From: Oscillospiraceae bacterium
Lineage (GTDB): Bacteria; Bacillota; Clostridia; Oscillospirales; Oscillospiraceae
Reading direction: 5' to 3'
Length of the DNA: 64,000 bases
Assembly (NCBI GenBank): GCA_017469795.1
Contig: JAFUFT010000051.1
Coordinates: 1 to 64,000 of the forward strand
Position numbers and translations under genes: made by a program. The notes beneath the pieces were generated by a model. The model was given only the letters and a program-made list of their open reading frames with translations, had not been told where the DNA came from and searched no databases. Positions 1 to 64,000 of this stretch are shown one piece after another. Each line of letters opens with the position of its first letter. Position 1 is the first letter of the stretch.

Positions 1-44
1 AGAAGAGGACAGAGAATCGTAACCTCTTTTACCATATCGCGCGC

Positions 45-71
45 AGGTCGGCGCTATGCGGCGGCCTTTTT
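45..71 (+). terminator. Probable intrinsic terminator of an upstream gene
   Basis: A 6-bp outer stem (45-50 with 62-67, one G-T pair) and a 3-bp inner stem enclose a 3-nt loop and run into five T residues. It lies upstream of the rplU promoter and would end a gene outside the window. Confidence 0.5.
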
Positions 72-134
72 GTGCTGCCATTTCTCTACCTGCGAATTTT
101 TTTAATTTTTTTGCTTGACTTTTTATTTGCAGGC

Positions 135-164
135 TTGACATACCGGTCCGTATGATGATATAAT
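135..164 (+). promoter_or_regulatory. Sigma-A promoter of rplU-prp-rpmA
   Basis: Consensus TTGACA at 135-140 and TATAAT at 159-164 are separated by 18 bp. Transcription would start near 171 and leave a leader of about 85 nt before rplU. Confidence 0.8.
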
Positions 165-170
165 CGTCAA

Positions 171-256
171 GCCGCATTGAAGAGGTAAGGCAAGTTGCGC
201 CCTTTTTCGGGCGCCGCCTCCAGAGCGAGTCTATTATAAAGGCAGGTGCAAAGCAC
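171..256 (+). ncRNA. Probable L21 leader (ribosomal protein autoregulatory RNA)
   Basis: The rplU mRNA leader contains a GC-rich hairpin (GCGCCC, T-rich loop, GGGCGC near 208-225) and a conserved-looking tail before the start codon. Firmicute rplU operons commonly carry an L21 leader thought to bind L21. Assignment rests on position and partial resemblance; a covariance-model search was not possible. Confidence 0.45.
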
Positions 257-568
257 ATGCAGGCAATCATCAAAACCTGTGGCAAGCAGTATACCGTTTC
301 TGAAGGTCAGCTTGTTTACATGGAGAAGCTGGGCGCCGAGGCAGGCGAGACCGTGGTGTTTGATCAGGTCCTGGCTGTTGTCGACGGCGAGAACAGCAAG
401 TTCGGTACTCCCGTCGTGGAGGGCGCCAAGGTCGAGGCCAAGGTGGTCCGTAACGGCAAGGGCAAGAAGATCCAGGTCTTCAAGTATCGTCCCAAGAAGG
501 GCTCCGCTTCCCGCAAGGGTCATCGTCAGCCCTACACCGCAGTGCAGATCGAGAAAATTTCCGTCTGA
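257..568 (+). CDS. rplU: 50S ribosomal protein L21
   Basis: The 103-residue product has the standard bL21 length and N-terminus ([12 protein letters not shown]) and the conserved Lys/Arg-rich C-terminal half that contacts 23S rRNA in the large subunit. It is the first gene of the L21-Prp-L27 operon and its stop codon overlaps the prp start (TGATG). A longer frame starting at 246 is a shadow. Regulation is probably through the leader RNA upstream. Confidence 0.97.
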
Positions 569-891
569 TGACGACCATCCGGTTTAATCGGATCCATGGC
601 AGGCTCTCGGGATTTTCCTGTCAGGGACACAGCGGCTACGCCGACGCTGGCGAAGATATCGTCTGCGCCGCCGTGACCTCCGCCGTCCGGCTGGCGGAAT
701 GCACCATCAACGATGTGCTTCAGGCCGGCGCTCCGGTTTCGGTGGATGAGCAATCCGCTGCGATCACGCTTTCGCTCCCCGTCTCCTGTCCCCGAAGGAC
801 AGAATGTGAAGCCGTGCTTCAGGGCATGCTTCTCTACATGCGGGAGCTTTCCAAAGAAAATCCCAACCACTTAACGGTTTTGGAGGTGTAA
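568..891 (+). CDS. prp: Ribosomal-processing cysteine protease Prp
   Basis: The 107-residue protein has the Prp (YsxB) family dyad: a His in GHSGYA and a Cys in DIVCAAV near residues 22-36. In Firmicutes Prp removes the N-terminal extension of L27 before ribosome assembly. That substrate is encoded directly downstream and carries a matching cleavage site. The gene is translationally coupled to rplU by a 1-nt overlap. Confidence 0.93.
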   Translation: MTTIRFNRIHGRLSGFSCQGHSGYADAGEDIVCAAVTSAVRLAECTINDVLQAGAPVSVDEQSAAITLSLPVSCPRRTECEAVLQGMLLYMRELSKENPNHLTVLEV

Positions 892-894
892 ATC

Positions 895-1182
895 ATGCTT
901 AAGATTGGCATTCAGTTTTTCGCGCACCATAAGGGCGGCGGCTCCACCAAGAACGGCCGTGACTCCGAGTCCAAGCGCCTGGGCGTCAAGCGCGCCGACG
1001 GCCAGCACGTAGAGGCCGGCAACATCCTGGTGCGTCAGAGAGGCACCAAGATCCACCCCGGCACGGGCGTGGGCATCGGCAGCGACGACACCATCTACGC
1101 CCGCGTGGACGGCGTGGTTCGGTTCGAGCGTCTGGGCCGGGACCGCAAGAAGGTCTCCGTCTACGAGGTAGCCGAGCAGTAA
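895..1182 (+). CDS. rpmA: 50S ribosomal protein L27 with Prp-cleaved leader
   Basis: This 95-residue bL27 begins with a nine-residue extension ending QFFA before HHKGGG. This is the signature of Firmicute L27 processed by Prp between Ala and His. The mature N-terminus reaches toward the peptidyl-transferase centre. It closes the operon and is followed by a hairpin at 1193-1221. Confidence 0.97.
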
Positions 1183-1192
1183 TTTTGCTTCG

Positions 1193-1221
1193 AAACGAGG
1201 GTGCCGCAGGCGCCCTCGTTT
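1193..1221 (+). terminator. Terminator of the rplU operon
   Basis: An inverted repeat pairs AAACGAGGG with CCCTCGTTT around a short GC loop, directly after rpmA. The T tail is short, but the A/T-flanked symmetric stem could work in both directions. Confidence 0.6.
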
Positions 1222-1275
1222 GCGTTTGCCTGCGGCGGGACAATGCGGGATTTATCGATGAAGCAGGAGGCGCTT

Positions 1276-1815
1276 ATGAGTTTGGGATTGCGTCGGGGTA
1301 CAGTGCTTGTTGAACCTCATAACGCCGAGTGGGACATAATCGCAGCAGAAACTATTTTAGATCTGCATCGTATCCTTCAAGATATTTTAATTGATGCACA
1401 GCACATCGGAAGCACAGCTATAAAAGATATCTGTGCAAAACCTATTATCGATATCGTCGCTGGGGTATCTGATTTTGATAAACTCTTGTCCAGGAACAGT
1501 ATTCTTGAGGAAAACGGTTTTATTTTTCGAGGTCAAGACCATCCCCTGCAATACCTGTATATATGTGGGGACAACGATATCAGGACACATCACATCCATG
1601 CCGTGATTTATGATTCGGAAGAATGGAACAACTATGTGGACGTGAGAGATTATCTGAATTGTCACAAAAAAGATGCGGAGGCTTATTCAAAGCTGAAAGA
1701 ATCTTTGGCAAAACAGTATTCGGAAGACAGAGGAACTTATACCGCATCAAAAAGCGAGTTGATCGGTGAGATTATTGCTAAAGCGCATTATTGGCGAAGA
1801 GGTCAAAGAGCTTGA
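1276..1815 (+). CDS. GrpB-family protein (nucleotidyltransferase-like fold)
   Basis: The 179-residue product matches the GrpB/UPF0157 family. It has VEPHNAEW near the N-terminus, HIGSTAI around residues 47-53 and the acidic KPIIDIV stretch, the hallmark of this nucleotidyltransferase-superfamily group. The biochemical role is not established. The start at 1276 is preferred over 1201 because AGGAGG lies 6 bases upstream and family similarity begins there. The gene is markedly richer in A and T than its neighbours and splits rpmA from obgE, suggesting acquisition by transfer. Confidence 0.8.
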   Translation: MSLGLRRGTVLVEPHNAEWDIIAAETILDLHRILQDILIDAQHIGSTAIKDICAKPIIDIVAGVSDFDKLLSRNSILEENGFIFRGQDHPLQYLYICGDNDIRTHHIHAVIYDSEEWNNYVDVRDYLNCHKKDAEAYSKLKESLAKQYSEDRGTYTASKSELIGEIIAKAHYWRRGQRA

Positions 1816-1865
1816 CAAATTCCAGTTTGTGCAAATCTCTAAACACCCTTAAAGGAGCAACCAAC

Positions 1866-3143
1866 ATGGCACAATTCGTAGATAAAGTCAATATCTTCGT
1901 CCAGGCGGGACACGGCGGCAACGGCTGCATGTCTTTCCGACGGGAAAAATATATCGCCGCGGGCGGGCCCGACGGCGGCGACGGCGGCCACGGCGGCAGC
2001 GTGGTGCTTCGTGTGGACACCGGGATGACCACGCTGATGGACTTCCGCTATAAGCGCAAGTACACGGCTCCTGCCGGGGGCAACGGCCAGGGCAGCAACA
2101 TGAAGGGCAAAAACGGCGAGGATCTGATCATCCGGGTACCCCTTGGTACGGTGGTCCGGGACGCGGACACCGGCGAGGTCATCAAAGACATGTCTGACCA
2201 GGAGGACTTCGTGCTGGCCAAGGGCGGCCGCGGCGGCTGGGGCAACCAGCACTTCGCCACCCCCACCCGGCAGGCTCCCCGGTTCGCCAAGGCGGGACTG
2301 CCCGGCGAGAGCCACGACGTGGTGCTGGAACTGAAGCTGCTGGCGGACGTGGGTCTGGTGGGCTTCCCCAATGTGGGCAAATCCACTCTGCTCTCCGTGG
2401 TGTCCGGCGCCACCCCCAAGATTGCCAATTACCACTTCACCACGCTCTTCCCCAACCTGGGCGTGGTGTATCTGGGCGAGGGCGAGAGCTTTGTCATGGC
2501 GGACATTCCCGGCATCATCGAGGGCGCCAGTGAGGGCGTAGGCCTGGGTCACGATTTCCTGCGGCACATCGACCGGTGCCGGCTGGTGGTCCACATCGTG
2601 GACGTATCCGGCAGCGAGGGCCGGGATCCGGTGGAGGACTTCATCACCATCAACAACGAGTTGTCCCAATATTCCCCGGAGCTGGCCCGGCGACCCATGA
2701 TCGTGGTGGCCAACAAGATCGACATCCTCCAGGAACCGGAGAACCTGACCCGTCTGCGGGAGTACACGGATTCCCTGGGGTTTCCCCTGTATGAGATGTC
2801 AGCCGCCATCCATAAGGGCACCAAGGAGCTGATGCGGGTAATCTACAACCGGCTGCAGGAGCTGCCTCCCATCACGGTCTATGAGACGGAGTACGTCAAG
2901 CCTCTGGCGGAGGCGGGCAGCGCCGACGAGCTGCGGATTGAGCAGCAGGGAGACGTGTGGCTGGTGTCCTCGGGCTGGATGGAGCGGCTGCTGGCGGACA
3001 TCAACTTCGATGACTATGAATCCCGGATGTACTTTGACCGGCAGCTCCGCAAGAGCGGATTGTTTGAGCGGTTGGAGGAAATGGGCATCCAGAAGGGCGA
3101 TACGGTCAGCATTTATGACATTGAATTCGACTATGAGCCGTAA
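1866..3143 (+). CDS. obgE: GTPase ObgE/CgtA, 50S assembly factor
   Basis: The 425-residue protein has the three Obg domains in order. A glycine-rich Obg fold spans residues 1-158. A G domain follows with GFPNVGKST (G1), DIPG (G3) and NKID (G4). An OCT domain ending in YDIEFDYEP closes the protein. Obg GTPases act on late 50S assembly and stringent-response or sporulation control. The start at 1866 follows AAAGGAG and gives the family N-terminus MAQFVDKV. Confidence 0.96.
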   Translation: MAQFVDKVNIFVQAGHGGNGCMSFRREKYIAAGGPDGGDGGHGGSVVLRVDTGMTTLMDFRYKRKYTAPAGGNGQGSNMKGKNGEDLIIRVPLGTVVRDADTGEVIKDMSDQEDFVLAKGGRGGWGNQHFATPTRQAPRFAKAGLPGESHDVVLELKLLADVGLVGFPNVGKSTLLSVVSGATPKIANYHFTTLFPNLGVVYLGEGESFVMADIPGIIEGASEGVGLGHDFLRHIDRCRLVVHIVDVSGSEGRDPVEDFITINNELSQYSPELARRPMIVVANKIDILQEPENLTRLREYTDSLGFPLYEMSAAIHKGTKELMRVIYNRLQELPPITVYETEYVKPLAEAGSADELRIEQQGDVWLVSSGWMERLLADINFDDYESRMYFDRQLRKSGLFERLEEMGIQKGDTVSIYDIEFDYEP

Positions 3144-3158
3144 TTTTTGAAAAAGTGC

Positions 3159-3186
3159 TTGACAAACGAGAATAACCGGGTATAAT
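3159..3186 (+). promoter_or_regulatory. Promoter of tRNA-Gln
   Basis: TTGACA at 3159-3164 and TATAAT at 3181-3186 with a 16-bp spacer lie 33 bp upstream of the tRNA. The promoter remains on the host side of attL, so the tRNA stays expressed in the lysogen. Confidence 0.75.
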
Positions 3187-3218
3187 AAATCATGCCTTTT
3201 GAAGAGAGGCATGCATAA

Positions 3219-3292
3219 AGGGGATTAGTGTAACGGTAACACACCGGACTCTGACTCCGTTTTCGGGGGTTCGAATCCCTCATCCCCTGCCA
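3219..3292 (+). tRNA. tRNA-Gln (anticodon CTG), prophage attachment target
   Basis: The 74-nt sequence folds as a cloverleaf. The acceptor AGGGGAT pairs with ATCCCCT, followed by discriminator G and an encoded CCA. There is a GTG/CAC D-stem, an anticodon loop CTCTGAC giving CTG, and a GGTTCGAATCC-type T-arm. Its 3' 44 nt (from the anticodon loop to CCA) are duplicated at 55723-55766, so the phage supplies the 3' half of the present gene. Confidence 0.93.
3249..3292 (+). repeat. attL core (44 bp)
   Basis: It is identical to 55723-55766. Identity begins in the anticodon loop of tRNA-Gln and ends at the CCA. Flanking bases differ on both sides (A versus C before; T versus A after), which delimits the core. 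Confidence 0.95.
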
Positions 3293-3296
3293 TCGT

Positions 3297-3345
3297 AAAA
3301 AGTACCGCATTTTTGGGTTATTTCCCCTGAAATGCGGTACTTTTT
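3297..3345 (+). terminator. Phage-borne terminator behind tRNA-Gln
   Basis: A 12-bp stem (3301-3312 with 3330-3341) is flanked by A5 and T5 runs and lies 5 bp past the tRNA. It replaces the host terminator, now displaced to 55767-55810, and could also stop leftward phage transcription. Confidence 0.85.
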
Positions 3346-3434
3346 CTTTTGCTTTGTTCGCATCTTTTCCGCGCCCACGTTTTCCACCTCTACGTTATAT
3401 GTTCGTCTTTGGTGGTGTTTGCGTGGTCCCGTGG

Positions 3435-3454
3435 CTTAATTTATGGTTTAAGAA
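3435..3454 (+). repeat. Candidate integrase arm site, left copy
   Basis: This 20-bp sequence matches 55642-55661 at 17 of 20 positions in the same orientation (core TTAATTT-NN-GGTTTAAGAA). Paired direct repeats inside both prophage ends fit arm-type binding sites of a tyrosine integrase; this function is inferred. Confidence 0.5.
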
Positions 3455-3471
3455 AAGTTAATCTGCGCGGC

Positions 3472-3512
3472 AAAAAAACGCACGATGTACAAATGCTACA
3501 CCGTGCGTTTTT
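3472..3512 (-). terminator. Terminator of the late operon
   Basis: AAAACGCACG pairs with CGTGCGTTTT. Read leftward it ends in a T7 run. It follows the endolysin, the last late gene. Confidence 0.8.
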
Positions 3513-3537
3513 ATTTATTTTTCGCCCATTCCGCTTT

Positions 3538-4380
3538 TTAGTCCTCGATTTCTCCGTTGTATTCCACATAGCCAACGGCCCAGTCATCGTCCGTCCCGTC
3601 CAGCTTGTAGAGCACCAGCCAGGAGCTGCCATACCGGCCCATGCACCAGCAGTATTCCCACGGATTCAACTCTCCGGTCTTGGTTTTCCGGTCCGTATCC
3701 TTGTATACAGGCTCCGGGGTGCTGCCGTTGTGGTAGACCTTCGCAGGCTTGAAGTAGGACAGTTTCTTGTCCTCCTTCACGGTCGCGTTGTAGTCGGAAC
3801 CAGTCGCTGCCTCCGTGGTGCTGCCGCTGCTCTGCTCGGAGTAGAGCGGGTAGCCGTAGCCGTCAATGTCGCTGCTCTTGCGGGGATAGCTTTTCATGGC
3901 GCAGCCGCCCCCGTTGCTCACCACGCCACTTGCGCCGGAGGTGTTTCCCTCGATAGTGTAGACGGTGGTATCCGTGTATGCGTACACCAGTCCGGTGTGC
4001 GCGTAGTTCCGGAAGAAGATCTGAGCGCCCAGCGTCGGGGTCTGCCCGAATCGGTACACCTGCTTGTAATACTGGGCGGAATAGTAGCAGCCTGCGCCCG
4101 CAGATTTCTCCGGCTGGCACAGTACCTTCCGGGCCAGTTCCCAGTCTCCGCCCGCCGCCGTGACGTGGCACCAGTCATAGAACATGTCACACCATTCCGC
4201 GCCCTGCTTCTTTGTATTGTAGAAGTTGGGCCACTTATTGTCAAAATCCCGGGCATACTTGGTGTAGTTGTTATACCCGGCATTGCTGGTCATGCTGTCC
4301 AGGTCGGCATTGCTCCGCTTCTCCAGATAGCCCACCTGGGTCTTCGCAATGGCGATAACGTCATTTGCAGTATATCCCAT
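3538..4380 (-). CDS. Phage endolysin, CHAP-type amidase/peptidase
   Basis: The 280-residue protein has a CHAP-like catalytic domain: Cys64 in AEWCDMF and His127 in YAHTGLVYAY, followed by IEGNT. This fold cleaves peptidoglycan cross-links or amide bonds. After a Ser/Thr-rich linker (about 185-200) the C-terminus holds a smaller domain likely to bind cell wall. The start at 4380 lies 3 nt from the holin stop. The longer frame from 4590 overlaps the holin and is rejected. No signal peptide is seen, consistent with holin-dependent release. Confidence 0.85.
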   Translation of the reverse strand: MGYTANDVIAIAKTQVGYLEKRSNADLDSMTSNAGYNNYTKYARDFDNKWPNFYNTKKQGAEWCDMFYDWCHVTAAGGDWELARKVLCQPEKSAGAGCYYSAQYYKQVYRFGQTPTLGAQIFFRNYAHTGLVYAYTDTTVYTIEGNTSGASGVVSNGGGCAMKSYPRKSSDIDGYGYPLYSEQSSGSTTEAATGSDYNATVKEDKKLSYFKPAKVYHNGSTPEPVYKDTDRKTKTGELNPWEYCWCMGRYGSSWLVLYKLDGTDDDWAVGYVEYNGEIED

Positions 4381-4382
4381 GA

Positions 4383-4634
4383 TTATTTCTCCTTTCCCTT
4401 TGCTTTCCGCATGACCTGGTCTCCCTTGAGCGCGGCCTGCGTGAAGCTGTTGTTTTTCCACCAGTTCCAGATTGCAACCGCCGCCGTGACGATCCACGAT
4501 ACCGCCGCTGCCACTTCCTCGTCGGTAAATGGGAGGACGGTATGTCCCGTCTGGGTCAGGAGGTTGTTCACCAGTGCCAGCACCAGGCAAATGGTACGGA
4601 TGATGGTTGCGGTTTCGATCTTTTCCTTATTCAT
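4383..4634 (-). CDS. Phage holin, SPP1/phi-LC3-like
   Basis: The 83-residue protein has two membrane segments (about 11-28 and 45-62), a conserved NNLL turn, a WNWWKNNSFT motif and a basic tail. These match small holins of the SPP1 family. It would form membrane lesions that release the adjacent endolysin. Its start overlaps the XhlA-like gene by 8 nt. Confidence 0.85.
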   Translation of the reverse strand: MNKEKIETATIIRTICLVLALVNNLLTQTGHTVLPFTDEEVAAAVSWIVTAAVAIWNWWKNNSFTQAALKGDQVMRKAKGKEK

Positions 4635-4905
4635 GTTTCAGTGCCTCCTCAATGTCTTTGATTCTATGATTTGCTACCTTGATCTGTTCCTCCACCACCG
4701 GCATACGCCGGGCGAAGTTGTTGTGTTCCCGAACCTCCCGCGTCAACTCGTCGATCTTCGTGTCTGTCACGGCCTGCTGAATCTCCAGCTGCTTTGACAT
4801 TTCATTCCCGGTCTTCTTCCCGGTGTAGATAACGCCCGCCAGAGAAACCAGACTGACCAGGATAGACCCGGCGACGCTGATCCAAGCCACAATCACATCA
4901 TTCAC
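4627..4905 (-). CDS. XhlA-like membrane-anchored lysis accessory protein
   Basis: The 92-residue product has an N-terminal membrane helix (about 5-28) followed by a long charged coiled coil, the layout of XhlA-type proteins encoded next to holins. A GTG start at 4905 has GGGAGGTGAGGAC upstream and is preferred to GTG at 4914. It overlaps the reverse transcriptase stop, tying the DGR and lysis cassette into one transcript. Confidence 0.6.
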   Translation of the reverse strand: MNDVIVAWISVAGSILVSLVSLAGVIYTGKKTGNEMSKQLEIQQAVTDTKIDELTREVREHNNFARRMPVVEEQIKVANHRIKDIEEALKHE

Positions 4906-6178
4906 CGTCCTCACCTCCCTCTCTCACTTCCGGAATGGTGAGACTTTTGCAGATGCTACATGGAAATTCGTCCGGGCGCTTTGTCCGGTCTTTGCAGAAT
5001 TTACAGTTGCCGTACATCCAGCACCCGTCATTACACTTTGCGTAGCCCATGGCGCATTTGACCGGGCTTTCTCTGCATACGAAAAGCTCCACCATCTCGC
5101 CCTTTCCTGTGATCTCCGCTTTGACACGCCGAAGGTGGCGGGTCATTGCTTCGTGGTCCGTCTGTTTGGTCATGCCGATGTAGGTTTCTATCGTTTCTGC
5201 CGCTTTCTCCGCCGTCATAAGGTTCAGCCGGTATTTCGCTTTTACGCCCCGTTCGCTCCGCTTGATGCGCAGCGTTGTGGACTTTCGCAGCGTCACACGG
5301 CGAGGCCGGACTTTATACCCGACAAATTCCACGCCCTGGCTGATTGGCCGTATGCAGGTCTTTTCATTCAGTTCCAGCCGGAGCCGTGTTTGTAGAAACG
5401 TCCGGATTTTCTCTCTCCATTCCTGGAGCTGCCGCTTTCCTTGAAAGAGGATAACCACGTCGTCCATATACCGGATGTAGAAGTGGATTCCCAGTACCCG
5501 CTTGCAGAATTGGTCCAGTTCGTTCAGGTACAGGTTTGCGAACATTTGACTGAGCAGGTTTCCGATTGGCATACCCACGTCAAATAGCCGTTCTTCCAGC
5601 GGCACTTCCTCCGGTTTCTTGCCCGGCGGCAGGCCGAATGGCGTATGCTTGCAGTCGATGATCCCATCCAGCAGTTCGCATAGGCGCTCGTCCTTGATCT
5701 TCTTTCGGATGAGCTCTTTTAGGACTTCATGGCTTACGCGATAGAAATACTTGGATATGTCCAGCTTGAGGTAATACCACTTCGCATCTTTGCGGTCCGC
5801 ATAGCGCATCCATTCCCGGAGCCGCGTCATGGCACCTAGAGCGCCGCGCCCAGGAATACACCCATAGGAATCCCGGATGTATCCTTTCACCAGCATCGGA
5901 TTGATTACGCGGTATATAGCCCACTGCACCACTCGATGGCGGAACGCAATGGACATTATCATGCGCTTCTTTGGCTCCTGGATGAAAAAGATGTAATATC
6001 GCTCAATTTCATAGGTCCCGTTATAGACCTCTTCGATGGAGCGTTTGTTTTCCGCGTAGACGTCGAACGTATATTTTAGGACTTGACGGTTATACCGCCG
6101 TCCTCTTGCCGCATCCTCGTATGCCGCAAGCATATTTTCTTCTGAAAATATCCGGTCGAATACGTTCTTGATCTTCAT
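4898..6178 (-). CDS. brt: DGR reverse transcriptase
   Basis: This 426-residue reverse transcriptase has the catalytic Asp140 in LKLDIS and YMDD at 237-240. It has IGNLLSQ at 205-211, the DGR-type version of the domain 4 motif, where most other bacterial RTs have QGxxxSP. DGR RTs copy the TR RNA into cDNA with errors at adenines, together with Avd. A Cys-rich tail (nine Cys from about residue 370 on) may bind metal and is not part of the core fold. The gene lies downstream of avd and TR in canonical order. Confidence 0.95.
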   Translation of the reverse strand: MKIKNVFDRIFSEENMLAAYEDAARGRRYNRQVLKYTFDVYAENKRSIEEVYNGTYEIERYYIFFIQEPKKRMIMSIAFRHRVVQWAIYRVINPMLVKGYIRDSYGCIPGRGALGAMTRLREWMRYADRKDAKWYYLKLDISKYFYRVSHEVLKELIRKKIKDERLCELLDGIIDCKHTPFGLPPGKKPEEVPLEERLFDVGMPIGNLLSQMFANLYLNELDQFCKRVLGIHFYIRYMDDVVILFQGKRQLQEWREKIRTFLQTRLRLELNEKTCIRPISQGVEFVGYKVRPRRVTLRKSTTLRIKRSERGVKAKYRLNLMTAEKAAETIETYIGMTKQTDHEAMTRHLRRVKAEITGKGEMVELFVCRESPVKCAMGYAKCNDGCWMYGNCKFCKDRTKRPDEFPCSICKSLTIPEVREGGEDGE

Positions 6179-6263
6179 GCTATCGCGGTTCCTCTCCGTG
6201 TATTGCGGCGTTCGCTTTCGCTACTTGCGGCTTCCACGGTTGCGGCCACGCCGCGTCGTTTTT

Positions 6264-6287
6264 CTCCAGCGGCTCTTGCCGCCGGAG
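6264..6287 (-). other. Hairpin in the TR-RT spacer
   Basis: A 10-nt inverted repeat (9 of 10 paired, 4-nt loop) sits in the 184-bp spacer between TR and the RT start. In the Bordetella phage DGR the spacer RNA is needed for cDNA priming. A role for this hairpin there is inference. Confidence 0.45.
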
Positions 6288-6362
6288 TGGGAGCGGTCTC
6301 CTTTATCCCCGCGGTGCTGGACCGTCGCCCGTGAGCGCCGGACTTCTGACCATTCAGGGGTG

Positions 6363-6479
6363 AAGCGGAGCGGAAGCCAATGTTGCTGTTGGCGTTGGAC
6401 CGAGAGTTGTTCAGGTTCCAGTTGAACACGCCCGCATTGGCGGCGTTGTTCCAGTTGCCGCCAGCAATCGGCATACGCT
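6363..6479 (-). repeat. DGR template repeat (TR), 117 bp
   Basis: This 117-bp segment aligns without gaps to VR1 (6970-7086) and VR2 (39901-40017). All 16 and 10 mismatches fall on T of the plus strand (A of the coding strand) out of 27 such positions; no C, G or A position differs. Read in frame it holds repeated AAC/AAT codons, which cannot mutate to stops at their A positions. It begins at the last base of the avd stop codon. Confidence 0.97.
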
Positions 6480-6868
6480 TATAGGCCGTTCCCAGTGTTA
6501 TTCTTTGTCCGCCGTCCGTCGGCGGGTTCGACGGCTTGTAGAAAGCCACCTACCATGGCCCCGATCTCGGAGAGGTAGTCACTGATATTCAGGAATTTCC
6601 GCTCTGGCAGGAACTTGAGTTGATATGCCACCAGTACATACGTTTTCGCTTTTGCAACCTCCACGTCCAGGTCCCGGAGCGTTGTTTTCTTGAAGTAGTG
6701 CTTGTCTACTTCGATACTCCGCTCCAGCATCCGGTCCATACATTGCTTGATATCCGCCGCCATGGCGTACTTCTCGCTCTTCGGAAATTGCTTGAGTTCC
6801 GGGTATGTATAAAGCATCATGTCTATGATCTTCTGTGTGATTTTCAGTGGTTCATATTCCCTTGCCAT
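6479..6868 (-). CDS. avd: Accessory variability determinant (Avd)
   Basis: The 129-residue, mostly helical and basic protein has the size, composition and position of bAvd. Avd is the barrel-forming four-helix-bundle partner of DGR reverse transcriptases that binds TR RNA. It sits between the variable protein and TR, as in Bordetella phage BPP-1. Its TAA stop shares a base with the start of TR. The start is supported by GGAGGAAAC upstream. Confidence 0.88.
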   Translation of the reverse strand: MAREYEPLKITQKIIDMMLYTYPELKQFPKSEKYAMAADIKQCMDRMLERSIEVDKHYFKKTTLRDLDVEVAKAKTYVLVAYQLKFLPERKFLNISDYLSEIGAMVGGFLQAVEPADGRRTKNNTGNGL

Positions 6869-6913
6869 TGTTTCCTCCCGTTGTTTCTACCTCTCCGGAT
6901 TTTTCGGGCTATG

Positions 6914-6933
6914 CGCCTCGCTACCGCGAGGCG
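6914..6933 (-). other. DGR target-site hairpin downstream of VR1
   Basis: A perfect 8-bp stem (6914-6921 with 6926-6933) has a coding-strand loop GGTA. It lies 36 bp past the 3' end of VR1. DGR target recognition uses DNA hairpins/cruciforms with about 8-bp stems and GRNA loops just downstream of VR; this matches. Confidence 0.8.
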
Positions 6934-6949
6934 TTCAGGTCACAGCGTC

Positions 6950-8011
6950 TCAGGCACTCAGGTCACAAAAAGCGGAGCGGAAGCCAATGATGCCGTCGGC
7001 GCCGGACCGAGAGTTGTACAGGGCCCAGCGGAACACGCCCGCACCGGCGGCGTCGTACCAGTAGCCGCCAGCAAGCGGCATACGCTCTCCGGCCAAGGTC
7101 ATGTAGCGGTAGTCGCCGCCGTAGTCCCCGCCCGGCTCGTCCGGGTAGATGGTCATAGCCTTGATGATCTCCGGGACCGTCAGGCCGGAAGCCAGGCCAA
7201 TGGAGGTGAATCCCGTGCTTCTGCCGGCGCTGCCATCATCTGTGACGGTGCCGGTGGTCAGCGTCAGCTTGCTCGACAGATAGTCGAATTTCAGCGTACC
7301 GGCGGTGCCGGGGTCCACCAGGGTCCCATCCGCCAGGATCGCTTTCCAGAACGTGGAGTTGACGCCCATGCTGACTTCCGGGTCCATGCAATTGGCGTAG
7401 GGGATAAGCTGGATTTCGCCGTCCATCAGCCGGAGTCCGGCCAGCCACTCATAGATATTTCCGTTCATGTCGGCAATGCCGTCCGGAAGCCAATTGTGAT
7501 TCCATGTGGCCGGGCCGCTGCCTGTGGCCGTCCGCTGCACTCTGCCCTCAGTATCCAGCGCATTGCTCGGAATGCCCTTTTCGTGGGTATAGACGTGGTC
7601 TCTGCCGTAGTTGTTGTTGCCCCGCGGCATTGTCCCGTTCTTCCTGGACCAGAGCGCCACAGCCGCCCACAGCGCCGCAGGGGTCAGGCTCCACCCGGCC
7701 CCCTTGGTCCGGCAGGCCGTTACGGCAGAGTCAAAGTTAATGCTGGTTTTCGGGTCCTTGAGCGGCAGAGAATAGGCCCGGTTGTTCACAACGACATTCT
7801 GGAACTTGGAGAAGTACATTGCGTTCTTTTCCACGCCGTTCACAGAGAAGCCATAGTGGGTATTGTCGCTGGCCCCGGCAATCAGCTCAGAGTTCTTGAG
7901 CTTCGCAATGGGGACCATGATAGAGGGGAGTCCCACATCGTCCAGCAGTACCGTGTTCTTTCCGCCGGTCATGGCCTCAACGGCCAGCTTCATATCGTCA
8001 AAATTCGCCAT
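6950..8011 (-). CDS. DGR variable protein 1, tail-fibre-associated, C-type-lectin/FGE-like fold
   Basis: The 353-residue protein ends in the VR (residues about 309-347), with randomised positions at AAY-derived codons and the conserved GFRSA tail. The preceding part has FGE-sulfatase/C-type-lectin features: SLTPAALWAAVALW, TGSGPATWNHN and DMNGNIYEWLAGLRL. It is co-transcribed with small fibre-associated genes and tail genes. Known phage DGR targets of this fold are receptor-binding tips, so a role in switching host receptors is likely (inference). GGAGG precedes the start. Confidence 0.9.
   Translation of the reverse strand: MANFDDMKLAVEAMTGGKNTVLLDDVGLPSIMVPIAKLKNSELIAGASDNTHYGFSVNGVEKNAMYFSKFQNVVVNNRAYSLPLKDPKTSINFDSAVTACRTKGAGWSLTPAALWAAVALWSRKNGTMPRGNNNYGRDHVYTHEKGIPSNALDTEGRVQRTATGSGPATWNHNWLPDGIADMNGNIYEWLAGLRLMDGEIQLIPYANCMDPEVSMGVNSTFWKAILADGTLVDPGTAGTLKFDYLSSKLTLTTGTVTDDGSAGRSTGFTSIGLASGLTVPEIIKAMTIYPDEPGGDYGGDYRYMTLAGERMPLAGGYWYDAAGAGVFRWALYNSRSGADGIIGFRSAFCDLSA
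6970..7086 (-). repeat. DGR variable repeat 1 (VR1)
   Basis: It is 117 bp, ungapped against TR, with 16 differences, all at TR adenines (coding strand). The GC-only 3' end is unchanged and would serve as the initiation of mutagenic homing (IMH) region. Confidence 0.96.
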
Positions 8012-8012
8012 A

Positions 8013-8342
8013 TCAGGATGCCTCCATTTCCCAAAGAATCAGCTCGCACCGGTCGATGTCAAACGGTACGGGTTCCGCGTTTGTCTGCCCCTCCTCGTTT
8101 CCGGCGGTCTCGATGTATCGCCTGGCCGGAATGACGATCTCCGCCACATACCAGCGGCCGCCCCTGGTGCTTGTCACCAGGCCGCCGGTCTCGTCCTCCA
8201 CGATGTACAGCCGGACCAGCTCGTCCCGCTCCTTCTTGGAGAGCTTGATTGTCAGTTCCTCGTCGTTGAAAGAGATTACATTCCCGTCGATCTCATAGGA
8301 AACGAAATTCTTTCCGGTCTCCGGCTGGTGTTTGATAATCAT
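8013..8342 (-). CDS. Tail-fibre-region protein, unknown
   Basis: The 109-residue soluble protein has no recognised domain. Its sequence is mixed beta-type, with an acidic middle and DRCELILWEME at the C-terminus. Located between fibre genes and the DGR target, with GGAGG ahead of the start, it may be a fibre chaperone or connector; no motif proves this. Confidence 0.6.
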   Translation of the reverse strand: MIIKHQPETGKNFVSYEIDGNVISFNDEELTIKLSKKERDELVRLYIVEDETGGLVTSTRGGRWYVAEIVIPARRYIETAGNEEGQTNAEPVPFDIDRCELILWEMEAS

Positions 8343-8513
8343 TTAGTAATACCTCCGTTCCTTTCCCTGTCTGTTCAGGACCTCCCTGCTTCTCGCTGCG
8401 GCAACTTCCGCCGCCTCCCGCATGGCCGGGTCCTTGGGGTTGATGCCATAGGCTTTCATGACCTGGCGTTCATCCGCCTTTCTCTGTTCACTTTTAATGA
8501 TGATGTTCGCCAT
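8343..8513 (-). CDS. Small tail-region protein, unknown
   Basis: The 56-residue charged, Ala/Arg-rich helical protein starts at MANIIIKSEQ; an earlier Met overlaps the upstream gene and is rejected. It is one base short of the next gene. Function unknown. Confidence 0.55.
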   Translation of the reverse strand: MANIIIKSEQRKADERQVMKAYGINPKDPAMREAAEVAAARSREVLNRQGKERRYY

Positions 8514-8514
8514 T

Positions 8515-9006
8515 TTAGATGCCTCCCCGCACATAGCAGTTGATCGTGACGGACGTTGCCCCGCCCGTGTAGGCCAGCTTAAAGCCGTTCAGGAGCTTGT
8601 CCGAAATCTCCAGATCGCCCACGCCGCCGCCCGTGTAGCTGACCACTTCCGTTTCCACGGTATAATCCGCAGTGTTCCGGCTCCTCGAAAGCTGCACGGC
8701 TTTCTTGCTGTCATTGAACGGATAGGCCAGTGTGCTTTTCAGCGTCACGGTCAGCTTTTCAGCCTCCAGGCCGTTGATCCCATCCTGCGTCTGCCGGTAC
8801 ATCTGGGCCGCTGCCGCCGCCATCTGGGCCGCCTCGAATGTGCCGAAGTCCATGTTACCCAGATTCGTTGCGTTCTGCGGCGTTCCCGGCTCTTTTACGG
8901 TTCCCGGCGCTTTGTCGAGCTGCACAAAGCCGTTTCCAAGATCGGTCTCCTCGTACCGTTTGGGATACTCTACGGCCCGGTCTTTCCAGAAAATCGGTTC
9001 TCTCAT
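8515..9006 (-). CDS. Tail fibre-like protein
   Basis: The 163-residue protein lies after gpI. It has a Pro/Lys N-terminus (FWKDRAVEYPKRY), an Ala/Gln-rich helical stretch (about 58-75) suited to trimeric coiled coil, and a Gly/Thr-rich beta C-terminus. Position and composition suggest a short fibre or fibre-attachment subunit; no family was recognised with certainty. Confidence 0.55.
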   Translation of the reverse strand: MREPIFWKDRAVEYPKRYEETDLGNGFVQLDKAPGTVKEPGTPQNATNLGNMDFGTFEAAQMAAAAAQMYRQTQDGINGLEAEKLTVTLKSTLAYPFNDSKKAVQLSRSRNTADYTVETEVVSYTGGGVGDLEISDKLLNGFKLAYTGGATSVTINCYVRGGI

Positions 9007-9008
9007 GC

Positions 9009-9323
9009 TTACACCTCCGTTTCTGTGATGGAAATTTGAACAACGTACAGAAAACCTTCCTCTACGCTCTCCAGCTTCAGATTCTCGGTTTTGCGGAGCC
9101 AGAGATTTTGGTCTGTATCGTAGAGTTGAATTTCCGTAACGGTGCCGCTGGCGCTGCTTCCGGTTTCGATCTTAAAGGTGACTTCCACCTTTCCGTTGTT
9201 TACGGTGATATCCTCGATCCCGGCCTTGTAGGTTGCGTTCCCGATTTTGTACATTGCGTATGCAATCGTCCGCTTCGTGTAATTGCAGTAGCCCAGAATG
9301 GCAGATGATGTGATCGCACTCAC
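9009..9323 (-). CDS. Tail-fibre-region protein, unknown
   Basis: The 104-residue protein has a GTG start with a strong GAAGGGAGGG. It is beta-rich (VEVTFKIETGSSASGTVTEIQLYD), typical of a small jelly-roll-like baseplate or fibre component. It directly follows gpI. Function inferred from position only. Confidence 0.5.
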   Translation of the reverse strand: MSAITSSAILGYCNYTKRTIAYAMYKIGNATYKAGIEDITVNNGKVEVTFKIETGSSASGTVTEIQLYDTDQNLWLRKTENLKLESVEEGFLYVVQISITETEV

Positions 9324-9340
9324 GGTTTACCCTCCCTTCT

Positions 9341-10246
9341 TCATGGCATATCATCTCCGCACATGGCGTAGCTGATGTTGTATGCATTCCCTGTCACCGT
9401 TGATAAAACTCCGTCACTTGCGGTCTTTAGCCCCGTGGAGATTCCCGGTTCTGTTCCTGCCGCCAGATCTTCGCTGGTCATGGGATGCTGCGTTTTATAT
9501 GCGGATGCTTCCCACTCCGCCGTCAGGCTCTCTCCGACAATCCGGAGGCCGGTGCTGACACCTGGCTCTGTTCCCGCTATCAGGTTGCCGCTGGTCATCT
9601 GGGTTTCCGTTCCGTAAACCTTTCCGCTCCACCGTGCATCGACAGTCCCCCGGTGGATTCCCAGGCCGGTGCTGATGTCCGGTTGCGTCCCGCACATTTC
9701 ATAATCCAGCCGGTAAACTCTTGATGATACGGATATCCCGATCCCTACCCGCTTCATGTAGGCGATATAGTCCGGCCACGCCCTGGCCGGTTTGTATGTT
9801 TCGATGGCCTCCACGATCTGGCGGTGGTTCAGCTGCTCCCGCATGGGTGTTGTGTCGATCAGCGCCCGGAATCGGTATGGTTCCCCGCCGTAGTCAAACC
9901 ACTCATAGACTTCTGCATTTTCGTAGATGTCCTTTAGCGCACGTTTCACAGCCCCCGTGGTCCCCAGTGTTTTGTATACCCGGAAAGCGCTCTTGATGAT
10001 GTTTCGCTTTGTCTCCGGCGTATAGTCTCCGCTGTACCACTTGATATCCAGGTCATACGCCAGAATATCGAGGATGGATTCAGGCAGGCGGTCGATCTCC
10101 ATCCATACCCGGACGTTCCATATCTCCGCCGCTATTTTCCGCTTCTGCTCTGCGATTGCTTTTGCCGTCGCATATACGCGCTTGTCGCTTTGGAGCGGCT
10201 CCGGAAGGAGCGATTCCCAGTCCATGTCATAGATGGTTTTACGCAT
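9341..10246 (-). CDS. P2 gpI-like baseplate/tail protein with C-terminal repeats
   Basis: Residues 1-170 match the gpI tail-protein family (LPESILDILAYDLDIKWY, GTTGAVKRAL), which joins gpJ to the fibre. Residues 175-300 are unusual: about 40-residue repeats containing GTxPxxSTGL occur three times, each followed by a Trp or Val-rich strand. This suggests an appended beta-repeat that may carry the fibre proteins. Its start overlaps gpJ by 8 nt. Confidence 0.85.
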   Translation of the reverse strand: MRKTIYDMDWESLLPEPLQSDKRVYATAKAIAEQKRKIAAEIWNVRVWMEIDRLPESILDILAYDLDIKWYSGDYTPETKRNIIKSAFRVYKTLGTTGAVKRALKDIYENAEVYEWFDYGGEPYRFRALIDTTPMREQLNHRQIVEAIETYKPARAWPDYIAYMKRVGIGISVSSRVYRLDYEMCGTQPDISTGLGIHRGTVDARWSGKVYGTETQMTSGNLIAGTEPGVSTGLRIVGESLTAEWEASAYKTQHPMTSEDLAAGTEPGISTGLKTASDGVLSTVTGNAYNISYAMCGDDMP

Positions 10247-11372
10247 CCTCGTCCCCTCCGAATGTCAGGTTGATGTTTTTCGCCATTGCTACCTGATATG
10301 TCGAAATCACTGTGTACTCTGGCTGTGTCACTGTCAGGCGTTTGATCCCCGCTCCCATGAGCTTTGCGGCCAATACATCCGGATTTATGTCTCGCCCTAT
10401 CTCCGTGGTCTGCCATTCCAAGAACTCCGTGCAGGCCGTCTCCAGCCCCGCTTCCATCTGCTCCCTGCTGATTGTGGTTCCTTTCTCCCGATACCACGTT
10501 ACGTTGATATCGAACGGCACAGCTTCCGGGGCCTTTACAGAAACCTTATCCGTCAGTGGTCGCACATCATCTCCAGACAGCGCTTCTTCCACCATTTCGA
10601 TCATCTCTATATCCGGTAGACTGCCGTCGGTTTTTAGAATATATACGTCCACGCATCCCGGCTCCGGGCTGTTGACCCGGACGCTCCCCACGCTGCTGTT
10701 TGCGCTTTTGGCATGATATATGTATCCTTGGCCCGGTCCTGCGGTGGAATAGGCGCTCATGCTCTCTCGCATCCGCTCATAAAACGCCTCGTCCTCTTCT
10801 TCCGCTGCGCCGCCCTCGCTGACGGTCAGATTTTCCACGCTGTCAAGTCCCGGAACGTTGTCCGGGTCCATGCAGATGTTGATGGTCCCCACGTCGAATC
10901 CGTTTCCGATGGTTCCCGTCTGGGTGCAGGTCGCGCTTACGTCCACATAGGTTTCTCCCGCCGGGATGTATACGGTTTCGTCTGTGGCAAAAATAACGGT
11001 CCCGTCTTTGCTGCACAGCGTTTCCACTGGCACGGCCACGTCCTGTCTGGCGGCTTGGCTCAGTGTAAACCGTAGCGTTGTTGTGGCTGCCGATGCCGGA
11101 AGCCGCTCCAGCCCCCAGTAGAAAATCTCTGCCATGGAATCCATATATTCCCCGAACGTATATCTCGGAAGGTTCAGTTTCGCGCTCTCGTTGATCGCCG
11201 CATAAAGCTGTGCGTCGATACTGGCCTCCCACGCAAGCAATACGCGGAATGGGTCTGCTTTACCCAGCGTTCGCCCCATGGTGGTTTCCCAGCTCTGAAC
11301 CATTTCCGCCAGAATCTCGTCCGCCGTCTTGCTGACAAACTCAACATTTGGGAAAAATCTTGTATCAGCCAT
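10239..11372 (-). CDS. Baseplate assembly protein J
   Basis: The 377-residue protein is of usual size for the P2 gpJ / Mu gp47 family. It has the central VSEGGAAEEEDEAFYERMRESM segment, followed by GYIYHAKSA and a C-terminal domain ending in a Gly/Asp tail. It forms baseplate wedges with gpW and gpI, which flank it. Confidence 0.92.
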   Translation of the reverse strand: MADTRFFPNVEFVSKTADEILAEMVQSWETTMGRTLGKADPFRVLLAWEASIDAQLYAAINESAKLNLPRYTFGEYMDSMAEIFYWGLERLPASAATTTLRFTLSQAARQDVAVPVETLCSKDGTVIFATDETVYIPAGETYVDVSATCTQTGTIGNGFDVGTINICMDPDNVPGLDSVENLTVSEGGAAEEEDEAFYERMRESMSAYSTAGPGQGYIYHAKSANSSVGSVRVNSPEPGCVDVYILKTDGSLPDIEMIEMVEEALSGDDVRPLTDKVSVKAPEAVPFDINVTWYREKGTTISREQMEAGLETACTEFLEWQTTEIGRDINPDVLAAKLMGAGIKRLTVTQPEYTVISTYQVAMAKNINLTFGGDEDA

Positions 11373-11682
11373 CTTCGATTTTCACCTCCATGATTGCCGT
11401 TGTGGTTCCGCCTGTTGCGCTCCCCTCAAAGTCAACCGTTTGAAGCGCCGCCCTCGGCTCTTGGTCCTGAACCGCCACGAATACGTCCCGCGTCATGATC
11501 GCTCGCCCCTGCTGCTCCGGCATACCGAAAGATTTTGTATTGAGGCCAACATCTCTGCACATCGGCCCGCTCTCAAGCGGCATGGTTACAATCAGCCCGA
11601 TATTCTGCATGATTTCTTCCATTGCGTTTCTCGGTAGAATCTGGATTTGCTCCATTTTCTCCATGCTGACAACTCGCTTCAT
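11365..11682 (-). CDS. Baseplate protein W (gp25-like)
   Basis: The 105-residue protein corresponds to the gpW/T4 gp25 wedge family, with RNAMEEIMQNIGLIVTMPLESG and DVFVAVQDQEPRA. It sits in the U-W-J-I order expected for a contractile tail and overlaps the gpJ start by 8 nt. Confidence 0.82.
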   Translation of the reverse strand: MKRVVSMEKMEQIQILPRNAMEEIMQNIGLIVTMPLESGPMCRDVGLNTKSFGMPEQQGRAIMTRDVFVAVQDQEPRAALQTVDFEGSATGGTTTAIMEVKIEDG

Positions 11683-11691
11683 GGTGCCTCC

Positions 11692-12084
11692 TTATAGCGT
11701 ATACCCCTTTAGGTTCAATCCGACCGTCACGGACGATACGCCAATCTGGTCCGTCACTTGGAATTTTCTCGTTGTGCTGATGATGACCCATCTGTACTTT
11801 CCGTATCCTTTGTTTCCGATTGTCAGCGGCAGGAGCGTCCCGTTTCTCTCATAGTTAAACAGCGTTACAATCTGCTTCATCGGGTCCACGCCCAGCGTCC
11901 TTGACAGGTAGATATCGAATGACATTTGATCGGCTTCCATCCCCACATATTCCAGTGCTGGGTCTTTCAGATGCCGGGCGTGCTCTTCCCATTTTGCGCC
12001 GCTGTCCCATTGGATATTGTCTATGGTCAGGATTGTATCCTTGCTGACTTGGAATACCACGTCGCCCAGACTTCCAATAACCAC
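11692..12084 (-). CDS. Tail protein U-like
   Basis: The 130-residue protein resembles P2 gpU family proteins: N-terminal VIGSLGDVVFQVS, central GVDPMKQI and a C-terminal VSSVTVGLNLKGY. It probably acts in tail completion or the baseplate hub. A GTG start follows TAAGGAGGG. Confidence 0.8.
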   Translation of the reverse strand: MVIGSLGDVVFQVSKDTILTIDNIQWDSGAKWEEHARHLKDPALEYVGMEADQMSFDIYLSRTLGVDPMKQIVTLFNYERNGTLLPLTIGNKGYGKYRWVIISTTRKFQVTDQIGVSSVTVGLNLKGYTL

Positions 12085-12097
12085 GTTGTTTCCCTCC

Positions 12098-12349
12098 TTA
12101 GATCGCGCCTAGGACGAATCCCTGGCCCGCTCCGTCCTGAATCATCAGGCATACCACCTCGTCCCCATACGTTGGCGTCCATGCGCTGATTCCGTGGCTG
12201 TGATATGGGTCTCCTCCGTATCCTGTGTAAGTTGCCCCATTTTTCAGGATCGTCAGTTCTGCCAGCGCTGTTCTGCTGCCCCGTAGACGTACCTTGCAGC
12301 GCCGCCCATTGACGCTTTCCACTGTTCCGATTTTCACGATTCCTTCCAT
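12098..12349 (-). CDS. Baseplate spike/assembly protein V-like (short)
   Basis: The 83-residue protein has an OB-fold-like pattern (IGTVESVNGRRCKVRL, PTYGDEVVCLMIQDG, GFVLGAI) typical of the N-terminal domain of gpV/gp45 spikes. It lacks the usual long spike part, so it may be a hub OB protein with a separate tip. Its start overlaps the gpD stop. Confidence 0.7.
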   Translation of the reverse strand: MEGIVKIGTVESVNGRRCKVRLRGSRTALAELTILKNGATYTGYGGDPYHSHGISAWTPTYGDEVVCLMIQDGAGQGFVLGAI

Positions 12350-13941
12350 CAGTACCCGTCCACCACCTTAGAGATTTCAATTTCCGTCGTGTATGGCGGA
12401 ATTTTGTGTGTACTTTTGTCCACGGAATATTTCCCGTCGAAGTCGCCGAATCCCTTGAGTTGGATATTTACTCCCGCCACCATGCGCGGGTCTCCCTGCA
12501 TTTTGAACTTCCCCGTGATTTCGCCTTTGTTGGCCGCCCGAAGTCTGCGTTTCGCAAGCTCCATGGCCTCCTGATTACTCCCCACCTGTTCCGTGACTTC
12601 CAGTACCTCTCCTTCTGAATACGCCGTAGGCGGCGTGAATGTCGCTTCGTAGGAGTGTCCCTGGTCATCCTCATAGCTTACATGGCAGCTTGAATATGCC
12701 GCCATGGCAAGTGTGGATTCCAATGAAACAGTCTCGTAGGACCCGTCTCCCATGGTGATGGTCCGTATAGCCGCTTTTCCGTCAAAATCTTTGGAGTCGA
12801 AAATCACCAGGATTCCATCCGTCACTTTCAGTTTTATTCCGGCTGCTTTGCACCGCTGGTCCAGAAACTCGATATCCGAAACATTGGATTGCAGTACATA
12901 GCTATATGTCGGATTGAATGAGCTGGAATAGAGCAGATTGTACCCGCCCGCCGATGCAATGGAGGCCGCAATCTGTTTTAGGCTCGTTTGGCTCCAGCTC
13001 CTTGTTTTCTTCACCTTTCGGATTGCGGATTCATAGCTGAGGCTGGTTGCGCTCATTTCCAGCTTTTTGGGTGGGGCCGTGAACCTTACGCTGTCCAGTT
13101 CAAATTTTCCGCAGTCAAGCACTCTGTCCGTCCCGTTTCCGTCTACATTCTGGGCGGTAATCACAGCATTGATCTTCGTGTATTTTGCGTTTGGCGTTTT
13201 CCTGCCGTCATTCGTGGCCGCCGGTGCCGGTTGGTTCTTTTTGGTGACACAGCTTTCCGCATACCACCCCAAAGAGTCAACGTGTATCGGATAGGGGATT
13301 CCGCTTTTCAGGTTCAGGTAGGTGATCTTCCCCACATGGTTGTTTACCTGATACCCGATTCGCGCATTTTGGCCGTATGAGTTTGACCGGGCCCGCCCTG
13401 TCACAATGACTTCTTCTCCAATGCTCCATGATTGGCCGGTGGAAGCGGATTTCTGCCCCGCTGACGCCGTGCTCCCGCTTGTCAGCTTTAGGTAAGATGC
13501 GCAGCAGTACGCCACCTGTCCGCTGTATCGGATTTCCGCCCACCCATTCACGATCTCATACACATCAACAGCGGTCCCGTAACTCAGTGCGCCCAGTTTC
13601 CCGTAGCCCGTCCCGCGTCCTTTTCGGACATTCAGGCCGATTTTCGGCGTAACTGTGTATTTTGTTGTCTTAGGTGCAGCGGTGGCGGCGGAGCTTGATC
13701 CGTAGACGCCCCGCGCAATGTCGGCGTTCGCTTGGTCCCGCTGTTCCATCTCCTTTTTCAGCCAGTCCTTTACCCACTTTGCATCCCGGTCATGGATGAT
13801 GATAGACAGATCATCCGTTTCCCCTTCGCTTGCGTCAGTGTAGGTCAGGCTGATGAGGTTTGCGTTGATATCGCTTGTGATGTCAACGTTGTTAAACTTC
13901 ACATTTAGCGCCGTCCGCCGCCCAAGGTCCTTTTGGCTCAT
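12349..13941 (-). CDS. Tail hub protein gpD (late control D) with SH3 insertions
   Basis: The 530-residue protein is longer than the usual 330-390 of P2 gpD. The N-terminus (1-90) and C-terminus (about 270-530) match gpD hub folds (TDDLSIIIHDRDAKW; IASAGGYNLLYSSSFNPTYSY; RMVAGVNIQLKGFGDFDG). Between them lies a bacterial SH3 domain (about 95-155, GLNVRKGRGTGYGKLG) and a second SH3-like segment (about 170-235). SH3b modules bind peptidoglycan, so the hub may contact the wall. GGAGG precedes the start. Confidence 0.88.
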   Translation of the reverse strand: MSQKDLGRRTALNVKFNNVDITSDINANLISLTYTDASEGETDDLSIIIHDRDAKWVKDWLKKEMEQRDQANADIARGVYGSSSAATAAPKTTKYTVTPKIGLNVRKGRGTGYGKLGALSYGTAVDVYEIVNGWAEIRYSGQVAYCCASYLKLTSGSTASAGQKSASTGQSWSIGEEVIVTGRARSNSYGQNARIGYQVNNHVGKITYLNLKSGIPYPIHVDSLGWYAESCVTKKNQPAPAATNDGRKTPNAKYTKINAVITAQNVDGNGTDRVLDCGKFELDSVRFTAPPKKLEMSATSLSYESAIRKVKKTRSWSQTSLKQIAASIASAGGYNLLYSSSFNPTYSYVLQSNVSDIEFLDQRCKAAGIKLKVTDGILVIFDSKDFDGKAAIRTITMGDGSYETVSLESTLAMAAYSSCHVSYEDDQGHSYEATFTPPTAYSEGEVLEVTEQVGSNQEAMELAKRRLRAANKGEITGKFKMQGDPRMVAGVNIQLKGFGDFDGKYSVDKSTHKIPPYTTEIEISKVVDGY

Positions 13942-13946
13942 TCACG

Positions 13947-14159
13947 TCACCTCCATGGCGGGTTTGTGCTGGCCTCGGCGGTTTCTGCTACTTCCTCTTC
14001 ATCCGGGAGCGCCAAGGAAATACCTGCGTCGAATACCGCCACGTCCATATATGCCCGGTTCGCCCGGATCAGGTTCCCCATGAGATTGCTGTTCCCCAAC
14101 CGGAACCAGGCAATGGACTCAAACGTATCTCCCTGTTTTGTGGTGTATCTCTCAGGCAT
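13947..14159 (-). CDS. Tail protein X (LysM-like)
   Basis: The 70-residue protein is a LysM-type tail protein X: YTTKQGDTFESIAWFRLGN followed by LIRANRAYMDVAVFDAGI. P2 gpX is a baseplate/tail assembly protein. It lies between gpD and the tape measure; the start at 14159 gives the family N-terminus. Confidence 0.88.
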   Translation of the reverse strand: MPERYTTKQGDTFESIAWFRLGNSNLMGNLIRANRAYMDVAVFDAGISLALPDEEEVAETAEASTNPPWR

Positions 14160-17100
14160 ATTTTGTTCTCCTCTCATTTCGCTCTATGTCGGCCTTGAGC
14201 TCCATAAACCTGTCTACAAGCTGTTCGTCATACTGGTGCAGCATATCGAGGAGTTCTTGTCTGGTGGTGCCGCCGTTTATCTGGATATTTGGTGCGTAGG
14301 AAATGCTCACCTGTCCGGCGGTTCCAGCCCCGCTCCCGATGTATACCGGCGCTTCCGGGGCGCGGTCCGTTGTGGCATATCGGCCCAGTTCTCGAAGCAC
14401 CGCGCTTCCGTAGTCCGTTAGCCCTCCATACGCATACCCGCTCCAGTCCGCCATCTGTGGATTTTGGTTTGAAGTGTCCTCCACGTCCATTCCCAGCATG
14501 GCCGCCGCTTGCTTAACGTAGCCGATATTTTCCTCGCGGTATTGTGGGTTGAAGCTGATAACCGCCTCCACTGGGTATCTCGGGTCCTCACCGGCCAGCT
14601 CTGGCCCATGCGTAAATCCACCGTGGGCTTTGCCGCCACTATATCCGGAGCTGGAGATTTGCCCTGCTGCTGCCGCCGCTGCCGCTGCCGCCCGGATTGA
14701 AGATATCTGACTCCGTATACCAGAGGCATACGCCGCCGCTGTGGCGGACCCCGCGCTGTACGCCTGGCCGGATTTGTTCATGGACGCAACCATGGCATTC
14801 ATGTCTGCCGCCACCTGGCTTTCCAGCTCCGCCATTCTTGCCTCGATGTTTGCCGCCATGGTGGTGTATTGGGTCTCCATGTCCGCCGTGGCGCTGGCCG
14901 TTGTCTGCTCCTGCTCTACCATGCTCTGGAAAGCGGAGTTCAGTTCGTCAACTCTGGCCTGCGCTTCTTCCGTGCTGAGTGACGCAAGCTCATTCGCCAG
15001 GTCCGTGGTGTTTGCCACGCCGTCCGCCGATGTATCGCAATACCGGGTCAGGAAGTCCGTAGACAGCCCATAGCCCTGCAAAGCCTCCATGTTGGAGGTG
15101 TAAGTGCTCCAGTAGCTTTCGATTTCCGCCATGTTCCCCAGGGCGTCGTCGATTGTGAGTTTTGTCCGCTCCGCATCCAGGGCCAGTCCCTCAAGCAGGC
15201 TCCCTTGGCCCTGGATGGAACCAAGGGCAGATTCATACGCCTTGTCGTATGCCTCCTGCAGCTCGTCCAGTTCTGCTTCCAGGCTCTCAAGCTCCTGCTG
15301 TGCCTGGTAGGCGTCCATGGCCTCCAGGCTTACGCCGAATCTTTCGGCGGCGGCTTCTGCGTCAAGATATCCGTTCTCAACTGCAATGTTTGCCGCCGCA
15401 AGCCTTTGCTCTAATTCCTCGGACGCATCCAGCGCTTCTTGCAGTTCTTCTTCACTTATGTTCCATACCGCCGCCGCGGCTGCTACGTCGAGCGTTCCTG
15501 CCTTTACATCCGCAATGGCCCTTCCGTAACGGTCCAGCATCAGCGCGGATATTCCCGCTGCTTCTGCGTTTCCCTCTGTGGCGGCTGTTGCCTGCTCCTG
15601 CGCATACTGATATGCGCGGATCGCCCATTCCGCTTCTCCTGTTGTGATGCCATACCGCGCCATGGCCTCTTCCGCAGTCATGACGCCTGTTGAAATCTGC
15701 CCTCCGATGTATTCCGATGTTACGCCGATGTCGGACAGCGAAAGGCCCGCTTCTTCAAGTGCCGGTGCGATAGAATATCCCGCCGTCGCAATCGCGCGGA
15801 GATTTGCCGCGTCCTCCTCCATGACGCCGCTGCTGCGCGTCATTTCGTCCATGGCGTCCGAGTAATCCCGGGTGTACACAGCCATGGTGTCCGCGGCTTC
15901 CGCCGCCCTGTTTCTGTTCCGTTCAAGCCATTCGCTGACGTCGCTTGGAAGGTCCCAGTCCAGCTTTACGCCGCTGACGCTCTGGGCCGCGTTTTGGATT
16001 TCCTGTATACGGGCGTAGAAATCAGAACCTTCGTCAAGGTCGATCTCGATTGTTCCTTTTTCTATATCCCCCGTCAGGCTGTCATACAGTTCTTGTACCT
16101 TGGAGATCGTGGTCTGAAAGTCCACATCCTCCAGCCCGCGCATATTGTCCAGGGCTGCATCCGCATTTTCGCTTGCCGTTTCGTAGTCCTCGGAAGCTCT
16201 GGCGAAACTGCTTGCCAGTCCTTCCGCGTGTGAAGCAAGTTCGGACAGGTTTTCCTTTCCCGTCGCTTCGATGTTTGCGAGGATCGCCGCCGTGTTGAGG
16301 TCCCACGCTTCCGTTCCCGCTTCAAGACTGCCAAGAAGTTCCGGGTACTCTGCTTTGAGTTGTTCGGTGACTTCTGCCAGCCAGCTTTCATATTCTGCCG
16401 TTTCCTCCGCAGAAAGGCCGGTTTGTGCCAGTGCGTCCGATACCTCGTTGTATTCTTCGATCAGCGCGCGGTTTTCCTGCCCGACTTGGATTTCCTCAAG
16501 CAGTTCGTCCACGCTCCGGCCCGCATCTTTTGCGCTCTCTCCGATATGTACGATTGCCGCGGCAATACCGGCAGCCCCGGCCACGATTGCCGCCGCACCC
16601 CACAGTGCCGGATTTGCGAGGATCGTCCCGGCGAATACGGCGTTGAACAGCTTCATCGCCGCCGTAACGGTAGTAACTCCAACGGCCATAGCGCCGAATG
16701 CTCCAACAGCAGCCGTAGCCCCTACTACAAGCCCCTGATTTGCAATAACAAAATCGTTCGCGTCATTGGTCATGAGGGTGAGCGTTTCCGCGCTCTTTTG
16801 GCCCATATCCAAAAACGCTTCTCCGATGGATGTTTTCAGCGCGTCAAATGCGCTTTCCAAAATGATGACACTGCCCTGGAAGTTATCCAGCCGCGTCCCG
16901 GCCATCTGCTCCGCCGCGCCGTCGCAGTCTCGGATGGTTGCGGCCAGTTCGTCGTATGCCTCCTGGGTGGTGTTCACCAGAGCCAGGACGCCCGTCATGC
17001 CGCGCTTTCCGGCAATCATGGAGGCATAATGCACTTTCTCTTCCTGGGTAAGGCCGCTGAACGCCTGACGCAGTTGTGTTACCACATCATTGAGTGCGTA

Positions 17101-18264
17101 TGCCGTCCCCTCGGAATCCGCAAGGTGGATGTCGAGTTTTTGCAGCGCCTCCGCCGCTTCTTTGCTCGGGTCTGCCAGGGAGGCCAGAATATTCCGCAGG
17201 GATGTACCGGCCATGCCGCTTTTAATGCCGCTGTTTGCCAGGTCCGCCATGGCCGTTGCGACATCTTCAATGCTGTAATTCAGGGCGCCCGCAGTGCTGG
17301 AAACGTATTTCAGCGTATCTCCCATCTTGTCCACGTTGGTATTCGCAGTTCTGGCCGTCTGGGCCAAAACGTCGCAGAATCTCGCCGTGTCCTCTGTCCC
17401 GTAGCCCAGCGCCATCATAGAGTCCGTGACGATATCACAGACCCGGGACAGGTTTTCTCCGCTGGCCGCCGCCAGGTCCGCCACGCTTGGGATGCCCTCG
17501 ATCATCTCCTGGGCGCTCCAGCCTGCCAGTCCCATGTACTCCATGGCCGACGCAATTTCTGTGGCGGTGAAAATCGTGGTTGCGCCGACTTCCTTCGCAA
17601 CCGCCGTAAGCTCCTGCATTTCGGATGCTGTGGCCTGGCTGACAGCCTCCGTTGCGCTCATGGCATACTGGAATCCGCCTGCCGCATCCACGCAGTCTTT
17701 CCACGCCTGCCCCAGCTTCTCCACAGCCTGAATGACCACATAGGCTTCTGCCGCCATGGCCTCCATCTCTGCCAGGTTTTGCAGCCACTCATTTTGCTGG
17801 TCCGCAAGTGCCTCTTGCTGCTGTTTCAGCTGTTCCGTAGATTGCGAAAGTCGTTCCTGTTCTCCCGCTAGGTTGTCTGTGTTGACGCCCGCCTGCTGGA
17901 GTGCGCTCCCCATCTGCTGGAGTTTTGCTTGCTGTTCAGTGAATTTCAGGTTGGCTTTTTCAACCGCAGTTTTCGCTTTGGCCTCCGCATCATTTAGGGC
18001 CTGGTCTTTATGGGCCGCCGATTCTGCCGCCGCTGCCGCCCGTTGATAAGCCTCCTGTTTCTGCGCAAGTGTGTTTGCAAGGCTCTGTACCTTTGCCTCT
18101 TGCTTTTCGTACCCAGATATATCTTTCAGCAGGGAATTGTTTTGGTTGATCTGCTGCTGGAACTGATTCAGTTCCTGCTTCGCTTTGGAAAAGGCGGCCT
18201 CATAACTGGAGTCCGCCGCCGCTTTAATCAGAAAAGTCAGCGTATATTCCTTGCCGCCCGCCAT
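14152..18264 (-). CDS. Tail tape measure protein
   Basis: The 1370-residue protein is the longest in the phage. An N-terminal coiled coil (about 20-170) rich in Gln, Ala and Lys is followed by the conserved tape-measure core (about 185-420, including VGATTIFTATEIASAMEYMG). A hydrophobic Ala/Gly membrane-like segment sits near 510-575, then long Ala/Glu-rich helices. Tape length sets tail length, here predicting a tail of about 200 nm at 0.15 nm per residue. Confidence 0.95.
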   Translation of the reverse strand: MAGGKEYTLTFLIKAAADSSYEAAFSKAKQELNQFQQQINQNNSLLKDISGYEKQEAKVQSLANTLAQKQEAYQRAAAAAESAAHKDQALNDAEAKAKTAVEKANLKFTEQQAKLQQMGSALQQAGVNTDNLAGEQERLSQSTEQLKQQQEALADQQNEWLQNLAEMEAMAAEAYVVIQAVEKLGQAWKDCVDAAGGFQYAMSATEAVSQATASEMQELTAVAKEVGATTIFTATEIASAMEYMGLAGWSAQEMIEGIPSVADLAAASGENLSRVCDIVTDSMMALGYGTEDTARFCDVLAQTARTANTNVDKMGDTLKYVSSTAGALNYSIEDVATAMADLANSGIKSGMAGTSLRNILASLADPSKEAAEALQKLDIHLADSEGTAYALNDVVTQLRQAFSGLTQEEKVHYASMIAGKRGMTGVLALVNTTQEAYDELAATIRDCDGAAEQMAGTRLDNFQGSVIILESAFDALKTSIGEAFLDMGQKSAETLTLMTNDANDFVIANQGLVVGATAAVGAFGAMAVGVTTVTAAMKLFNAVFAGTILANPALWGAAAIVAGAAGIAAAIVHIGESAKDAGRSVDELLEEIQVGQENRALIEEYNEVSDALAQTGLSAEETAEYESWLAEVTEQLKAEYPELLGSLEAGTEAWDLNTAAILANIEATGKENLSELASHAEGLASSFARASEDYETASENADAALDNMRGLEDVDFQTTISKVQELYDSLTGDIEKGTIEIDLDEGSDFYARIQEIQNAAQSVSGVKLDWDLPSDVSEWLERNRNRAAEAADTMAVYTRDYSDAMDEMTRSSGVMEEDAANLRAIATAGYSIAPALEEAGLSLSDIGVTSEYIGGQISTGVMTAEEAMARYGITTGEAEWAIRAYQYAQEQATAATEGNAEAAGISALMLDRYGRAIADVKAGTLDVAAAAAVWNISEEELQEALDASEELEQRLAAANIAVENGYLDAEAAAERFGVSLEAMDAYQAQQELESLEAELDELQEAYDKAYESALGSIQGQGSLLEGLALDAERTKLTIDDALGNMAEIESYWSTYTSNMEALQGYGLSTDFLTRYCDTSADGVANTTDLANELASLSTEEAQARVDELNSAFQSMVEQEQTTASATADMETQYTTMAANIEARMAELESQVAADMNAMVASMNKSGQAYSAGSATAAAYASGIRSQISSIRAAAAAAAAAGQISSSGYSGGKAHGGFTHGPELAGEDPRYPVEAVISFNPQYREENIGYVKQAAAMLGMDVEDTSNQNPQMADWSGYAYGGLTDYGSAVLRELGRYATTDRAPEAPVYIGSGAGTAGQVSISYAPNIQINGGTTRQELLDMLHQYDEQLVDRFMELKADIERNERRTKYA

Positions 18265-18270
18265 TCCTTT

Positions 18271-19007
18271 TCACCCTTTCCTCTGCTGCTTAATTTCATC
18301 GTTTCGTTTTTTGAACGCCGCATTTGCCGTCTTGATCCATTGGACAAGCTCCGGAATCGGCATTTTCATGAAATATTCAATGGGCGTATGGGTATCGGTT
18401 GCCATCAGGAGACTTTGCTCTCGGATGTACCCCATGACGCTTTTCCCTTCCCCTAGCCCAAGCCTAATAAAAAAAGGCGTACCGCATATTTGACATTCAG
18501 GAACTCGTTCATTGGGAGTTCCAGAAGTTTGTTCTCCGGTGTGTCTGTGGCCTTTGCCGCCAGTTTCATGCAGTAGTATGTGTCCAGTGCTTCGCCGTTT
18601 ACGACGGTATGTCCCTCGGCCCGCAGCTCGTTGTCAATGACTTGCCCCAGTTCTCCGTTGAACTTTTGAATTTCCTCTCCCACGGTGTTGGCAAGTTCGC
18701 TGTACCCTCTCGACAGGTACTTTCTTGCCTCCCGTTTGATGGTCACACAGTCTCGGAAGGGGAGTGCCAGCAGTACGTCCTTTGCAACGCCGGACGCCTT
18801 TGCTGCTGTAATCATCTGGTAGCCGCCGTCGTAGGCGTCATTGCGAACGAATCCGATTCCTTCCTCCTGCATTTCCCGCTCCACCTCCAGGGCGTCATGC
18901 CCTGTCAGTTTCCCGAAGTCAAACACGATCTCTGAATATTCCTTGTCCTCATATTCAAAAACTTCTTTCAGGGTCAGCGTGAAAATGTCTTTTCTTTCGT
19001 CTGCCAT
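18271..19007 (-). CDS. Tail assembly chaperone, -1 frameshift product (E+E' type)
   Basis: A -1 slip at 18468-18474 bypasses the TAG at 18453. It adds about 65 residues in the next frame (containing GYIREQSLLMATDTHTP and EYFMKMPIPELVQW), ending at TGA 18271. P2 E/E' and lambda G/GT make equivalent chaperones that load the tape measure. The extension ends 7 nt before the tape-measure start. Coordinates span both frames, so a simple translation will not read through. Confidence 0.75.
18453..19007 (-). CDS. Tail assembly chaperone, unshifted product
   Basis: The 184-residue acidic helical protein lies between the tail tube and tape measure, where gpE/gpG-type chaperones are always found. The start at MADERKDIF follows a GGAGACAG ribosome site; the longer frame from 19067 adds unrelated residues. 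Its last codons contain the slippery heptamer. Confidence 0.8.
   Translation of the reverse strand: MADERKDIFTLTLKEVFEYEDKEYSEIVFDFGKLTGHDALEVEREMQEEGIGFVRNDAYDGGYQMITAAKASGVAKDVLLALPFRDCVTIKREARKYLSRGYSELANTVGEEIQKFNGELGQVIDNELRAEGHTVVNGEALDTYYCMKLAAKATDTPENKLLELPMNEFLNVKYAVRLFLLGLG
18468..18474 (-). promoter_or_regulatory. Programmed -1 frameshift site T TTT TTA
   Basis: On the coding strand the chaperone codons CTT TTT TTA form the canonical X XXY YYZ slippery heptamer, seven codons before the zero-frame stop. The -1 frame is open for about 65 further codons. No strong stimulatory stem was seen downstream. Confidence 0.78.
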
Positions 19008-19070
19008 GATCTGTCTCCTTTCGGTTGATTCAGAAAACCACGGGGCGGGGTCCGCCCCGTGGTGCATTCC

Positions 19071-19592
19071 TTATGAGAGGCCCATAGCCTTCTTCACATC
19101 GGCCAGATAGTCAATGCCGTTGATGTAGCACTTGAAGTTAAGCGGATCGATCTCGATTTTCTTTTTTCCGCCCACATACCGCGCATAGTACGATACGGCG
19201 TACTCGCCGTTCGCATCTGACGTGCTCGCGGTCTCCAGCTTGCCAAGGCTCAGCTTGATCGGCTTAATTGTCATGATGTGCTTGACGTTCTGGAGCTCTA
19301 CCTTGCCAGCGGTCATATTCCGCGCCTGCTGCACTTCGCGCAGGTCGATGGTGTGATCTACAGGTGTCGAGAGCGCCAGTGCGTTCTCGCCGTATGTGTT
19401 GAAGTTGATGGTGGTCCGCATTGCCTTGATATGCCCCTTGATGACCTCCTCCACTTCACCGGCGATTCCTGCGCCGGAGATGGTGTTCACCAGGAACTCA
19501 ATATCCGGGAGCGTCACCTGTGCAACGCCCAGGTATTCCGTGGAATTTTCAAAGATTCTGTACGATACCACAACCTCGTCGAGCTTGCTCAT
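19071..19592 (-). CDS. Major tail tube protein (P2 FII-like)
   Basis: The 173-residue protein has the FII family features: N-terminal VPL-like YLGVAQVTLPDIEFLVNTISGAGIAGE, TINFNTYGENA, and IEIDPLNFKCYINGIDYLADV near the C-terminus. It forms the inner tube and is preceded by the sheath gene and a strong AAAGGAGG. Confidence 0.93.
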   Translation of the reverse strand: MSKLDEVVVSYRIFENSTEYLGVAQVTLPDIEFLVNTISGAGIAGEVEEVIKGHIKAMRTTINFNTYGENALALSTPVDHTIDLREVQQARNMTAGKVELQNVKHIMTIKPIKLSLGKLETASTSDANGEYAVSYYARYVGGKKKIEIDPLNFKCYINGIDYLADVKKAMGLS

Positions 19593-19609
19593 GTTGGTTC
19601 CTCCTTTCC

Positions 19610-21043
19610 TTACGATGCCAGGGCGTTGGAAACATAAGAGCTGTCATACTCTTCGATCCAGTCCACTTCCACCAGCGGGGAGACCGGTGCCATGTAGATG
19701 TGTGGCCGAAGGATTCCCGCCATGATATCCACGTCCGTGTTTTCGCTCTCGTTGAACTCCACTCGTCCGCCGTAGATATGCCCGGCGGCTGTCAGGGAAT
19801 TCATCCAGATCGACGCCGAATCTGCAATACTCTCACACAGCCTGCGATTCAGCTTTTCCCCGATGCGGCTCCAGTAGGTCAGGATCAGGGAGTTGCCTAC
19901 CCAGTCGAACATCCGGGCGACGGGAATGAAGTATTTGGTGGGATCGGTCTCTCCGGGGAAGCAGGCCGTGTGACTGCCCCACGCCTTGAAGCCGCCAACG
20001 AAATTCAGTGCGGTCATGATGCCGTTGGCGTTGAGGTAGTTTGCCCGCTCCAGGTTCATTACAACGTCCGTCCCATCCGCCAGGCACAAGCCGGAAATCC
20101 CGATGTCCTTGTTGTCCGGGCTTTCGCTGGGGCAATCGTCGTTTCTCGAATCCACGGTCGTCATGATGGCGGCAATCCGGCTGGACAGGTGCATGATTTT
20201 ATCCCCGGTCTTTGCCATGGGCCAGCACACAATCTGCTTCTCGCTGTTTATGCCGTTGCTGTTCTTCCAGCTGGGGACGCCGCTGTACACCCGGACAGTG
20301 GCGCAGTCCGCATCCACCAGAGTCCGCGCATGGAAAACGCTGTTGAGATTTTCGCACTTTGCCGCCATGGCCGCCGCCACCTGCGGATCGCTGGAGAATC
20401 CCGGAGCAATGATAATGTCGGGGTTCACCTGGTATGTGGCGTAGCAGTCATTCACCAGCTCAAGGCCCTTGTTCTGGCCGGTGGTGGTGTCATACCCGCC
20501 GATTACCGCAGTTTTCATGTTGGCGGCTGTGAAGGTGAAGCTGTCATAAGCAACCTTCACCGTACTGAGGCTTTCCATGGCACCGCCGTTGATAGCCTCG
20601 ACATAGCACTTTCCATCCGCATAGAACACGTCATAGTCCGTCCCGGCAACAAGCGCGGTCTCGCCGTTCTTCACAACGATGCTGTTCTTGATGGCGGTCT
20701 CCGGCAGCTCCACCTGCCCGCTGACAATGCTCTTGCTGGCCTCAGACACGGCCTGCTTTGCCGTGGCCGGGTCCGCCACATTCACCAGCAGCAGCGGTGC
20801 AATCGCTGACATCTTGAAGTGCGAATAGATCACTTCGCACAGGGTATAGGTATTCCAGTCGTCGCTATATCCAAGCTGTTCCACAGCCTCGGCATAGCTA
20901 TTCGCCAGCACGATGGCCGGATAGCTGGACACCTGGTTGACAGGGGCGGTCCCCACGGCAAAGACAATGCCGCTGGCTGCGGTATTGATCGTCTGGCCGC
21001 CCTCTCCTTTGGTGGTTCTCACACCATGAAAAAAGCTGGGCAT
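19610..21043 (-). CDS. Tail sheath protein (P2 FI-like)
   Basis: The 477-residue protein is of normal length for contractile sheath subunits. It begins FFHGVRTTKGEGG, and has an inserted domain around 110-165 and the conserved C-terminal sheath domain (about 290-477: YFIPVARMFDWVGNSLILTYW, GGRVEFN). Its presence defines the phage as a myovirus. Confidence 0.95.
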   Translation of the reverse strand: MPSFFHGVRTTKGEGGQTINTAASGIVFAVGTAPVNQVSSYPAIVLANSYAEAVEQLGYSDDWNTYTLCEVIYSHFKMSAIAPLLLVNVADPATAKQAVSEASKSIVSGQVELPETAIKNSIVVKNGETALVAGTDYDVFYADGKCYVEAINGGAMESLSTVKVAYDSFTFTAANMKTAVIGGYDTTTGQNKGLELVNDCYATYQVNPDIIIAPGFSSDPQVAAAMAAKCENLNSVFHARTLVDADCATVRVYSGVPSWKNSNGINSEKQIVCWPMAKTGDKIMHLSSRIAAIMTTVDSRNDDCPSESPDNKDIGISGLCLADGTDVVMNLERANYLNANGIMTALNFVGGFKAWGSHTACFPGETDPTKYFIPVARMFDWVGNSLILTYWSRIGEKLNRRLCESIADSASIWMNSLTAAGHIYGGRVEFNESENTDVDIMAGILRPHIYMAPVSPLVEVDWIEEYDSSYVSNALAS

Positions 21044-21049
21044 TTCCTT

Positions 21050-21529
21050 TTAACCTCCGTTTCTCTTGGTTTCAGATGTAAGCTCCTGCGCCTTGTGGTA
21101 CAGCAGCTTTTTGGGATTTTTCACATCCCGCATGGCCCGCTCCGTTTCCTCCATCGGGACAAGCAGGCTCTCCACTTTCGGATATCTCTCCAGCACCGGG
21201 GCCATAAACTCCCGAATGGAGCGTTCTGTGCCGTAGAGAATCTTTCCGTGTGTCAGTAGCCCGCCCGGGATATTCGGCCCCACATAGGTCTTGTAGCAGG
21301 GCTTCTCGTTGTCCTCCTGAGTGGTCTCCGTCTCCGGGATGGTCTCCGGTTCCGGGGTGGTCTCCGGTTCCGGGGCGGTCTCCGGCTCCGGGGTGAGTTC
21401 TGCGGCCCCTTTGTCCGCCTCCTCCAGCGCGATGACCAGTTGCGCTTTGTTTCCCGGGTAGGCGGGTTTGATACCCCGCTCCGCGGCCAGTTCCCGCAGT
21501 TCTTTCACTGTCATATCGGCGTAGTTCAT
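21050..21529 (-). CDS. HeH/SAP-domain protein with Pro-Glu-Thr repeats
   Basis: The 159-residue protein starts with a HeH/SAP-like helix-extended-loop-helix motif (TVKELRELAAERGI). A 12-fold alternation of PEPET-type repeats follows (about 47-75). The C-terminal 80 residues are globular. It lies between tail completion genes and the sheath; the role is unknown, and such linker proteins occur next to sheath genes in related prophages. Confidence 0.65.
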   Translation of the reverse strand: MNYADMTVKELRELAAERGIKPAYPGNKAQLVIALEEADKGAAELTPEPETAPEPETTPEPETIPETETTQEDNEKPCYKTYVGPNIPGGLLTHGKILYGTERSIREFMAPVLERYPKVESLLVPMEETERAMRDVKNPKKLLYHKAQELTSETKRNGG

Positions 21530-22152
21530 TCGTTCTCCTTTCTGCGCACGTCCTCTATGTGGAATTCTGATCGTTCGATGATCGGGATGCTCCAGGTCAT
21601 ATTGATCTCTCCGAGGAAGTAGTTTCCTGTGTCATCTGGATAAACCTCTCCGTCGAACGGCGATTGCAGCATGTAGTTTTCATCAAGCAACATTCCGGAT
21701 TCCAGATGTATTCTTATGCGCTCGATGATTTCAAGGACTTGCAGCCCGCCGTCCTCACCGTCACTACAGTAGGTTGCTATCAGCACGCGCACATTGACGG
21801 TTGCTTGTTGGTCCTTCTCGTCCTTGTTGTACCGGTCCTTTACGTTGAGGAATCGTATGATTACATACGGAATCCGGCTGTACCAGTCGGACCGCTCCGG
21901 GAGGTTCATAAGATAGACATCCGGAGGCCGTTTCTTCGGCTCTTTCTCTGTCTCCCGGTCCGTTTGTATGTCGGTCCCGCATTCCGGATCGTCCTCCGGC
22001 GGCTCCGGCGGCCCCCATTCGTCGTAAGGCTCCAACGGGAGGTTGTGGGCCTCCTCACGCTCGCCGGTAGACGGGTTTACCTCCAGGAGCATACCTGCGA
22101 GGCATTTTTTGATTTCAGCTTTCAGCGCTTGCAAGAGCTCTGTAACGCCCAA
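21526..22152 (-). CDS. Head-tail/tail completion protein
   Basis: The 208-residue protein lies where a tail terminator is expected. It has an acidic Pro-rich insert (about 40-75) and a C-terminal half with YVIIRFLNV, NVRVLIATYCSD and GEINMTWSIP, a pattern like gpU/Gp22-type tail terminators. The start is TTG behind a G-rich ribosome site. Confidence 0.55.
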   Translation of the reverse strand: MGVTELLQALKAEIKKCLAGMLLEVNPSTGEREEAHNLPLEPYDEWGPPEPPEDDPECGTDIQTDRETEKEPKKRPPDVYLMNLPERSDWYSRIPYVIIRFLNVKDRYNKDEKDQQATVNVRVLIATYCSDGEDGGLQVLEIIERIRIHLESGMLLDENYMLQSPFDGEVYPDDTGNYFLGEINMTWSIPIIERSEFHIEDVRRKENE

Positions 22153-22164
22153 ATCCGCCCCCCC

Positions 22165-22818
22165 TTAGTACCGACTCAATAGCCGTCCGATCTCATGTTC
22201 CAACCGCTGGCCTACAACCTCCTCAACTCGCTTTTTAACAGCTTCTCTGGCCGGTTCGTAGTCCAGCATATCCGCCACGGCAAAGCCCCAGATTTCCTGT
22301 ATTTCTGCCCGGTTGTTCTCCGTGCTTCCGCCAGTCCTCTTGAAGATTCCGGGGTGTCCGGACTTGAAATTGGCAATAAACCAGTTCTTTCCGCTTTTAT
22401 ATCCCGATGCTTTGGCGTCCATGCCTTTCACGTTGGTATTCTTGAATACCATGCGCCAGACCGGGTCCCCGTCTTCTCCATCCCCTCGAACCGGAACCGG
22501 AATCCGGGTGCTTGTATAGCTCCGATTGCCCGGCGACGGTTTGAACCTGAAGAGCGGAACCTTTGGGCCTGAAAACACGATTGCCGCGTCTCCGCCGCCG
22601 GATGACCGCTGGAGTCTCGGTTCATTCTGATATTTTTTTACGTTCCCTGCGGATATGGCGTATCTCTGCCTGATTTGCTTGCTGGCCTCAGTTTTTCCGG
22701 CGGTTAGACCTCGATTGAAAGCGTTGGACTCCGCAGTTTTTAAGCCGTCCGGAATTCCGTAGAGTAGCTTTTCCGCACGGTCCATCTGCTCGATGCTCAG
22801 TCCGATTCGGATTCCCAT
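22165..22818 (-). CDS. Minor tail protein Z-like (head-tail junction)
   Basis: The 217-residue protein matches prophage minor tail protein Z / HK97 gp10-like neck proteins. It has an N-terminal helix followed by AFNRGLTAGKTEASKQIRQRY and a central beta domain with IWGFAVADML near the end. The start at 22818 overlaps the neighbouring stop (ATGA-type coupling). Confidence 0.75.
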   Translation of the reverse strand: MGIRIGLSIEQMDRAEKLLYGIPDGLKTAESNAFNRGLTAGKTEASKQIRQRYAISAGNVKKYQNEPRLQRSSGGGDAAIVFSGPKVPLFRFKPSPGNRSYTSTRIPVPVRGDGEDGDPVWRMVFKNTNVKGMDAKASGYKSGKNWFIANFKSGHPGIFKRTGGSTENNRAEIQEIWGFAVADMLDYEPAREAVKKRVEEVVGQRLEHEIGRLLSRY

Positions 22819-23177
22819 TACTCTGTCAACCTCCTGATGACCAACTGCACAATTCCAAATTCCACGGATACTTCCCGAATCTGATACTTCACCCCATTGA
22901 CCTTTAGCGTTCGCATGGCCTTTGGGATCAGCTTCATATCTCGTTGGTTTATCCACAGATATTTGTCATATTGGTACAGCGTCATTTCGTGGTCATTCTT
23001 TCTCTGATTGTTGTTTTTGTCGCGTACCGCCGTTCCTTCCTCCTCATATTGCGCCCAGACGGCCCAGGTCTTACCCTGGTATTCCAACTCCATCTTCTCC
23101 GCAAAGCTGGATGGAGTCAGGAATACCTGGGTATTGTCCCGGATGATCTGTTGCTTGAGGTCCGGCAGCAGACTCAC
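22818..23177 (-). CDS. Head-tail connector protein (FII/gp9-like)
   Basis: The 119-residue protein lies right after the capsid. It has the small beta-barrel pattern of head-tail joining proteins (DNTQVFLTPSSFAEKMELEY; ALRTLKVNGVKYQIREVSVE-like C-terminus). GTG start coupled to the capsid stop. Function inferred mainly from position. Confidence 0.6.
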   Translation of the reverse strand: MSLLPDLKQQIIRDNTQVFLTPSSFAEKMELEYQGKTWAVWAQYEEEGTAVRDKNNNQRKNDHEMTLYQYDKYLWINQRDMKLIPKAMRTLKVNGVKYQIREVSVEFGIVQLVIRRLTE

Positions 23178-24223
23178 AGCACCTTCGCCACCAGCCAGCT
23201 ATCCACCTCATGGGGGACGGTCAGGGGGCGGCTCTGGAGTCCCAGCAGTTTCCGGTCGGGATTGTGTTCCACCCACACAGACGCTACGCGGTCAGCCTCT
23301 TCGGTGATGAAGTTCTGCTGGCCGTAGGGGATGTAGGAGATAGAGCCATAGAGCCGGGAGAACCGCGCCGCCGTGCTCATGATGGCGATAGTTCCATCGG
23401 GAACGAGCTTCTTTGTGGTGGGGTTCTCCGGATCAGTCCAGTTGTCCAGATACCAGTCGTTGTACTGGTAGAAGTCCAGCCCCAGCTTGCCATAACTGCC
23501 GATCCAGGTTGCGCCATTGGGGAGCTGCCTGGGGGCAATTCTCGCCAGGTCATAGTTCCGGATATCCAGCAGGCCCTTCATCTGTTCGCTTGTCACAAGC
23601 GCGTGGGCGGCGGTCCGATCCATAATGACCACATTGGGGTTGGTATAGCCGTTCTTCTGGATGGTCTCGCACCAGGTCTCCAGCTGGCCCAGGATATCAG
23701 CACTGCCGGAATCCCACTTGTCGGCGGCGGTTGTGATAGTCACGCTCTGCGTGAAATTAAAGTCGATCTCCTCATTGAGGCCGGGGCCAATCACGGGGAT
23801 TTTGCCGGTGAAGATGGTCTGCGCGGCCATCCATTCCTCCCGGCGGGTGATTGCCTCGTTCATGCGCTGTAGATCACGGGCGATTTTCCCGACAGCGCGG
23901 GATGCGGGGGTCCTTCCGGAGTAGATATGCTCTCCTGCCTCGCGGGTCATAAGGTCCTCCGCCGTGGTGATGGTGCTTTCGCTCACCAGCGGAGCCTTGT
24001 ATTCCTTGGTCTGGAATCCCTCGTTTGCCAGCACCGGCGCGTCCAGCTTTGGATGAACGAACGGTGCCAGCTCCCGGCCGCCCTTCACAATGTCAAACTC
24101 CACGGTCTCCGTGGGGAAGGTCTGCACATCGTTGAAAAAGGTGTCCCGCAGGAACGTATTGGCCCGGGGCATACGCTCGATCACGCCCCGAAGGGTTCTG
24201 GGGGTATAAAGATCAATAGGCAT
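23174..24223 (-). CDS. Major capsid protein (lambda GpE family)
   Basis: The 349-residue protein has GpE family features: N-terminal RTLRGVIERMPRANTFLRD, ETVEFDIVKGGRELAPFVHP, and the C-terminal EHNPDRKLLGLQSRPL. It builds the icosahedral head together with the upstream decoration protein. GAGAGGAG precedes the start. Confidence 0.94.
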   Translation of the reverse strand: MPIDLYTPRTLRGVIERMPRANTFLRDTFFNDVQTFPTETVEFDIVKGGRELAPFVHPKLDAPVLANEGFQTKEYKAPLVSESTITTAEDLMTREAGEHIYSGRTPASRAVGKIARDLQRMNEAITRREEWMAAQTIFTGKIPVIGPGLNEEIDFNFTQSVTITTAADKWDSGSADILGQLETWCETIQKNGYTNPNVVIMDRTAAHALVTSEQMKGLLDIRNYDLARIAPRQLPNGATWIGSYGKLGLDFYQYNDWYLDNWTDPENPTTKKLVPDGTIAIMSTAARFSRLYGSISYIPYGQQNFITEEADRVASVWVEHNPDRKLLGLQSRPLTVPHEVDSWLVAKVL

Positions 24224-24243
24224 TTTCGTTTCTCCTCTCTTTC

Positions 24244-24588
24244 TTACTCAATCAGGTCCTTGATGAAGATGCCGTTGCTCCGCAGAAGCGGGGCCACCGT
24301 GCTTACCTCCACCTCGTCCGGCAGGACCAGCTTACTTCCCGCAAACTCGCCGGTCATATAGACCACGACTTTGCCATTTTCCGCATCGGCGGCGGCAATA
24401 CCATAGGGGACCACGCCGCCGGTTGCGTTTGCCTTTGTATATGCGCTCGCCTTTCCGCCGGAAATCGTGACAAGGCTCCGGGCTACGATGTTCTCCCCAT
24501 CGTTCACATCCAGCGCCTCTTTGGCGATTTTCATATCCCCCATGATGAAGTTGTCGCCGTTTTTGGTATAGGTGTTTACCTCATACAT
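24244..24588 (-). CDS. Head decoration protein (GpD-like)
   Basis: The 114-residue protein is the size of lambda gpD. It has the beta-tulip pattern (ARSLVTISGGKASAYTKANATGGVVPYGIAA and GEFAGSKLVLP) and lies between the protease/scaffold and the capsid gene, as in lambda. It would cap capsid trimers. Confidence 0.88.
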   Translation of the reverse strand: MYEVNTYTKNGDNFIMGDMKIAKEALDVNDGENIVARSLVTISGGKASAYTKANATGGVVPYGIAAADAENGKVVVYMTGEFAGSKLVLPDEVEVSTVAPLLRSNGIFIKDLIE

Positions 24589-24606
24589 CGCTTGCGTCCT
24601 CCTCTC

Positions 24607-25692
24607 TTATTTCGTCGGAAAAACATCGTCCAGCACTGCGTTAAGCTCGTCCTGGCTGTTTTCTCCGGCGGCGGGAGTGCTGGTTTCCACCTGGTCAACC
24701 TTCCCGTCCTTCACATCCTTGTCCCTGTCCCCCAGGAACTTCTTGCCCTGCTTTTTCTGCCGGGCAACGATCTGAACCGCCACGGTCTCCGCAGTTGCCT
24801 CCGGGTCCTCCTTGGCCGCAGAGATCAGGTCCTCAAAGCCTGCCATGCTCATATTGTCAATGGCACTCAGTCTCTCCCGCTCCGCCTGCGCGGCGGCGGT
24901 TCTGATTTCGGCCAGAAGCTCCGGATTGTCCTTGGTCAGTTCATCCAGTGTCATAGGCATTTTTCTTTCCTCCGTTTCGTTTTCCGGATTCCCGGTATTA
25001 TCCTCAACGCCTCCCGCATTTTCGGGTTCCCCGGCCCCTTGGGTTCCCTCCTGCTCCCGGCGCATGAGTTCTTCGATTGGCGGCAATGCCGCGAAGGCCT
25101 GCCGCATTCCGCCTGCCATTGCCACAGCGGAGCTTGTGAGCTTTGTTTCTGCGTCCTGGTCCTCCCAGAGAATCGTGTCAGCAAACCCCCGTTCCACGGC
25201 CTCCTGTGCAGTGAAGAACGTTTCGTTCCGCATCAGGTCATGTAGTGTCTCCCGGTCCGTCTTGCCCTGGCATTTATACTCATAGGCATTCAGGATGCTT
25301 TCATCGACGGTGCGGAGCATCTGCCCTGCTTCGTTCATGTCCTGCTCGTTCCCCCACGCTTGTGAACTTGCCCGGTGAATCATCACGTTCGCCACCGGGG
25401 AGATCCGCACCGTGTCCGCGCCGGACGCAAAGACGCTTGCCGCGGATGCGGCGATTGACTGGATTTCAACTGTTACATGGCGCTGGGAGTTGCGGAGGAG
25501 CGTGTACATCTCAAGCCCCAGATATACAGACCCGCCACCGGAATTGACCTCAAAAATTAGTCCCTCTTGGTCCTCCGGTGAGTCCAGCGCATCCCTTACG
25601 TCCTTAGGACAGCACACGTCGTTGTAGCCCCACCGCCTGTAAACCGCAGCTCGGTCATTGGTTACAACCGTTCCGCCTAACTGCACTCTCAT
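24607..25692 (-). CDS. Head maturation protease, S14/ClpP family, with scaffold tail
   Basis: The 361-residue protein has a ClpP-like protease domain (about 1-205): EVNSGGGSVYLG, QSIAASAASVFASGAD with the nucleophile Ser, and MIHRASS with the His. The tail (about 215-361) is Glu/Ala-rich and coiled, consistent with an embedded scaffold, as in lambda gpC. The start at 25692 overlaps the portal stop by ATGA. A longer frame to 26094 is a shadow of the portal gene. Confidence 0.93.
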   Translation of the reverse strand: MRVQLGGTVVTNDRAAVYRRWGYNDVCCPKDVRDALDSPEDQEGLIFEVNSGGGSVYLGLEMYTLLRNSQRHVTVEIQSIAASAASVFASGADTVRISPVANVMIHRASSQAWGNEQDMNEAGQMLRTVDESILNAYEYKCQGKTDRETLHDLMRNETFFTAQEAVERGFADTILWEDQDAETKLTSSAVAMAGGMRQAFAALPPIEELMRREQEGTQGAGEPENAGGVEDNTGNPENETEERKMPMTLDELTKDNPELLAEIRTAAAQAERERLSAIDNMSMAGFEDLISAAKEDPEATAETVAVQIVARQKKQGKKFLGDRDKDVKDGKVDQVETSTPAAGENSQDELNAVLDDVFPTK

Positions 25693-27269
25693 GTATCTTC
25701 CTCCTTGTCTCTGCTCCGATTTGTTCCGGACTGCTGCTTGTCCTCCCGGATTTCCTCCATGCCCGCCTCCTGCCGCATGACCCGCTCCTTGGCGATTTGG
25801 GCGCAGTTTTCGGCATAGTCGGTACTGGTAAGCTCCATGGCCTCCTTGGCACCCGTGGAAAGACCGTACTGCATCCGGAGTCCCGCCGCCTTTACCTCGT
25901 CGATGGGGTTTAGCTGTCCCTGACTCGGCCCGTACCATTCCGCATTTGTGTAGCATCTGCGGATTGCCGGGTCTGTAAAAAAGCCCGGTGCTTTGATCCT
26001 GCCTTTTGCTACCGCCTCGCACATCCATTCTTCGTAGATTGGCTGGCAGAATCCCGAGGCCATCCAGTCCCGGTACATATTGAAGGTTTTCCACGCCTCC
26101 AGCAGAGCACCCCTTGATGCGGAATAGCTTGCGGTAAACTGTTTAAGCAGGAGCTCTTGCGGAAGTTCCAGGGCCGCCCCAATCTGTTTGCAGATAGAGG
26201 AAACGAACCCGTCGAAGCTGGTATTTGGCCGCCCTGGTGTTACTGCATTGGCCTTTTCTCCCGGTGCCAGTTCCACAATCCCGCCGGGGCTCATTTCGAT
26301 GGTTCCGTCGTTACCGTGGTCTACCTGTTCCTCCTCCGGGACCATTTCGCCCAGCAGGTTCCCGCCCGGGTCCTCCGTTTCAATGAAAGTCGTTGTCAGT
26401 CCTGCCACAACTGCCGCAATCAGTTCTGCCTCCGTGTAGCGCCCGATCTGTTTGAGCGCTTCGATGATCGGTGCCAAAAGCGGTACGCCCCGGACCTGTC
26501 CGATTCGTTCCCGATTAAATAGCTGAATGACGTTCCTGCGGCCTGTCAGCTTTCCGTATGCCTCTACCCGCACCCAGCCTTGGTCTCTCTGGATTTGTCC
26601 GAGCGGATGCCGCTTGGAGATGTAGTAGGCCACAACTTCCCCGTTCTTGTCGCGCTCTACGCCGTCAACGATTCGTTCGTCCAAGTCGTTCCGCTTTCCT
26701 GGTGGGGTGCTGCATCTGTCCGCCTCTACCAGACTTACCCGTAGGTCATAGATGCTTCCTGTCCTGTGCCAGGCTGGAAGTAACGCCAAAACATCCCCGG
26801 ACAACATCCAGTTTGTAAACGCAAGCTGCTGTAGCTCGTAGAAATTACTCTGCCTTGCAGCGTCACAATCCGTTGAATCAGCCCACATATTCCACTCTGC
26901 CGTGATCTGCCGTTCAGTTTCCGCCGCCTGTTCGTCCGTGATTCCCAGTACCTCGGCATTGATCTTTGGCTTTACGCTCAGTCCTTCGCCTATAACGCTT
27001 GTCCGGTATGTCTTGACTGCTCCTGTTGCCAGCGGTGTCCCCATGTATAGGTCTCGGCTCCTCTGGCGCAGTGTCGGAAGATTGTCCTCAATGTCCTCCT
27101 TGCTGCTCCCGCCGTCGTCCAGCCATCCCGCCGTCGATGTTTTATGATGATTTGCGCCGTGGTTCCCGTAGCCGCTGTTCTGGATAATTTGCAGCCGCCT
27201 CCTGGCGCTTTCTCTCTGGAGCGCCCGTTCCGGGCTGATCGCCTCAATGGCGCGGTCTAAAAGATTCAT
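25689..27269 (-). CDS. Portal protein (lambda GpB family)
   Basis: The 526-residue protein is of GpB size. It has SRDLYMGTPLATGAVKTYRTSVIGEGL near the N-terminus, AFTNWMLSGDVLALLPAW and LPQELLLKQFTASYSASRGALLEAW. The last is the portal signature for the wing/stem region. The start at 27269 is preceded by GGAGGG, which lies just past an intrinsic terminator. Confidence 0.94.
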   Translation of the reverse strand: MNLLDRAIEAISPERALQRESARRRLQIIQNSGYGNHGANHHKTSTAGWLDDGGSSKEDIEDNLPTLRQRSRDLYMGTPLATGAVKTYRTSVIGEGLSVKPKINAEVLGITDEQAAETERQITAEWNMWADSTDCDAARQSNFYELQQLAFTNWMLSGDVLALLPAWHRTGSIYDLRVSLVEADRCSTPPGKRNDLDERIVDGVERDKNGEVVAYYISKRHPLGQIQRDQGWVRVEAYGKLTGRRNVIQLFNRERIGQVRGVPLLAPIIEALKQIGRYTEAELIAAVVAGLTTTFIETEDPGGNLLGEMVPEEEQVDHGNDGTIEMSPGGIVELAPGEKANAVTPGRPNTSFDGFVSSICKQIGAALELPQELLLKQFTASYSASRGALLEAWKTFNMYRDWMASGFCQPIYEEWMCEAVAKGRIKAPGFFTDPAIRRCYTNAEWYGPSQGQLNPIDEVKAAGLRMQYGLSTGAKEAMELTSTDYAENCAQIAKERVMRQEAGMEEIREDKQQSGTNRSRDKEEDT

Positions 27270-27281
27270 TTGCAACCCTCC

Positions 27282-27334
27282 AAAACAGAAAAAGCGTGGT
27301 CGGCTATCGAGTATTCCTCGGTAGCTGACCACGC
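27282..27334 (-). terminator. Intrinsic terminator or attenuator ahead of the portal gene
   Basis: An 18-bp fully paired stem (27294-27311 with 27317-27334, two G-T pairs) has a 5-nt loop and, on the minus strand, is followed by TTTTTCTGTTTT. It sits inside the late operon, between the 43-residue gene and the portal ribosome-binding site. Confidence 0.85.
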
Positions 27335-27371
27335 TCGGCCCTTCTCCCCAAACGCTTATGGGTGAGGTTGT

Positions 27372-27503
27372 TTATTTTGTTTTCAGTTCTTCCCGGCGCA
27401 CTCTGACGATTTTAACGCCGTCCTTACCCGGTATCAGCTCCACTCGCTCCCCGCGGGTGATTGCTTTTTCTATGGCCTCTATGGCCTCCTTTGTCAGTTT
27501 CAC
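27372..27503 (-). CDS. Small head-region protein, unknown
   Basis: The 43-residue basic protein (VKLTKEAIEAIEKAITRGER then VELIPGKDGVKIVRV) has a GTG start overlapping the previous stop (GTGA) with GAGGGACCT upstream. Similar small Lys/Glu proteins precede GpB-type portals in Firmicute prophages; no function is known. Confidence 0.6.
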   Translation of the reverse strand: MKLTKEAIEAIEKAITRGERVELIPGKDGVKIVRVRREELKTK

Positions 27504-27733
27504 AGGTCCCTCGGAATTGCCCGCCACACCCGGCGGCGCTTCGGTCCCAGCTTTGTCACCCAGTCTTGCCAATACTGGATATCTTTCTCCACCGTTGCCA
27601 GGTCAGCCCGCTCCAGTTCGCGGCTCCCCAGTTTATACCTCTGTCCGGTAAGTATCGCTTCTCTGGCTTCAAGCGCTTGCTCCAGGCTCCGCTGTGCCCG
27701 CTCCAGGGTGATTCCGTACTTATTTGACGCCAT
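27500..27733 (-). CDS. gpW-like head-tail joining protein (DUF6148-type)
   Basis: The 77-residue helical protein has the gpW-family layout: two helices around TGQRYKLGSRELERADLATVEK. Lambda gpW lies at the same place between terminase and portal and completes the head. The start at 27733 overlaps the terminase end by 14 nt. Confidence 0.75.
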   Translation of the reverse strand: MASNKYGITLERAQRSLEQALEAREAILTGQRYKLGSRELERADLATVEKDIQYWQDWVTKLGPKRRRVWRAIPRDL

Positions 27734-29546
27734 CTGACCGCTGCCTCCTCTTTTTCGCCGCCCGCCGCCTCTGGATTCCATCCAGTGGCGGATTCGCAAT
27801 CTCCAGCGCCGCTGTTGCATAGTCTCTGATGTCAAGCGGTTCATTCCTCCTATACCCCTTGTTTCTCAGCTCCCATGTATAGACAGACTGGCCTTTTTTA
27901 TATTTGACCACCCGCTTTTCTGCGGTCAGGCCCTTGAAGTATTCTTCCGTATATCTGTGTTCCTCGTTTGCGGAAAAATGGCAGAACCCCGGCCCCGGAT
28001 ATTTTACGTTGAGCCGGTCCATGACGAACGCTTTCCCATTGTCTACGCCAATCAGAAAAAGCGGGGTCTGCTGCCGGTTCCCTTTGGATGCACGTCCGAT
28101 AAACGGCACTTCGCAGCCGTCCCGGCCCTTGATCGCAAATATATTTCTATGCGTTCTGGTCTTGCAGAACCGGTATACCTCGTTCGTGAAGTGGCCGCCG
28201 GAGTCGATGCAGGTACACCCAACTTTCAGAATGGTCCCGTCTGATTTCGTAAACGATTTTTGCAGGTGCATATCCAGCTGAGTCCATACGTCAGGCCGTT
28301 TCAGGTCTCCGTAGAGGATGTTATAGCCCAGGCCCCAGCTCTCATAGCCAACGCCCCAGCCCACATACTCAAATTCAAACCGATCATCCTGTACGTCCAC
28401 GCCCACCGTGATAAACAGCACTCCTTCCGGTGCTTCCGCCGGATAAGTCTCCAACCGGTCCATGAGGTCTGCGTATTCCACGCTGTCCCCATCTTCTTCC
28501 CAAGTCTGCGCCATTTCGGTGTTGGTCCAGCTCTTGAGCGGTTCCAGGTTCCCTTTTTCCTTCTCGTCGCAGGCCAGCAGGAAGGAATCCACGATTTCTT
28601 CCCACCTGGAGAACGCAGAGGCCAGGGAGTTTAGATGAAAGCCCTTCGTCGCCCGTTCCGGGTGCTGCTCTATGTACCTCCCGTTTTTGGACTGCGCTTT
28701 CCACTCCGGTTCAGAAAAGACTTCTTCGCAATGCTCACACTTCATGTAGATGTTGCGGTTTTCGCCTGACCGGAATCCCTCTGAGTCGAATATGATCTTT
28801 CCCCATTCCAGCGGCTGTAATTTTCCGCATCCAGGGCATGGGATATTCCAAACGCCCATTGTGGAGTGCTCATACTCCGTTTCCACGCGGCTGTCTCCCT
28901 TGATCGTCGGGGTGGAGGTAATGACCACCTTCCGATTCCAAAAGGATTTCGTCCGCTGCTCCGCCAGAAATAGCGGGTCTCCCTCTCTTCCCGCTGTGGC
29001 CGGGTATCTGTCGATCTCGTCCGCCAGTAGAATCCGCACCGGCTGGGCCGCCAGAGAGGCCGGGGAGTTTGCGCCCACGATAGTCACATACCCGCCCGGG
29101 AATATCTTGTTCATAATGGTGTTCCCGGAAACGCGGCTTCTGTCATCGATTCGCTCCGATATAACGGGCGTGTCCCGAACCATCGGGGAGAGTCTGGTCT
29201 TGCTGAACTTCTCTCCCATTTCCATGGTTGGGTCCATCACCATCATGGCCGACGGGTCATAGTGGACATAGTACCCGATAGGATTCAGGATCGCGCAGTC
29301 GGTTTTCCCGGTCTGGGCACCCCACATCAGCACCACCTTTCGGACATTCCGATTGCTGATTGCATCCATAGGTTCCCGTTGGTATGGCGCTCTGGACGTC
29401 CGCCATTTTCCCGGCTCCGCTGCCGCAGTGCTGCTGATATATCGGTATCCGTCCGCCCACTTTGACATAGACAGGTTAGGCGGTGGCTCCATCTTCTTTA
29501 GGATTTTCCGGAACAGCCTTTCTGTTTTAGGGGGAATCTGTCTCAT
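27720..29546 (-). CDS. Terminase large subunit (GpA family)
   Basis: The 608-residue protein is a lambda GpA-type packaging ATPase-nuclease. It has the N-terminal SKWADGYRYISS, a Walker A-like MWGAQTGKT, Walker B LLADEID, a CxxC zinc pair (CPGCGKL, CEHCEEVF) and the nuclease core TVGVDVQDDRFEFE. GpA enzymes usually cut at cos sites. Start chosen at MRQIPPK; the earlier Met lies in the small-subunit gene. Confidence 0.95.
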   Translation of the reverse strand: MRQIPPKTERLFRKILKKMEPPPNLSMSKWADGYRYISSTAAAEPGKWRTSRAPYQREPMDAISNRNVRKVVLMWGAQTGKTDCAILNPIGYYVHYDPSAMMVMDPTMEMGEKFSKTRLSPMVRDTPVISERIDDRSRVSGNTIMNKIFPGGYVTIVGANSPASLAAQPVRILLADEIDRYPATAGREGDPLFLAEQRTKSFWNRKVVITSTPTIKGDSRVETEYEHSTMGVWNIPCPGCGKLQPLEWGKIIFDSEGFRSGENRNIYMKCEHCEEVFSEPEWKAQSKNGRYIEQHPERATKGFHLNSLASAFSRWEEIVDSFLLACDEKEKGNLEPLKSWTNTEMAQTWEEDGDSVEYADLMDRLETYPAEAPEGVLFITVGVDVQDDRFEFEYVGWGVGYESWGLGYNILYGDLKRPDVWTQLDMHLQKSFTKSDGTILKVGCTCIDSGGHFTNEVYRFCKTRTHRNIFAIKGRDGCEVPFIGRASKGNRQQTPLFLIGVDNGKAFVMDRLNVKYPGPGFCHFSANEEHRYTEEYFKGLTAEKRVVKYKKGQSVYTWELRNKGYRRNEPLDIRDYATAALEIANPPLDGIQRRRAAKKRRQRSDGVK

Positions 29547-30009
29547 TGGCAAATAGTGTATCGTAGTCGGACAGCTCATTCAGGGCGTCGTCTGTTGCTT
29601 CTTTTAGTATTTCAAATATTTCCGTGGTGTCGCTCTCCTTTGCCAGCCGTGCGGCCAGTCTTGAGGGGATTGCCATGATTCTGGATCGGAAATTCAGGAC
29701 CATAGCTGTTACAACCTGTTCCACGTCCTTTGCATCATGGAGCGTACCGTCCTTGAGTCCCATTTCGTACTCCTGTTCCATGCGTTTTGCCCGCATCAAA
29801 AGCGCCCGCTCCGTAGCGTAGTCGGCTGTTTCCACTTTCTTTTCGCCCAACTTCCCTTTGCAGTGTGCGATTATGGCCGCCGCGCATGGCTCCAATTCAT
29901 AGGTGGTCCCTTTTCGGTAGGAGATTACCCCCGCCTTTCTCAGGTTTTCAATCTCGCTGGCCGTCAGTCCCAGGGCATTTGCAAGCGCCTTTCCAGTATA
30001 AAGCCGCAC
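29527..30009 (-). CDS. Terminase small subunit (Nu1-like)
   Basis: The 160-residue protein has an N-terminal winged-helix-like motif (GKALANALGLTASEIENLRKAG) and a helical C-terminal half (ADYATERALLMRAKRMEQEYE) typical of gpNu1/DUF1441 proteins that recognise cos and recruit GpA. It is coupled to GpA by overlap. It is the first gene of the late operon; GTG start. Confidence 0.85.
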   Translation of the reverse strand: MRLYTGKALANALGLTASEIENLRKAGVISYRKGTTYELEPCAAAIIAHCKGKLGEKKVETADYATERALLMRAKRMEQEYEMGLKDGTLHDAKDVEQVVTAMVLNFRSRIMAIPSRLAARLAKESDTTEIFEILKEATDDALNELSDYDTLFANETDSP

Positions 30010-31151
30010 CTTCCTTGCCCTCCAGTCCCGTTTATGGTACTCTCTTTGTTTTCAATTATACAATATTCTCGTTCAAAAAAACGGCAATCTTTCAAAATCC
30101 AGAAAACCGTTGATATTAAATGGTTTCCGGGCATTTCCCCGCCAAAATATCCCTCGAAAACGGAAATCCCCAAAGTACCAAAAGTGGTACATAGTAACGA
30201 ACCACCCCCTAAAAATCCCGCTCTAAAACCCTGGTGAAAAAATTTTCATATCTAGCTATCTCCCGGGCCGCTCTGCACCCACGGGCCTCCAGCTCCCCGG
30301 AAGGACCCAAGCAGCGCCTTGAAGACGCGCCTGCGCCCGCGCCTGCTGCGAAAAATCAAAGAGTCAAGATTGCGCGTGTTGCGAATAAATCAAGGCATTG
30401 AGAGGGCCGCCGCCCCTGCGGTGCTCTCCACGCCCCAGCGGTGCGGCGCGGTCTCACCTCCCGGCCATGTCCCGCCGCCGCGGTGCCACCACACTACCGC
30501 GCGCAGGCGCTAGTCTTGCTAATATCTTCCCTGGTACTATCCCGCGCCCGTAAAGCCCTTTCCCGCCGGAGTCGCGGCCCGGATCGCTGGCCGGAAATGC
30601 CGCCGGAATTGGTTTCCGTCCCAGTCGTCAGCCGACGGACCGCCGCCGCTGTCGCCTGCCGCCGCTCCTCGTCCGCGTCATACGCCCGCCGCTGTCCGAA
30701 CCTCTTGCCGGAAACGTCGCCGAAAGATTGACCGGGTCTGTGTCCATCCCATCCGCGCCGGGGCATTGCCGCTGCCGCCCCTGCGCCTGGCCCGCATCGG
30801 ATCAGCCGCCCAGCCTGGAGGCCCGGCCCTTTCTGTTGCCGTGTCTCCCAGCTACGCGGCCCGCCCTGCATCCGCCGTGCCGCTGCCGTCTGCCGCCCTG
30901 CATCTGCCGCGCCAGGATCATCCGCCCGGCCTAGAGGTGCGGCCCCGCCTCCGCCGCCTGGGCCGTTGCCGCCTGCGCCGAAACCCTTTACGGACGCGAT
31001 AGCATACCAGGGGAGTAGTAATATAACTTCCCGCGCGCCGCGAAATAATCAAGGCACAGCCCAGCGCATAATTCAACCGTTTGCGAGGCCCCGACAATTT
31101 TTACCCCTACGGGGTAACAGCCCAGCGGCGATAAATTTTTGCAAAAACCGC
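30010..31151. other. 1.1-kb intergenic region, no convincing gene; possible late promoter and cos region
   Basis: The first 200 bp are AT-rich and hold, on the minus strand, TATAAT at 30055-30060 without a clear -35, a possible activator-dependent late promoter. From 30240 to 31000 the DNA is very GC-rich; frames there are open on both strands simply from composition and lack ribosome sites. Lambda-type terminases cut next to the Nu1 gene, so cos could lie here. No cos motif was identified. Confidence 0.45.
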
Positions 31152-31180
31152 TTGACAGACCCGGCAACGCCGTGTTATCA
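31152..31180 (+). promoter_or_regulatory. Promoter of the plus-strand island
   Basis: TTGACA at 31152-31157 and TTATCA at 31175-31180 have a 17-bp spacer. The spacer contains one copy of an inverted repeat described separately. Confidence 0.75.
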
Positions 31181-31208
31181 TGGCGACGATGGAACACGGC
31201 AACGCCGT
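31161..31208 (+). promoter_or_regulatory. Pair of candidate operators at the island promoter
   Basis: Two near-identical 13-bp dyads (ACGGC-AAC-GCCGT) lie at 31161-31173, inside the promoter spacer, and 31196-31208, just downstream of the start point. The arrangement is that of a repressor site; the island's own HTH protein at 34960 is a candidate binder (inference). Confidence 0.5.
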
Positions 31209-31250
31209 AACACAGCCGCCGCCCGGCGGCCCAGACGAAAGGAGCACGAC

Positions 31251-31526
31251 ATGAAAAAACTGAATATCTTCCGCGTTTATCTCGACGATGGACGGAACGC
31301 ATTCCGGGTTTTGGTCCCGGCGACAGATGCAAAGGACGCCGCGAAATGGTGCGAGGGCAACGGCGACGTGATCGCCGTAAAGCAGAACACCCGCGAAAAC
31401 TGCGACTTGGTTGACATCGACCTGGAACACCTTGCGGAAACACTCCAAAAGAACGCATGGGGTCAGGATGAAATAGACGTAATCACCCGGACCCTTTCCC
31501 GCGTAGGACTTGAGCGACTGCGCTGA
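31251..31526 (+). CDS. Unknown protein, first gene of the plus-strand island
   Basis: The 91-residue protein begins MKKLNIFRVYLDDGRNAFRV. It has an alpha/beta pattern with VLVPATDAKDAAKWCEGNGDVIAVK. No family was recognised. GAAAGGAGC precedes the start. Its TGA stop is the first triplet of structured element A1. Confidence 0.7.
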   Translation: MKKLNIFRVYLDDGRNAFRVLVPATDAKDAAKWCEGNGDVIAVKQNTRENCDLVDIDLEHLAETLQKNAWGQDEIDVITRTLSRVGLERLR

Positions 31527-31574
31527 CCTTGACCGACGGCCCCGGCAGACGGGGCCGCCCAGTGAGGGCCAGAC
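31524..31574 (+). repeat. Structured intergenic element A, copy 1
   Basis: TGACCTTGACCG, an 8-bp stem (31537-31544 with 31550-31557, loop GCAGA), then CAGTGAGGGCCAGAC after a short linker. The flanks are conserved in copies at 32730 and 33098, while the stem sequence differs and pairing is kept. Confidence 0.75.
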
Positions 31575-31632
31575 GTCCCCGAACAAATCAAAATCACGCG
31601 GCCACACCGCACACAACCGAAAGGAGAACACC

Positions 31633-32142
31633 ATGAAAACTAAATACTTCACCGGATGCAACACCCTGGACGAGTTGAAAGCAGCCTACCGGAAAGCCTG
31701 CAAGGCCAACCATCCCGACCTCCACCCGGACGATCCCGGGGCCGAGGCCCGCATGAAGGAGATTAACGACGAGTATGAAAGCCTGTTTAACATCCTTAAG
31801 GCCCGGAACAATGCCGCCGCCAGCGCCAACGAGGCCGGGGCCAAGTGGACCACGGAAACGCCCCGCGAATTCGTCACCGTCCTCTCTAAGCTGATCGCCC
31901 TGGAGGGCCTGAACATTGAGCTTTGCGGCTCCTGGCTCTGGTTCGGCGGCAACACCTACGAACACCGCGCCGCGCTCAAGTCTGCCGGATGCCGCTGGAG
32001 CCACAGCAAGAAGATGTGGTACTGGAGACATGAAGAGGATGCCGAATGGAGGAGCCGCGGCAGCGCGACAATCTCCGAAATCCGCGAGAAGTACGGCAGC
32101 GAACGGATTGCAACCGCCCGCGCCGCAAGAATCACCGCATAA
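31633..32142 (+). CDS. J-domain-like protein with C-terminal WYW module
   Basis: The 169-residue protein has an N-terminal J-domain-like stretch (LKAAYRKACKANHPDLHPD, with HPD at about 31-33) that could stimulate Hsp70. A C-terminal module follows (SWLWFGGNTYEHRAALKSAG then RWSHSKKMWYW). A related module occurs in the gene at 32236. Such proteins are common on Firmicute mobile elements; the role is unknown. Strong CCGAAAGGAGAAC upstream. Confidence 0.75.
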   Translation: MKTKYFTGCNTLDELKAAYRKACKANHPDLHPDDPGAEARMKEINDEYESLFNILKARNNAAASANEAGAKWTTETPREFVTVLSKLIALEGLNIELCGSWLWFGGNTYEHRAALKSAGCRWSHSKKMWYWRHEEDAEWRSRGSATISEIREKYGSERIATARAARITA

Positions 32143-32144
32143 CA

Positions 32145-32235
32145 GCCGAAACGGCCCCGCCCGGGGCCGTCCGCCGGGGATCGCCTCCCGGCGCTGATGA
32201 CGGCAGGCGAAACAGCCGAAAGGAGAACAAAGAAC
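32145..32235 (+). repeat. Structured intergenic element B, copy 1
   Basis: AGCCGAAA is followed by a stem ACGGCCCC/GGGGCCGT, then a second stem CGCCGGG/CCCGGCG, then GCTGATGA and the ribosome site CCGAAAGGAGAAC. The block recurs at 33572-33661 with stem changes. Confidence 0.65.
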
Positions 32236-32670
32236 ATGACAGAACTCAGAAAGACCTACAAGAGCCTGAACAAACTCAAGGCCGCAACCATCGACCTGGT
32301 GAACGAGGCGACCTGTGATCTAAAGCAGGATCGCAACCTGGTTCACACGGTGCTTTCCCAGTATACGGCCCGTTTCGATTCCGTCCCGAATCCCGACGGT
32401 GAGTGCGCCGATGAGTTCCCGGCCCTGGTGCTTGCGCTGGTAAACCTGGACCCCGGCAAGCTGTTCCTCCGGTTTTCCGGCTCTCAGCTCTGGGTTGAGA
32501 ATGGGACCTACGGGAAAAAGACCGTCAAGCGGTACAACTGGGAGACCTGGAAAAACCGCGACGCGCTCAAGCGCCTGGGCCTCCGGTTCTCGCCGAACTA
32601 TGAAGCCTGGTATTACAATCGCGGCCTGGCCCTTGCCCGGGATGCCAGAGAGGGGGCCGCCGTATGCTGA
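32236..32670 (+). CDS. Unknown protein with the same C-terminal WYY module
   Basis: The 144-residue protein has a helical N-terminus and a C-terminus (SGSQLWVENGTYGKKT; ALKRLGLRFSPNYEAWYY) resembling that of the J-domain protein upstream. The two may be paralogues that differ in their N-terminal domain. No known function. Confidence 0.7.
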   Translation: MTELRKTYKSLNKLKAATIDLVNEATCDLKQDRNLVHTVLSQYTARFDSVPNPDGECADEFPALVLALVNLDPGKLFLRFSGSQLWVENGTYGKKTVKRYNWETWKNRDALKRLGLRFSPNYEAWYYNRGLALARDAREGAAVC

Positions 32671-32732
32671 TCCTCTGCGCCGCCGCGCTTGTGCTGGTGG
32701 AAATCTGGAGCAGGACGCTCCCGGAAAACTGA
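32664..32732 (+). CDS. 22-residue membrane peptide
   Basis: A tiny frame overlaps the preceding stop (ATGCTGA). It encodes a hydrophobic helix (LILCAAALVLVEIW) and a short polar tail. Its TGA is the first triplet of element A2, as for copy 1, which supports it being a real cistron. Confidence 0.45.
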   Translation: MLILCAAALVLVEIWSRTLPEN

Positions 32733-32780
32733 CCTTGACCGGCCGCCGGAACACTTCCGGCAGCTCAGTGAGGGCCAGAC
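32730..32780 (+). repeat. Structured intergenic element A, copy 2
   Basis: Same flanks as copy 1. The stem here is GCCGGAA/TTCCGGC (32745-32751 with 32755-32761) with loop CAC. Confidence 0.75.
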
Positions 32781-32808
32781 CCAAAAAAGAAAACTTTAGG
32801 AGGTTTTG

Positions 32809-33081
32809 ATGATGATGGATTTGACAAGTGGACAGGTGGAGGCCTTGAAGAGCCGCCTTTGCTGGAGAATGAAGCGAGCCGATAACTCAGGTGCAGCGGC
32901 ATCCCTGGCTGAAGAGATCGGAGCAACCGATACCGCGAAGCGATTTCGTTCCCAGGAGCAGGAGATGGACACATACATCCGAGCGGCGCGAGATATGCTT
33001 TATGTGTTTGGGTATGATTTCCGGGGCGTATGTGATGAACAAGGAGAGCTGTCAGACATAGAGATCTTTCGGTGCCGGTGA
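32809..33081 (+). CDS. Unknown small protein
   Basis: The 90-residue mostly helical protein follows TTAGGAGG. It has LTSGQVEALKSRLCWRMKRA and a C-terminal acidic segment. Three consecutive ATG codons offer alternative starts; the first is given. No family recognised. Confidence 0.65.
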   Translation: MMMDLTSGQVEALKSRLCWRMKRADNSGAAASLAEEIGATDTAKRFRSQEQEMDTYIRAARDMLYVFGYDFRGVCDEQGELSDIEIFRCR

Positions 33082-33097
33082 CTAGCGCCGCAACTTC

Positions 33098-33147
33098 TGA
33101 CCTTGACCGACTGCCGGACCCCTCCGGCAGTCCAGTGAGGGCCAGAC
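33098..33147 (+). repeat. Structured intergenic element A, copy 3
   Basis: Same flanks; the stem is ACTGCCGGA/TCCGGCAGT (33110-33118 with 33123-33131) with loop CCCC. Here the element begins 17 nt after the stop codon. Confidence 0.75.
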
Positions 33148-33177
33148 CCCCAACCAATCAACCGAAAGGAGAACAAC

Positions 33178-33333
33178 ATGGAAAGCAAGATCGTATGGAA
33201 CCTGCCCGGCGAACGTGCCCTTGACCGTATCGAGGAGCTGCTGGAGTATCTGGAGAACTTCCCGGAAGGGATGATGGCCGAAACCGCCCGCCATGAGCTG
33301 GAGCGGCTGGAACAACTAACAATCGGACTGTGA
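33178..33333 (+). CDS. Unknown 51-residue protein
   Basis: A small acidic helical protein with a Leu-rich heptad-like C-terminal half (LDRIEELLEYLENFP, HELERLEQL). It starts 9 nt after CCGAAAGGAGAAC and ends at TGA 33331, 13 nt before the next start. Confidence 0.6.
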   Translation: MESKIVWNLPGERALDRIEELLEYLENFPEGMMAETARHELERLEQLTIGL

Positions 33334-33346
33334 AAGGAGACCTCAA

Positions 33347-33571
33347 ATGAACTTCGAGAATCTGGAGTACATCTATTACCTGTTGAAAGAGGATGTTGAT
33401 AGGAAACACCAATCTTTCCTATCTTCCGATTCCGCATTTCAAGACGCCGAAGATGCCGGGGTCGTGGGTGCCCGCCTCGATACGATCAAGCGTGAGCGAG
33501 ACGAAGCGCGTGACGCATACTGGAAAGCAAGAGACGTGCTCGACAGTTTCAGCAGGAAGGAATGGAACTAG
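33347..33571 (+). CDS. Unknown 74-residue protein
   Basis: A helical, charged protein (DTIKRERDEARDAYWKARDV) with a likely coiled-coil C-terminal half. GAAAGGAGACC lies upstream. No family recognised. It is followed by element B2. Confidence 0.6.
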   Translation: MNFENLEYIYYLLKEDVDRKHQSFLSSDSAFQDAEDAGVVGARLDTIKRERDEARDAYWKARDVLDSFSRKEWN

Positions 33572-33661
33572 CCGAAAGGTCCCGGGCGGGGCCGTCCGCC
33601 GGGGATCGCCTCCAGGCGCTGATGATGTCAGGCTACAACAACCGAAAGGAGAACAAAGAAC
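33572..33661 (+). repeat. Structured intergenic element B, copy 2
   Basis: It shares GGGGCCGTCCGCCGGGGATC and the following GCCTCC-GGCGCTGATGA with copy 1. The first stem changes to GGTCCC/GGGGCC yet still pairs. Confidence 0.65.
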
Positions 33662-34090
33662 ATGAAACCTACCAAACACGCCCGCACGAATTACAAGATG
33701 CTTTCCCCCTTCCTGGAGGCCGTCAATGCCTCCGAGCGCGGCCACATGAAATTTCACTCTCGCGGCTATATGCCCCTGTCCATGGAATCCCTGGGAGTTA
33801 CGGACTACAAGGGCCGCCCGATTTTCTCCATGACCCACTACGGCTATCAGAACGGCGACTTGATGGCCGATCCCGACATGACCTTTGCTGTGGATTTTTC
33901 CACTGGAGAGATCGACCCCCGGACCTATCAGAACGACTACATGGGAATTTACCAGGAGGTTTATATGCGGGATGATGTCGGGCGGCTCCTGTATTCCCGG
34001 CGGCTCCGCCCGGAGCTTGATGACTTCCTGTGGCACTGGCTGAAAAACATCCTGGACCAGGGATTTTCTCCGGAGGCCCATGACGCTTGA
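33662..34090 (+). CDS. DUF6908-like protein
   Basis: The 142-residue protein has the pattern GYMPLSMESLG, FSMTHYGYQNGDLMADPDM and YQNDYMGIYQEVY, resembling DUF6908-type proteins found on Firmicute plasmids and integrative elements. The role is unknown. Strong CCGAAAGGAGAAC upstream; a GC hairpin follows. Confidence 0.6.
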   Translation: MKPTKHARTNYKMLSPFLEAVNASERGHMKFHSRGYMPLSMESLGVTDYKGRPIFSMTHYGYQNGDLMADPDMTFAVDFSTGEIDPRTYQNDYMGIYQEVYMRDDVGRLLYSRRLRPELDDFLWHWLKNILDQGFSPEAHDA

Positions 34091-34095
34091 CGATT

Positions 34096-34124
34096 CCCCG
34101 GCCCTGCCCCTTATGGGGCCGGGG
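34096..34124 (+). terminator. GC-rich hairpin after the DUF6908-like gene
   Basis: CCCCGGCCC pairs with GGGGCCGGGG-type sequence immediately after the stop. There is no T run, so it may be a stabilising 3' hairpin or a weak terminator. Confidence 0.45.
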
Positions 34125-34314
34125 TCCTGGCGGTTCTGTGGTGGAAATTCCGCCTGGATTTTCCCGGCCACGCCCTGGCCTCCGTTCGCTGACCGATTTT
34201 TCCTGTGCCCCTATGCTTATTGGGATATATGCAGGTATGTGCCCACGGGCCTATGTGTGCCCCGTAGGCGCATAGGTGCATATATACACACATACACGAA
34301 AGGACGATGGAATT

Positions 34315-34755
34315 ATGTTTGATTACCGCAACGACGAACAGCACAACCACTATATCTACCTCCGCAATCCGAAATCCCTTTATACCGTCAAGGACTGCCA
34401 GTATCAGGACAGCAGATACGCCCAGTATATTTCGGACCTGGAAAGGGAGCTGGAAACGCTCCGGAATCTCCGGCAGGAAAACTTTCAGCGGATGCAATAT
34501 CTCTATTCCCTCATGTATACGCCTATGGTGAAGCTCCGCCGGGAGCGGCGCGGTCTCCGTGACGGGAAGGTGTTCTATTATCTGGAAGAGTGGAAAGTTT
34601 ATGAGGATTCCACCGTGAAGCCGGAGCAGATTTCCCGGAAGGAATATCCCGGCACTGCCCGGCGGCAGGCCATATCCGACTTTCACGCCTATGTGAAATC
34701 CCACCCCGGAATTCAGGCGGAAATGGATATCGAGAAGGGCCGCTGGGAACGTTGA
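34315..34755 (+). CDS. Unknown Tyr-rich protein
   Basis: The 146-residue protein is rich in Tyr and Arg, with a central coiled-coil-like stretch (ISDLERELETLRNLRQENF). The start at 34315 follows GAAAGGACG; an upstream in-frame Met is also possible. Immediately after its stop, the +1 frame enters the 12-bp repeat tract. No family recognised. Confidence 0.65.
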   Translation: MFDYRNDEQHNHYIYLRNPKSLYTVKDCQYQDSRYAQYISDLERELETLRNLRQENFQRMQYLYSLMYTPMVKLRRERRGLRDGKVFYYLEEWKVYEDSTVKPEQISRKEYPGTARRQAISDFHAYVKSHPGIQAEMDIEKGRWER

Positions 34756-34796
34756 GTTCCCGTCCGGCTTTCCCGGCGGTTCCCGCGGGAACCTCG

Positions 34797-34901
34797 ATGG
34801 ATTTTCGGATGGATTTTTGAATGGATTTTTGGATGGAAATCCCGGTGGATTTTTCGGTGGAAATTTTGATGGAAAAATTCATGGATTTTTTGATGGATTT
34901 T
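34797..34901 (+). repeat. Nine tandem 12-bp repeats (ATGGATTTTTNN)
   Basis: Units start at 34797, 34809, 34821, 34833, 34845, 34857, 34869, 34881 and 34893, an exact 12-bp period with degenerate copies. The tract precedes the promoter of the HTH gene. It could be iterons, a regulator array or, read in one frame, a DGFx repeat peptide. Confidence 0.85.
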
Positions 34902-34911
34902 CCCACGGGTC

Positions 34912-34940
34912 TTGTCTGCGCGGCGCTGCCGTGGTAATAT
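34912..34940 (+). promoter_or_regulatory. Promoter of the island HTH gene
   Basis: TTGTCT at 34912-34917 and TAATAT at 34935-34940 have 17 bp between them, 19 bp upstream of the start codon and just after the 12-bp repeat array. Confidence 0.6.
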
Positions 34941-34959
34941 AGCAATGGAGGCTGATTGT

Positions 34960-35256
34960 ATGAAAAATATCTACCATGACATGATAAAAATGGCGGGGGA
35001 ATCCTCTCTTGCGGAGTTGGCCGCCGCATATCCCCATGTGGCCGCCGTAGAGATTCAGGAATTGTCCTCGGCTGTCAACCGCACCATGCCGGAAATTCTC
35101 CAGGAGGCCGGGATGTCTGGCCGGGATGTCTGCCGCCGCTTTGGGATTTCCTACCGCACGATGGAGGACTGGACCAATGGCCGCCGGACCTGCCCTGTGT
35201 ATCTCCGGTTGATGATCCAGGAGCTCTTGCAGGTCTACACTCCGCCGAAAGTGTGA
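34960..35256 (+). CDS. HTH DNA-binding protein
   Basis: The 98-residue protein has a C-terminal helix-turn-helix (GRDVCRRFGISYRTMEDWTNGRRTC-like segment, about 58-83) akin to XRE or antitoxin-type regulators. The start at 34960 has GGAGG 8 nt upstream. It may control the island promoter or bind the 12-bp repeats beside it (inference). Confidence 0.75.
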   Translation: MKNIYHDMIKMAGESSLAELAAAYPHVAAVEIQELSSAVNRTMPEILQEAGMSGRDVCRRFGISYRTMEDWTNGRRTCPVYLRLMIQELLQVYTPPKV

Positions 35257-35286
35257 AAAAAAATCCGCCGGAGGTCACTCCGGCGG
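35256..35286 (-). terminator. Terminator of the leftward early operon
   Basis: A perfect 9-bp stem CCGCCGGAG/CTCCGGCGG (35265-35273, 35278-35286) is followed on the minus strand by an eight-T run. It ends the operon at the small-terminase-like gene, whose stop lies inside the hairpin. Confidence 0.88.
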
Positions 35287-35919
35287 CTGCTCTGTCTCCG
35301 GGTCATCGAATACGCCGATGGCCTTTTCTCTCTGGAATTGCAGGTTTGCCATGGAAATTTCCCTGTGGACGGCCAGACTTTCCCTGGCCTGCTGCTGGTC
35401 GATGTACTTCTGGATTCTGGCATGGATTTTTAGGGACCGCTGCTCCAGCGTTTCAATCCATTTCCGTTTGTGATCCCAGAATGTCATAGGATTGAATCCG
35501 TCAATCCCGCCGGTGATGAATTTTTCCTCTGGCTCGTTCTCCAGCTCCTCGATCCGTTTTTGCAGGTCCATATACTTTTTCACCAGGTCCCGGAGCATAT
35601 TGTCCTGGATTTCCTCCAGCTTCTCCAGCTCCTCCGGTGTGAATTTGCTTTCGTCCGGCTGCGCGTAGGCCCCGTGGGTCTGCGCGTTTCTGTTTCCCTG
35701 GCCGGTTTTCTCCTTCGGCCCCCTGTGTCCCTTGGCGTTCTGATTCCCCTTTGGTGCGCCCCTGGGTTTCTTGGGGGTCCATTTGTCCTCGCTTTTCCAT
35801 TTTCGGAGCTGCCCTTGGCTGACGCCCAGCTCCTCGCTCAGTTCCCGGATCGGCTTTTTACCCCCGGATTTCTCCCATATCTCCTTCGCCTGGTCCCTTT
35901 CCGGTCTCCGTTTTCCCAC
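35275..35919 (-). CDS. PBSX-type terminase small subunit-like protein
   Basis: The 214-residue protein begins RRPERDQAKEIWEKSGGK, then an HTH (IRELSEELGVSQGQLRKWKSE). A basic GNQNAKGH-type linker and a long coiled coil (about 100-200) follow. This is the layout of PBSX/YqaS small terminases. A GTG start at 35919 has GGGAGAGGTG upstream. It is not next to the large subunit; another small subunit (29527-30009) is, so this copy may have a different role. Confidence 0.75.
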   Translation of the reverse strand: MGKRRPERDQAKEIWEKSGGKKPIRELSEELGVSQGQLRKWKSEDKWTPKKPRGAPKGNQNAKGHRGPKEKTGQGNRNAQTHGAYAQPDESKFTPEELEKLEEIQDNMLRDLVKKYMDLQKRIEELENEPEEKFITGGIDGFNPMTFWDHKRKWIETLEQRSLKIHARIQKYIDQQQARESLAVHREISMANLQFQREKAIGVFDDPETEQPPE

Positions 35920-36065
35920 GGTCTTTTCACCTCTCCCTTGTTCCCGTTTTGAATATCGCAATTGCCCGAACCTTTTCAGTCCGGTTTTTTTCTTGATTCC
36001 ATTTTTCCGGTGTCTGCAAAATGCCCCGTCCTCGCGCGCGCGGAATATTGTACCCTCGCCCCGGT

Positions 36066-36308
36066 TCAGGTTGGTTTTTCTCCATCCCGGAGTCTGCGGT
36101 CCACTTCCTCCAGCGCTTCATTCAGAATGTTCCTCATTTGGCGCTCGGAGTAGTAATACGTTTCCTGCATCTTGTTCCAATCCGTTTTCGTTGTCACCGT
36201 CGCTTGGATTATGTCCCGATACCTGGCCGGAAGTGTCTCCACGATCCGGTACACCGTGAATGCCCGCCGAATCTGCCGTTTGAGGTCCCTTCTCCGCTGC
36301 CTGTCCAA
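36066..36308 (-). CDS. Sigma region 4/ArpU-like regulator
   Basis: The 80-residue basic protein resembles ArpU/RinA-type late regulators and sigma region 4: RDIIQATVTTKTDWNKMQET then SERQMRNILNEALEEVDRRL as the recognition HTH. TTG start with AAGGAGGGGG upstream. Such genes precede terminase genes in Firmicute phages and activate the late operon. Confidence 0.6.
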   Translation of the reverse strand: MDRQRRRDLKRQIRRAFTVYRIVETLPARYRDIIQATVTTKTDWNKMQETYYYSERQMRNILNEALEEVDRRLRDGEKPT

Positions 36309-36642
36309 GCGTTCCCCCTCCTTCTTCGTACCGCCGTTTTAGATTCTGCTCCTTCTGGATCGCTCGTTTTCTCATGCGCTCCAGCGCCTTTTCTTCCTTC
36401 CGAATGGCTCCGCGTCTGAATCCTTTTTGAATCATCAGTCGGATTTTTAGCCGCTTTCGCCGTATTCTCCAGAGCATCTGCCGCAAATCCCCGTCTGAGA
36501 GAAATCCGATGTACTCTTTTCCACAGCGCCCGCAGGTAAAGAAATCTATCTCCAGGTCTCCTTCCGTCCGATGGCGCTTTCTGAATCCTTTCGGGTCCAG
36601 CATGGCCCCGCAGGCGTCGCATCTTACCATTGCCATTTTCAT
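36118..36642 (-). CDS. Zinc-finger protein, unknown
   Basis: The N-terminal 110 residues look real: a CDAC/CGRC zinc-ribbon pair (about 8-40), then an Arg/Lys-rich helical region. The last 60 codons overlap the ArpU-like gene in another frame and have shadow-like composition, so the functional protein may be only the first part. Coupled to the Rep-like gene stop. Confidence 0.6.
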   Translation of the reverse strand: MKMAMVRCDACGAMLDPKGFRKRHRTEGDLEIDFFTCGRCGKEYIGFLSDGDLRQMLWRIRRKRLKIRLMIQKGFRRGAIRKEEKALERMRKRAIQKEQNLKRRYEEGGGTLGQAAEKGPQTADSAGIHGVPDRGDTSGQVSGHNPSDGDNENGLEQDAGNVLLLRAPNEEHSE

Positions 36643-37439
36643 TTCCCCTTTCGTCGTTTTGGTGGAATCCTTTCGCCGTCCGTTCTTCTCAGCCGCGCAA
36701 ATATGTATATGCTGCCGTATTCGTCCGAGTGGAACGGGCGAATGTCCGCAACCTCATAATCCGGATATATTTCGTGCCAGGTGTTCCAGTCCATGTCCGC
36801 CAGCTCTGCCGCCCGCTTTCTGGACCGGATTTTGCTGTCGTTATACTCTGGTTCCGGGTCGATCAGGTTTTTACTGCCGTTATAGCTCCGGTAGGTAAGC
36901 CTGGTTTCGCTCTCCTCCCGGTGGGATTTCGTCATGTAGTGGGAAAGCGCCGTAAGGCCGTGCTCGTCAAATTGCAGCCGTTTTGTGTTGGCCCATCCGT
37001 GGCCCCATAGCTTTTCCAGTGCGTCCCGGTCCATGCCCCCGGATAGGATCATGTGGAAGTGATACCGGCCCCGCTTCGTTACCTCCAGGACCCACAGATA
37101 TTTCAGCTCGATCCCCAGCTTTTTATAGCGATATCGGACTTTCCGCAGGAATTTTTGCAGGTCCTTTAGGGCCGTTTCTTTGTCCGGTGGATTGATCGCA
37201 TAGTCCAGCTCCAGCGCCAGATCGTTTTCTGTGAAATTTGTATGGGCCAGCCGGGCCAGCTTTTCCGTAGCATGACGCCGGTTCAGTTTTTTCTGTGTGT
37301 CTCTGCTGGGTCTGCGCTTACTGCGACGCCTCCCGGCGGGCCGCCCCTTTTGGGGATGTACTGGATAGATATATATATCCAGAAATGACCCGCATATATA
37401 TTTCTTCTCCCGATAGGTGGTGTGTGTGTTTAGTAGCAT
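36639..37439 (-). CDS. HUH-like replication-associated protein
   Basis: The 266-residue protein contains the metal-binding HxH of rolling-circle Rep proteins in GRYHFHMILSGG (about 125-136). A conserved LEKLWGHGWANTKRLQ and a Tyr in LSHYMTKSH match candidate later motifs. These features match Rep-associated (G2P/VP4-like) families. Its role in a tailed phage is not known; it might nick an origin. Confidence 0.65.
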   Translation of the reverse strand: MLLNTHTTYREKKYICGSFLDIYIYPVHPQKGRPAGRRRSKRRPSRDTQKKLNRRHATEKLARLAHTNFTENDLALELDYAINPPDKETALKDLQKFLRKVRYRYKKLGIELKYLWVLEVTKRGRYHFHMILSGGMDRDALEKLWGHGWANTKRLQFDEHGLTALSHYMTKSHREESETRLTYRSYNGSKNLIDPEPEYNDSKIRSRKRAAELADMDWNTWHEIYPDYEVADIRPFHSDEYGSIYIFARLRRTDGERIPPKRRKGK

Positions 37440-37577
37440 GGCTCTGTTCCTTTTCCGGTTATTATCCTTCGTCCGTAACTTAATACACCTTACAAGCCTG
37501 ATTCAGAGGCCATCGCCTCTGCTTGAAAATCCCGCCCGTCGCCGTGTCCGGCCCCTCCTGTTAAGTTCCAATTTTTA

Positions 37578-37640
37578 CTAGCTGGTTGCGATTACCCAAA
37601 CCGCGAACACGATTCCCGCTGCTATGAAGAACAGCTTCAT
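37578..37640 (-). CDS. 20-residue membrane peptide
   Basis: The frame MKLFFIAAGIVFAVWVIATS ends at TAG. It has GGAGG 7 nt upstream and starts 2 nt past the previous gene. It is a single hydrophobic helix with one N-terminal Lys. Function unknown. Confidence 0.5.
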   Translation of the reverse strand: MKLFFIAAGIVFAVWVIATS

Positions 37641-37641
37641 T

Positions 37642-38211
37642 TCATACCTCCGTGATCTCCAGATGGAATTTGTCGTGCATCTGTTTCCGTTTGATCTTGT
37701 ATTTCTCCGTCCTGGTCCCTTTGGATTTCACGTCCTCCACTATATAAATAGTGAAGTCCCCGTTTTCATCCGGTCTGTAATATGTGAAATCCGCCTTGTA
37801 TGTCTCCGGCTTTACCCGCTCCCCGGTTGGCTTTGTATACCCTTCGATCAACGTGAAATTGACCTGTAATCGGAGGTCATAGATTGCGCCGCACCGCTCC
37901 ATTCCCCGCAGTTCCAGGAACCGCCTGGCCTCCTTCTTGCTGTCGAATGGGATGCCGTCCACTTCGGTTTTCTGGTTTTTGTACTTGGATTTCGTCCGGT
38001 CGGATTCCCGGGCCGGTGGTTCCCCGACGGGCCACGGCATGACGCTGTTTGCATTGAGACTCAGATATTCCCACTGTTCCTTTGTCATGGTTTCTGTCCA
38101 CGCTGTAGTCGTATCTTTTGCCCTGTCCGTTTTTTGCTCCTGCGCTGCCAGTTTCCGCCGGGCCTGCTCCTGATATTTTGGCGGAAGTTGGGAGATATCG
38201 TCATATTGCAT
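37642..38211 (-). CDS. DUF1064-family nuclease-like protein
   Basis: The 189-residue protein has the DUF1064 core: SKYKNQKTEVDGIPFDSKKEA, a Glu/Arg helix, YKADFTYY and VEDVKSKGT. The Glu, Asp, and Glu-x-Lys-like residues resemble a PD-(D/E)XK nuclease. Members are proposed as phage resolvase-type enzymes. Coupled to its neighbours by 1-nt overlap. Confidence 0.72.
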   Translation of the reverse strand: MQYDDISQLPPKYQEQARRKLAAQEQKTDRAKDTTTAWTETMTKEQWEYLSLNANSVMPWPVGEPPARESDRTKSKYKNQKTEVDGIPFDSKKEARRFLELRGMERCGAIYDLRLQVNFTLIEGYTKPTGERVKPETYKADFTYYRPDENGDFTIYIVEDVKSKGTRTEKYKIKRKQMHDKFHLEITEV

Positions 38212-38414
38212 CAGTCAAATACCCCCTCATACATGGGCGGATATTCCACGTCCTGGATGGATTTGTCCTCCACCATTCGTAGCATAGATACCTCCACCCC
38301 GGAGAATATCAGCTTGGAAACTTTCTCCACCATTTCCTGGCGGTAGTCGGTTTCCAGGATCGTTTCCTCCGGTTCCCCGTATGGGGTTTTCAGCCTGTAT
38401 AGCGTGTATCTCAT
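38211..38414 (-). CDS. Unknown 67-residue early protein
   Basis: A small acidic alpha/beta protein (RYTLYRLKTPYGEPEETILE) ending VEYPPMYEGVFD. GGGGATATAG upstream; overlaps the DUF1064 gene by one base. No family recognised. Confidence 0.6.
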   Translation of the reverse strand: MRYTLYRLKTPYGEPEETILETDYRQEMVEKVSKLIFSGVEVSMLRMVEDKSIQDVEYPPMYEGVFD

Positions 38415-38416
38415 GG

Positions 38417-39070
38417 CTATATCCCCATCTGCTCCGGCTCTTCCGGTTCGTCCGCCATCTGGATTTCTTCCCGGTCCAGTGTGATCTTCGGCAGTCCCCG
38501 GTTGATAAGCTCCTTCTGCATCCGGAAAGCAAGGTCCCGATAGTCCTGAACGACGCTTTCCGTCAGGATGTTCACCGGAAGTATGATCGCCTCCAGCATG
38601 ACCCCGTTCTTGACGGCGATATACGGATTTCCGGATTCCCTGGTCCGCCGTTCAAAGTAAGTGCGATATCCGCTTTCTCCCGCTGCGGCAATGTAGTCCT
38701 CCTTCACAAACAGGACGCCGTTTCCCTCTGTTCCAAAAACGTATATGGTTTCCTCATTCCGCACAACCGGCCAATAGAATGTCTCGATCCTGATTTCATC
38801 GTCGATATCGTCACGGAAGTCCAGCGAGTCCGGCAGCTCGTCCACGCTGACCCGCCACTTTTCAAAGTCCTCCTCTTTTACGTCGAAAATCCGCAGGAGG
38901 CTTTCCTTTGTCAGCTCCGGCAGTCCATACGCGGAGTACGCCGCATATCCGTCTGAAATGAACTGTTTAGCCAAATAGCGCGGTCCGCCCGTGGATGGAT
39001 ATTTCCACTGCTGGAAGATCGCCGCCTGTTTGTGCTTCTTGCACAGCGCCGCAACTTTTTTCAGCTTCAT
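38417..39070 (-). CDS. Unknown early protein
   Basis: The 217-residue protein has an N-terminal KKHKQAAIFQQWKYPSTGGP-type motif and a globular middle with LPDSLDFRDDIDDEI. Similar frames occur in Firmicute prophage early regions but no function is known. GGAGG precedes the start. Confidence 0.65.
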   Translation of the reverse strand: MKLKKVAALCKKHKQAAIFQQWKYPSTGGPRYLAKQFISDGYAAYSAYGLPELTKESLLRIFDVKEEDFEKWRVSVDELPDSLDFRDDIDDEIRIETFYWPVVRNEETIYVFGTEGNGVLFVKEDYIAAAGESGYRTYFERRTRESGNPYIAVKNGVMLEAIILPVNILTESVVQDYRDLAFRMQKELINRGLPKITLDREEIQMADEPEEPEQMGI

Positions 39071-39074
39071 CGTG

Positions 39075-39410
39075 CTATTCCTCCATAATCATGATTTTGA
39101 TTCTTGCCGCGTATCGCAGTTCCCCGCAAACACCTTCCGTCCGTTCAAATCGAATAGCCCCCGGCTTGTCCTGCATGGCGCAAATCAGTTTCTCCGCCAA
39201 TTTCCTTCTTATTTGCCGTTCGAATTCTGCGGTCGGCTCATGCTGCGTTATGTAGCAATCTCGCGGCTGGATGAATTGCGCCTCAAGCGTTTCAACGGAA
39301 ACTGCTTTGGGCGGCAAGACGTATTCGTATGTTTCGCCGGGCGTTCCCGGAAGATAGGGAACCCCAGCCCAGTGCAATAGCCACCTTTTCAGCTTCAGCA
39401 GTAACTTCAT
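39075..39410 (-). CDS. Unknown early protein
   Basis: The 111-residue protein has an N-terminal basic amphipathic stretch (KLLLKLKRWLLHWAG), followed by a mixed alpha/beta domain with QIRRKLAEKLICAMQ. The function is not known. Overlaps the gene before it by 4 nt. Confidence 0.6.
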   Translation of the reverse strand: MKLLLKLKRWLLHWAGVPYLPGTPGETYEYVLPPKAVSVETLEAQFIQPRDCYITQHEPTAEFERQIRRKLAEKLICAMQDKPGAIRFERTEGVCGELRYAARIKIMIMEE

Positions 39411-39799
39411 CCTATGCCCCTCACTTTCCCGTCCGCGGTAATTTCAATGGCTACAAGCCCGATTTTCCCCGTTTTCCCGTCGATGATCTGGAGCGCCGCT
39501 CGGTTTCCTCTTGTTGCTACGATTTGCGTGATGGAGTATCTGTCCATCTCCGACTTTTCCCGTTCCATCCGGTCCACGGTTTTCCACAGCATTTCCCGCT
39601 CTTTGTTCAACCGCGTCATTTCCATGCGTAGCTTCGCATTTTCGGTCAGCAGCTTTAACCGCTCCTGATGTTCCTGGCTGTATGTCGCTGCAAGCGATTT
39701 GTATCTGCTTTCCCATGATCCGTTTTCCTGCAACTCTCTTTTGACTGTTTCCGCCGCGTACATAAGCTGCTCCATGGCCGTCTGGTTTTCGTTCGTCAT
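39407..39799 (-). CDS. Coiled-coil early protein
   Basis: The 130-residue protein is mostly coiled coil (about 12-85, with RLKLLTENAKLRMEMTRLNK), then a short beta C-terminus. Located just downstream of the second DGR target; the VR2 hairpin lies between the two genes. Unknown function. Confidence 0.6.
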   Translation of the reverse strand: MTNENQTAMEQLMYAAETVKRELQENGSWESRYKSLAATYSQEHQERLKLLTENAKLRMEMTRLNKEREMLWKTVDRMEREKSEMDRYSITQIVATRGNRAALQIIDGKTGKIGLVAIEITADGKVRGIG

Positions 39800-39819
39800 A
39801 TCTAGTCCTTTCCCCTTTG

Positions 39820-39839
39820 CGGGCGGCTTCCGCCGCCCG
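39820..39839 (-). other. DGR target-site hairpin downstream of VR2
   Basis: A perfect 8-bp stem (39820-39827 with 39832-39839) has a coding-strand loop GGAA, a GRNA tetraloop, and an outer G-T pair as in the VR1 hairpin. The stem sequence is unrelated to that of VR1, so structure, not sequence, is kept. Confidence 0.8.
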
Positions 39840-39862
39840 TTCAGGACGCAGTATCTCAGGTC

Positions 39863-41044
39863 TCAGGGCGCAATGGGTTTTCCGCTACCTTTCCGGTAAA
39901 AAGCGGAGCGGAAGCCAATGCTGCTGTAGGCGTCGGACCGAGAGTAGTACAGGTTCCAGTAGAACACGCCCGCAAGGGCGGCGCTGTTCCAGTCGCCGCC
40001 AGCAATCGGCATACGCTCGCCCTCGGTATCGGCCCACAGATAATTGTTTGGATCTCCCGGAAATATTCCCAGTTCCCGTAGCTCCTCCGATTTCACATCG
40101 TATTGGACGTCCTCCCATTTTGCCCCGCTCCATCCATTGATACACGTTCCATTCGTAAATCGGATTCTCCCATCCTCGGCAGAAATAAAGACCGGATTTC
40201 CATCGTCATCCCAAATGTCCACCCAATCTTCCCCATTTTCCGACAGGTCCCGATCCCTTGAGGCGGCGTTGTTGAAATCCGCCCCCTGGAGCTTTCCATC
40301 TTTCAGCCGCAGTCCCCGGACCCGCTCCCAGATGCCCCCGCATAGGTCATGTACGCCCGTCATGGTGTGGTCATGGGTCCAGGTTTCCGGACCGGAGCCG
40401 GTGACGGTCAGCGGACCGTTTTCCCACAGTTCCCCGCGTTCCTCCGGATTCCCATGGAATTTCCCGCAGTCTGTATTTCCGTGGGGCAGCGTCCCGTTTT
40501 TCAGGCTCAGATTTGCCATGAGCCCCCATTCCGGTGCCGTCAGCATATGCCACCCCTCGCCCTTGGAGAAGCAAGCCTCCTCCATCTGCTCCAGCGTCAG
40601 TCCGGTCCACGGCTTCGCCCAGGGGAGGGAATAGGGCTTTCCGTTTATCTCGCAGTTCGGATATACGGATATGTAAATCTCGTCGTATTCCTCGCCGTCG
40701 ATGACGAACACTGCGTTTGTGTTCTCACTTCCGCCGAAAAGTTCTCTGTTGGATATATTTCGGAATCTGTGCATAAAGGACGGGATTCCCACCTTGTCAT
40801 AGATTGCCACCACGTCATGGTCAATCCACGGGTTCCCCTGATCCAGAGCTACCACCCGCCCCGCAGAAAGCGTCTGTGCGCCTGGACTCAAAATAACAGG
40901 CGGCGTTTCGGTCCCCTTCGTGTTCGCAATCATGGCCGCATAGACCATTCTGGATTTGTTGGCCTGTTCTTTCACGAATTGCTCTGTGCCCTCGATCTTT
41001 ACCTCGATTTCCTGCGTTTTCATTTGAAATTTAGCTTTTTCCAT
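39863..41044 (-). CDS. DGR variable protein 2 (remote target), FGE/C-type-lectin-like
   Basis: The 393-residue protein carries VR2 at residues about 343-381 and a GFRSA end as in variable protein 1. It shares TGSGPETW, DLCGGIWERVRGLRL and the LTAPEWGLMANLSLKNGT helix with it, so both are one fold family. No signal peptide or membrane helix is seen. It is embedded in the early/modification operon, not among tail genes. AAAGGAG precedes the start at 41044; the longer frame to 41179 overlaps another gene. Confidence 0.9.
   Translation of the reverse strand: MEKAKFQMKTQEIEVKIEGTEQFVKEQANKSRMVYAAMIANTKGTETPPVILSPGAQTLSAGRVVALDQGNPWIDHDVVAIYDKVGIPSFMHRFRNISNRELFGGSENTNAVFVIDGEEYDEIYISVYPNCEINGKPYSLPWAKPWTGLTLEQMEEACFSKGEGWHMLTAPEWGLMANLSLKNGTLPHGNTDCGKFHGNPEERGELWENGPLTVTGSGPETWTHDHTMTGVHDLCGGIWERVRGLRLKDGKLQGADFNNAASRDRDLSENGEDWVDIWDDDGNPVFISAEDGRIRFTNGTCINGWSGAKWEDVQYDVKSEELRELGIFPGDPNNYLWADTEGERMPIAGGDWNSAALAGVFYWNLYYSRSDAYSSIGFRSAFYRKGSGKPIAP
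39901..40017 (-). repeat. DGR variable repeat 2 (VR2)
   Basis: It is 117 bp, ungapped against TR, with 10 differences, all at TR adenines (coding strand). VR1 and VR2 differ from each other too, so they have been rewritten independently. Confidence 0.96.
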
Positions 41045-41070
41045 GTTGATCTCCTTTCGGCTGTCTCCGT

Positions 41071-41304
41071 CTATTCCCCGGCGGCTTCTGTTTCTTCTTC
41101 CTGCATCGGTTTTATGGCCGCTTTCCACGCCTCCAGCAGGATTTCCTTCTGGTCGATCTTCGCCCCTGCGTCTGCGCACTCCGCGCAGGTATCCTTGACT
41201 CCCGCGGCCAGTCGGATGTTTTTGACGGCCTCCCGGATTGGCCGGTCCGGCACGTTTTCCGGTGTGATTTCCGCGCCGCAGATATCGCAGTATTTCTTTG
41301 TCAT
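41071..41304 (-). CDS. Small zinc-ribbon-like protein
   Basis: The 77-residue protein begins MTKKYCDICGAEITPENVP and has CDIC and CAEC pairs that could bind zinc. GAGAGGAG precedes the start, which overlaps the previous stop (ATGA). The frame remains open upstream into 41784, discussed there. Confidence 0.7.
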   Translation of the reverse strand: MTKKYCDICGAEITPENVPDRPIREAVKNIRLAAGVKDTCAECADAGAKIDQKEILLEAWKAAIKPMQEEETEAAGE

Positions 41305-41784
41305 GGTTTTTCTCCTCTCTGCCCCTTCGCCCGCTGCATCATGGCGTTGCAGTCCCGGCATATCCGCTTTCCGTCCCGTTTGAGAAGCGTTACGTTCCCG
41401 CGCTTGCAGATCGCGCAGCCTACCGGCGTCCCGCTCCAGTATTTCTTTGTATATTTCTCCGGCATCTGGTCCACAAGCGGGGTGTATTTTCCGTCGAACA
41501 TCGTCTGTTTTCCCTCCTCGTCTTTCGCATTCTCGGACCTTTTCCAGCTCTTTCGGGTCCAGTTCGTATTCCTCGCACGTTTCGATGGGGCAGCGCCCAG
41601 TGTCGCATTCACTGTCTCCGCCGGTCACAAATCCCGGATGATAGCCCGGGATGATGATGTAATGCTTGCAGGTGCAGCAGGCTTTTATCTTTATGCAGAA
41701 CCGAATGACCTTCGCAAGATTTCGGAAGTCCTCCCGTTCTTCCTCTGGCGTCGGATGAAAGATTCTCCGAATGTCAGGCATCAT
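41071..41784 (-). CDS. Unknown early protein whose frame runs into the next zinc-ribbon gene
   Basis: The first 95 codons look genuine (MPDIRRIFHPTPEEEREDF; CCTCKHYIIIPGYHPGF; DTGRCPIETCEEYE), with six Cys suggesting metal binding. The next 65 codons overlap the gene at 41301-41501 in another frame and look like its shadow. The last 77 equal the zinc-ribbon protein above. Either the original stop was lost or an N-terminally extended form exists. Confidence 0.5.
   Translation of the reverse strand: MMPDIRRIFHPTPEEEREDFRNLAKVIRFCIKIKACCTCKHYIIIPGYHPGFVTGGDSECDTGRCPIETCEEYELDPKELEKVRECERRGGKTDDVRRKIHPACGPDAGEIYKEILERDAGRLRDLQARERNASQTGRKADMPGLQRHDAAGEGAERRKTMTKKYCDICGAEITPENVPDRPIREAVKNIRLAAGVKDTCAECADAGAKIDQKEILLEAWKAAIKPMQEEETEAAGE
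41301..41501 (-). CDS. Small Cys-containing early protein
   Basis: The 66-residue protein (MFDGKYTPLVDQMPEKYTKK) has CAIC and CRDC pairs spaced like a zinc finger. AGGAGGG lies upstream. Similar short proteins recur in Firmicute phage early operons; function unknown. Confidence 0.65.
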   Translation of the reverse strand: MFDGKYTPLVDQMPEKYTKKYWSGTPVGCAICKRGNVTLLKRDGKRICRDCNAMMQRAKGQRGEKP

Positions 41785-42110
41785 ATCAGCGTCCTCAGTT
41801 TCAGAAATTGGTATGCCTCTTTGTATGAGGCCCCTTTTTTGAGTCTTCCAGCCAGATAGTTTGCTGCGTTTCGGCTCCATCCGTTCGCCATAAGGAGCTT
41901 CACAAACCGCTTTCGCGTCTTGCACTTTGTGTCCTTTATCTTCAAGTAGATCGTTCCTTTCATGCTGAACGTGTCCAGGGGCGAAGTGCCGTCCGTTCCC
42001 CCTATAGTCTCCGGGACCAGTTTGATTTCTGGCAGCGCCGCAGAAACTTCGCAAATAAACCGTTCTCCGTTATACACTAAGATTGGCCTTTTCTCAGATT
42101 CTTCACCCAT
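41781..42110 (-). CDS. Unknown early protein
   Basis: The 109-residue protein has an N-terminal beta part (RPILVYNGERFICEVS) and a basic helical C-terminus (RKRFVKLLMANGWSRNAANYLA) that could be an HTH. Ideal GGAGG upstream. No family recognised. Confidence 0.65.
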   Translation of the reverse strand: MGEESEKRPILVYNGERFICEVSAALPEIKLVPETIGGTDGTSPLDTFSMKGTIYLKIKDTKCKTRKRFVKLLMANGWSRNAANYLAGRLKKGASYKEAYQFLKLRTLI

Positions 42111-42546
42111 CTATTTCACCTCCCAGCGCCTCCTCGCGGGCAAAGAATATACTTGTTCCAATAGCTTCCGCACTAAAGCAGACGCCTCCATCGGTATCAA
42201 ATATCACCTTCCCATTGGTGAAATAGGCAACCGTCACGGTGTACTGATACAAGAACCCCGCGCCGTCACGTTCCCACACCGTATCCCCCACCTTGCACGG
42301 CAGGATGATCAGGCGGCCATCCTCCACCAACTTGTAGCATTCCGCAAGCGTTTTGCACCCGACGATCATTCGTATGTTGCAGGCTTGCCGTGCGAAATCA
42401 TCCAGCTCCTCCGGCTCCAGTCCCGTGTTCTCGTAGGCGGCGAGACGGCGTACGGCCTCAATGTCTGCATTGCGCATATAATTCTTACTGCCATCGTTCT
42501 TGTGGAGATATGGCTTTCCGTCCTTGTAGTATGTCAGCCTATCCAT
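42103..42546 (-). CDS. Conserved phage protein of Firmicutes, unknown
   Basis: The 147-residue protein begins MDRLTYYKDGKPYL and has AAYENTGLEPEEL followed by a C-terminal beta domain with PCKVGDTVW. This combination is widespread in Firmicute prophages, but no activity is known. An upstream in-frame start would overlap the neighbouring gene. Confidence 0.7.
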   Translation of the reverse strand: MDRLTYYKDGKPYLHKNDGSKNYMRNADIEAVRRLAAYENTGLEPEELDDFARQACNIRMIVGCKTLAECYKLVEDGRLIILPCKVGDTVWERDGAGFLYQYTVTVAYFTNGKVIFDTDGGVCFSAEAIGTSIFFAREEALGGEIDG

Positions 42547-42548
42547 TG

Positions 42549-42773
42549 TCAGCCATCCTTTCCCGCAAGATACAGCGAAACCCCAGCATGCACAGCCCCT
42601 TGCATTCCCCGGCCCGCCTCCGATAAGTAGGCATTGCCACTGTATCCCATGTACAGCGCAGATATCCCCGCGTTGCACCCATAACCATACCCGTTATGCC
42701 TCGGCCCGAACGAGTTAGTATAATCTGGCGTAGGCTGAAAGGCGCTTAGCATCCCGAATTTTTCACGTTCCAT
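42549..42773 (-). CDS. Gly/Tyr-rich small protein
   Basis: The 74-residue protein (PDYTNSFGPRHNGYGYGCNA) is rich in Gly, Tyr and Ala with little predicted regular structure. AGGAGG lies upstream. No family recognised. Confidence 0.55.
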   Translation of the reverse strand: MEREKFGMLSAFQPTPDYTNSFGPRHNGYGYGCNAGISALYMGYSGNAYLSEAGRGMQGAVHAGVSLYLAGKDG

Positions 42774-42839
42774 CCGTCAGTCCTCCTGTCTTTTTTCGTT
42801 GTTTGGTGCGATCCCCCGTGTGCATTGACTCTCGCTCCC

Positions 42840-44690
42840 CTAAACCGCAATATCGTTTTCCAGCGCCGCCATAGTTTGGTACTTCTTCCCGCACATCTCC
42901 GGCATGTTGGCCCGGGCGATTGCCTCCGCCATGGCCGGGCATACAGCATTCCCGCATCGGGCCACCTGCTGACTCTTTGGATATGGTTTTCCGTTATAGT
43001 CCCGCTCGATCTTGTAGTCTGCCGGGAATCCCATGGCGCTGTACAGCTCTCTCGGCGTCAGCATTCGCATGATGATGTCGTGGATGTACCAGTACCTCCC
43101 GTCAATCTTCAGGAGGATGATTTCATCCTCCGCCAACGCGTAGCCGCAGTATTTATTCAGCAGTGCCCTGACCTCCGGCCAGTATCCCAGATCGGTGTCT
43201 GGCTGGTATTTGCGAATAATCGTACCGGCTACCGCGAATTCTCCGGCGCTTGCCGTGATGGTTCTCAGGGGCTTTCGTGCGTCCTGTCCAACGTCCTGCC
43301 CCTTAAACTCCACCACATGGGCGGCAGACATGGACAGCCCTCCGCCGCCTGCGGATGTGATTGTGTTCAGCGGTTCCGTCGGGAGATTCCCTTTTCCGTG
43401 ATATCCGCCTGCGTGAAACGGCTGCAACACAACAGATTGCAGGGCCTCCCGGTCATGGGAAGTGACCGTGTGCATTGGCTCCTGGATGTCAAGCGGTCTG
43501 CCTGTGCTGAAATACTCCACCAGGCTTGCAGAAATCAGTCCGTACCGGTTGGAGGCGTCCGCAGTTGGAAGTGGCTCAGTCATGCCGTTTGCCCGAACGT
43601 TTTCCGTCTGTTCCGTGTGGTACTGGATCAGATTTGCCGCCGAAAGTATCTGGCCGCCTCCGCCTCCCGTGCGTATGGTCATGACCGGCTGACTGGCAGG
43701 AGCGCCCACGGAATTTGCCGTGTTTGGGAAGGTTGCCGGAGCAAGGACCGGCTCCACCAGATGGTGCTTTCCGGAGGATACCACCGTCGGCAAAGGATCT
43801 TCAATATTATGTACCCGCGGAGCCTGTCCGCTCCGTTCTCCGTATCCCACCGGGACAAGGAACGGCTTCCCGCTCTTGAGGGTGAACTTATCCACCCCAC
43901 GAATGACCCGGCGTTGCGTGTTGGCTGCCAAAGGCCGAACAACTGTCGCCCCGTATTTCTCCTTGATCTCCTGTTTGGAAGCAAAGATGGAATACATGGG
44001 CTGTGACCAGTCGATGATCTCTGCCGCCGATCTCCATGGTAGGAGTTTCCCGCTCTTGACTTCCAGACTGTCTTTCGGTCCGTGGGTTTTCTCCGGCCAT
44101 TTGATTGGCTGCCCGTCGCACCGCGCCACCATATAAAACCGCTTCCGGGTGGTAGGCGCTCCATAGTCCGCCGCCACAAGCTCCCGGTGGTCGATCTCAT
44201 AGCCCAAGTCAAGGAGCTGCCGCCACCACCTGCGGAAGGTTTGGCCGGATTTGCTTTTCACCGGCTTTCCTTTTCGCACAGGCCCCCATGTCTGGAATTC
44301 CTCCACATTTTCCAAGATAATCACTCGCGGCCGGACGGTCCCGGCCCACCGCAGGACGATCCAAGCAAGTCCCCGGATATTCCGGTCCACCAGGGCGGCA
44401 CCTTTGGCTTTTGAGAAGTGTTTACAGTCGGGGCTGAACCAAGCAAGTCCCACCGGACGTCCTCCGCACACTTCCTCCGGGTCCACGTCCCAGACGGATG
44501 CTTGCAGGTGCTCTGTGTACGGGTGATTGGTCTTGTGCATTAGGATTGCGGCGGGGTCGTGGTTTATAGCAATCGCCACCGGGCGGCCTGTCGCCAACTC
44601 CATCCCCGTGGAAGCTCCGCCGCCTCCGGCGAAGTTGTCCACGATAATTTCATCCAGAATTGAGATTTGTCCGCTGAATTGTTTCTTCAT
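42840..44690 (-). CDS. DNA (cytosine-5) methyltransferase
   Basis: The 616-residue protein has C5-MTase motif I (IIVDNFAGGGGAS), motif IV as WFSPDCKHFSKA (catalytic Cys, with SPDC in place of PPC) and motif VI ENVEE. The C-terminal motif near PRELYSAMGFPADY resembles motif X. The long middle (about 220-480) would hold the target-recognition region. No restriction partner is adjacent, so it is probably protective. Start 44690 avoids overlap with the upstream gene. Confidence 0.9.
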   Translation of the reverse strand: MKKQFSGQISILDEIIVDNFAGGGGASTGMELATGRPVAIAINHDPAAILMHKTNHPYTEHLQASVWDVDPEEVCGGRPVGLAWFSPDCKHFSKAKGAALVDRNIRGLAWIVLRWAGTVRPRVIILENVEEFQTWGPVRKGKPVKSKSGQTFRRWWRQLLDLGYEIDHRELVAADYGAPTTRKRFYMVARCDGQPIKWPEKTHGPKDSLEVKSGKLLPWRSAAEIIDWSQPMYSIFASKQEIKEKYGATVVRPLAANTQRRVIRGVDKFTLKSGKPFLVPVGYGERSGQAPRVHNIEDPLPTVVSSGKHHLVEPVLAPATFPNTANSVGAPASQPVMTIRTGGGGGQILSAANLIQYHTEQTENVRANGMTEPLPTADASNRYGLISASLVEYFSTGRPLDIQEPMHTVTSHDREALQSVVLQPFHAGGYHGKGNLPTEPLNTITSAGGGGLSMSAAHVVEFKGQDVGQDARKPLRTITASAGEFAVAGTIIRKYQPDTDLGYWPEVRALLNKYCGYALAEDEIILLKIDGRYWYIHDIIMRMLTPRELYSAMGFPADYKIERDYNGKPYPKSQQVARCGNAVCPAMAEAIARANMPEMCGKKYQTMAALENDIAV

Positions 44691-44911
44691 GGCTTTCGCT
44701 CCAGTCTTTGCGGTTCTCCTGCGGCAGTGCCGAATGATTCGTTTCTCCTCCACCGTTCCTGATGTTTGGCGTTTTTGACTCTACATTCAAAGCACCGTTT
44801 ATAGTTACCGCTGATTTCCCTGCCGCACTCCGGGCAGAGACCTTGGCTCCGAAATGCGGCGCGGCGTTTCTGCTGCCAAATTCGTTTATATTGTCTGTCT
44901 TTTTCGGTCAT
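44687..44911 (-). CDS. Small zinc-finger protein
   Basis: The 74-residue basic protein has CPEC and CFEC pairs (about 25-45) and highly charged flanks. Such short zinc fingers lie next to phage methyltransferases. Overlaps its neighbours by ATGA-type couplings. Function unknown. Confidence 0.65.
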   Translation of the reverse strand: MTEKDRQYKRIWQQKRRAAFRSQGLCPECGREISGNYKRCFECRVKNAKHQERWRRNESFGTAAGEPQRLERKP

Positions 44912-45372
44912 CCCGTCACCCGCTCCAGAAGGTCTTCATACATTTTGTGAATCAGCTCAAATTTCGCTTTCCAGACTTCCGCATCCGTGCCGGTCTGCTC
45001 CGGTTTCTTCTGGGCTGTTCCTGCCTGTGTCTCTGGGTCCACCTTGTCCATCCCCAGGGAGTGCAGTAGGCCCCGCTCTATGGCGTCCATCTCCGCTTTT
45101 GTCACCTTCCCGGCCCATTCCCCCAGCCGTTCCACGGCTACGGAATTTATCTGCTCACAGATTGCCGTGGACGGTCTCGGAGCCGACGTGATGCAAATAT
45201 GTGTGTCCATCGGTATTTTCTGTTTGGTGGTCAGGAAAACGACCTCCACCACCGCGCTCGTCCTGTTCTGCTTGTCGTTGGAAACGATAATTCCCGGCCT
45301 ACCGCTGAATATTTCGCTCCCTGTGCTGTAGCCCTTGGCTATGTAGAAAATATCGCCTCTATGGATTTCCAT
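44908..45372 (-). CDS. MazF/PemK-like protein
   Basis: The 154-residue protein has the MazF fold signature: RGDIFYI near the start, SGRPGIIVSNDKQN and VEVVFLTT. The C-terminal 50 residues are an extra coiled segment. MazF toxins are ribonucleases paired with antitoxins; no MazE-like gene is adjacent, so it may be a domesticated or non-toxic member. GGAGGG precedes the start. Confidence 0.75.
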   Translation of the reverse strand: MEIHRGDIFYIAKGYSTGSEIFSGRPGIIVSNDKQNRTSAVVEVVFLTTKQKIPMDTHICITSAPRPSTAICEQINSVAVERLGEWAGKVTKAEMDAIERGLLHSLGMDKVDPETQAGTAQKKPEQTGTDAEVWKAKFELIHKMYEDLLERVTG

Positions 45373-45709
45373 CGTGTTCCCTCCATGCGTAAATTGTCAG
45401 AATGAAATACTTCTCTCCCGGCTCCGCGCCCCAGTCCTCATTTCCCACTCCCGCGGTCAATGTACACTCCGCCACGATTGCCGGGCTGTCCTTGCGGTAT
45501 CCGTTCCGGAATCTCACGGCGCGGAGTCCGTTGTCCCCTGGGAATGCCGTTTCATACGGAATTCCCAGGTCTGCAATCTGGAGCCAGTCCTTTCCCCACA
45601 GCTTTTCAAATCGTCTGGCCCAGTAGATTGACATTTTCCGGTATTCCTCGGTTTTCTCCCCGCTCCGGATCATGTCGAACCACTTCTTCTTGATTGGAAG
45701 TGTCAGCAT
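45359..45709 (-). CDS. ASCH-domain protein
   Basis: The 116-residue protein begins LTLPIKKKWFDMIRSGEKTEEYR, the ASCH signature, with a later YFILTIYAW strand. ASCH domains bind RNA or modified nucleosides. It overlaps both neighbours. The start at 45709 has GGAGGG upstream. Confidence 0.8.
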   Translation of the reverse strand: MLTLPIKKKWFDMIRSGEKTEEYRKMSIYWARRFEKLWGKDWLQIADLGIPYETAFPGDNGLRAVRFRNGYRKDSPAIVAECTLTAGVGNEDWGAEPGEKYFILTIYAWREHDGNP

Positions 45710-46164
45710 CGTTTCCCTCCTCCAAGGTCTTTGGCCCATCGTTGTTTTTTACACGTTGGTGCGGTTGTCTGTCTCGGCCTGCTTTGACAGTTCCAACTTC
45801 CGCCCCTGGTTTCTGTTTCAAAGTGCCAGCCCGCCGCTTTCAGGCTTGTGCCGTCCTCGGAATCAAGTATGTATGTGATGATCTTCCTGTATCCGAGTGC
45901 ATCTGCAGCTTTGGCCGCTCTCGCATATAGGAAAGAGCAGGCGTTCTTTGTCCCGTCTGTGCAGAGGCGCACAACTTCCACCGTAAGTCCGTCGTCATTT
46001 CCACGCGCAACCGGTCTCCCGACTTGGACCACGCCCACTATTTCGCCATTCTCATTGATAGCTGCCACTCGGAATTTGTCTCTGTGGACCGGATCATGAT
46101 GCCTGTGCATAAGTGCCACAAACTCATTCGCTGTGCGAAGTTCAACAGGGATTGCTTTCAGCAT
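45703..46164 (-). CDS. XF1762-like acetyltransferase-fold protein
   Basis: The 153-residue protein has TANEFVALMHRHHDPVHRDK at its start, INENGEIVGVVQVGRP and a GNAT-like C-terminal half (LYARAAKAADALGYRKIITY). It matches XF1762-type phage proteins with the GNAT fold. Substrate unknown; some phage GNAT proteins modify host proteins. Confidence 0.65.
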   Translation of the reverse strand: MLKAIPVELRTANEFVALMHRHHDPVHRDKFRVAAINENGEIVGVVQVGRPVARGNDDGLTVEVVRLCTDGTKNACSFLYARAAKAADALGYRKIITYILDSEDGTSLKAAGWHFETETRGGSWNCQSRPRQTTAPTCKKQRWAKDLGGGKRC

Positions 46165-46319
46165 CTTTCAAAATCCCTCCACTGAGGCCGTTCCTTGCTC
46201 CAGCGCCGCCAAGCCAGGAGTTTCCATCTCGGAGGTTCCCGGTCCATCCACTTCTGAAAGGCGGCGATATACTCCAGCCGCTGATTGTACCGGCGTTTAT
46301 GTTCTCTGCTCTGGCTCAT
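46158..46319 (-). CDS. Small basic protein, unknown
   Basis: The 53-residue protein is rich in Arg and Trp (WMDREPPRWKLLAWRRWSK). Its start overlaps the methyltransferase stop and its end overlaps the next start, a typical coupled phage gene. It fills the space between the two genes exactly. Confidence 0.55.
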   Translation of the reverse strand: MSQSREHKRRYNQRLEYIAAFQKWMDREPPRWKLLAWRRWSKERPQWRDFERC

Positions 46320-47251
46320 ATCGATTCCTCCATGTCAAATATGCTCACCTGGTCCATTCCCTCCGCCTCTTTGACGTTTGCTACAGCCTGATCGAAATAG
46401 CTCGGTTTCAACTCCGCGCCTACGGCCCGGCGGCCCTCCTGGATGGAAACATAGGCTTCACTTCCGATCCCCAGGAACGGCGTGAAAACAATATCCCCCG
46501 GATTGCTCCAGAGCTGGACTGCCCGCCGGATCACCTCAAGCTGCAACGGGCAAATATGCTTTTCGTCCTCGGTGCATTTTGCGCCTTTCCCATTGAGCAC
46601 GTCCGTCCGCTTGATATCGAACCATACCGGGGAGGCGTATTTCTGCCACATCTCCAGATTCATAACCTGCTTTTCGTCCCCGCCGTCCTTCTCAGCGTCC
46701 TTTTCTGTTTTGTAGTGGCGGATCGGCTCCGGCGTTTTGCCGTCACCCTCCCATTTCCGGAAGATCACCAGATATTCCGGCATACCGATTCCCGTATGGC
46801 TTGCGTCCCTCTGGAGCTGGCAGTATAGGAGCCGCTGTGTTTTGGTTTTTTGCATCTCCAGCACCGGGTCCGTCCAGATCACTACTTCGCTGTGATACTG
46901 GAATCCGTACTTCTCGAAATGCCGGATGATATCGCCCCGGAAGTCATACCAGCCCGCGGCCCCGTGAGTGGTTTTATACCTGGCAAGCTGTTTGCAGTGG
47001 ACCGCGCATAGGCGGCCATTCATCAGCACCCGGTAAAGCTCCGGGATCAGGTAATCGAACTGGGTGAAAAACTCCTCCTCATTTTTGCAGTTCCCCATAT
47101 CCCGGAGATCGTCCGAGTAGATATAGAGGTTCGCAAAGGGCGGTGAAAATATCTCAAAGTGTATGCTGCCCTCCGGCATCTGCCGGGCCACATCTACGCA
47201 GTCCCCGTTATAGAGCGCATAGTTTTCCTTGACTTCGCTTTTGATTTCCAT
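46316..47251 (-). CDS. DNA methyltransferase, beta class (N4-cytosine or N6-adenine)
   Basis: The 311-residue protein has motif IV as SPPF near the N-terminus and motif I as FTPFLGIGSEA near the C-terminus. This order marks beta-class amino-methyltransferases such as RsrI-like enzymes. SPPF is compatible with N4-cytosine or N6-adenine. Start at 47251 with GAGGTAAT. No cognate endonuclease seen. Confidence 0.85.
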   Translation of the reverse strand: MEIKSEVKENYALYNGDCVDVARQMPEGSIHFEIFSPPFANLYIYSDDLRDMGNCKNEEEFFTQFDYLIPELYRVLMNGRLCAVHCKQLARYKTTHGAAGWYDFRGDIIRHFEKYGFQYHSEVVIWTDPVLEMQKTKTQRLLYCQLQRDASHTGIGMPEYLVIFRKWEGDGKTPEPIRHYKTEKDAEKDGGDEKQVMNLEMWQKYASPVWFDIKRTDVLNGKGAKCTEDEKHICPLQLEVIRRAVQLWSNPGDIVFTPFLGIGSEAYVSIQEGRRAVGAELKPSYFDQAVANVKEAEGMDQVSIFDMEESI

Positions 47252-48642
47252 TAAATTACCTCGCTTTTCAGCCATTCCGGAATCGCCGCCGTCTGTCGCT
47301 CCAGGTTCAGCTTGAATGTCCTTCCGTGGATCGCTCCGGTCTGGAATTCTCGCATAGCCTCCGCCATGCTCCGGCTCATGTCCGCTTTGAGTTGCTCTTT
47401 CCGGTTCACCGCGTCCAGGATCACCTTTTCATTTTCTCCAATGACCTTCCAGACGTTGACCGGGTTTTTCTGGCCGAATCGGTACACCCGGCGGACAGCC
47501 TGATAATAGCTCTCAAATGAGTAGTCCATCCCGCAGAAAATCATGTTATGGCAGTTCTGGAAATTCAGCCCGTAGCCGAATATGGACGGTTTGGAGATCA
47601 GCACTCGGATTTTCCCAGAGGCAAAGTCCGCCGCCGCCTGTTCTTTCTTCTCCACCTTGTCGCTGCCGCGAATCTCCACCGCATCCGGAAGATATTCCCG
47701 TAGCAGGTCCGCTTCGTCGTTCTGATAGCACCATACAAGGAATTGCTCGTTCGAACGGCCAGCCAGTCCTTGGCAAGCCGCGGCTCTGTTCCGGATGGTC
47801 TTTTTCTTCTCCCGATGGAATCCCGTGGCGTTCATATTGAGCTGTTCCGTCAGGGCCTCCATGGGGTCCGCTTTCACGTCCCGCTCCACGGTGATGGTTT
47901 TCTCCTCCAGGGGGGGCAGTATGTACCCTTCGTCCGAATATCCAATATCAGACGGCTTTTCGATGCAAACCGCCCAGGAGCTTACCCATTGCCAAAAGTC
48001 TTTTTCTGCATGGCGTTTCAGCCGGTAGTGGCCGGAATTCCGCTGGTCCGCGATAAACCAGCAGGAAAGGGCCTCGTTGGATTTCATAATTCCCAGAAAT
48101 TCCGCCTGGTTCAGCAGCTCCATCAAGTCATTGGGCGCGGGCGTCGCGGTACAGGATAGCTTGTACGGCGTGTCCTGGAATGTTTTCACGATCTGCCGCT
48201 TGATGGTTCCGGTGTAGGATTTCAGGATGGAGCTTTCGTCCAGCACCACCCCGGAGAATTTGTGCGCATCGAAATGCTCCAGCATTTCGTAATTGCATAT
48301 ATTTACGCCCGGTTGGACGTGGCCCTGGTTTCTGCACACCGTCACACGGTATCCGAATTTTTCACCTTCCCGGCGTGTCTGGTCCGCCACTGCCAGCGGT
48401 GCAAGGATTAGTGTTGGCTCCCCGGTGTAGTCGCTGACGCTTTGCGCCCATTCAAGCTGCTGTGCCGTTTTCCCAAGGCCGCAGTCCTCAAACAGCGCCG
48501 CCCGGCCCCGCTGGAGCGCCCAATGACAAATATCCCGTTGCCATTCAAACAACATTGGATTGATTTCCGGTTTATTCTTGTGAAATCCGGAGGGCGTCGC
48601 CCGCTCCAACTTCCGTTTTAAGAAATCCGTGTAGGTTTCCAT
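47251..48642 (-). CDS. SNF2-family DNA-dependent ATPase/helicase
   Basis: The 463-residue protein has motif I DCGLGKT, motif II LDES, SCTATP (motif III) and motif VI QAVRRVYRFGQ, the last specific to SNF2. Phage SNF2 ATPases act in replication or recombination. The gene shares one base with the methyltransferase start and lies in the replication/modification cluster. Confidence 0.9.
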   Translation of the reverse strand: METYTDFLKRKLERATPSGFHKNKPEINPMLFEWQRDICHWALQRGRAALFEDCGLGKTAQQLEWAQSVSDYTGEPTLILAPLAVADQTRREGEKFGYRVTVCRNQGHVQPGVNICNYEMLEHFDAHKFSGVVLDESSILKSYTGTIKRQIVKTFQDTPYKLSCTATPAPNDLMELLNQAEFLGIMKSNEALSCWFIADQRNSGHYRLKRHAEKDFWQWVSSWAVCIEKPSDIGYSDEGYILPPLEEKTITVERDVKADPMEALTEQLNMNATGFHREKKKTIRNRAAACQGLAGRSNEQFLVWCYQNDEADLLREYLPDAVEIRGSDKVEKKEQAAADFASGKIRVLISKPSIFGYGLNFQNCHNMIFCGMDYSFESYYQAVRRVYRFGQKNPVNVWKVIGENEKVILDAVNRKEQLKADMSRSMAEAMREFQTGAIHGRTFKLNLERQTAAIPEWLKSEVI

Positions 48643-48758
48643 GCCGCCGCTCCTTTCGTCTGTCTCATTCCAAACTTGGAGCCGCCCCGGGCCTGCCGCC
48701 GCCGTTCGCCCTTCCGCTGCCGCTCAATATGTTTCCATTCCGCTTTCCGCCGGTTCAT
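48618..48758 (-). CDS. Small basic protein, unknown (overlapping)
   Basis: A 46-residue Arg/Lys-rich protein (NRRKAEWKHIERQRKGERRR) is coupled to the radical SAM stop by ATGA. It runs 25 nt into the SNF2 gene in another frame. Arg richness is partly a composition effect, so support is modest. Confidence 0.4.
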   Translation of the reverse strand: MNRRKAEWKHIERQRKGERRRQARGGSKFGMRQTKGAAAWKPTRIS

Positions 48759-49477
48759 TCCTCCACCTGCGCTTTCTCCATTTCCTTTCTCAGGCTGTCC
48801 TTGATGTAGTAGTTCACGCCCAACGCTTTGCAGATGTGTTCTGCGCAGTTTCCAAAGTTTTCCCAGTTGATCTTCGATGGATGATAGTTGAGCTTTCCGA
48901 TCTTCACTTTGTCAAATGCCAGGTACCACAGCCTGATTGCCGAAAACACATATTCAGTGTCAAGCACAGGCTCGAAGCTGACCCAGGTTTTTGCCCCGGC
49001 CTCTCTTGCCTGCGCCAATTTGGCAATGCGTTTCGTCGGCTCTATGGCATTTGGTTCTGTATGGGCCGATCTGGTGGCCCCTCCTGACAGAGTGATTCCA
49101 TACCAGTCATTTTCATCCAGCAAGTCGAAATCCCGGCTGCCGTCGCCCTTGGTCAGGATTTGCACATGGTTCCCGTGTTCCTTCAATAGCTTGATGATTT
49201 CCCGCGTGGCCGTGGTGTCATAGCCCGTCGGGTATGGATCGCAGGTAAAGCACAGATGAATGAGTTTGCCGGTGATATTCTCCCGTTCCAGTTGCTTCCT
49301 AGTTTCCTCCACGATGTTCTGTCGCGGCTCCACATGGCTGTGAAATAGCTCCCGGTCCCGCCGCAGGACGCCGGGCGCAAAGCAGTAATAGCACCTGTGC
49401 GGGCATCCGGTGTAGATATTCAGGGCCAGGTCTCCGTATTCCTTTGCGGCCCCTTTCGGTTCATAGATCGGTTTCAT
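48755..49477 (-). CDS. Radical SAM protein, spore photoproduct lyase-like
   Basis: The 240-residue protein has the 4Fe-4S motif CPHRCYYC (Cys25, 29, 32) and a TIM-barrel order of HLCFTCDPYP, ILTKGD and a FEPVLD near 170. This resembles the SplB group. Substrate unknown: repair of spore-type lesions or base modification are options. AAAGGAGAACAC precedes the start. Confidence 0.85.
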   Translation of the reverse strand: MKPIYEPKGAAKEYGDLALNIYTGCPHRCYYCFAPGVLRRDRELFHSHVEPRQNIVEETRKQLERENITGKLIHLCFTCDPYPTGYDTTATREIIKLLKEHGNHVQILTKGDGSRDFDLLDENDWYGITLSGGATRSAHTEPNAIEPTKRIAKLAQAREAGAKTWVSFEPVLDTEYVFSAIRLWYLAFDKVKIGKLNYHPSKINWENFGNCAEHICKALGVNYYIKDSLRKEMEKAQVEE

Positions 49478-49878
49478 TGTGTTCTCCTTTCTATTTCTTC
49501 TCCAAGCGCCCGTTGAATAGCGTCGGTCCGCCGGTTGTATGTCCGGTTCTTCTGGAGCTTTTCCGTCCTGCGGACCTGCCCCAGCAGTTTTTCCAGCGAT
49601 TTAATAGCCTTGTCGTTGGCTGTCGCCCATTCCGTAATCAGGCCAAGGACTTCTAAATCGTTCTTCGCTTTCCTCCTGGCCCGTCTGGTTCGCTTCAACT
49701 CTTTCGCCAGTTTCGCTTGATCGTGGTACGGCCATTCCTCAAATTCCAGCGCGTGTAGAATGTCCTGCATCCCGCCCTCCGCTTCTTCCAGGTCGGCTCC
49801 TGCCATACCCGCAAGTATTTTGGCGTTACGGAAGAAAGAAAGTATCCATTCGATTCCATGGCTCATTTTTTCGTCCAT
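49474..49878 (-). CDS. Unknown helical early protein
   Basis: The 134-residue basic, mostly helical protein (KLAKELKRTRRARRKAKNDL) follows GGAGGGCAC. The earlier Met at 49947 overlaps another gene. No family recognised; it is coupled to the radical SAM gene. Confidence 0.6.
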   Translation of the reverse strand: MDEKMSHGIEWILSFFRNAKILAGMAGADLEEAEGGMQDILHALEFEEWPYHDQAKLAKELKRTRRARRKAKNDLEVLGLITEWATANDKAIKSLEKLLGQVRRTEKLQKNRTYNRRTDAIQRALGEEIERRTQ

Positions 49879-50225
49879 CGTGCCCTCCGCTCTCCGGCTC
49901 TTACGGCCTCCGCTTTTGTCAGGTATAGGTCTTGCCCCGGAATCCACTCAGTGTCTCCCAGGAGTGGCTTGACCTTGTAGAGATGCCGTTCCAGTTCTAT
50001 GCACGGGCACGATTCTCCTGTCACGGTCCCGGCCATAATTTCCCCATTGTTTCCCTGGTAGTAGACCGTAGCGCCATATATAGTCCCCTTTGGCTTGACT
50101 TTTCCGGGAACATCTGGTATATTGAAGATGTTCTTTTTTCGGTTGTCCCCGGTCAGTGCTTCGGCGCTGCCGGGGCTTCCTTTTTCTATGGGGTCATAAT
50201 TCCCCCAGTTCCTTGTGAATTGCAT
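49863..50225 (-). CDS. Unknown early protein
   Basis: The 120-residue protein (MQFTRNWGNYDPIEKG) has a central beta-rich segment with YGATVYYQGNNGEIMAGTV. GGAGGACC is upstream. No family recognised. Confidence 0.6.
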   Translation of the reverse strand: MQFTRNWGNYDPIEKGSPGSAEALTGDNRKKNIFNIPDVPGKVKPKGTIYGATVYYQGNNGEIMAGTVTGESCPCIELERHLYKVKPLLGDTEWIPGQDLYLTKAEAVRAGERRARWTKK

Positions 50226-50419
50226 TTCGGTCCTCCGTTTTTGAATATTTCCCAACAGGCGTCACATAGCTGGCTGCCTGACTCTTTTTCTCTTTGGGCC
50301 AGTAGCGCCCGTAATGGGATCGGGTCCCGCTCCAGCGGCGCGTGATATGTAACGCCGTCAAATGGCCGGATTTTCTCCCCGCATCGTCCGCAGCGGAAGT
50401 ACACATTATCTATTGCCAC
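50186..50419 (-). CDS. Small zinc-ribbon protein
   Basis: The 77-residue protein has CGRC and CDAC pairs (about 10-55) that could coordinate zinc. GTG start overlapping the gene upstream, whose end it overlaps by 14 nt. Function unknown. Confidence 0.6.
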   Translation of the reverse strand: MAIDNVYFRCGRCGEKIRPFDGVTYHAPLERDPIPLRALLAQREKESGSQLCDACWEIFKNGGPKCNSQGTGGIMTP

Positions 50420-50831
50420 GGATCAGTTCCCCTCCAGTGATGTCCAGTCCAGTTTCATCCAGTAGCTTTTTTGCCGCTGTCGCTTTTATGCTCCCGCTTT
50501 GTTTGCAGTTATCCAGTCCCGTCCTGGAGTAACCTGTGATTTCCTGCATCTGCTTTTTTCCTACCAGCAGGACCAGCGCCCGAAACGCACCTGGATTGCA
50601 CGTTACCATTTCCGGCCTGTTTCGCTTTGTTTTGTGTTTCCGCCCCTTCCCATCATCGAAATACTGACACCCGACGCCGCCCCGGCAGTCTCTCTTATGG
50701 TTGTACTCGGAAAGGCTGTATTCACAAGTTACCCAGCGGTCGATCAGGATTCCGTGCCAAATGCACTTTAGGCAGTGCTCAATGTCCTGTCTTGTTCTCC
50801 CCGGGAATGTGTCATATTTCTTTCCGTCCAT
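50406..50831 (-). CDS. Cys-rich early protein with C-terminal HTH-like segment
   Basis: The 141-residue protein has five Cys in the first 60 residues (HCLKC, TCEYS, DCRGGVGC), then a segment (GKKQMQEITGYSRTGLDN) that resembles an HTH. GAGGTGG precedes the start. Unknown function. Confidence 0.6.
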   Translation of the reverse strand: MDGKKYDTFPGRTRQDIEHCLKCIWHGILIDRWVTCEYSLSEYNHKRDCRGGVGCQYFDDGKGRKHKTKRNRPEMVTCNPGAFRALVLLVGKKQMQEITGYSRTGLDNCKQSGSIKATAAKKLLDETGLDITGGELIRGNR

Positions 50832-51030
50832 CCCGCTCCACCTCGTTTGTGATGATATTTGCCCGAAATTGATTCCCGTCTATCCTCCACCCTGTAACCC
50901 GGCACTCTCCGTACTTCTCCAGCGCCTCCATCCGTCCACCGGCATATATGCAGTGTCCGTTTTCTCCCCAGAGCCATACAATCAGTCCGATTGTCAGGAT
51001 GTTGAACAGTAGTTCGTTAAGCTTTCCCAT
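50812..51030 (-). CDS. Small membrane protein
   Basis: The 72-residue protein has one N-terminal membrane helix (LLFNILTIGLIVWLWG) and a soluble C-terminal half. GAGGGCGGAG lies upstream. Function unknown. Confidence 0.6.
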   Translation of the reverse strand: MGKLNELLFNILTIGLIVWLWGENGHCIYAGGRMEALEKYGECRVTGWRIDGNQFRANIITNEVERDGRKEI

Positions 51031-51040
51031 GGCTCCGCCC

Positions 51041-51433
51041 TCATAGGATGATCTGGAGTAATAGCGTAAGCATAACCCCCGCTACGGCTCCGAGGCTGAA
51101 TATGAGTGACCCCAGCAGTACAAGGGCTTCGCGCTCCGCGCTATCGTTCGTCTGCCTTTCCGGTTTCGGCTCTATCTTCGTCCAATTCGCCGCCCGGATC
51201 GCCTGGTCCGTTTCATCCTGAAATTTGCTGCGCCGCTGAGTGCGGTTCATGACCGTTATCCAGAGGTCTATGTCCTCCGTCCCGGGCCAGTTTTCCGCCC
51301 GCTCCATGGTATTGCTTTCTATGGCTTGGATTGCCGTTTCCTCGGTCCCCGCCGGAAATACCCCGGTGTGCCGCCGTTCGATGCGGTTTTTCAGGGCCTC
51401 CCAATCCTGCGGTGTCGCTTCTTTTGCTGTCAT
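51041..51433 (-). CDS. Unknown C-tail-anchored protein
   Basis: The 130-residue protein has a soluble N-terminal 100 residues (DIDLWITVMNRTQRRSKFQD) and a C-terminal membrane helix (ALVLLGSLIFSLGAVAGVML). Strong CCGAAAGGAGAAC upstream. Function unknown. Confidence 0.65.
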   Translation of the reverse strand: MTAKEATPQDWEALKNRIERRHTGVFPAGTEETAIQAIESNTMERAENWPGTEDIDLWITVMNRTQRRSKFQDETDQAIRAANWTKIEPKPERQTNDSAEREALVLLGSLIFSLGAVAGVMLTLLLQIIL

Positions 51434-51452
51434 GATTTTGTTCTCCTTTCGG

Positions 51453-51704
51453 TTATTCGGATGTAGCGATACGGGCCAGCTCCAGCTTTAGCCATTTGAG
51501 TGCCTTTCTTGCTGCTTCTGACTCGCTCTCCGGTTTGTTTTCCCTGCCCCAGAGGTGGAGTATCTTATGCTGTGCATACCAATGTATCTGTTCCCGCCGT
51601 TGCCGGTTTACCTCCGGATTCCATCCGCATTTTTCACAGTCTGCTTCGGCGCACTCACCGGCCAGCAGAATCCCGCACTTTGGACAAGCGCCTACATACG
51701 CCAT
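51453..51704 (-). CDS. Zinc-ribbon protein
   Basis: The 83-residue protein begins AYVGACPKCGILLAGECAEA and has CPKC and CEKC pairs, a compact zinc ribbon. Start 51704 follows GGGGGTGAAAGC; a start at 51722 (ATGA overlap) is also possible. Unknown function. Confidence 0.65.
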   Translation of the reverse strand: MAYVGACPKCGILLAGECAEADCEKCGWNPEVNRQRREQIHWYAQHKILHLWGRENKPESESEAARKALKWLKLELARIATSE

Positions 51705-51718
51705 GCTTTCACCCCCCT

Positions 51719-51940
51719 TCATATCGCCTCTACCTTGCAGGCGTTTAGGTATTTCGCAATGTCGATTGCGTGATACATCCGCTGCCGCCCGATTTTGTAG
51801 TGCGGCACTCCGGCCTCTTCCAACAGAGAAACGGCAGACTTCCGATCCTCCAGGCCGATTGCCTTTGTAACCTTCGTGGCGTTCATTACGCTGCCGTATT
51901 CCTCTTTTATGTAGGCAAGCAGTTCATTCTTCGTCGCCAT
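51719..51940 (-). CDS. Small HTH/excisionase-like protein
   Basis: The 73-residue protein has a winged-helix pattern: NATKVTKAIGLEDRKSAVS as recognition part, then GVPHYKIGRQRMYHAIDIAKYL, which resembles excisionase/MerR-type HTH. GGAGGCAC upstream. Excisionase function is a possibility only. Confidence 0.6.
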   Translation of the reverse strand: MATKNELLAYIKEEYGSVMNATKVTKAIGLEDRKSAVSLLEEAGVPHYKIGRQRMYHAIDIAKYLNACKVEAI

Positions 51941-52127
51941 CTTCTTGTGCCTCCAGTTCCTCAAGCGCCTGGATTGTGGCGCGAATCGCCGCCACCTTAT
52001 CCCGCGGCGCGGTCTTCAACTCAGTAATCCCCTTAATTGCTCCCAGTGCCCAGGCGATTCTCATGCGGCTGGGCACCTTCTCCATTTCAGCTTTTCGCCA
52101 CTGGACTTCGCTTGCATACTTTCCCAT
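51924..52127 (-). CDS. Unknown 67-residue early protein
   Basis: A helical, Ala/Glu-rich protein (EVQWRKAEMEKVPSRMRIAW). Strong AAAGGAGAACAC upstream; 17-nt overlap with the HTH gene. No family recognised. Confidence 0.6.
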   Translation of the reverse strand: MGKYASEVQWRKAEMEKVPSRMRIAWALGAIKGITELKTAPRDKVAAIRATIQALEELEAQEDGDEE

Positions 52128-52143
52128 TGTGTTCTCCTTTCGG

Positions 52144-52172
52144 TTGCCGGTTTCCTTCCGCCGTGGTATAAT
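52144..52172 (+). promoter_or_regulatory. Promoter of the plus-strand moron gene
   Basis: TTGCCG at 52144-52149 and TATAAT at 52167-52172, 17-bp spacer, 24 bp before the start codon. Confidence 0.6.
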
Positions 52173-52195
52173 CTGGCTGAAAGGAGGTGCTTAAA

Positions 52196-52582
52196 TTGGA
52201 TGTCACTGTTATCATTGCCCTGATTGCCGCCATTTCCGCAATCATTGCCCCTGTTGTTACTGCACTTATCAACCACAGGAGCGCCTACCGTGTTAAAACA
52301 ACTGAATTGTATTTTGTAGCCCGCGCCGATTCGTTCCGGCGGCTTCTAGGAGTTGCCTCCCATTATCCGGTCCGCCCATCGGCTGACGATATGCAAGCGC
52401 TTCAGGACGCTTCCGCAGGAGCTATGCTGTTTTCCTCTCCAGATACCCAGGAGAAAATAGCTTTGTACGTTTCTAAACTGATGGGAAACGATTATTCTAG
52501 TGCGTCTATTTCTGCGCTCAGTGATGCACACAAGGCGGCGATTCTTGCAATGCAGTCAGACCTACGTAAGTATCATGTATAG
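52196..52582 (+). CDS. Membrane-anchored moron protein, unknown
   Basis: The 128-residue protein has an N-terminal membrane helix (VTVIIALIAAISAIIAPVVTA) and a soluble domain. TTG start behind AAAGGAGG. It has its own promoter and runs against the early operon, the layout of a lysogeny-expressed accessory gene. Superinfection exclusion is a reasonable guess but unproven. Confidence 0.65.
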   Translation: MDVTVIIALIAAISAIIAPVVTALINHRSAYRVKTTELYFVARADSFRRLLGVASHYPVRPSADDMQALQDASAGAMLFSSPDTQEKIALYVSKLMGNDYSSASISALSDAHKAAILAMQSDLRKYHV

Positions 52583-52705
52583 CAGTAGCAGCGTAACTAC
52601 GCCCATGATCTGCCCCGTCACGTAGATGGCGGGGCGTTCCTTTTTAATGCCTACAATCACCGTGGCAAGTGCCGCCAGGCCAAGGGCCATTGCAACGTAT
52701 CTCAC
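52562..52705 (-). CDS. 47-residue membrane protein
   Basis: A GTG-started frame encodes two hydrophobic segments (ALGLAALATVIVGI and IMGVVTLLLYMIL) separated by a charged turn. GGAGGCAG upstream. Overlaps the plus-strand gene end by 21 nt. Could act in host membrane effects or as a pinholin; untested. Confidence 0.5.
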   Translation of the reverse strand: MRYVAMALGLAALATVIVGIKKERPAIYVTGQIMGVVTLLLLYMILT

Positions 52706-52808
52706 AATCTTCTGCCTCCATTCTTTTTTGTATTTCCAGAACCACTGCGCCGGGTGAGGCCCCCATGGAATGGCACAGTTCTATGAAATCGTCTATTAAG
52801 ATCTTCAT
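52644..52808 (-). CDS. Unknown 54-residue protein
   Basis: MKILIDDFIELCHSMGASPG then a Cys-rich tail (five Cys). It overlaps the 47-residue membrane protein in another frame. AGAGGCTGG upstream. Function unknown. Confidence 0.45.
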   Translation of the reverse strand: MKILIDDFIELCHSMGASPGAVVLEIQKRMEAEDCEIRCNGPWPGGTCHGDCRH

Positions 52809-52827
52809 GCGTCCAGCCTCTTTTGTA

Positions 52828-53082
52828 TTATTGGAGTTGCCCGTTTGTTGACTTCTCGCATTTATGCGAGTTATCGGCCAAAAAAATTGAGATCGCCTCC
52901 TCGTCAGTAAGGTTCAGCTTATCCACAATATTGTGCATTTGTGCAATCGTAAATGCGAGGCCTTTTGCTTTCATTTTTCTATAAAATGTACTTTCGTCCA
53001 TCCCGATTGCCTTTGCAAGCTCTGTCCCACTGGTTGAGTTCTCTGCCATTTTCCCTCGCAGTTTCTCAATGTTCACTTGCAT
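52828..53082 (-). CDS. Cro-like HTH regulator
   Basis: The 84-residue protein has an HTH (SGTELAKAIGMDESTFYRKM) like those of Firmicute phage Cro/antirepressors. Start at MQVNIEKL with AAAGGAGGG upstream, not the earlier ATG, which lies in an operator. It is the first gene of the leftward early operon, divergent from the repressor. An operator copy lies within its 3' end. Confidence 0.8.
   Translation of the reverse strand: MQVNIEKLRGKMAENSTSGTELAKAIGMDESTFYRKMKAKGLAFTIAQMHNIVDKLNLTDEEAISIFLADNSHKCEKSTNGQLQ
52856..52869. promoter_or_regulatory. Operator-like dyad O1 inside the cro-like gene
   Basis: TCGCA-TTTA-TGCGA. It is identical over 16 bp to O2, 248 bp away, and lies in the coding sequence of the cro-like gene. 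Confidence 0.6.
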
Positions 53083-53103
53083 CTTTATGTCCCTCCTTTG
53101 TTC

Positions 53104-53117
53104 TCGCATTTATGCGA
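53104..53117. promoter_or_regulatory. Operator-like dyad O2
   Basis: TCGCA-TTTA-TGCGA, just downstream of the -10 of the leftward promoter, where bound protein would block initiation or escape. Confidence 0.7.
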
Positions 53118-53129
53118 GTATTTGATTGT

Positions 53130-53158
53130 AATATACCATTGCGTCTAAATCATGTCAA
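53130..53158 (-). promoter_or_regulatory. Leftward early promoter (PL-like)
   Basis: On the minus strand TTGACA (53158-53153) and TATATT (53135-53130) have a 17-bp spacer. It drives the cro-like gene and early operon. Confidence 0.82.
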
Positions 53159-53166
53159 CAGTTTTT

Positions 53167-53180
53167 TCGCAAAAGTGCAA
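53167..53180. promoter_or_regulatory. Operator-like dyad O3
   Basis: TCGCA-AAAG-TGCAA, between the two divergent promoters, next to the leftward -35. Confidence 0.65.
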
Positions 53181-53207
53181 ATTATTTTTCTTTCGTGCAT
53201 TATGTTA

Positions 53208-53221
53208 TTGCATTTTTGCAA
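53208..53221. promoter_or_regulatory. Operator-like dyad O4
   Basis: TTGCA-TTTT-TGCAA, overlapping the -35 of the repressor promoter, consistent with autoregulation. Confidence 0.65.
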
Positions 53222-53236
53222 GTTATAGATTATAAT
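53208..53236 (+). promoter_or_regulatory. Repressor promoter
   Basis: TTGCAT at 53208-53213 and TATAAT at 53231-53236 with 17 bp between; 27 bp before the repressor start. Confidence 0.8.
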
Positions 53237-53263
53237 GATTTACAGAAAGGTGGTGATTTTCCA

Positions 53264-53776
53264 TTGAAAAATAAATCAATTACTGGTGAACGGATGAGAA
53301 GCCGCCGAAAGGAGGTTGGCCTCTCTGCGGAACAGGTAGCTAAAATGTTAGGCGTTTCTCCCGCGACCGTGTATAGGTACGAGAATGGCGAGATTGAAAA
53401 GGTTCCTGGGGACCTCTTAATGCCCCTCTCGGAAGCGCTTTCTACAACTCCAGCTTACTTAATGGGCTGGTCCAGCAATTCTATGCGTAATGGCGTTCTG
53501 GCTTTTGACCCTAATGACGCAAGGCTTGTGTTGATCGGTAACATGTGGAAGGCTATGAGTGATTCTGAGAAAGACGAGCTATTTGAATTACTTCGTAGCG
53601 GGAAAGTCGAATCGGAACAGACTGATATTGTTAGTACTCTTACAGAAAATGAAACCGAAATGCTTGATTTATACCGTCGCCTAAACGCCAGGGACCAAAT
53701 TAAACTGATAGGGCAAATTGAAGGGCTCTTGATGCAAGATGAATATTCAGCGCAAGACGCATCCAAAAACGCCTAG
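53264..53776 (+). CDS. Prophage repressor, XRE family
   Basis: The 170-residue protein has an N-terminal HTH (GLSAEQVAKMLGVSPATVYRY) and a C-terminal domain without RecA-type cleavage motifs visible. TTG start at 53264 behind GAAAGGTGGTG; the ATG at 53195 would place 23 extra residues over the promoter. It likely binds the four dyads around 53.1-53.2 kb and maintains lysogeny. Confidence 0.85.
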   Translation: MKNKSITGERMRSRRKEVGLSAEQVAKMLGVSPATVYRYENGEIEKVPGDLLMPLSEALSTTPAYLMGWSSNSMRNGVLAFDPNDARLVLIGNMWKAMSDSEKDELFELLRSGKVESEQTDIVSTLTENETEMLDLYRRLNARDQIKLIGQIEGLLMQDEYSAQDASKNA

Positions 53777-53811
53777 ATGATGTCATTTATGTAGATTTTT
53801 AGGAGGTCCAA

Positions 53812-54282
53812 ATGCCTATTTGTTTTTCATGTGGAAAGTCGTGTGACAAGCTGGCTCCCACCGGGTTGTGCCCCGACTGCGCCGGAACGTCATCTCGCCC
53901 AACTCCATCTATCGATCCCGAGTTGGTCGGATTATCATCCATCGAAAGGTCACAAATTCTCCATCAACGTGCTACCGCCGAGTCAGAGCGCCGTGCAATG
54001 GCTGATAGGCTAAATTCTCTTGCATCCAGGGGCTATGATGGTTATTACGAATATAAGGTTATCAATATGTGCGATCATATTAGCGGCGTCGCGGAGGTTG
54101 ATAAAATTACCTTTATGCTGAACGATATGGGGCTTGACGGGTGGAGATTGTGCAACGCATATTCTAATGATCTTACATTGAATACGTTCCGCATGGCAGG
54201 TATTTCTTTCGCCGGGTCGATGTCTCAGAATATTTTGATATTCGAAAGATTTGTACGCTTGGAATCGCATAACGATTCGTAA
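53812..54282 (+). CDS. Zinc-ribbon plus DUF4177-like protein
   Basis: The 156-residue protein has an N-terminal ribbon (CFSCGKSC, CPDCAG) and a C-terminal DUF4177-like domain: YYEYKVINM, MLNDMGLDGWRLCNAYS and NILIFERF. It lies between repressor and integrase, so it is probably expressed in lysogens. Function unknown. Confidence 0.7.
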   Translation: MPICFSCGKSCDKLAPTGLCPDCAGTSSRPTPSIDPELVGLSSIERSQILHQRATAESERRAMADRLNSLASRGYDGYYEYKVINMCDHISGVAEVDKITFMLNDMGLDGWRLCNAYSNDLTLNTFRMAGISFAGSMSQNILIFERFVRLESHNDS

Positions 54283-54314
54283 GGATGCACCAGCGAAACA
54301 GCAGGTGTGGATAG

Positions 54315-54352
54315 AAAAATCCCGCTCCAGTGTTACCAGCACCGAAGCGGGA
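54315..54352 (-). terminator. Leftward-reading terminator between integrase and accessory gene
   Basis: A TCCCGCT/AGCGGGA stem extended by a five-pair inner helix, followed on the minus strand by T5. It would block antisense transcription from the integrase region into the repressor. Confidence 0.65.
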
Positions 54353-54420
54353 ATGGGGCGGAAGAAACTTTGGCAATGCAACTTCCGCTCCCAATATAAC
54401 ATATTTGGGGGGTAAATTCA

Positions 54421-55629
54421 ATGTCATTAAAACAGAGTAAGGACGGGTATTTTCGCACATCTATTTCCTTTGAGGGGCGAAAATACCAGGTTGCAGGAAA
54501 GACGGAGGCGGAGGCATACAAGAAAGCCGGAAAGCTCCGTTCCGAGTTGGAGTCTGGCCGCCGGAAAAAGCGGCAGGGCGTGACGTTGGCTGTATTCGCA
54601 AAAGAATGGCTGCAAACCTACCACGGGACCGGCTCCGAGAATGACAAGCGATATGAGCAGATCGTAAAAGGAATCATTATCCCCGAACTCGGCGCAAAGA
54701 AGCTACGGAATATCACCGAGTCGGAATTACAGCGGTTCTTGAATGACCATTCCGACAGCAGCTTTTCCCAGCTCTCCAAAATCCGCATGACCTTGAAACA
54801 GATTTTCCATAAGGCCCGGAAAAATCATCTGATTGTCGATGATCCGGCGGAAGATTTAGTGCTCCCTGACTGCAAGAAGGGGACTCACCGCAGCTTGACG
54901 CCCCGTGAAACGTACCTTCTTTTGCAGGCCGCCAGTGAGCGCCCGGACGGACTGTATATGAAAATCATGCTCTATTGTGGCCTGCGCCCGCAGGAGGTAG
55001 ACGTGCTCCAGTGGCGGTTTGTTGACCTTGATAAAAAGGTGATCTACGTTCGGCAGGCGCTCAAGCATAAGACCTCAATAATCGGCCCTCCTAAGAGCGA
55101 CGCCGGAGAACGTGACGTCCCAATCCCGGACGTACTGCTGGAGGAATTGAAGCCCCGGGCCGCCGGGCCGGATGAATTCGTTATCAACCGAAACGGAAAG
55201 CATCTGACGGAATCCAGCCGTTACCGTCTTTGGAAAGCCATCTATAAGCGCATGGACATTCTGGCCGGTGCCGTGGTCTATCGGAATGAGATCGTGGAAC
55301 ATGCCATTGCGCAGGACCTTGACCTATATGACCTCCGGCATACCTACTGCACCAACCTCCAATCCTCCGGCGTTGCTCTGAATATCGCAAAAGAGCTTAT
55401 GGGCCACGAAGATGTAACGGTCACTGCCAATATTTATACGCACACCGTTTCCGACAATCTCCATGATGCTATCGGTAGTCTCGGTGCATTCATGGCAGGC
55501 GAGGCCACAAGGCAGGAAACGGAAGAAAAGAAGCGTTCTGCGGATCGCCCCGCCGAATCTGAGGAGGACAGAAAGGCCCGTGGCCGGGCTGCCAAACTTA
55601 GGTCCCAGCTCCGCGTGATTTCCGCTTAA
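54421..55629 (+). CDS. int: Tyrosine-family integrase
   Basis: The 402-residue protein has an N-terminal arm-binding beta region (about 1-45), a SAM-like core-binding domain (about 57-140) and a catalytic domain with Arg189, Tyr303/Arg306 (YDLRHT variant of HxLRHT), His329 and nucleophile Tyr339. It ends 93 bp from attR. It would recombine attP with the tRNA-Gln 3' end. GGGGGG precedes the start. Confidence 0.96.
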   Translation: MSLKQSKDGYFRTSISFEGRKYQVAGKTEAEAYKKAGKLRSELESGRRKKRQGVTLAVFAKEWLQTYHGTGSENDKRYEQIVKGIIIPELGAKKLRNITESELQRFLNDHSDSSFSQLSKIRMTLKQIFHKARKNHLIVDDPAEDLVLPDCKKGTHRSLTPRETYLLLQAASERPDGLYMKIMLYCGLRPQEVDVLQWRFVDLDKKVIYVRQALKHKTSIIGPPKSDAGERDVPIPDVLLEELKPRAAGPDEFVINRNGKHLTESSRYRLWKAIYKRMDILAGAVVYRNEIVEHAIAQDLDLYDLRHTYCTNLQSSGVALNIAKELMGHEDVTVTANIYTHTVSDNLHDAIGSLGAFMAGEATRQETEEKKRSADRPAESEEDRKARGRAAKLRSQLRVISA

Positions 55630-55641
55630 TTCCCGCTCCGG

Positions 55642-55661
55642 TTTAATTTGCGGTTTAAGAA
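55642..55661 (+). repeat. Candidate integrase arm site, right copy
   Basis: It matches 3435-3454 at 17 of 20 positions in direct orientation, 13 bp after the integrase stop. Confidence 0.5.
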
Positions 55662-55722
55662 GGATTTTTAGCGTTGATTTTCCTATTGAAATTTAAGAGT
55701 GTCCCGCTTTTGCGGGCTGTGC

Positions 55723-55766
55723 CTCTGACTCCGTTTTCGGGGGTTCGAATCCCTCATCCCCTGCCA
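55723..55766 (+). repeat. attR core (44 bp)
   Basis: A perfect copy of 3249-3292. It is the host's original tRNA 3' end, now without a 5' half. Confidence 0.95.
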
Positions 55767-55810
55767 AGGATCTGAACGCTGATGCGTTCAGATCCTTTTC
55801 TTTTTTTCCG
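55767..55810 (+). terminator. Original terminator of tRNA-Gln, displaced by the prophage
   Basis: A long perfect stem (GGATCTGAACGC/GCGTTCAGATCC, loop TGAT) followed by a T-rich tract, beginning directly at the CCA of attR. Excision would return it to the tRNA gene. Confidence 0.9.
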
Positions 55811-55867
55811 CATAAAATCCCTGCATCCCGGCATACTAACTCCACACCACAAAAAGGAGCCGAAACT

Positions 55868-56296
55868 ATGCTGACTGATACGGAATTACTGGGATACATT
55901 CGGGAGACCACGCTCATGGGCCGGAGCGGCATCGACGCGGTGATGAAACACTCCGCCTGCCAGCCGCTGACCGACGCCCTGCGGCAGCAGCGGGCGGAAT
56001 ACGGGGAGATCTGCGACGCCGCCACAAAGATGATCACTGAACGGGGCCGCCAGCCCGAGCCCCTGTCCATGGGCGCGAAAATGGGCACCGCCATGAGCCG
56101 GGCCATGAACGCCTTCAACCCGCCCTCTACCTCGAAGATCGCGGAAATGATGATCACCGGCAACACAAAGGGCGCCATCAAGTCCATCCAGAACCACCGG
56201 CAGTATATGGGCCGGGACGAGCGGGTAACGGATCTCTCCAAGAAGCTGCTGGAGACGGAAAACCGGAATATTGAGCAGATGAAGCCGTTTTTGTGA
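55868..56296 (+). CDS. Unknown helical host protein
   Basis: The 142-residue protein is largely helical: GYIRETTLMGRSGIDAVMKHS, then MGAKMGTAMSRAMNAF, then RVTDLSKKLLETENRNIEQM. It is preceded by AAAGGAGCC. It resembles uncharacterised proteins of related Clostridia but no function could be assigned. Confidence 0.7.
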   Translation: MLTDTELLGYIRETTLMGRSGIDAVMKHSACQPLTDALRQQRAEYGEICDAATKMITERGRQPEPLSMGAKMGTAMSRAMNAFNPPSTSKIAEMMITGNTKGAIKSIQNHRQYMGRDERVTDLSKKLLETENRNIEQMKPFL

Positions 56297-56305
56297 GAAA
56301 GGCTC

Positions 56306-56334
56306 TTGACTTTCGCGCTTTCCCGTGATAGTAT
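56306..56334 (+). promoter_or_regulatory. Promoter of the T-box/leuA transcript
   Basis: TTGACT at 56306-56311 and TAGTAT at 56329-56334, 17-bp spacer. Confidence 0.75.
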
Positions 56335-56340
56335 ACAAAA

Positions 56341-56590
56341 AACAAAAAGCAACGATGGGGAGAAAGACAGATCCCTTCGTGTCAGAGAGCCGGCGGTTGG
56401 TGCAAGCCGGTCACGAAGTCCTGTGCAATACTGGCCCCGGAGCTGTCCGCCTGAACGGTCTATTAGGGCGGAACGGATGACCCCGTTACAGGTCTAAGCC
56501 TTACTGGAGGCTGAGGGTCCAAATTGGACTGAACCGGGTGGTACCGCGTAGTTTTACGCCCCGGAACGCATACGCGTTCCGGGGTTTTTG
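56341..56590 (+). ncRNA. T-box leader controlling leuA
   Basis: A long leader contains a Stem I-like GC hairpin region and the conserved T-box bulge sequence GGGTGGTACCGCG at 56536-56548. A terminator follows (CCCCGGAACGC/GCGTTCCGGGG, 56559-56584, then T5). Uncharged tRNA would stabilise the antiterminator. Leucine is expected because of the downstream gene; the specifier codon was not resolved by eye. Confidence 0.92.
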
Positions 56591-56631
56591 TTTTTATTTA
56601 TATAGTATATACGATTCGAGGAGGAATCTTT

Positions 56632-58335
56632 ATGAAACCAGGTTATCAGAAGTACATCCCCTACCAGCCCATCTCCCTGCCCGACCGCACCTGGCCCGAC
56701 AAGGAGATCAAATCCGCGCCCATCTGGTGCAGCGTGGATCTGCGGGACGGCAACCAGGCCTTGATCAATCCCATGAACCTGCAGGAAAAGCTGGAGATGT
56801 TCCACACGCTGGTGGACATTGGCGTCAAGGAGATCGAAATCGGCTTCCCCTCCGCCTCCGAAACGGAGTATGAGATCTGCCGGGAACTGATCGAGGGAGG
56901 TCACATTCCCGACGACGTGACCATCCAGGTGCTGGTCCAGGCCCGGCCTCACCTGATCCAGAAGACCTTCGAGGCCATCCAGGGCGCAAAAAATGTGATC
57001 CTGCACTTCTACAACTCCACCTCCACCCTCCAGCGGAAGGTAGTATTCAAGATGGACATGGACGGCATCACCAAGATCGCCACCGACGCGGCGGACCTGA
57101 TCTACGAGCTGAGCCAGCCGGTCATCGCCTCCGGCATGAACCTCCGGTACGAGTACTCCCCCGAGTCCTTCATGGGCACGGAGATGGACTTCGCCGTGGA
57201 TATCTGCCAGGCGGTGCTGGAGCATCTGCACGCCACCCCGGAGAACAAGGTTATTCTGAACCTGCCCTCCACGGTGGAGAACATGATGCCCTGCTACTTT
57301 GCCGACTGCATCGAATACTTCATCCGGAAGCTGCCCTCCCGGGACAGCGCCATCATCTCCCTGCATCCCCACAACGACCGGGGTGAGGGCGTGGCCACGG
57401 CGGAGCAGGGTCTGCTGGCGGGCGCCGAGCGCATGGAGGCCACCCTCTTCGGCAACGGTGAGCGCACCGGCAATGTGGACATGGTGACTCTGGCCATGAA
57501 TATGTACACCCAGGGCGTGGATCCCCAGCTGGACTTCTCCAACATCAACAAGATCAAGGACGTCTATGAGCGCTGCACCCGCATGAAGATCGATCCCCGG
57601 CAGCCCTACGTGGGACAGTTGGTATTTACCGCCTTCTCCGGCAGCCATCAGGACGCCATCAACAAGGGCGTTCAGTACATGAAGGAGTCCGGCTCCGATA
57701 TGTGGGAGGTGCCCTATCTGCCCATCGACCCCACCGACGTGGGACGGCAGTACGAGCCCATCATCCGCATCAACTCCCAGTCCGGCAAGGGCGGCGCCGC
57801 CTTCGTTATGGAGAACAACTTCGGCTACTCCCTGCCCAAAGCCATGCACCCCGAGTTCGGCGCCATCGTGCAGAAAGAAACCGACCGTCTGGGCACCGAG
57901 CTGCTGCCCAGCCAGATTTTCGACCTGTTTGACAAGAACTATCTGGCGGTGGACAAGACCTACGGTCTGCTGCGTCACACCTTTACCGAGTCCGGCGTCC
58001 ATGGGGAGGATCCCGTGGTAGGCTTCCAGGGCGCTCTGGGCTACAAGGGCCGGGAGATCGAGATTGAGGGTGAGGGCAACGGCCCCATCGATGCGTTCTT
58101 CAACGCCATCTCCGATCTGATCATCGGGCAGTTCTCCTTTGTGGACTACTCCGAGCACGCCATCACCTCCGGCTCTGACTCTCAGGCGGTGTGCTATATT
58201 CACCTGAAGACCCCCGACGGCAAGGACGCCTTCGGCGTGGGCAAGAGCCACAACATCAACCGCGCTTCCCTCCGGGCGATCCTCTGCGCCATCAACCGGG
58301 CCATCATCGCCAAAGACGGAAAGGCCGATCACTGA
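56632..58335 (+). CDS. leuA: 2-isopropylmalate synthase (LeuA2 type)
   Basis: The 567-residue protein is of LeuA2 length. It has N-terminal IWCSVDLRDGNQALINPM with the metal-binding Asp and catalytic Arg, HPHNDRGEGVA (metal His-Asn) and a C-terminal regulatory domain. It condenses acetyl-CoA with 2-oxoisovalerate in leucine synthesis. Its expression is under the T-box upstream. GGAGGAATC precedes the start. Confidence 0.95.
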   Translation: MKPGYQKYIPYQPISLPDRTWPDKEIKSAPIWCSVDLRDGNQALINPMNLQEKLEMFHTLVDIGVKEIEIGFPSASETEYEICRELIEGGHIPDDVTIQVLVQARPHLIQKTFEAIQGAKNVILHFYNSTSTLQRKVVFKMDMDGITKIATDAADLIYELSQPVIASGMNLRYEYSPESFMGTEMDFAVDICQAVLEHLHATPENKVILNLPSTVENMMPCYFADCIEYFIRKLPSRDSAIISLHPHNDRGEGVATAEQGLLAGAERMEATLFGNGERTGNVDMVTLAMNMYTQGVDPQLDFSNINKIKDVYERCTRMKIDPRQPYVGQLVFTAFSGSHQDAINKGVQYMKESGSDMWEVPYLPIDPTDVGRQYEPIIRINSQSGKGGAAFVMENNFGYSLPKAMHPEFGAIVQKETDRLGTELLPSQIFDLFDKNYLAVDKTYGLLRHTFTESGVHGEDPVVGFQGALGYKGREIEIEGEGNGPIDAFFNAISDLIIGQFSFVDYSEHAITSGSDSQAVCYIHLKTPDGKDAFGVGKSHNINRASLRAILCAINRAIIAKDGKADH

Positions 58336-58349
58336 TCCGGATTTCCTGA

Positions 58350-58375
58350 CCGCCGCCCCGAAGGGCGGCGGTTTT
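58350..58375 (+). terminator. Terminator of leuA
   Basis: A 9-bp stem CCGCCGCCC/GGGCGGCGG with loop CGAA followed by TTTT, 14 bp past the leuA stop. Confidence 0.85.
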
Positions 58376-58669
58376 GTCCATCTTCTCCCGGGCGAATCTG
58401 TAAGAACCCGTGTCCTCCGCTGCGCAATTCAACCGGCGAGGGTAAACCGAAAACGTGAATACGGCTTACCCGTTTCCAGTATTCGGTTTTTCTCCGTTTT
58501 TCATCCCCTTTTGTTGTGCAAGTTGCACTATTACAGCATAGTTTTTATAAGTTTTTTATGCGACAATTTCAGTTACATTCCTTTTCCTGAGCCGTTATAA
58601 TGGATAATAGGTTATTATATCCGCTGCCGGAAACCGGTATGCGGCATTTCAATGTAAGGCGGTGATACA
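58376..58669. other. Intergenic region between leuA and the V/A-ATPase operon
   Basis: No gene seen. It holds an AT-rich stretch with a T-rich hairpin-like sequence near 58490-58520 and the operon promoter at 58573-58601. Confidence 0.6.
58573..58601 (+). promoter_or_regulatory. Promoter of the V/A-type ATPase operon
   Basis: TTACAT at 58573-58578 and TATAAT at 58596-58601 with 17 bp between, about 70 bp before the first gene. Confidence 0.65.
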
Positions 58670-58984
58670 ATGTCTCTGGATGCCATGAAACGGGTGGCCG
58701 ACGCCGAGGCGGAAGCCCGGCAAACCCTTCAGGACGCCACAAACGAGGCCAAGCAGATGATTGCGGACGCTGAGTCCTCCGGCCGCGCTTTTCAGGAAAA
58801 ACGTTCCCAGGAAGCCGACGCAGAGGTCAAACGCATGATGGCCGAAGCGGATGCCAAAGCGGCGGCCAACCAGGAGGAAATCATGCACCATGCGGAAAAC
58901 CAGTGCGCTGTTCTGCGGGCCCACGCGGAGAGCAGGCTGGACGAGGCCTCCGCGTGCATCGTAGAAAGGATCGTGATGGGCTGA
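58670..58984 (+). CDS. ntpF: V/A-type ATPase subunit G/H (peripheral stalk)
   Basis: The 104-residue protein is Ala/Glu/Lys-rich and helical, the pattern of the peripheral-stalk subunit that pairs with subunit E. It is first in an operon in the F-I-K-E-C-G-A order of the Enterococcus hirae ntp operon. AAGGCGGTG upstream. Confidence 0.85.
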   Translation: MSLDAMKRVADAEAEARQTLQDATNEAKQMIADAESSGRAFQEKRSQEADAEVKRMMAEADAKAAANQEEIMHHAENQCAVLRAHAESRLDEASACIVERIVMG

Positions 58985-58985
58985 A

Positions 58986-61438
<2,453 letters not shown>

Positions 61439-61454
61439 TCGGGGAGGATCAGCT

Positions 61455-62054
61455 ATGAATGGTATTGAAAAACTGACCGAGCGTATCGCGGCGGACACCG
61501 ACCGGGAGCGCCAGTCCATACTTTCCACCGGCAAGGCGCAGGCTGCGGAGATCCGGGCCAGCTACGAAGCGCTGGCGGAATCGGAATACGCGGAAAGCAT
61601 CGCCAAGGGCAAGCAGGACGCAGCCGAGCGGATTGAGCGGATGGGCAACGTGGCACAGCTGGAGGCCCGGAAACTGCGGCTTTCCGCCAAGCAGGAAATG
61701 CTGGAAAAAGCCTTTGATCTGGCGCTGAAGAAGCTGCTGGACATGCCGGAGCCGGAATATGTGGATCTTCTGAGCAAGCTGGCTGTGGAGGGCTCCGTCA
61801 CCGGACGGGAGGCGCTGATCCTCTCTGTGGCAGACCGGCCCCGGTTCGGGAAAAAGGTGGTCATTTCCGCCAATGAAAAGCTGGAAAAGGCCGGAAAGAC
61901 CGCGGAGCTGACTCTGGCGGAGGAATCCCGGGAATTCACCGGCGGACTCTACATTCAGGACGGAAAGGTGGAAACCAACTGCACCTTCCCCACCATTGTG
62001 CGGATGCTCAAGGAGCAGATGTCCGGCCAGGTGGCCCAGATCCTCTTTGAATAA
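61455..62054 (+). CDS. ntpE: V/A-type ATPase subunit E (peripheral stalk)
   Basis: The 199-residue protein has a long N-terminal charged helix (about 1-90) and a globular C-terminal domain with GGLYIQDGKVETNCTFPTIV. It connects the stator to the catalytic head with subunit G. GGGGAGG precedes the start. Confidence 0.9.
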   Translation: MNGIEKLTERIAADTDRERQSILSTGKAQAAEIRASYEALAESEYAESIAKGKQDAAERIERMGNVAQLEARKLRLSAKQEMLEKAFDLALKKLLDMPEPEYVDLLSKLAVEGSVTGREALILSVADRPRFGKKVVISANEKLEKAGKTAELTLAEESREFTGGLYIQDGKVETNCTFPTIVRMLKEQMSGQVAQILFE

Positions 62055-62066
62055 GGAGGGGTTGCC

Positions 62067-63065
62067 GTGTCCAGCAAATGGAAAGACACCGATTATCTGT
62101 TTATCTCCACCCGGCTGCGGGCGCTGGAATCCAAAATGCTCACCCGGGAACGGATGGAGCGGATGCTGGAGGCCCGGAGCAATGAGGACGCCGTCAAGGT
62201 GCTCGCCGAGTGCGGCTATGACGGACTGGAGCCTCTGACCTCCGCCTCGCTGGAGCAGTCCCTGAAAAAGAGCCGGGAGGAGACCTTCGCGGAACTGGCG
62301 GAACTGTCTCCCAATGGACGGATCGTGGACGTGTTCCGTATGAAATACGACTATCACAACGCCAAGGCCCTGGTGAAATGCGCCGCCACGGGAGAGGATC
62401 CCTCCCGGCTGCTGATGGACGCGGGCCGGGTCGCCCCGGACCTGTTCCGGGATGCCATCCGGAAGGGCGAGCTGGGCGAGCTGTCCGAGGCCCTGCAGGC
62501 CGCGATCCCCCAGGCCCAGGACGTGCTCTCCTCCACCGGAGACCCCCAGCGCAGCGATTTTGTGCTGGACCGGGCCTACTATCAGGAGCTGACCGAAACG
62601 GCCCAGGCCTCCGGCAGCGATTTTCTGCAGGAGTATGTACGCCTGCTCATCGACAGTGCCAATCTCCGGTCCGCAGTGCGTTCCATCCGCATGAAGAAAA
62701 ACCTGGAGTTTCTGGGCGACGTGCTGGTGGAGGGCGGCGACATCGACCGCAGTCAGATCTCCGGTGCGGTGACCTCCGGTTCCAAGCTGGAGCCGGTCTT
62801 CGCCGGTCCGCTCCAAGAGGCCGCCGCTCTGGGCGATACCGCCGCGCTGGGCGGCTCCCAGACAGCCTTTGAGAAGGCCTGCGACGACGCGGTGAATAAG
62901 CTGCTCCAGCGCAGCCGCATGATCCCCTTCGGGGACGGGGTGCTGGTATCCTACGCCGCCGCCCGGGAAAACGACATCACCGCCGCTCGGATCATTCTGA
63001 GTGGACGGCTGTCCGGCGTCCCCACCACTTCCATTCGAGAAAGGCTGCGTGAGGCTTATGTATAA
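62067..63065 (+). CDS. ntpC: V/A-type ATPase subunit C (central stalk socket)
   Basis: The 332-residue helical protein corresponds to NtpC/subunit d: DTDYLFISTRLRALESKML near the start and MKYDYHNAKALVKCAATGED in the middle. It couples the K ring to the central shaft. GTG start with AAGGAGGGG upstream; its end overlaps the next start by 8 nt. Confidence 0.92.
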   Translation: MSSKWKDTDYLFISTRLRALESKMLTRERMERMLEARSNEDAVKVLAECGYDGLEPLTSASLEQSLKKSREETFAELAELSPNGRIVDVFRMKYDYHNAKALVKCAATGEDPSRLLMDAGRVAPDLFRDAIRKGELGELSEALQAAIPQAQDVLSSTGDPQRSDFVLDRAYYQELTETAQASGSDFLQEYVRLLIDSANLRSAVRSIRMKKNLEFLGDVLVEGGDIDRSQISGAVTSGSKLEPVFAGPLQEAAALGDTAALGGSQTAFEKACDDAVNKLLQRSRMIPFGDGVLVSYAAARENDITAARIILSGRLSGVPTTSIRERLREAYV

Positions 63066-63366
63066 AATTGCAGTCATGGGCGACCGGGACAGTGTCCTGG
63101 GCTTCCGGGCCCTCGGCCTGGACGTTTTCCCCTGCGAGGAGGCCGCCGAAGCCCGTCGCCAGCTCCATCAGCTGGCCAGAAATGACTACGCGGTCATCTA
63201 TATCACCGAACAGCTCTCCTCCCAGATCGCCGCGGAGATCCAGCGGTATAAGGACGAGGTCACGCCCGCGATCATCCTGATCCCCGGGAAGACCGGTTCC
63301 CTCGGTCTGGGCGAATCCGCGCTCCAGAGCGCCGTGGAACGGGCTGTCGGCGCAGACATTCTCTGA
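63058..63366 (+). CDS. ntpG: V/A-type ATPase subunit F (central stalk)
   Basis: The 102-residue protein has KIAVMGDRDSVLGFRALGLD at the start and PAIILIPG later, the subunit F pattern (Rossmann-like). It attaches to the shaft subunit D. Start at 63058; the longer frame to 63001 overlaps ntpC. Confidence 0.93.
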   Translation: MYKIAVMGDRDSVLGFRALGLDVFPCEEAAEARRQLHQLARNDYAVIYITEQLSSQIAAEIQRYKDEVTPAIILIPGKTGSLGLGESALQSAVERAVGADIL

Positions 63367-63401
63367 TTACCAACGCGAATTTATCCGAAAGGACTGATAT
63401 A

Positions 63402-64000
63402 ATGGCAACCGGTTCTGTTGTCAAGGTCTCCGGCCCGCTGGTGGTGGCCGAGGGTCTCCAGGACGCCAATATGTATGACGTGGTCCGGGTGGGTCCCCAG
63501 CGGCTCATCGGCGAGATTATCGAGATGCGCGGCGACGCCGCCTCCATCCAGGTCTACGAGGAGACCTCCGGTCTCGGCCCCGGCGCTGTGGTGGAAACCA
63601 CCGGCGCTCCCCTGTCCGTGGAGCTGGGACCCGGTATGATTGAAAACATTTACGACGGCATTCAGCGCCCTCTGGAAAAAATCATGGCCATCTGCGGCAA
63701 CACCATCCAGCGCGGCATTGAAGTTTCCCCCATCGACCATGAGAAGAAATGGGATTTCGTCCCCAAGGTCCGGGAGGGCGACTACGTCAAGGCCGGCGAC
63801 ATCCTCGGCACGGTCCAGGAGACCTCTGTCGTGGAGCACCGGATCATGGTTCCCTACGGGGTGGAAGGCACCGTGGAGGAGATCCGTTCCGGCTCCTTTA
63901 CCGTGACGGAAACCGTCTGCATCCTCAAGACCGCCAAGGGCATTGAGGAGCTCCCCATGATGCAGAAATGGGCCGTCCGGAATGGCCGTCCCTACAAGAC
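63402..64000 (+). CDS. ntpA: V/A-type ATPase catalytic subunit A, N-terminal part (cut by window end)
   Basis: The first 199 codons are present: a beta-barrel (GSVVKVSGPLVVAEGL), QRLIGEIIEMRGD, then the GP-rich AMIEN-like NIYDGIQRPLE and the non-homologous insert starting at WDFVPKVREGDYVKAGD, typical of A subunits. Walker motifs lie beyond the window. GAAAGGACTG precedes the start. Confidence 0.95.
   Translation, partial: MATGSVVKVSGPLVVAEGLQDANMYDVVRVGPQRLIGEIIEMRGDAASIQVYEETSGLGPGAVVETTGAPLSVELGPGMIENIYDGIQRPLEKIMAICGNTIQRGIEVSPIDHEKKWDFVPKVREGDYVKAGDILGTVQETSVVEHRIMVPYGVEGTVEEIRSGSFTVTETVCILKTAKGIEELPMMQKWAVRNGRPYK

Follow-up and report, generated by a model that had tools for sequence, protein, structure and literature searches.

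A prophage in an Oscillospiraceae bacterium very probably carries a complete diversity-generating retroelement (DGR) with two targets. The variable repeat (VR) in each target is followed on its 3' side by a phased array of trinucleotides and a hairpin. The prophage lies in the 64,000-nucleotide stretch of DNA analysed here, which is called the window below. As a DGR, the element is ordinary in kind, here with a pair of targets. What stands out is the phased element that follows those targets and its conservation, which sequence comparisons support well.

The cassette lies on the minus strand, in the order variable protein 1 (VP1), avd, template repeat (TR), reverse transcriptase (RT). The RT (4898..6178, 426 aa) carries the motifs IGNLLSQ and YMDD, in keeping with the patterns (I/V/L)GxxxSQ and YxDD of the DGR clade. 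It matches PHROG 1423 (phrog_1423, “Reverse transcriptase”, E 1.7e-123) and, in a profile search, PDB entry 8ub7 (again “Reverse transcriptase”, E 9.6e-79). Its closest relative in IMG/VR is 66% identical, and its nearest named relatives come from Lachnospiraceae and other Bacillota, which speaks indirectly for the gut Firmicute proposed in the initial annotation. The avd gene (6479..6868, minus strand, 129 aa) encodes the accessory variability determinant found in most DGRs. Its product scores 88.5 bits against NCBIfam NF033474, above the cut-off of 80, and 77.6 bits against the bAvd profile; a phmmer search of the PDB gave no match for it. VP1 (6950..8011, minus strand, 353 aa) is encoded downstream of tail and baseplate genes and belongs to phrog_2889. 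It has a C-type-lectin/FGE fold like that of TaqVP, the DGR variable protein of Thermus aquaticus (PDB 5vf4), which it resembles both in sequence (E 3e-54) and in fold (Foldseek E 2e-42, TM 0.93).

Within VP1, VR1 (6970..7086, minus strand) aligns with the TR (6363..6479, minus strand) over 117 bp without gaps. All 16 mismatches fall at adenines of the TR, which has 27 of them (nine mismatches are A to G, four A to T, three A to C). Unchanged are all 90 non-A positions and 11 of the 27 adenines (hypergeometric p = 6.5e-13). The initial annotation had claimed this cassette order with its coordinates, the adenine-only divergence of VR1, and an RT with the two DGR-type motifs, and on all of these it was correct.

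Between TR and RT lies a spacer (6179..6362, minus strand) predicted to form a conserved structured RNA. Its stems show two-sided changes, with compensatory change in 10 of 18 predicted pairs. This RNA is conserved in the relatives (loci L001-L017), where its pairs show compensatory change and the sequence AAAGG is invariant. The only match in Rfam was to a tRNA, and no family there matched the spacer. On the other side of the TR, the upstream flank (ORF 6175-6549, which is in the VP frame) was considered as the remains of a former VP gene, and this idea was dropped when no significant match appeared. A separate feature is the C-terminus of the RT (4898-5120), a Cys-rich tail with 8 Cys in 77 aa. 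This tail is missing in the nearest relatives, and similar Cys-rich tails occur in L166 and L167.

The surrounding prophage, also proposed in the initial annotation and borne out here, spans about 52.5 kb. It is bounded at both ends by a 44-bp att repeat, one copy of which (3249..3292, plus strand) is the 3' part of a tRNA-Gln gene (3219-3292) and the other of which lies at 55723..55766 (plus strand). A phage integrase of the tyrosine recombinase type (PF00589) is encoded at 54421..55629 (plus strand).

This prophage also holds a second target. When the TR is used to query the host genome, one further VR is found, 33.5 kb away, at 39901..40017 on the minus strand; that search returned no third. 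The DGR had been described as complete from its cassette, and here that description needs amending: the identity of the element and its cassette were right, but this remote VR2 had been overlooked. VR2 differs from the TR at 10 positions, all of them TR adenines, and none of the 90 non-A positions is changed. It lies at the 3' end of the gene for VP2 (39863..41044, minus strand, ATG start at 41044), a protein of 393 aa encoded in the early region (phrog_2889, E 2.7e-90). The structure model of VP2 also has the TaqVP fold (TM 0.74), with an additional low-confidence helix segment at its N-terminus that TaqVP does not have. Both VP1 and VP2 match the folds of TaqVP and Mtd, and both VRs are at the 3' end of a gene for a target with the C-type-lectin fold.

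VP2 is flanked on one side by a gene for a C5 methyltransferase (42840-44753); on its other side lie genes for a replication initiator (36639-37439) and a Holliday-junction resolvase (37642-38211). A PADLOC search of defence families gave no match to VP2. Besides the C5 DNA methyltransferase, the early region from 42840 to 47275 encodes proteins that resemble MazF (44908-45372) and the DNA modification protein Mom (45703-46164), and it has another gene of the methyltransferase/helicase type. In relatives, the homologues of VP2 likewise have genes of DNA metabolism as neighbours, namely ParB-like and primase genes (L236), ParB-like genes (L237, L239), or a replication initiator (L240). A companion target in the early region is common to the window prophage, its relatives, and the Faecalibacterium phage Lagaffe. 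DGRs with two targets are, of course, already known, since the accessible text of PMC11792537 reports that Lagaffe, Lelie, and CP11 have two VRs each. The consistent early position of the second target is our own observation, made in a few genomes.

What follows each VR is an element of one kind, in which five [CT]TG units at steps of 7-8 nt precede a GRNA-loop hairpin. After VR1, the units TTG, CTG, CTG, CTG, CTG stand at steps of 7, 8, 8, and 7 (6936..6968, minus strand); the hairpin that follows them has a stem of 8 bp and the loop GGTA (6914..6933, minus strand). After VR2, the same five units stand at steps of 7, 7, 8, and 7 (39842..39873, minus strand). Here, the array overlaps the stop codon of VP2, and the hairpin after it, again with a stem of 8 bp, has the loop GGAA (39820..39839, minus strand). 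On both strands of the window together there are two chains of at least four CTG at steps of 7-8 nt, one per VR and each with its hairpin; shuffled windows have 0.15 on average. An RNA partner whose phased CAG units would match the array was also considered and rejected, as the window has no opposite-strand chain of at least four. The count of CAG after the TR is mildly raised (169 versus 136, sd 10.7).

The hairpin half of this element is not new. A hairpin downstream of the VR is already known (Guo 2011), and the accessible text of PMC3240598 describes a hairpin with a GRNA loop at a gap of 4-34 bp. Both hairpins in the window lie downstream of their VR and agree with the known pattern of a GC stem of 7-10 bp and a GRNA loop; the gaps are wider, at 36 nt for VR1 and 61 nt for VR2. 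The two stems are unlike in sequence, and that of VR2 pairs perfectly. Such unlikeness would be expected if it is the structure that counts (PMC3240598).

The phased array recurs well beyond the window. DGR loci were gathered from GTDB genomes and IMG/VR, and their TR/VR pairs were located by adenine-only mismatch. Among 153 non-redundant VRs of relatives, a CTG chain of at least four units follows 53 VRs and no TR, against 0.0 in dinucleotide shuffles. For chains of at least three units, the corresponding numbers are 64, 0, and 0.4. Over 161 loci (3.55 Mb, both strands counted), there are 78 CTG chains of at least four at the ends of VRs, compared with 5 in all other places. Distances from CTG to CTG peak at 7/8, 14/15, and 22, and the step pair 7/8 outperforms every other. 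The hairpin begins 0-4 nt past the last CTG in 40 of 47 cases, and nearly every array has five units at most. Arrays are also present in named phages that stood outside the motif discovery: Dulem 37, VP58.5, VHML, phiWae15, ACA1, BalMu-1, and Mushu.

In distant DGRs, the same spacing is kept with other letters (TTG, CTT, ATTC, TCT). The letters go by RT clade: Bacillota have mostly CTG, Pseudomonadota and Verrucomicrobiota have ATTC/ATTT, and others have TCT/ATC. Shuffled labels track the RT tree less well than the motif type does. In L190, CCG replaces CTG in the array units while the spacing is unchanged (ACCGTACACCGTGTACCGTGACACTG). That the units changed in concert may point to their duplication or to a reader that co-evolves with them.

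The array is a candidate target mark because it follows VRs and not TRs, because its spacing is held across phyla, and because it is common to remote targets. It would then be functional, and a general form of the IMH of BPP-1. A perfect chain of four is missing in about half of the Avd-bearing VRs, and BPP-1 has only two units; the array must therefore be partly degenerate or not strictly required. No description of it was found in the accessible text of PMC3240598, PMC12875486, PMC6642488, PMC4372165, PMC7290462, PMC3521204, PMC10743442, or PMC11792537. Its novelty is provisional, as it refers to the text of the open literature and not to its figures.

An array at the end of a gene might, of course, serve gene ends rather than the DGR machinery, for instance in termination, in the coupling of translation, or as a set of stops for all three frames. 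Indeed, in 58 of 64 loci the stop codon of the VP gene is located within the array or directly before it. However, the array lies deep and wholly within the coding frame in L037, L125, and L128, and within the gene also in Lagaffe VR2 and Mushu. Its conserved core is CTG, which is no stop codon, and it is also present at remote targets with different downstream genes. The arrays within reading frames contradict the three-frame stop function, and a gene-end role of any sort is very improbable.

A second alternative holds that this is a canonical DGR and nothing else, in which VR2 would be a duplicate that is no longer alive and the arrays would be passengers kept by inheritance. VR2 does have fewer changes than VR1 (10 versus 16), and similarity may persist through descent alone. 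However, a dead VR2 would collect changes at non-A positions, of which it has none, and its hairpin stem would not be expected to differ in sequence and yet remain perfectly paired. Relatives have VP2-like genes with a VR2 and an array of their own, and the remote VR2s of L041 and L040 differ almost only at A (15 of 16 differing sites). Passenger arrays would not retain their cores while their spacers drift; in homologous pairs with full alignments, conservation is 88-98% in the cores and 50-78% in the spacers. This alternative is very improbable, and a live VR2 with a functional array is preferred.

Turnover in relatives bears on activity. L016 and L018 are 0.34% divergent outside the VR, and within it they differ at 15 positions, each of which is an adenine in the TR; L175 and L179 differ at 13, again all at A. 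With the L041/L040 pair, this A-restricted turnover indicates that relatives of the window DGR are active, and the DGR of the window prophage itself is probably active as well. In the two related phages to which that pair belongs (L006, with remote locus L041, and L007, with remote locus L040), the TRs themselves are unlike at two sites, one T/A and one G/A. The T and the G of the L006 TR recur at these sites in its VR1 and in its remote VR2. The L007 TR has A at both sites, and its VRs bear other bases there.

What reads the array? CTG is the start for E. coli DnaG, and the array might be a site for a host factor, such as a primase start that primes the sense strand beside the VR. The accessible text of PMC12875486 lends this some weight, as editing there favours targets in which the strand complementary to the cDNA serves as the lagging-strand template. 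Array letters that go with the RT clade argue against a host primase, and this explanation is very unlikely. The array may be recognised as single-stranded DNA, which would fit that preference: here CTG is on the sense strand, the one complementary to the cDNA.

Avd is an obvious candidate for the reader. A second set of VRs was collected mainly with Avd-less RTs, giving 262 non-redundant VRs in both sets. With any trinucleotide at steps of 7-8, arrays of at least four units follow 81 of 175 Avd-bearing VRs and 3 of 87 Avd-less VRs. In the Avd-bearing set, none follows a TR. GRNA hairpins are found at 46 of the 175 Avd-bearing VRs versus 0 of the 87. Strong as this raw association is, it finds no support once the RT tree is used: Avd was gained or lost about four times on that tree, and the independent pairs do not support a link between Avd and array. 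Candidates for the reader would thus be Avd, the RT, or another clade-wide factor. The Avd of BPP-1 is a pentamer, and we conjecture that the five-unit maximum fits this. In the Vibrio phage VHML (L231), an array is present and no open frame for Avd was detected, unlike in its close relative VP58.5; the avd of VHML may be broken or mis-sequenced.

Two known systems are close to that of the window. The DGR of Lagaffe (MG711461; accessible text of PMC11792537) also lies in a Myovirus-type prophage with the order VP-avd-TR-RT, has its second VR in an early-region FGE-type gene adjoining an exonuclease, and has CTG arrays after both VRs, at steps of 7-9. It differs in its RT, which is about 42% identical, and in its VR2, which is internal to its gene; a GRNA hairpin was looked for there and none was found. 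The accessible text of that paper holds no discussion of the early position of the second VR or of the array. The BPP-1 DGR (mtd-avd-TR-brt; accessible text of PMC3240598) shares gene order, adenine mutagenesis, and the GRNA-loop hairpin after the VR. Unlike the window DGR, it has one target and a VR-hairpin gap of 4 bp. It has only two phased units, CTGattcTTG, within the stretch where IMH differs from IMH*. As to annotation, the variable protein and TR region of Dulem virus 37 (L241, 2093-3172 and 3698-3913) are labelled as calicheamicin/enediyne biosynthesis, evidently a misleading label that arose through the shared FGE/CalU17 fold.

In the proposed mechanism, TR RNA would be reverse-transcribed by the RT with Avd, and random bases would be inserted at template adenines. 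The cDNA would replace VR1 in the tail-module VP1 and VR2 in the early-region VP2. Directly beyond the 3' end of the homology between TR and VR, an element of at most five [CT]TG motifs, spaced by 7-8 nt and ending 0-4 nt before the GRNA-loop hairpin, would mark a VR as target and not template. VP1 and VP2 are putative binding proteins. From the position of its gene and its modelled fold, receptor binding is plausible for VP1; this cannot simply be extended to VP2, whose gene lies in the early region.

More tentatively, and with the balance of our own judgment against it, a YTG-type array with a GRNA hairpin may be an unrecognised general address of DGR targets, of which the IMH of BPP-1 would be a shorter form. 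It would be read as single-stranded DNA by RT-Avd, perhaps with each subunit of the Avd pentamer taking one motif. Such an address would separate target from template and recruit remote genes, here that of an early protein that is maybe intracellular.

How cDNA enters a DGR target is incompletely understood, according to the accessible text of PMC12875486, and so is the choice of VR over a near-identical TR. For that choice, the array offers a concrete and mutable candidate. Remote targets were beyond detection in the survey of Roux et al. 2021 (PMC8144416), and the array would give a handle by which to find them. The early companion target, in turn, raises the question of what phages diversify besides their tails.
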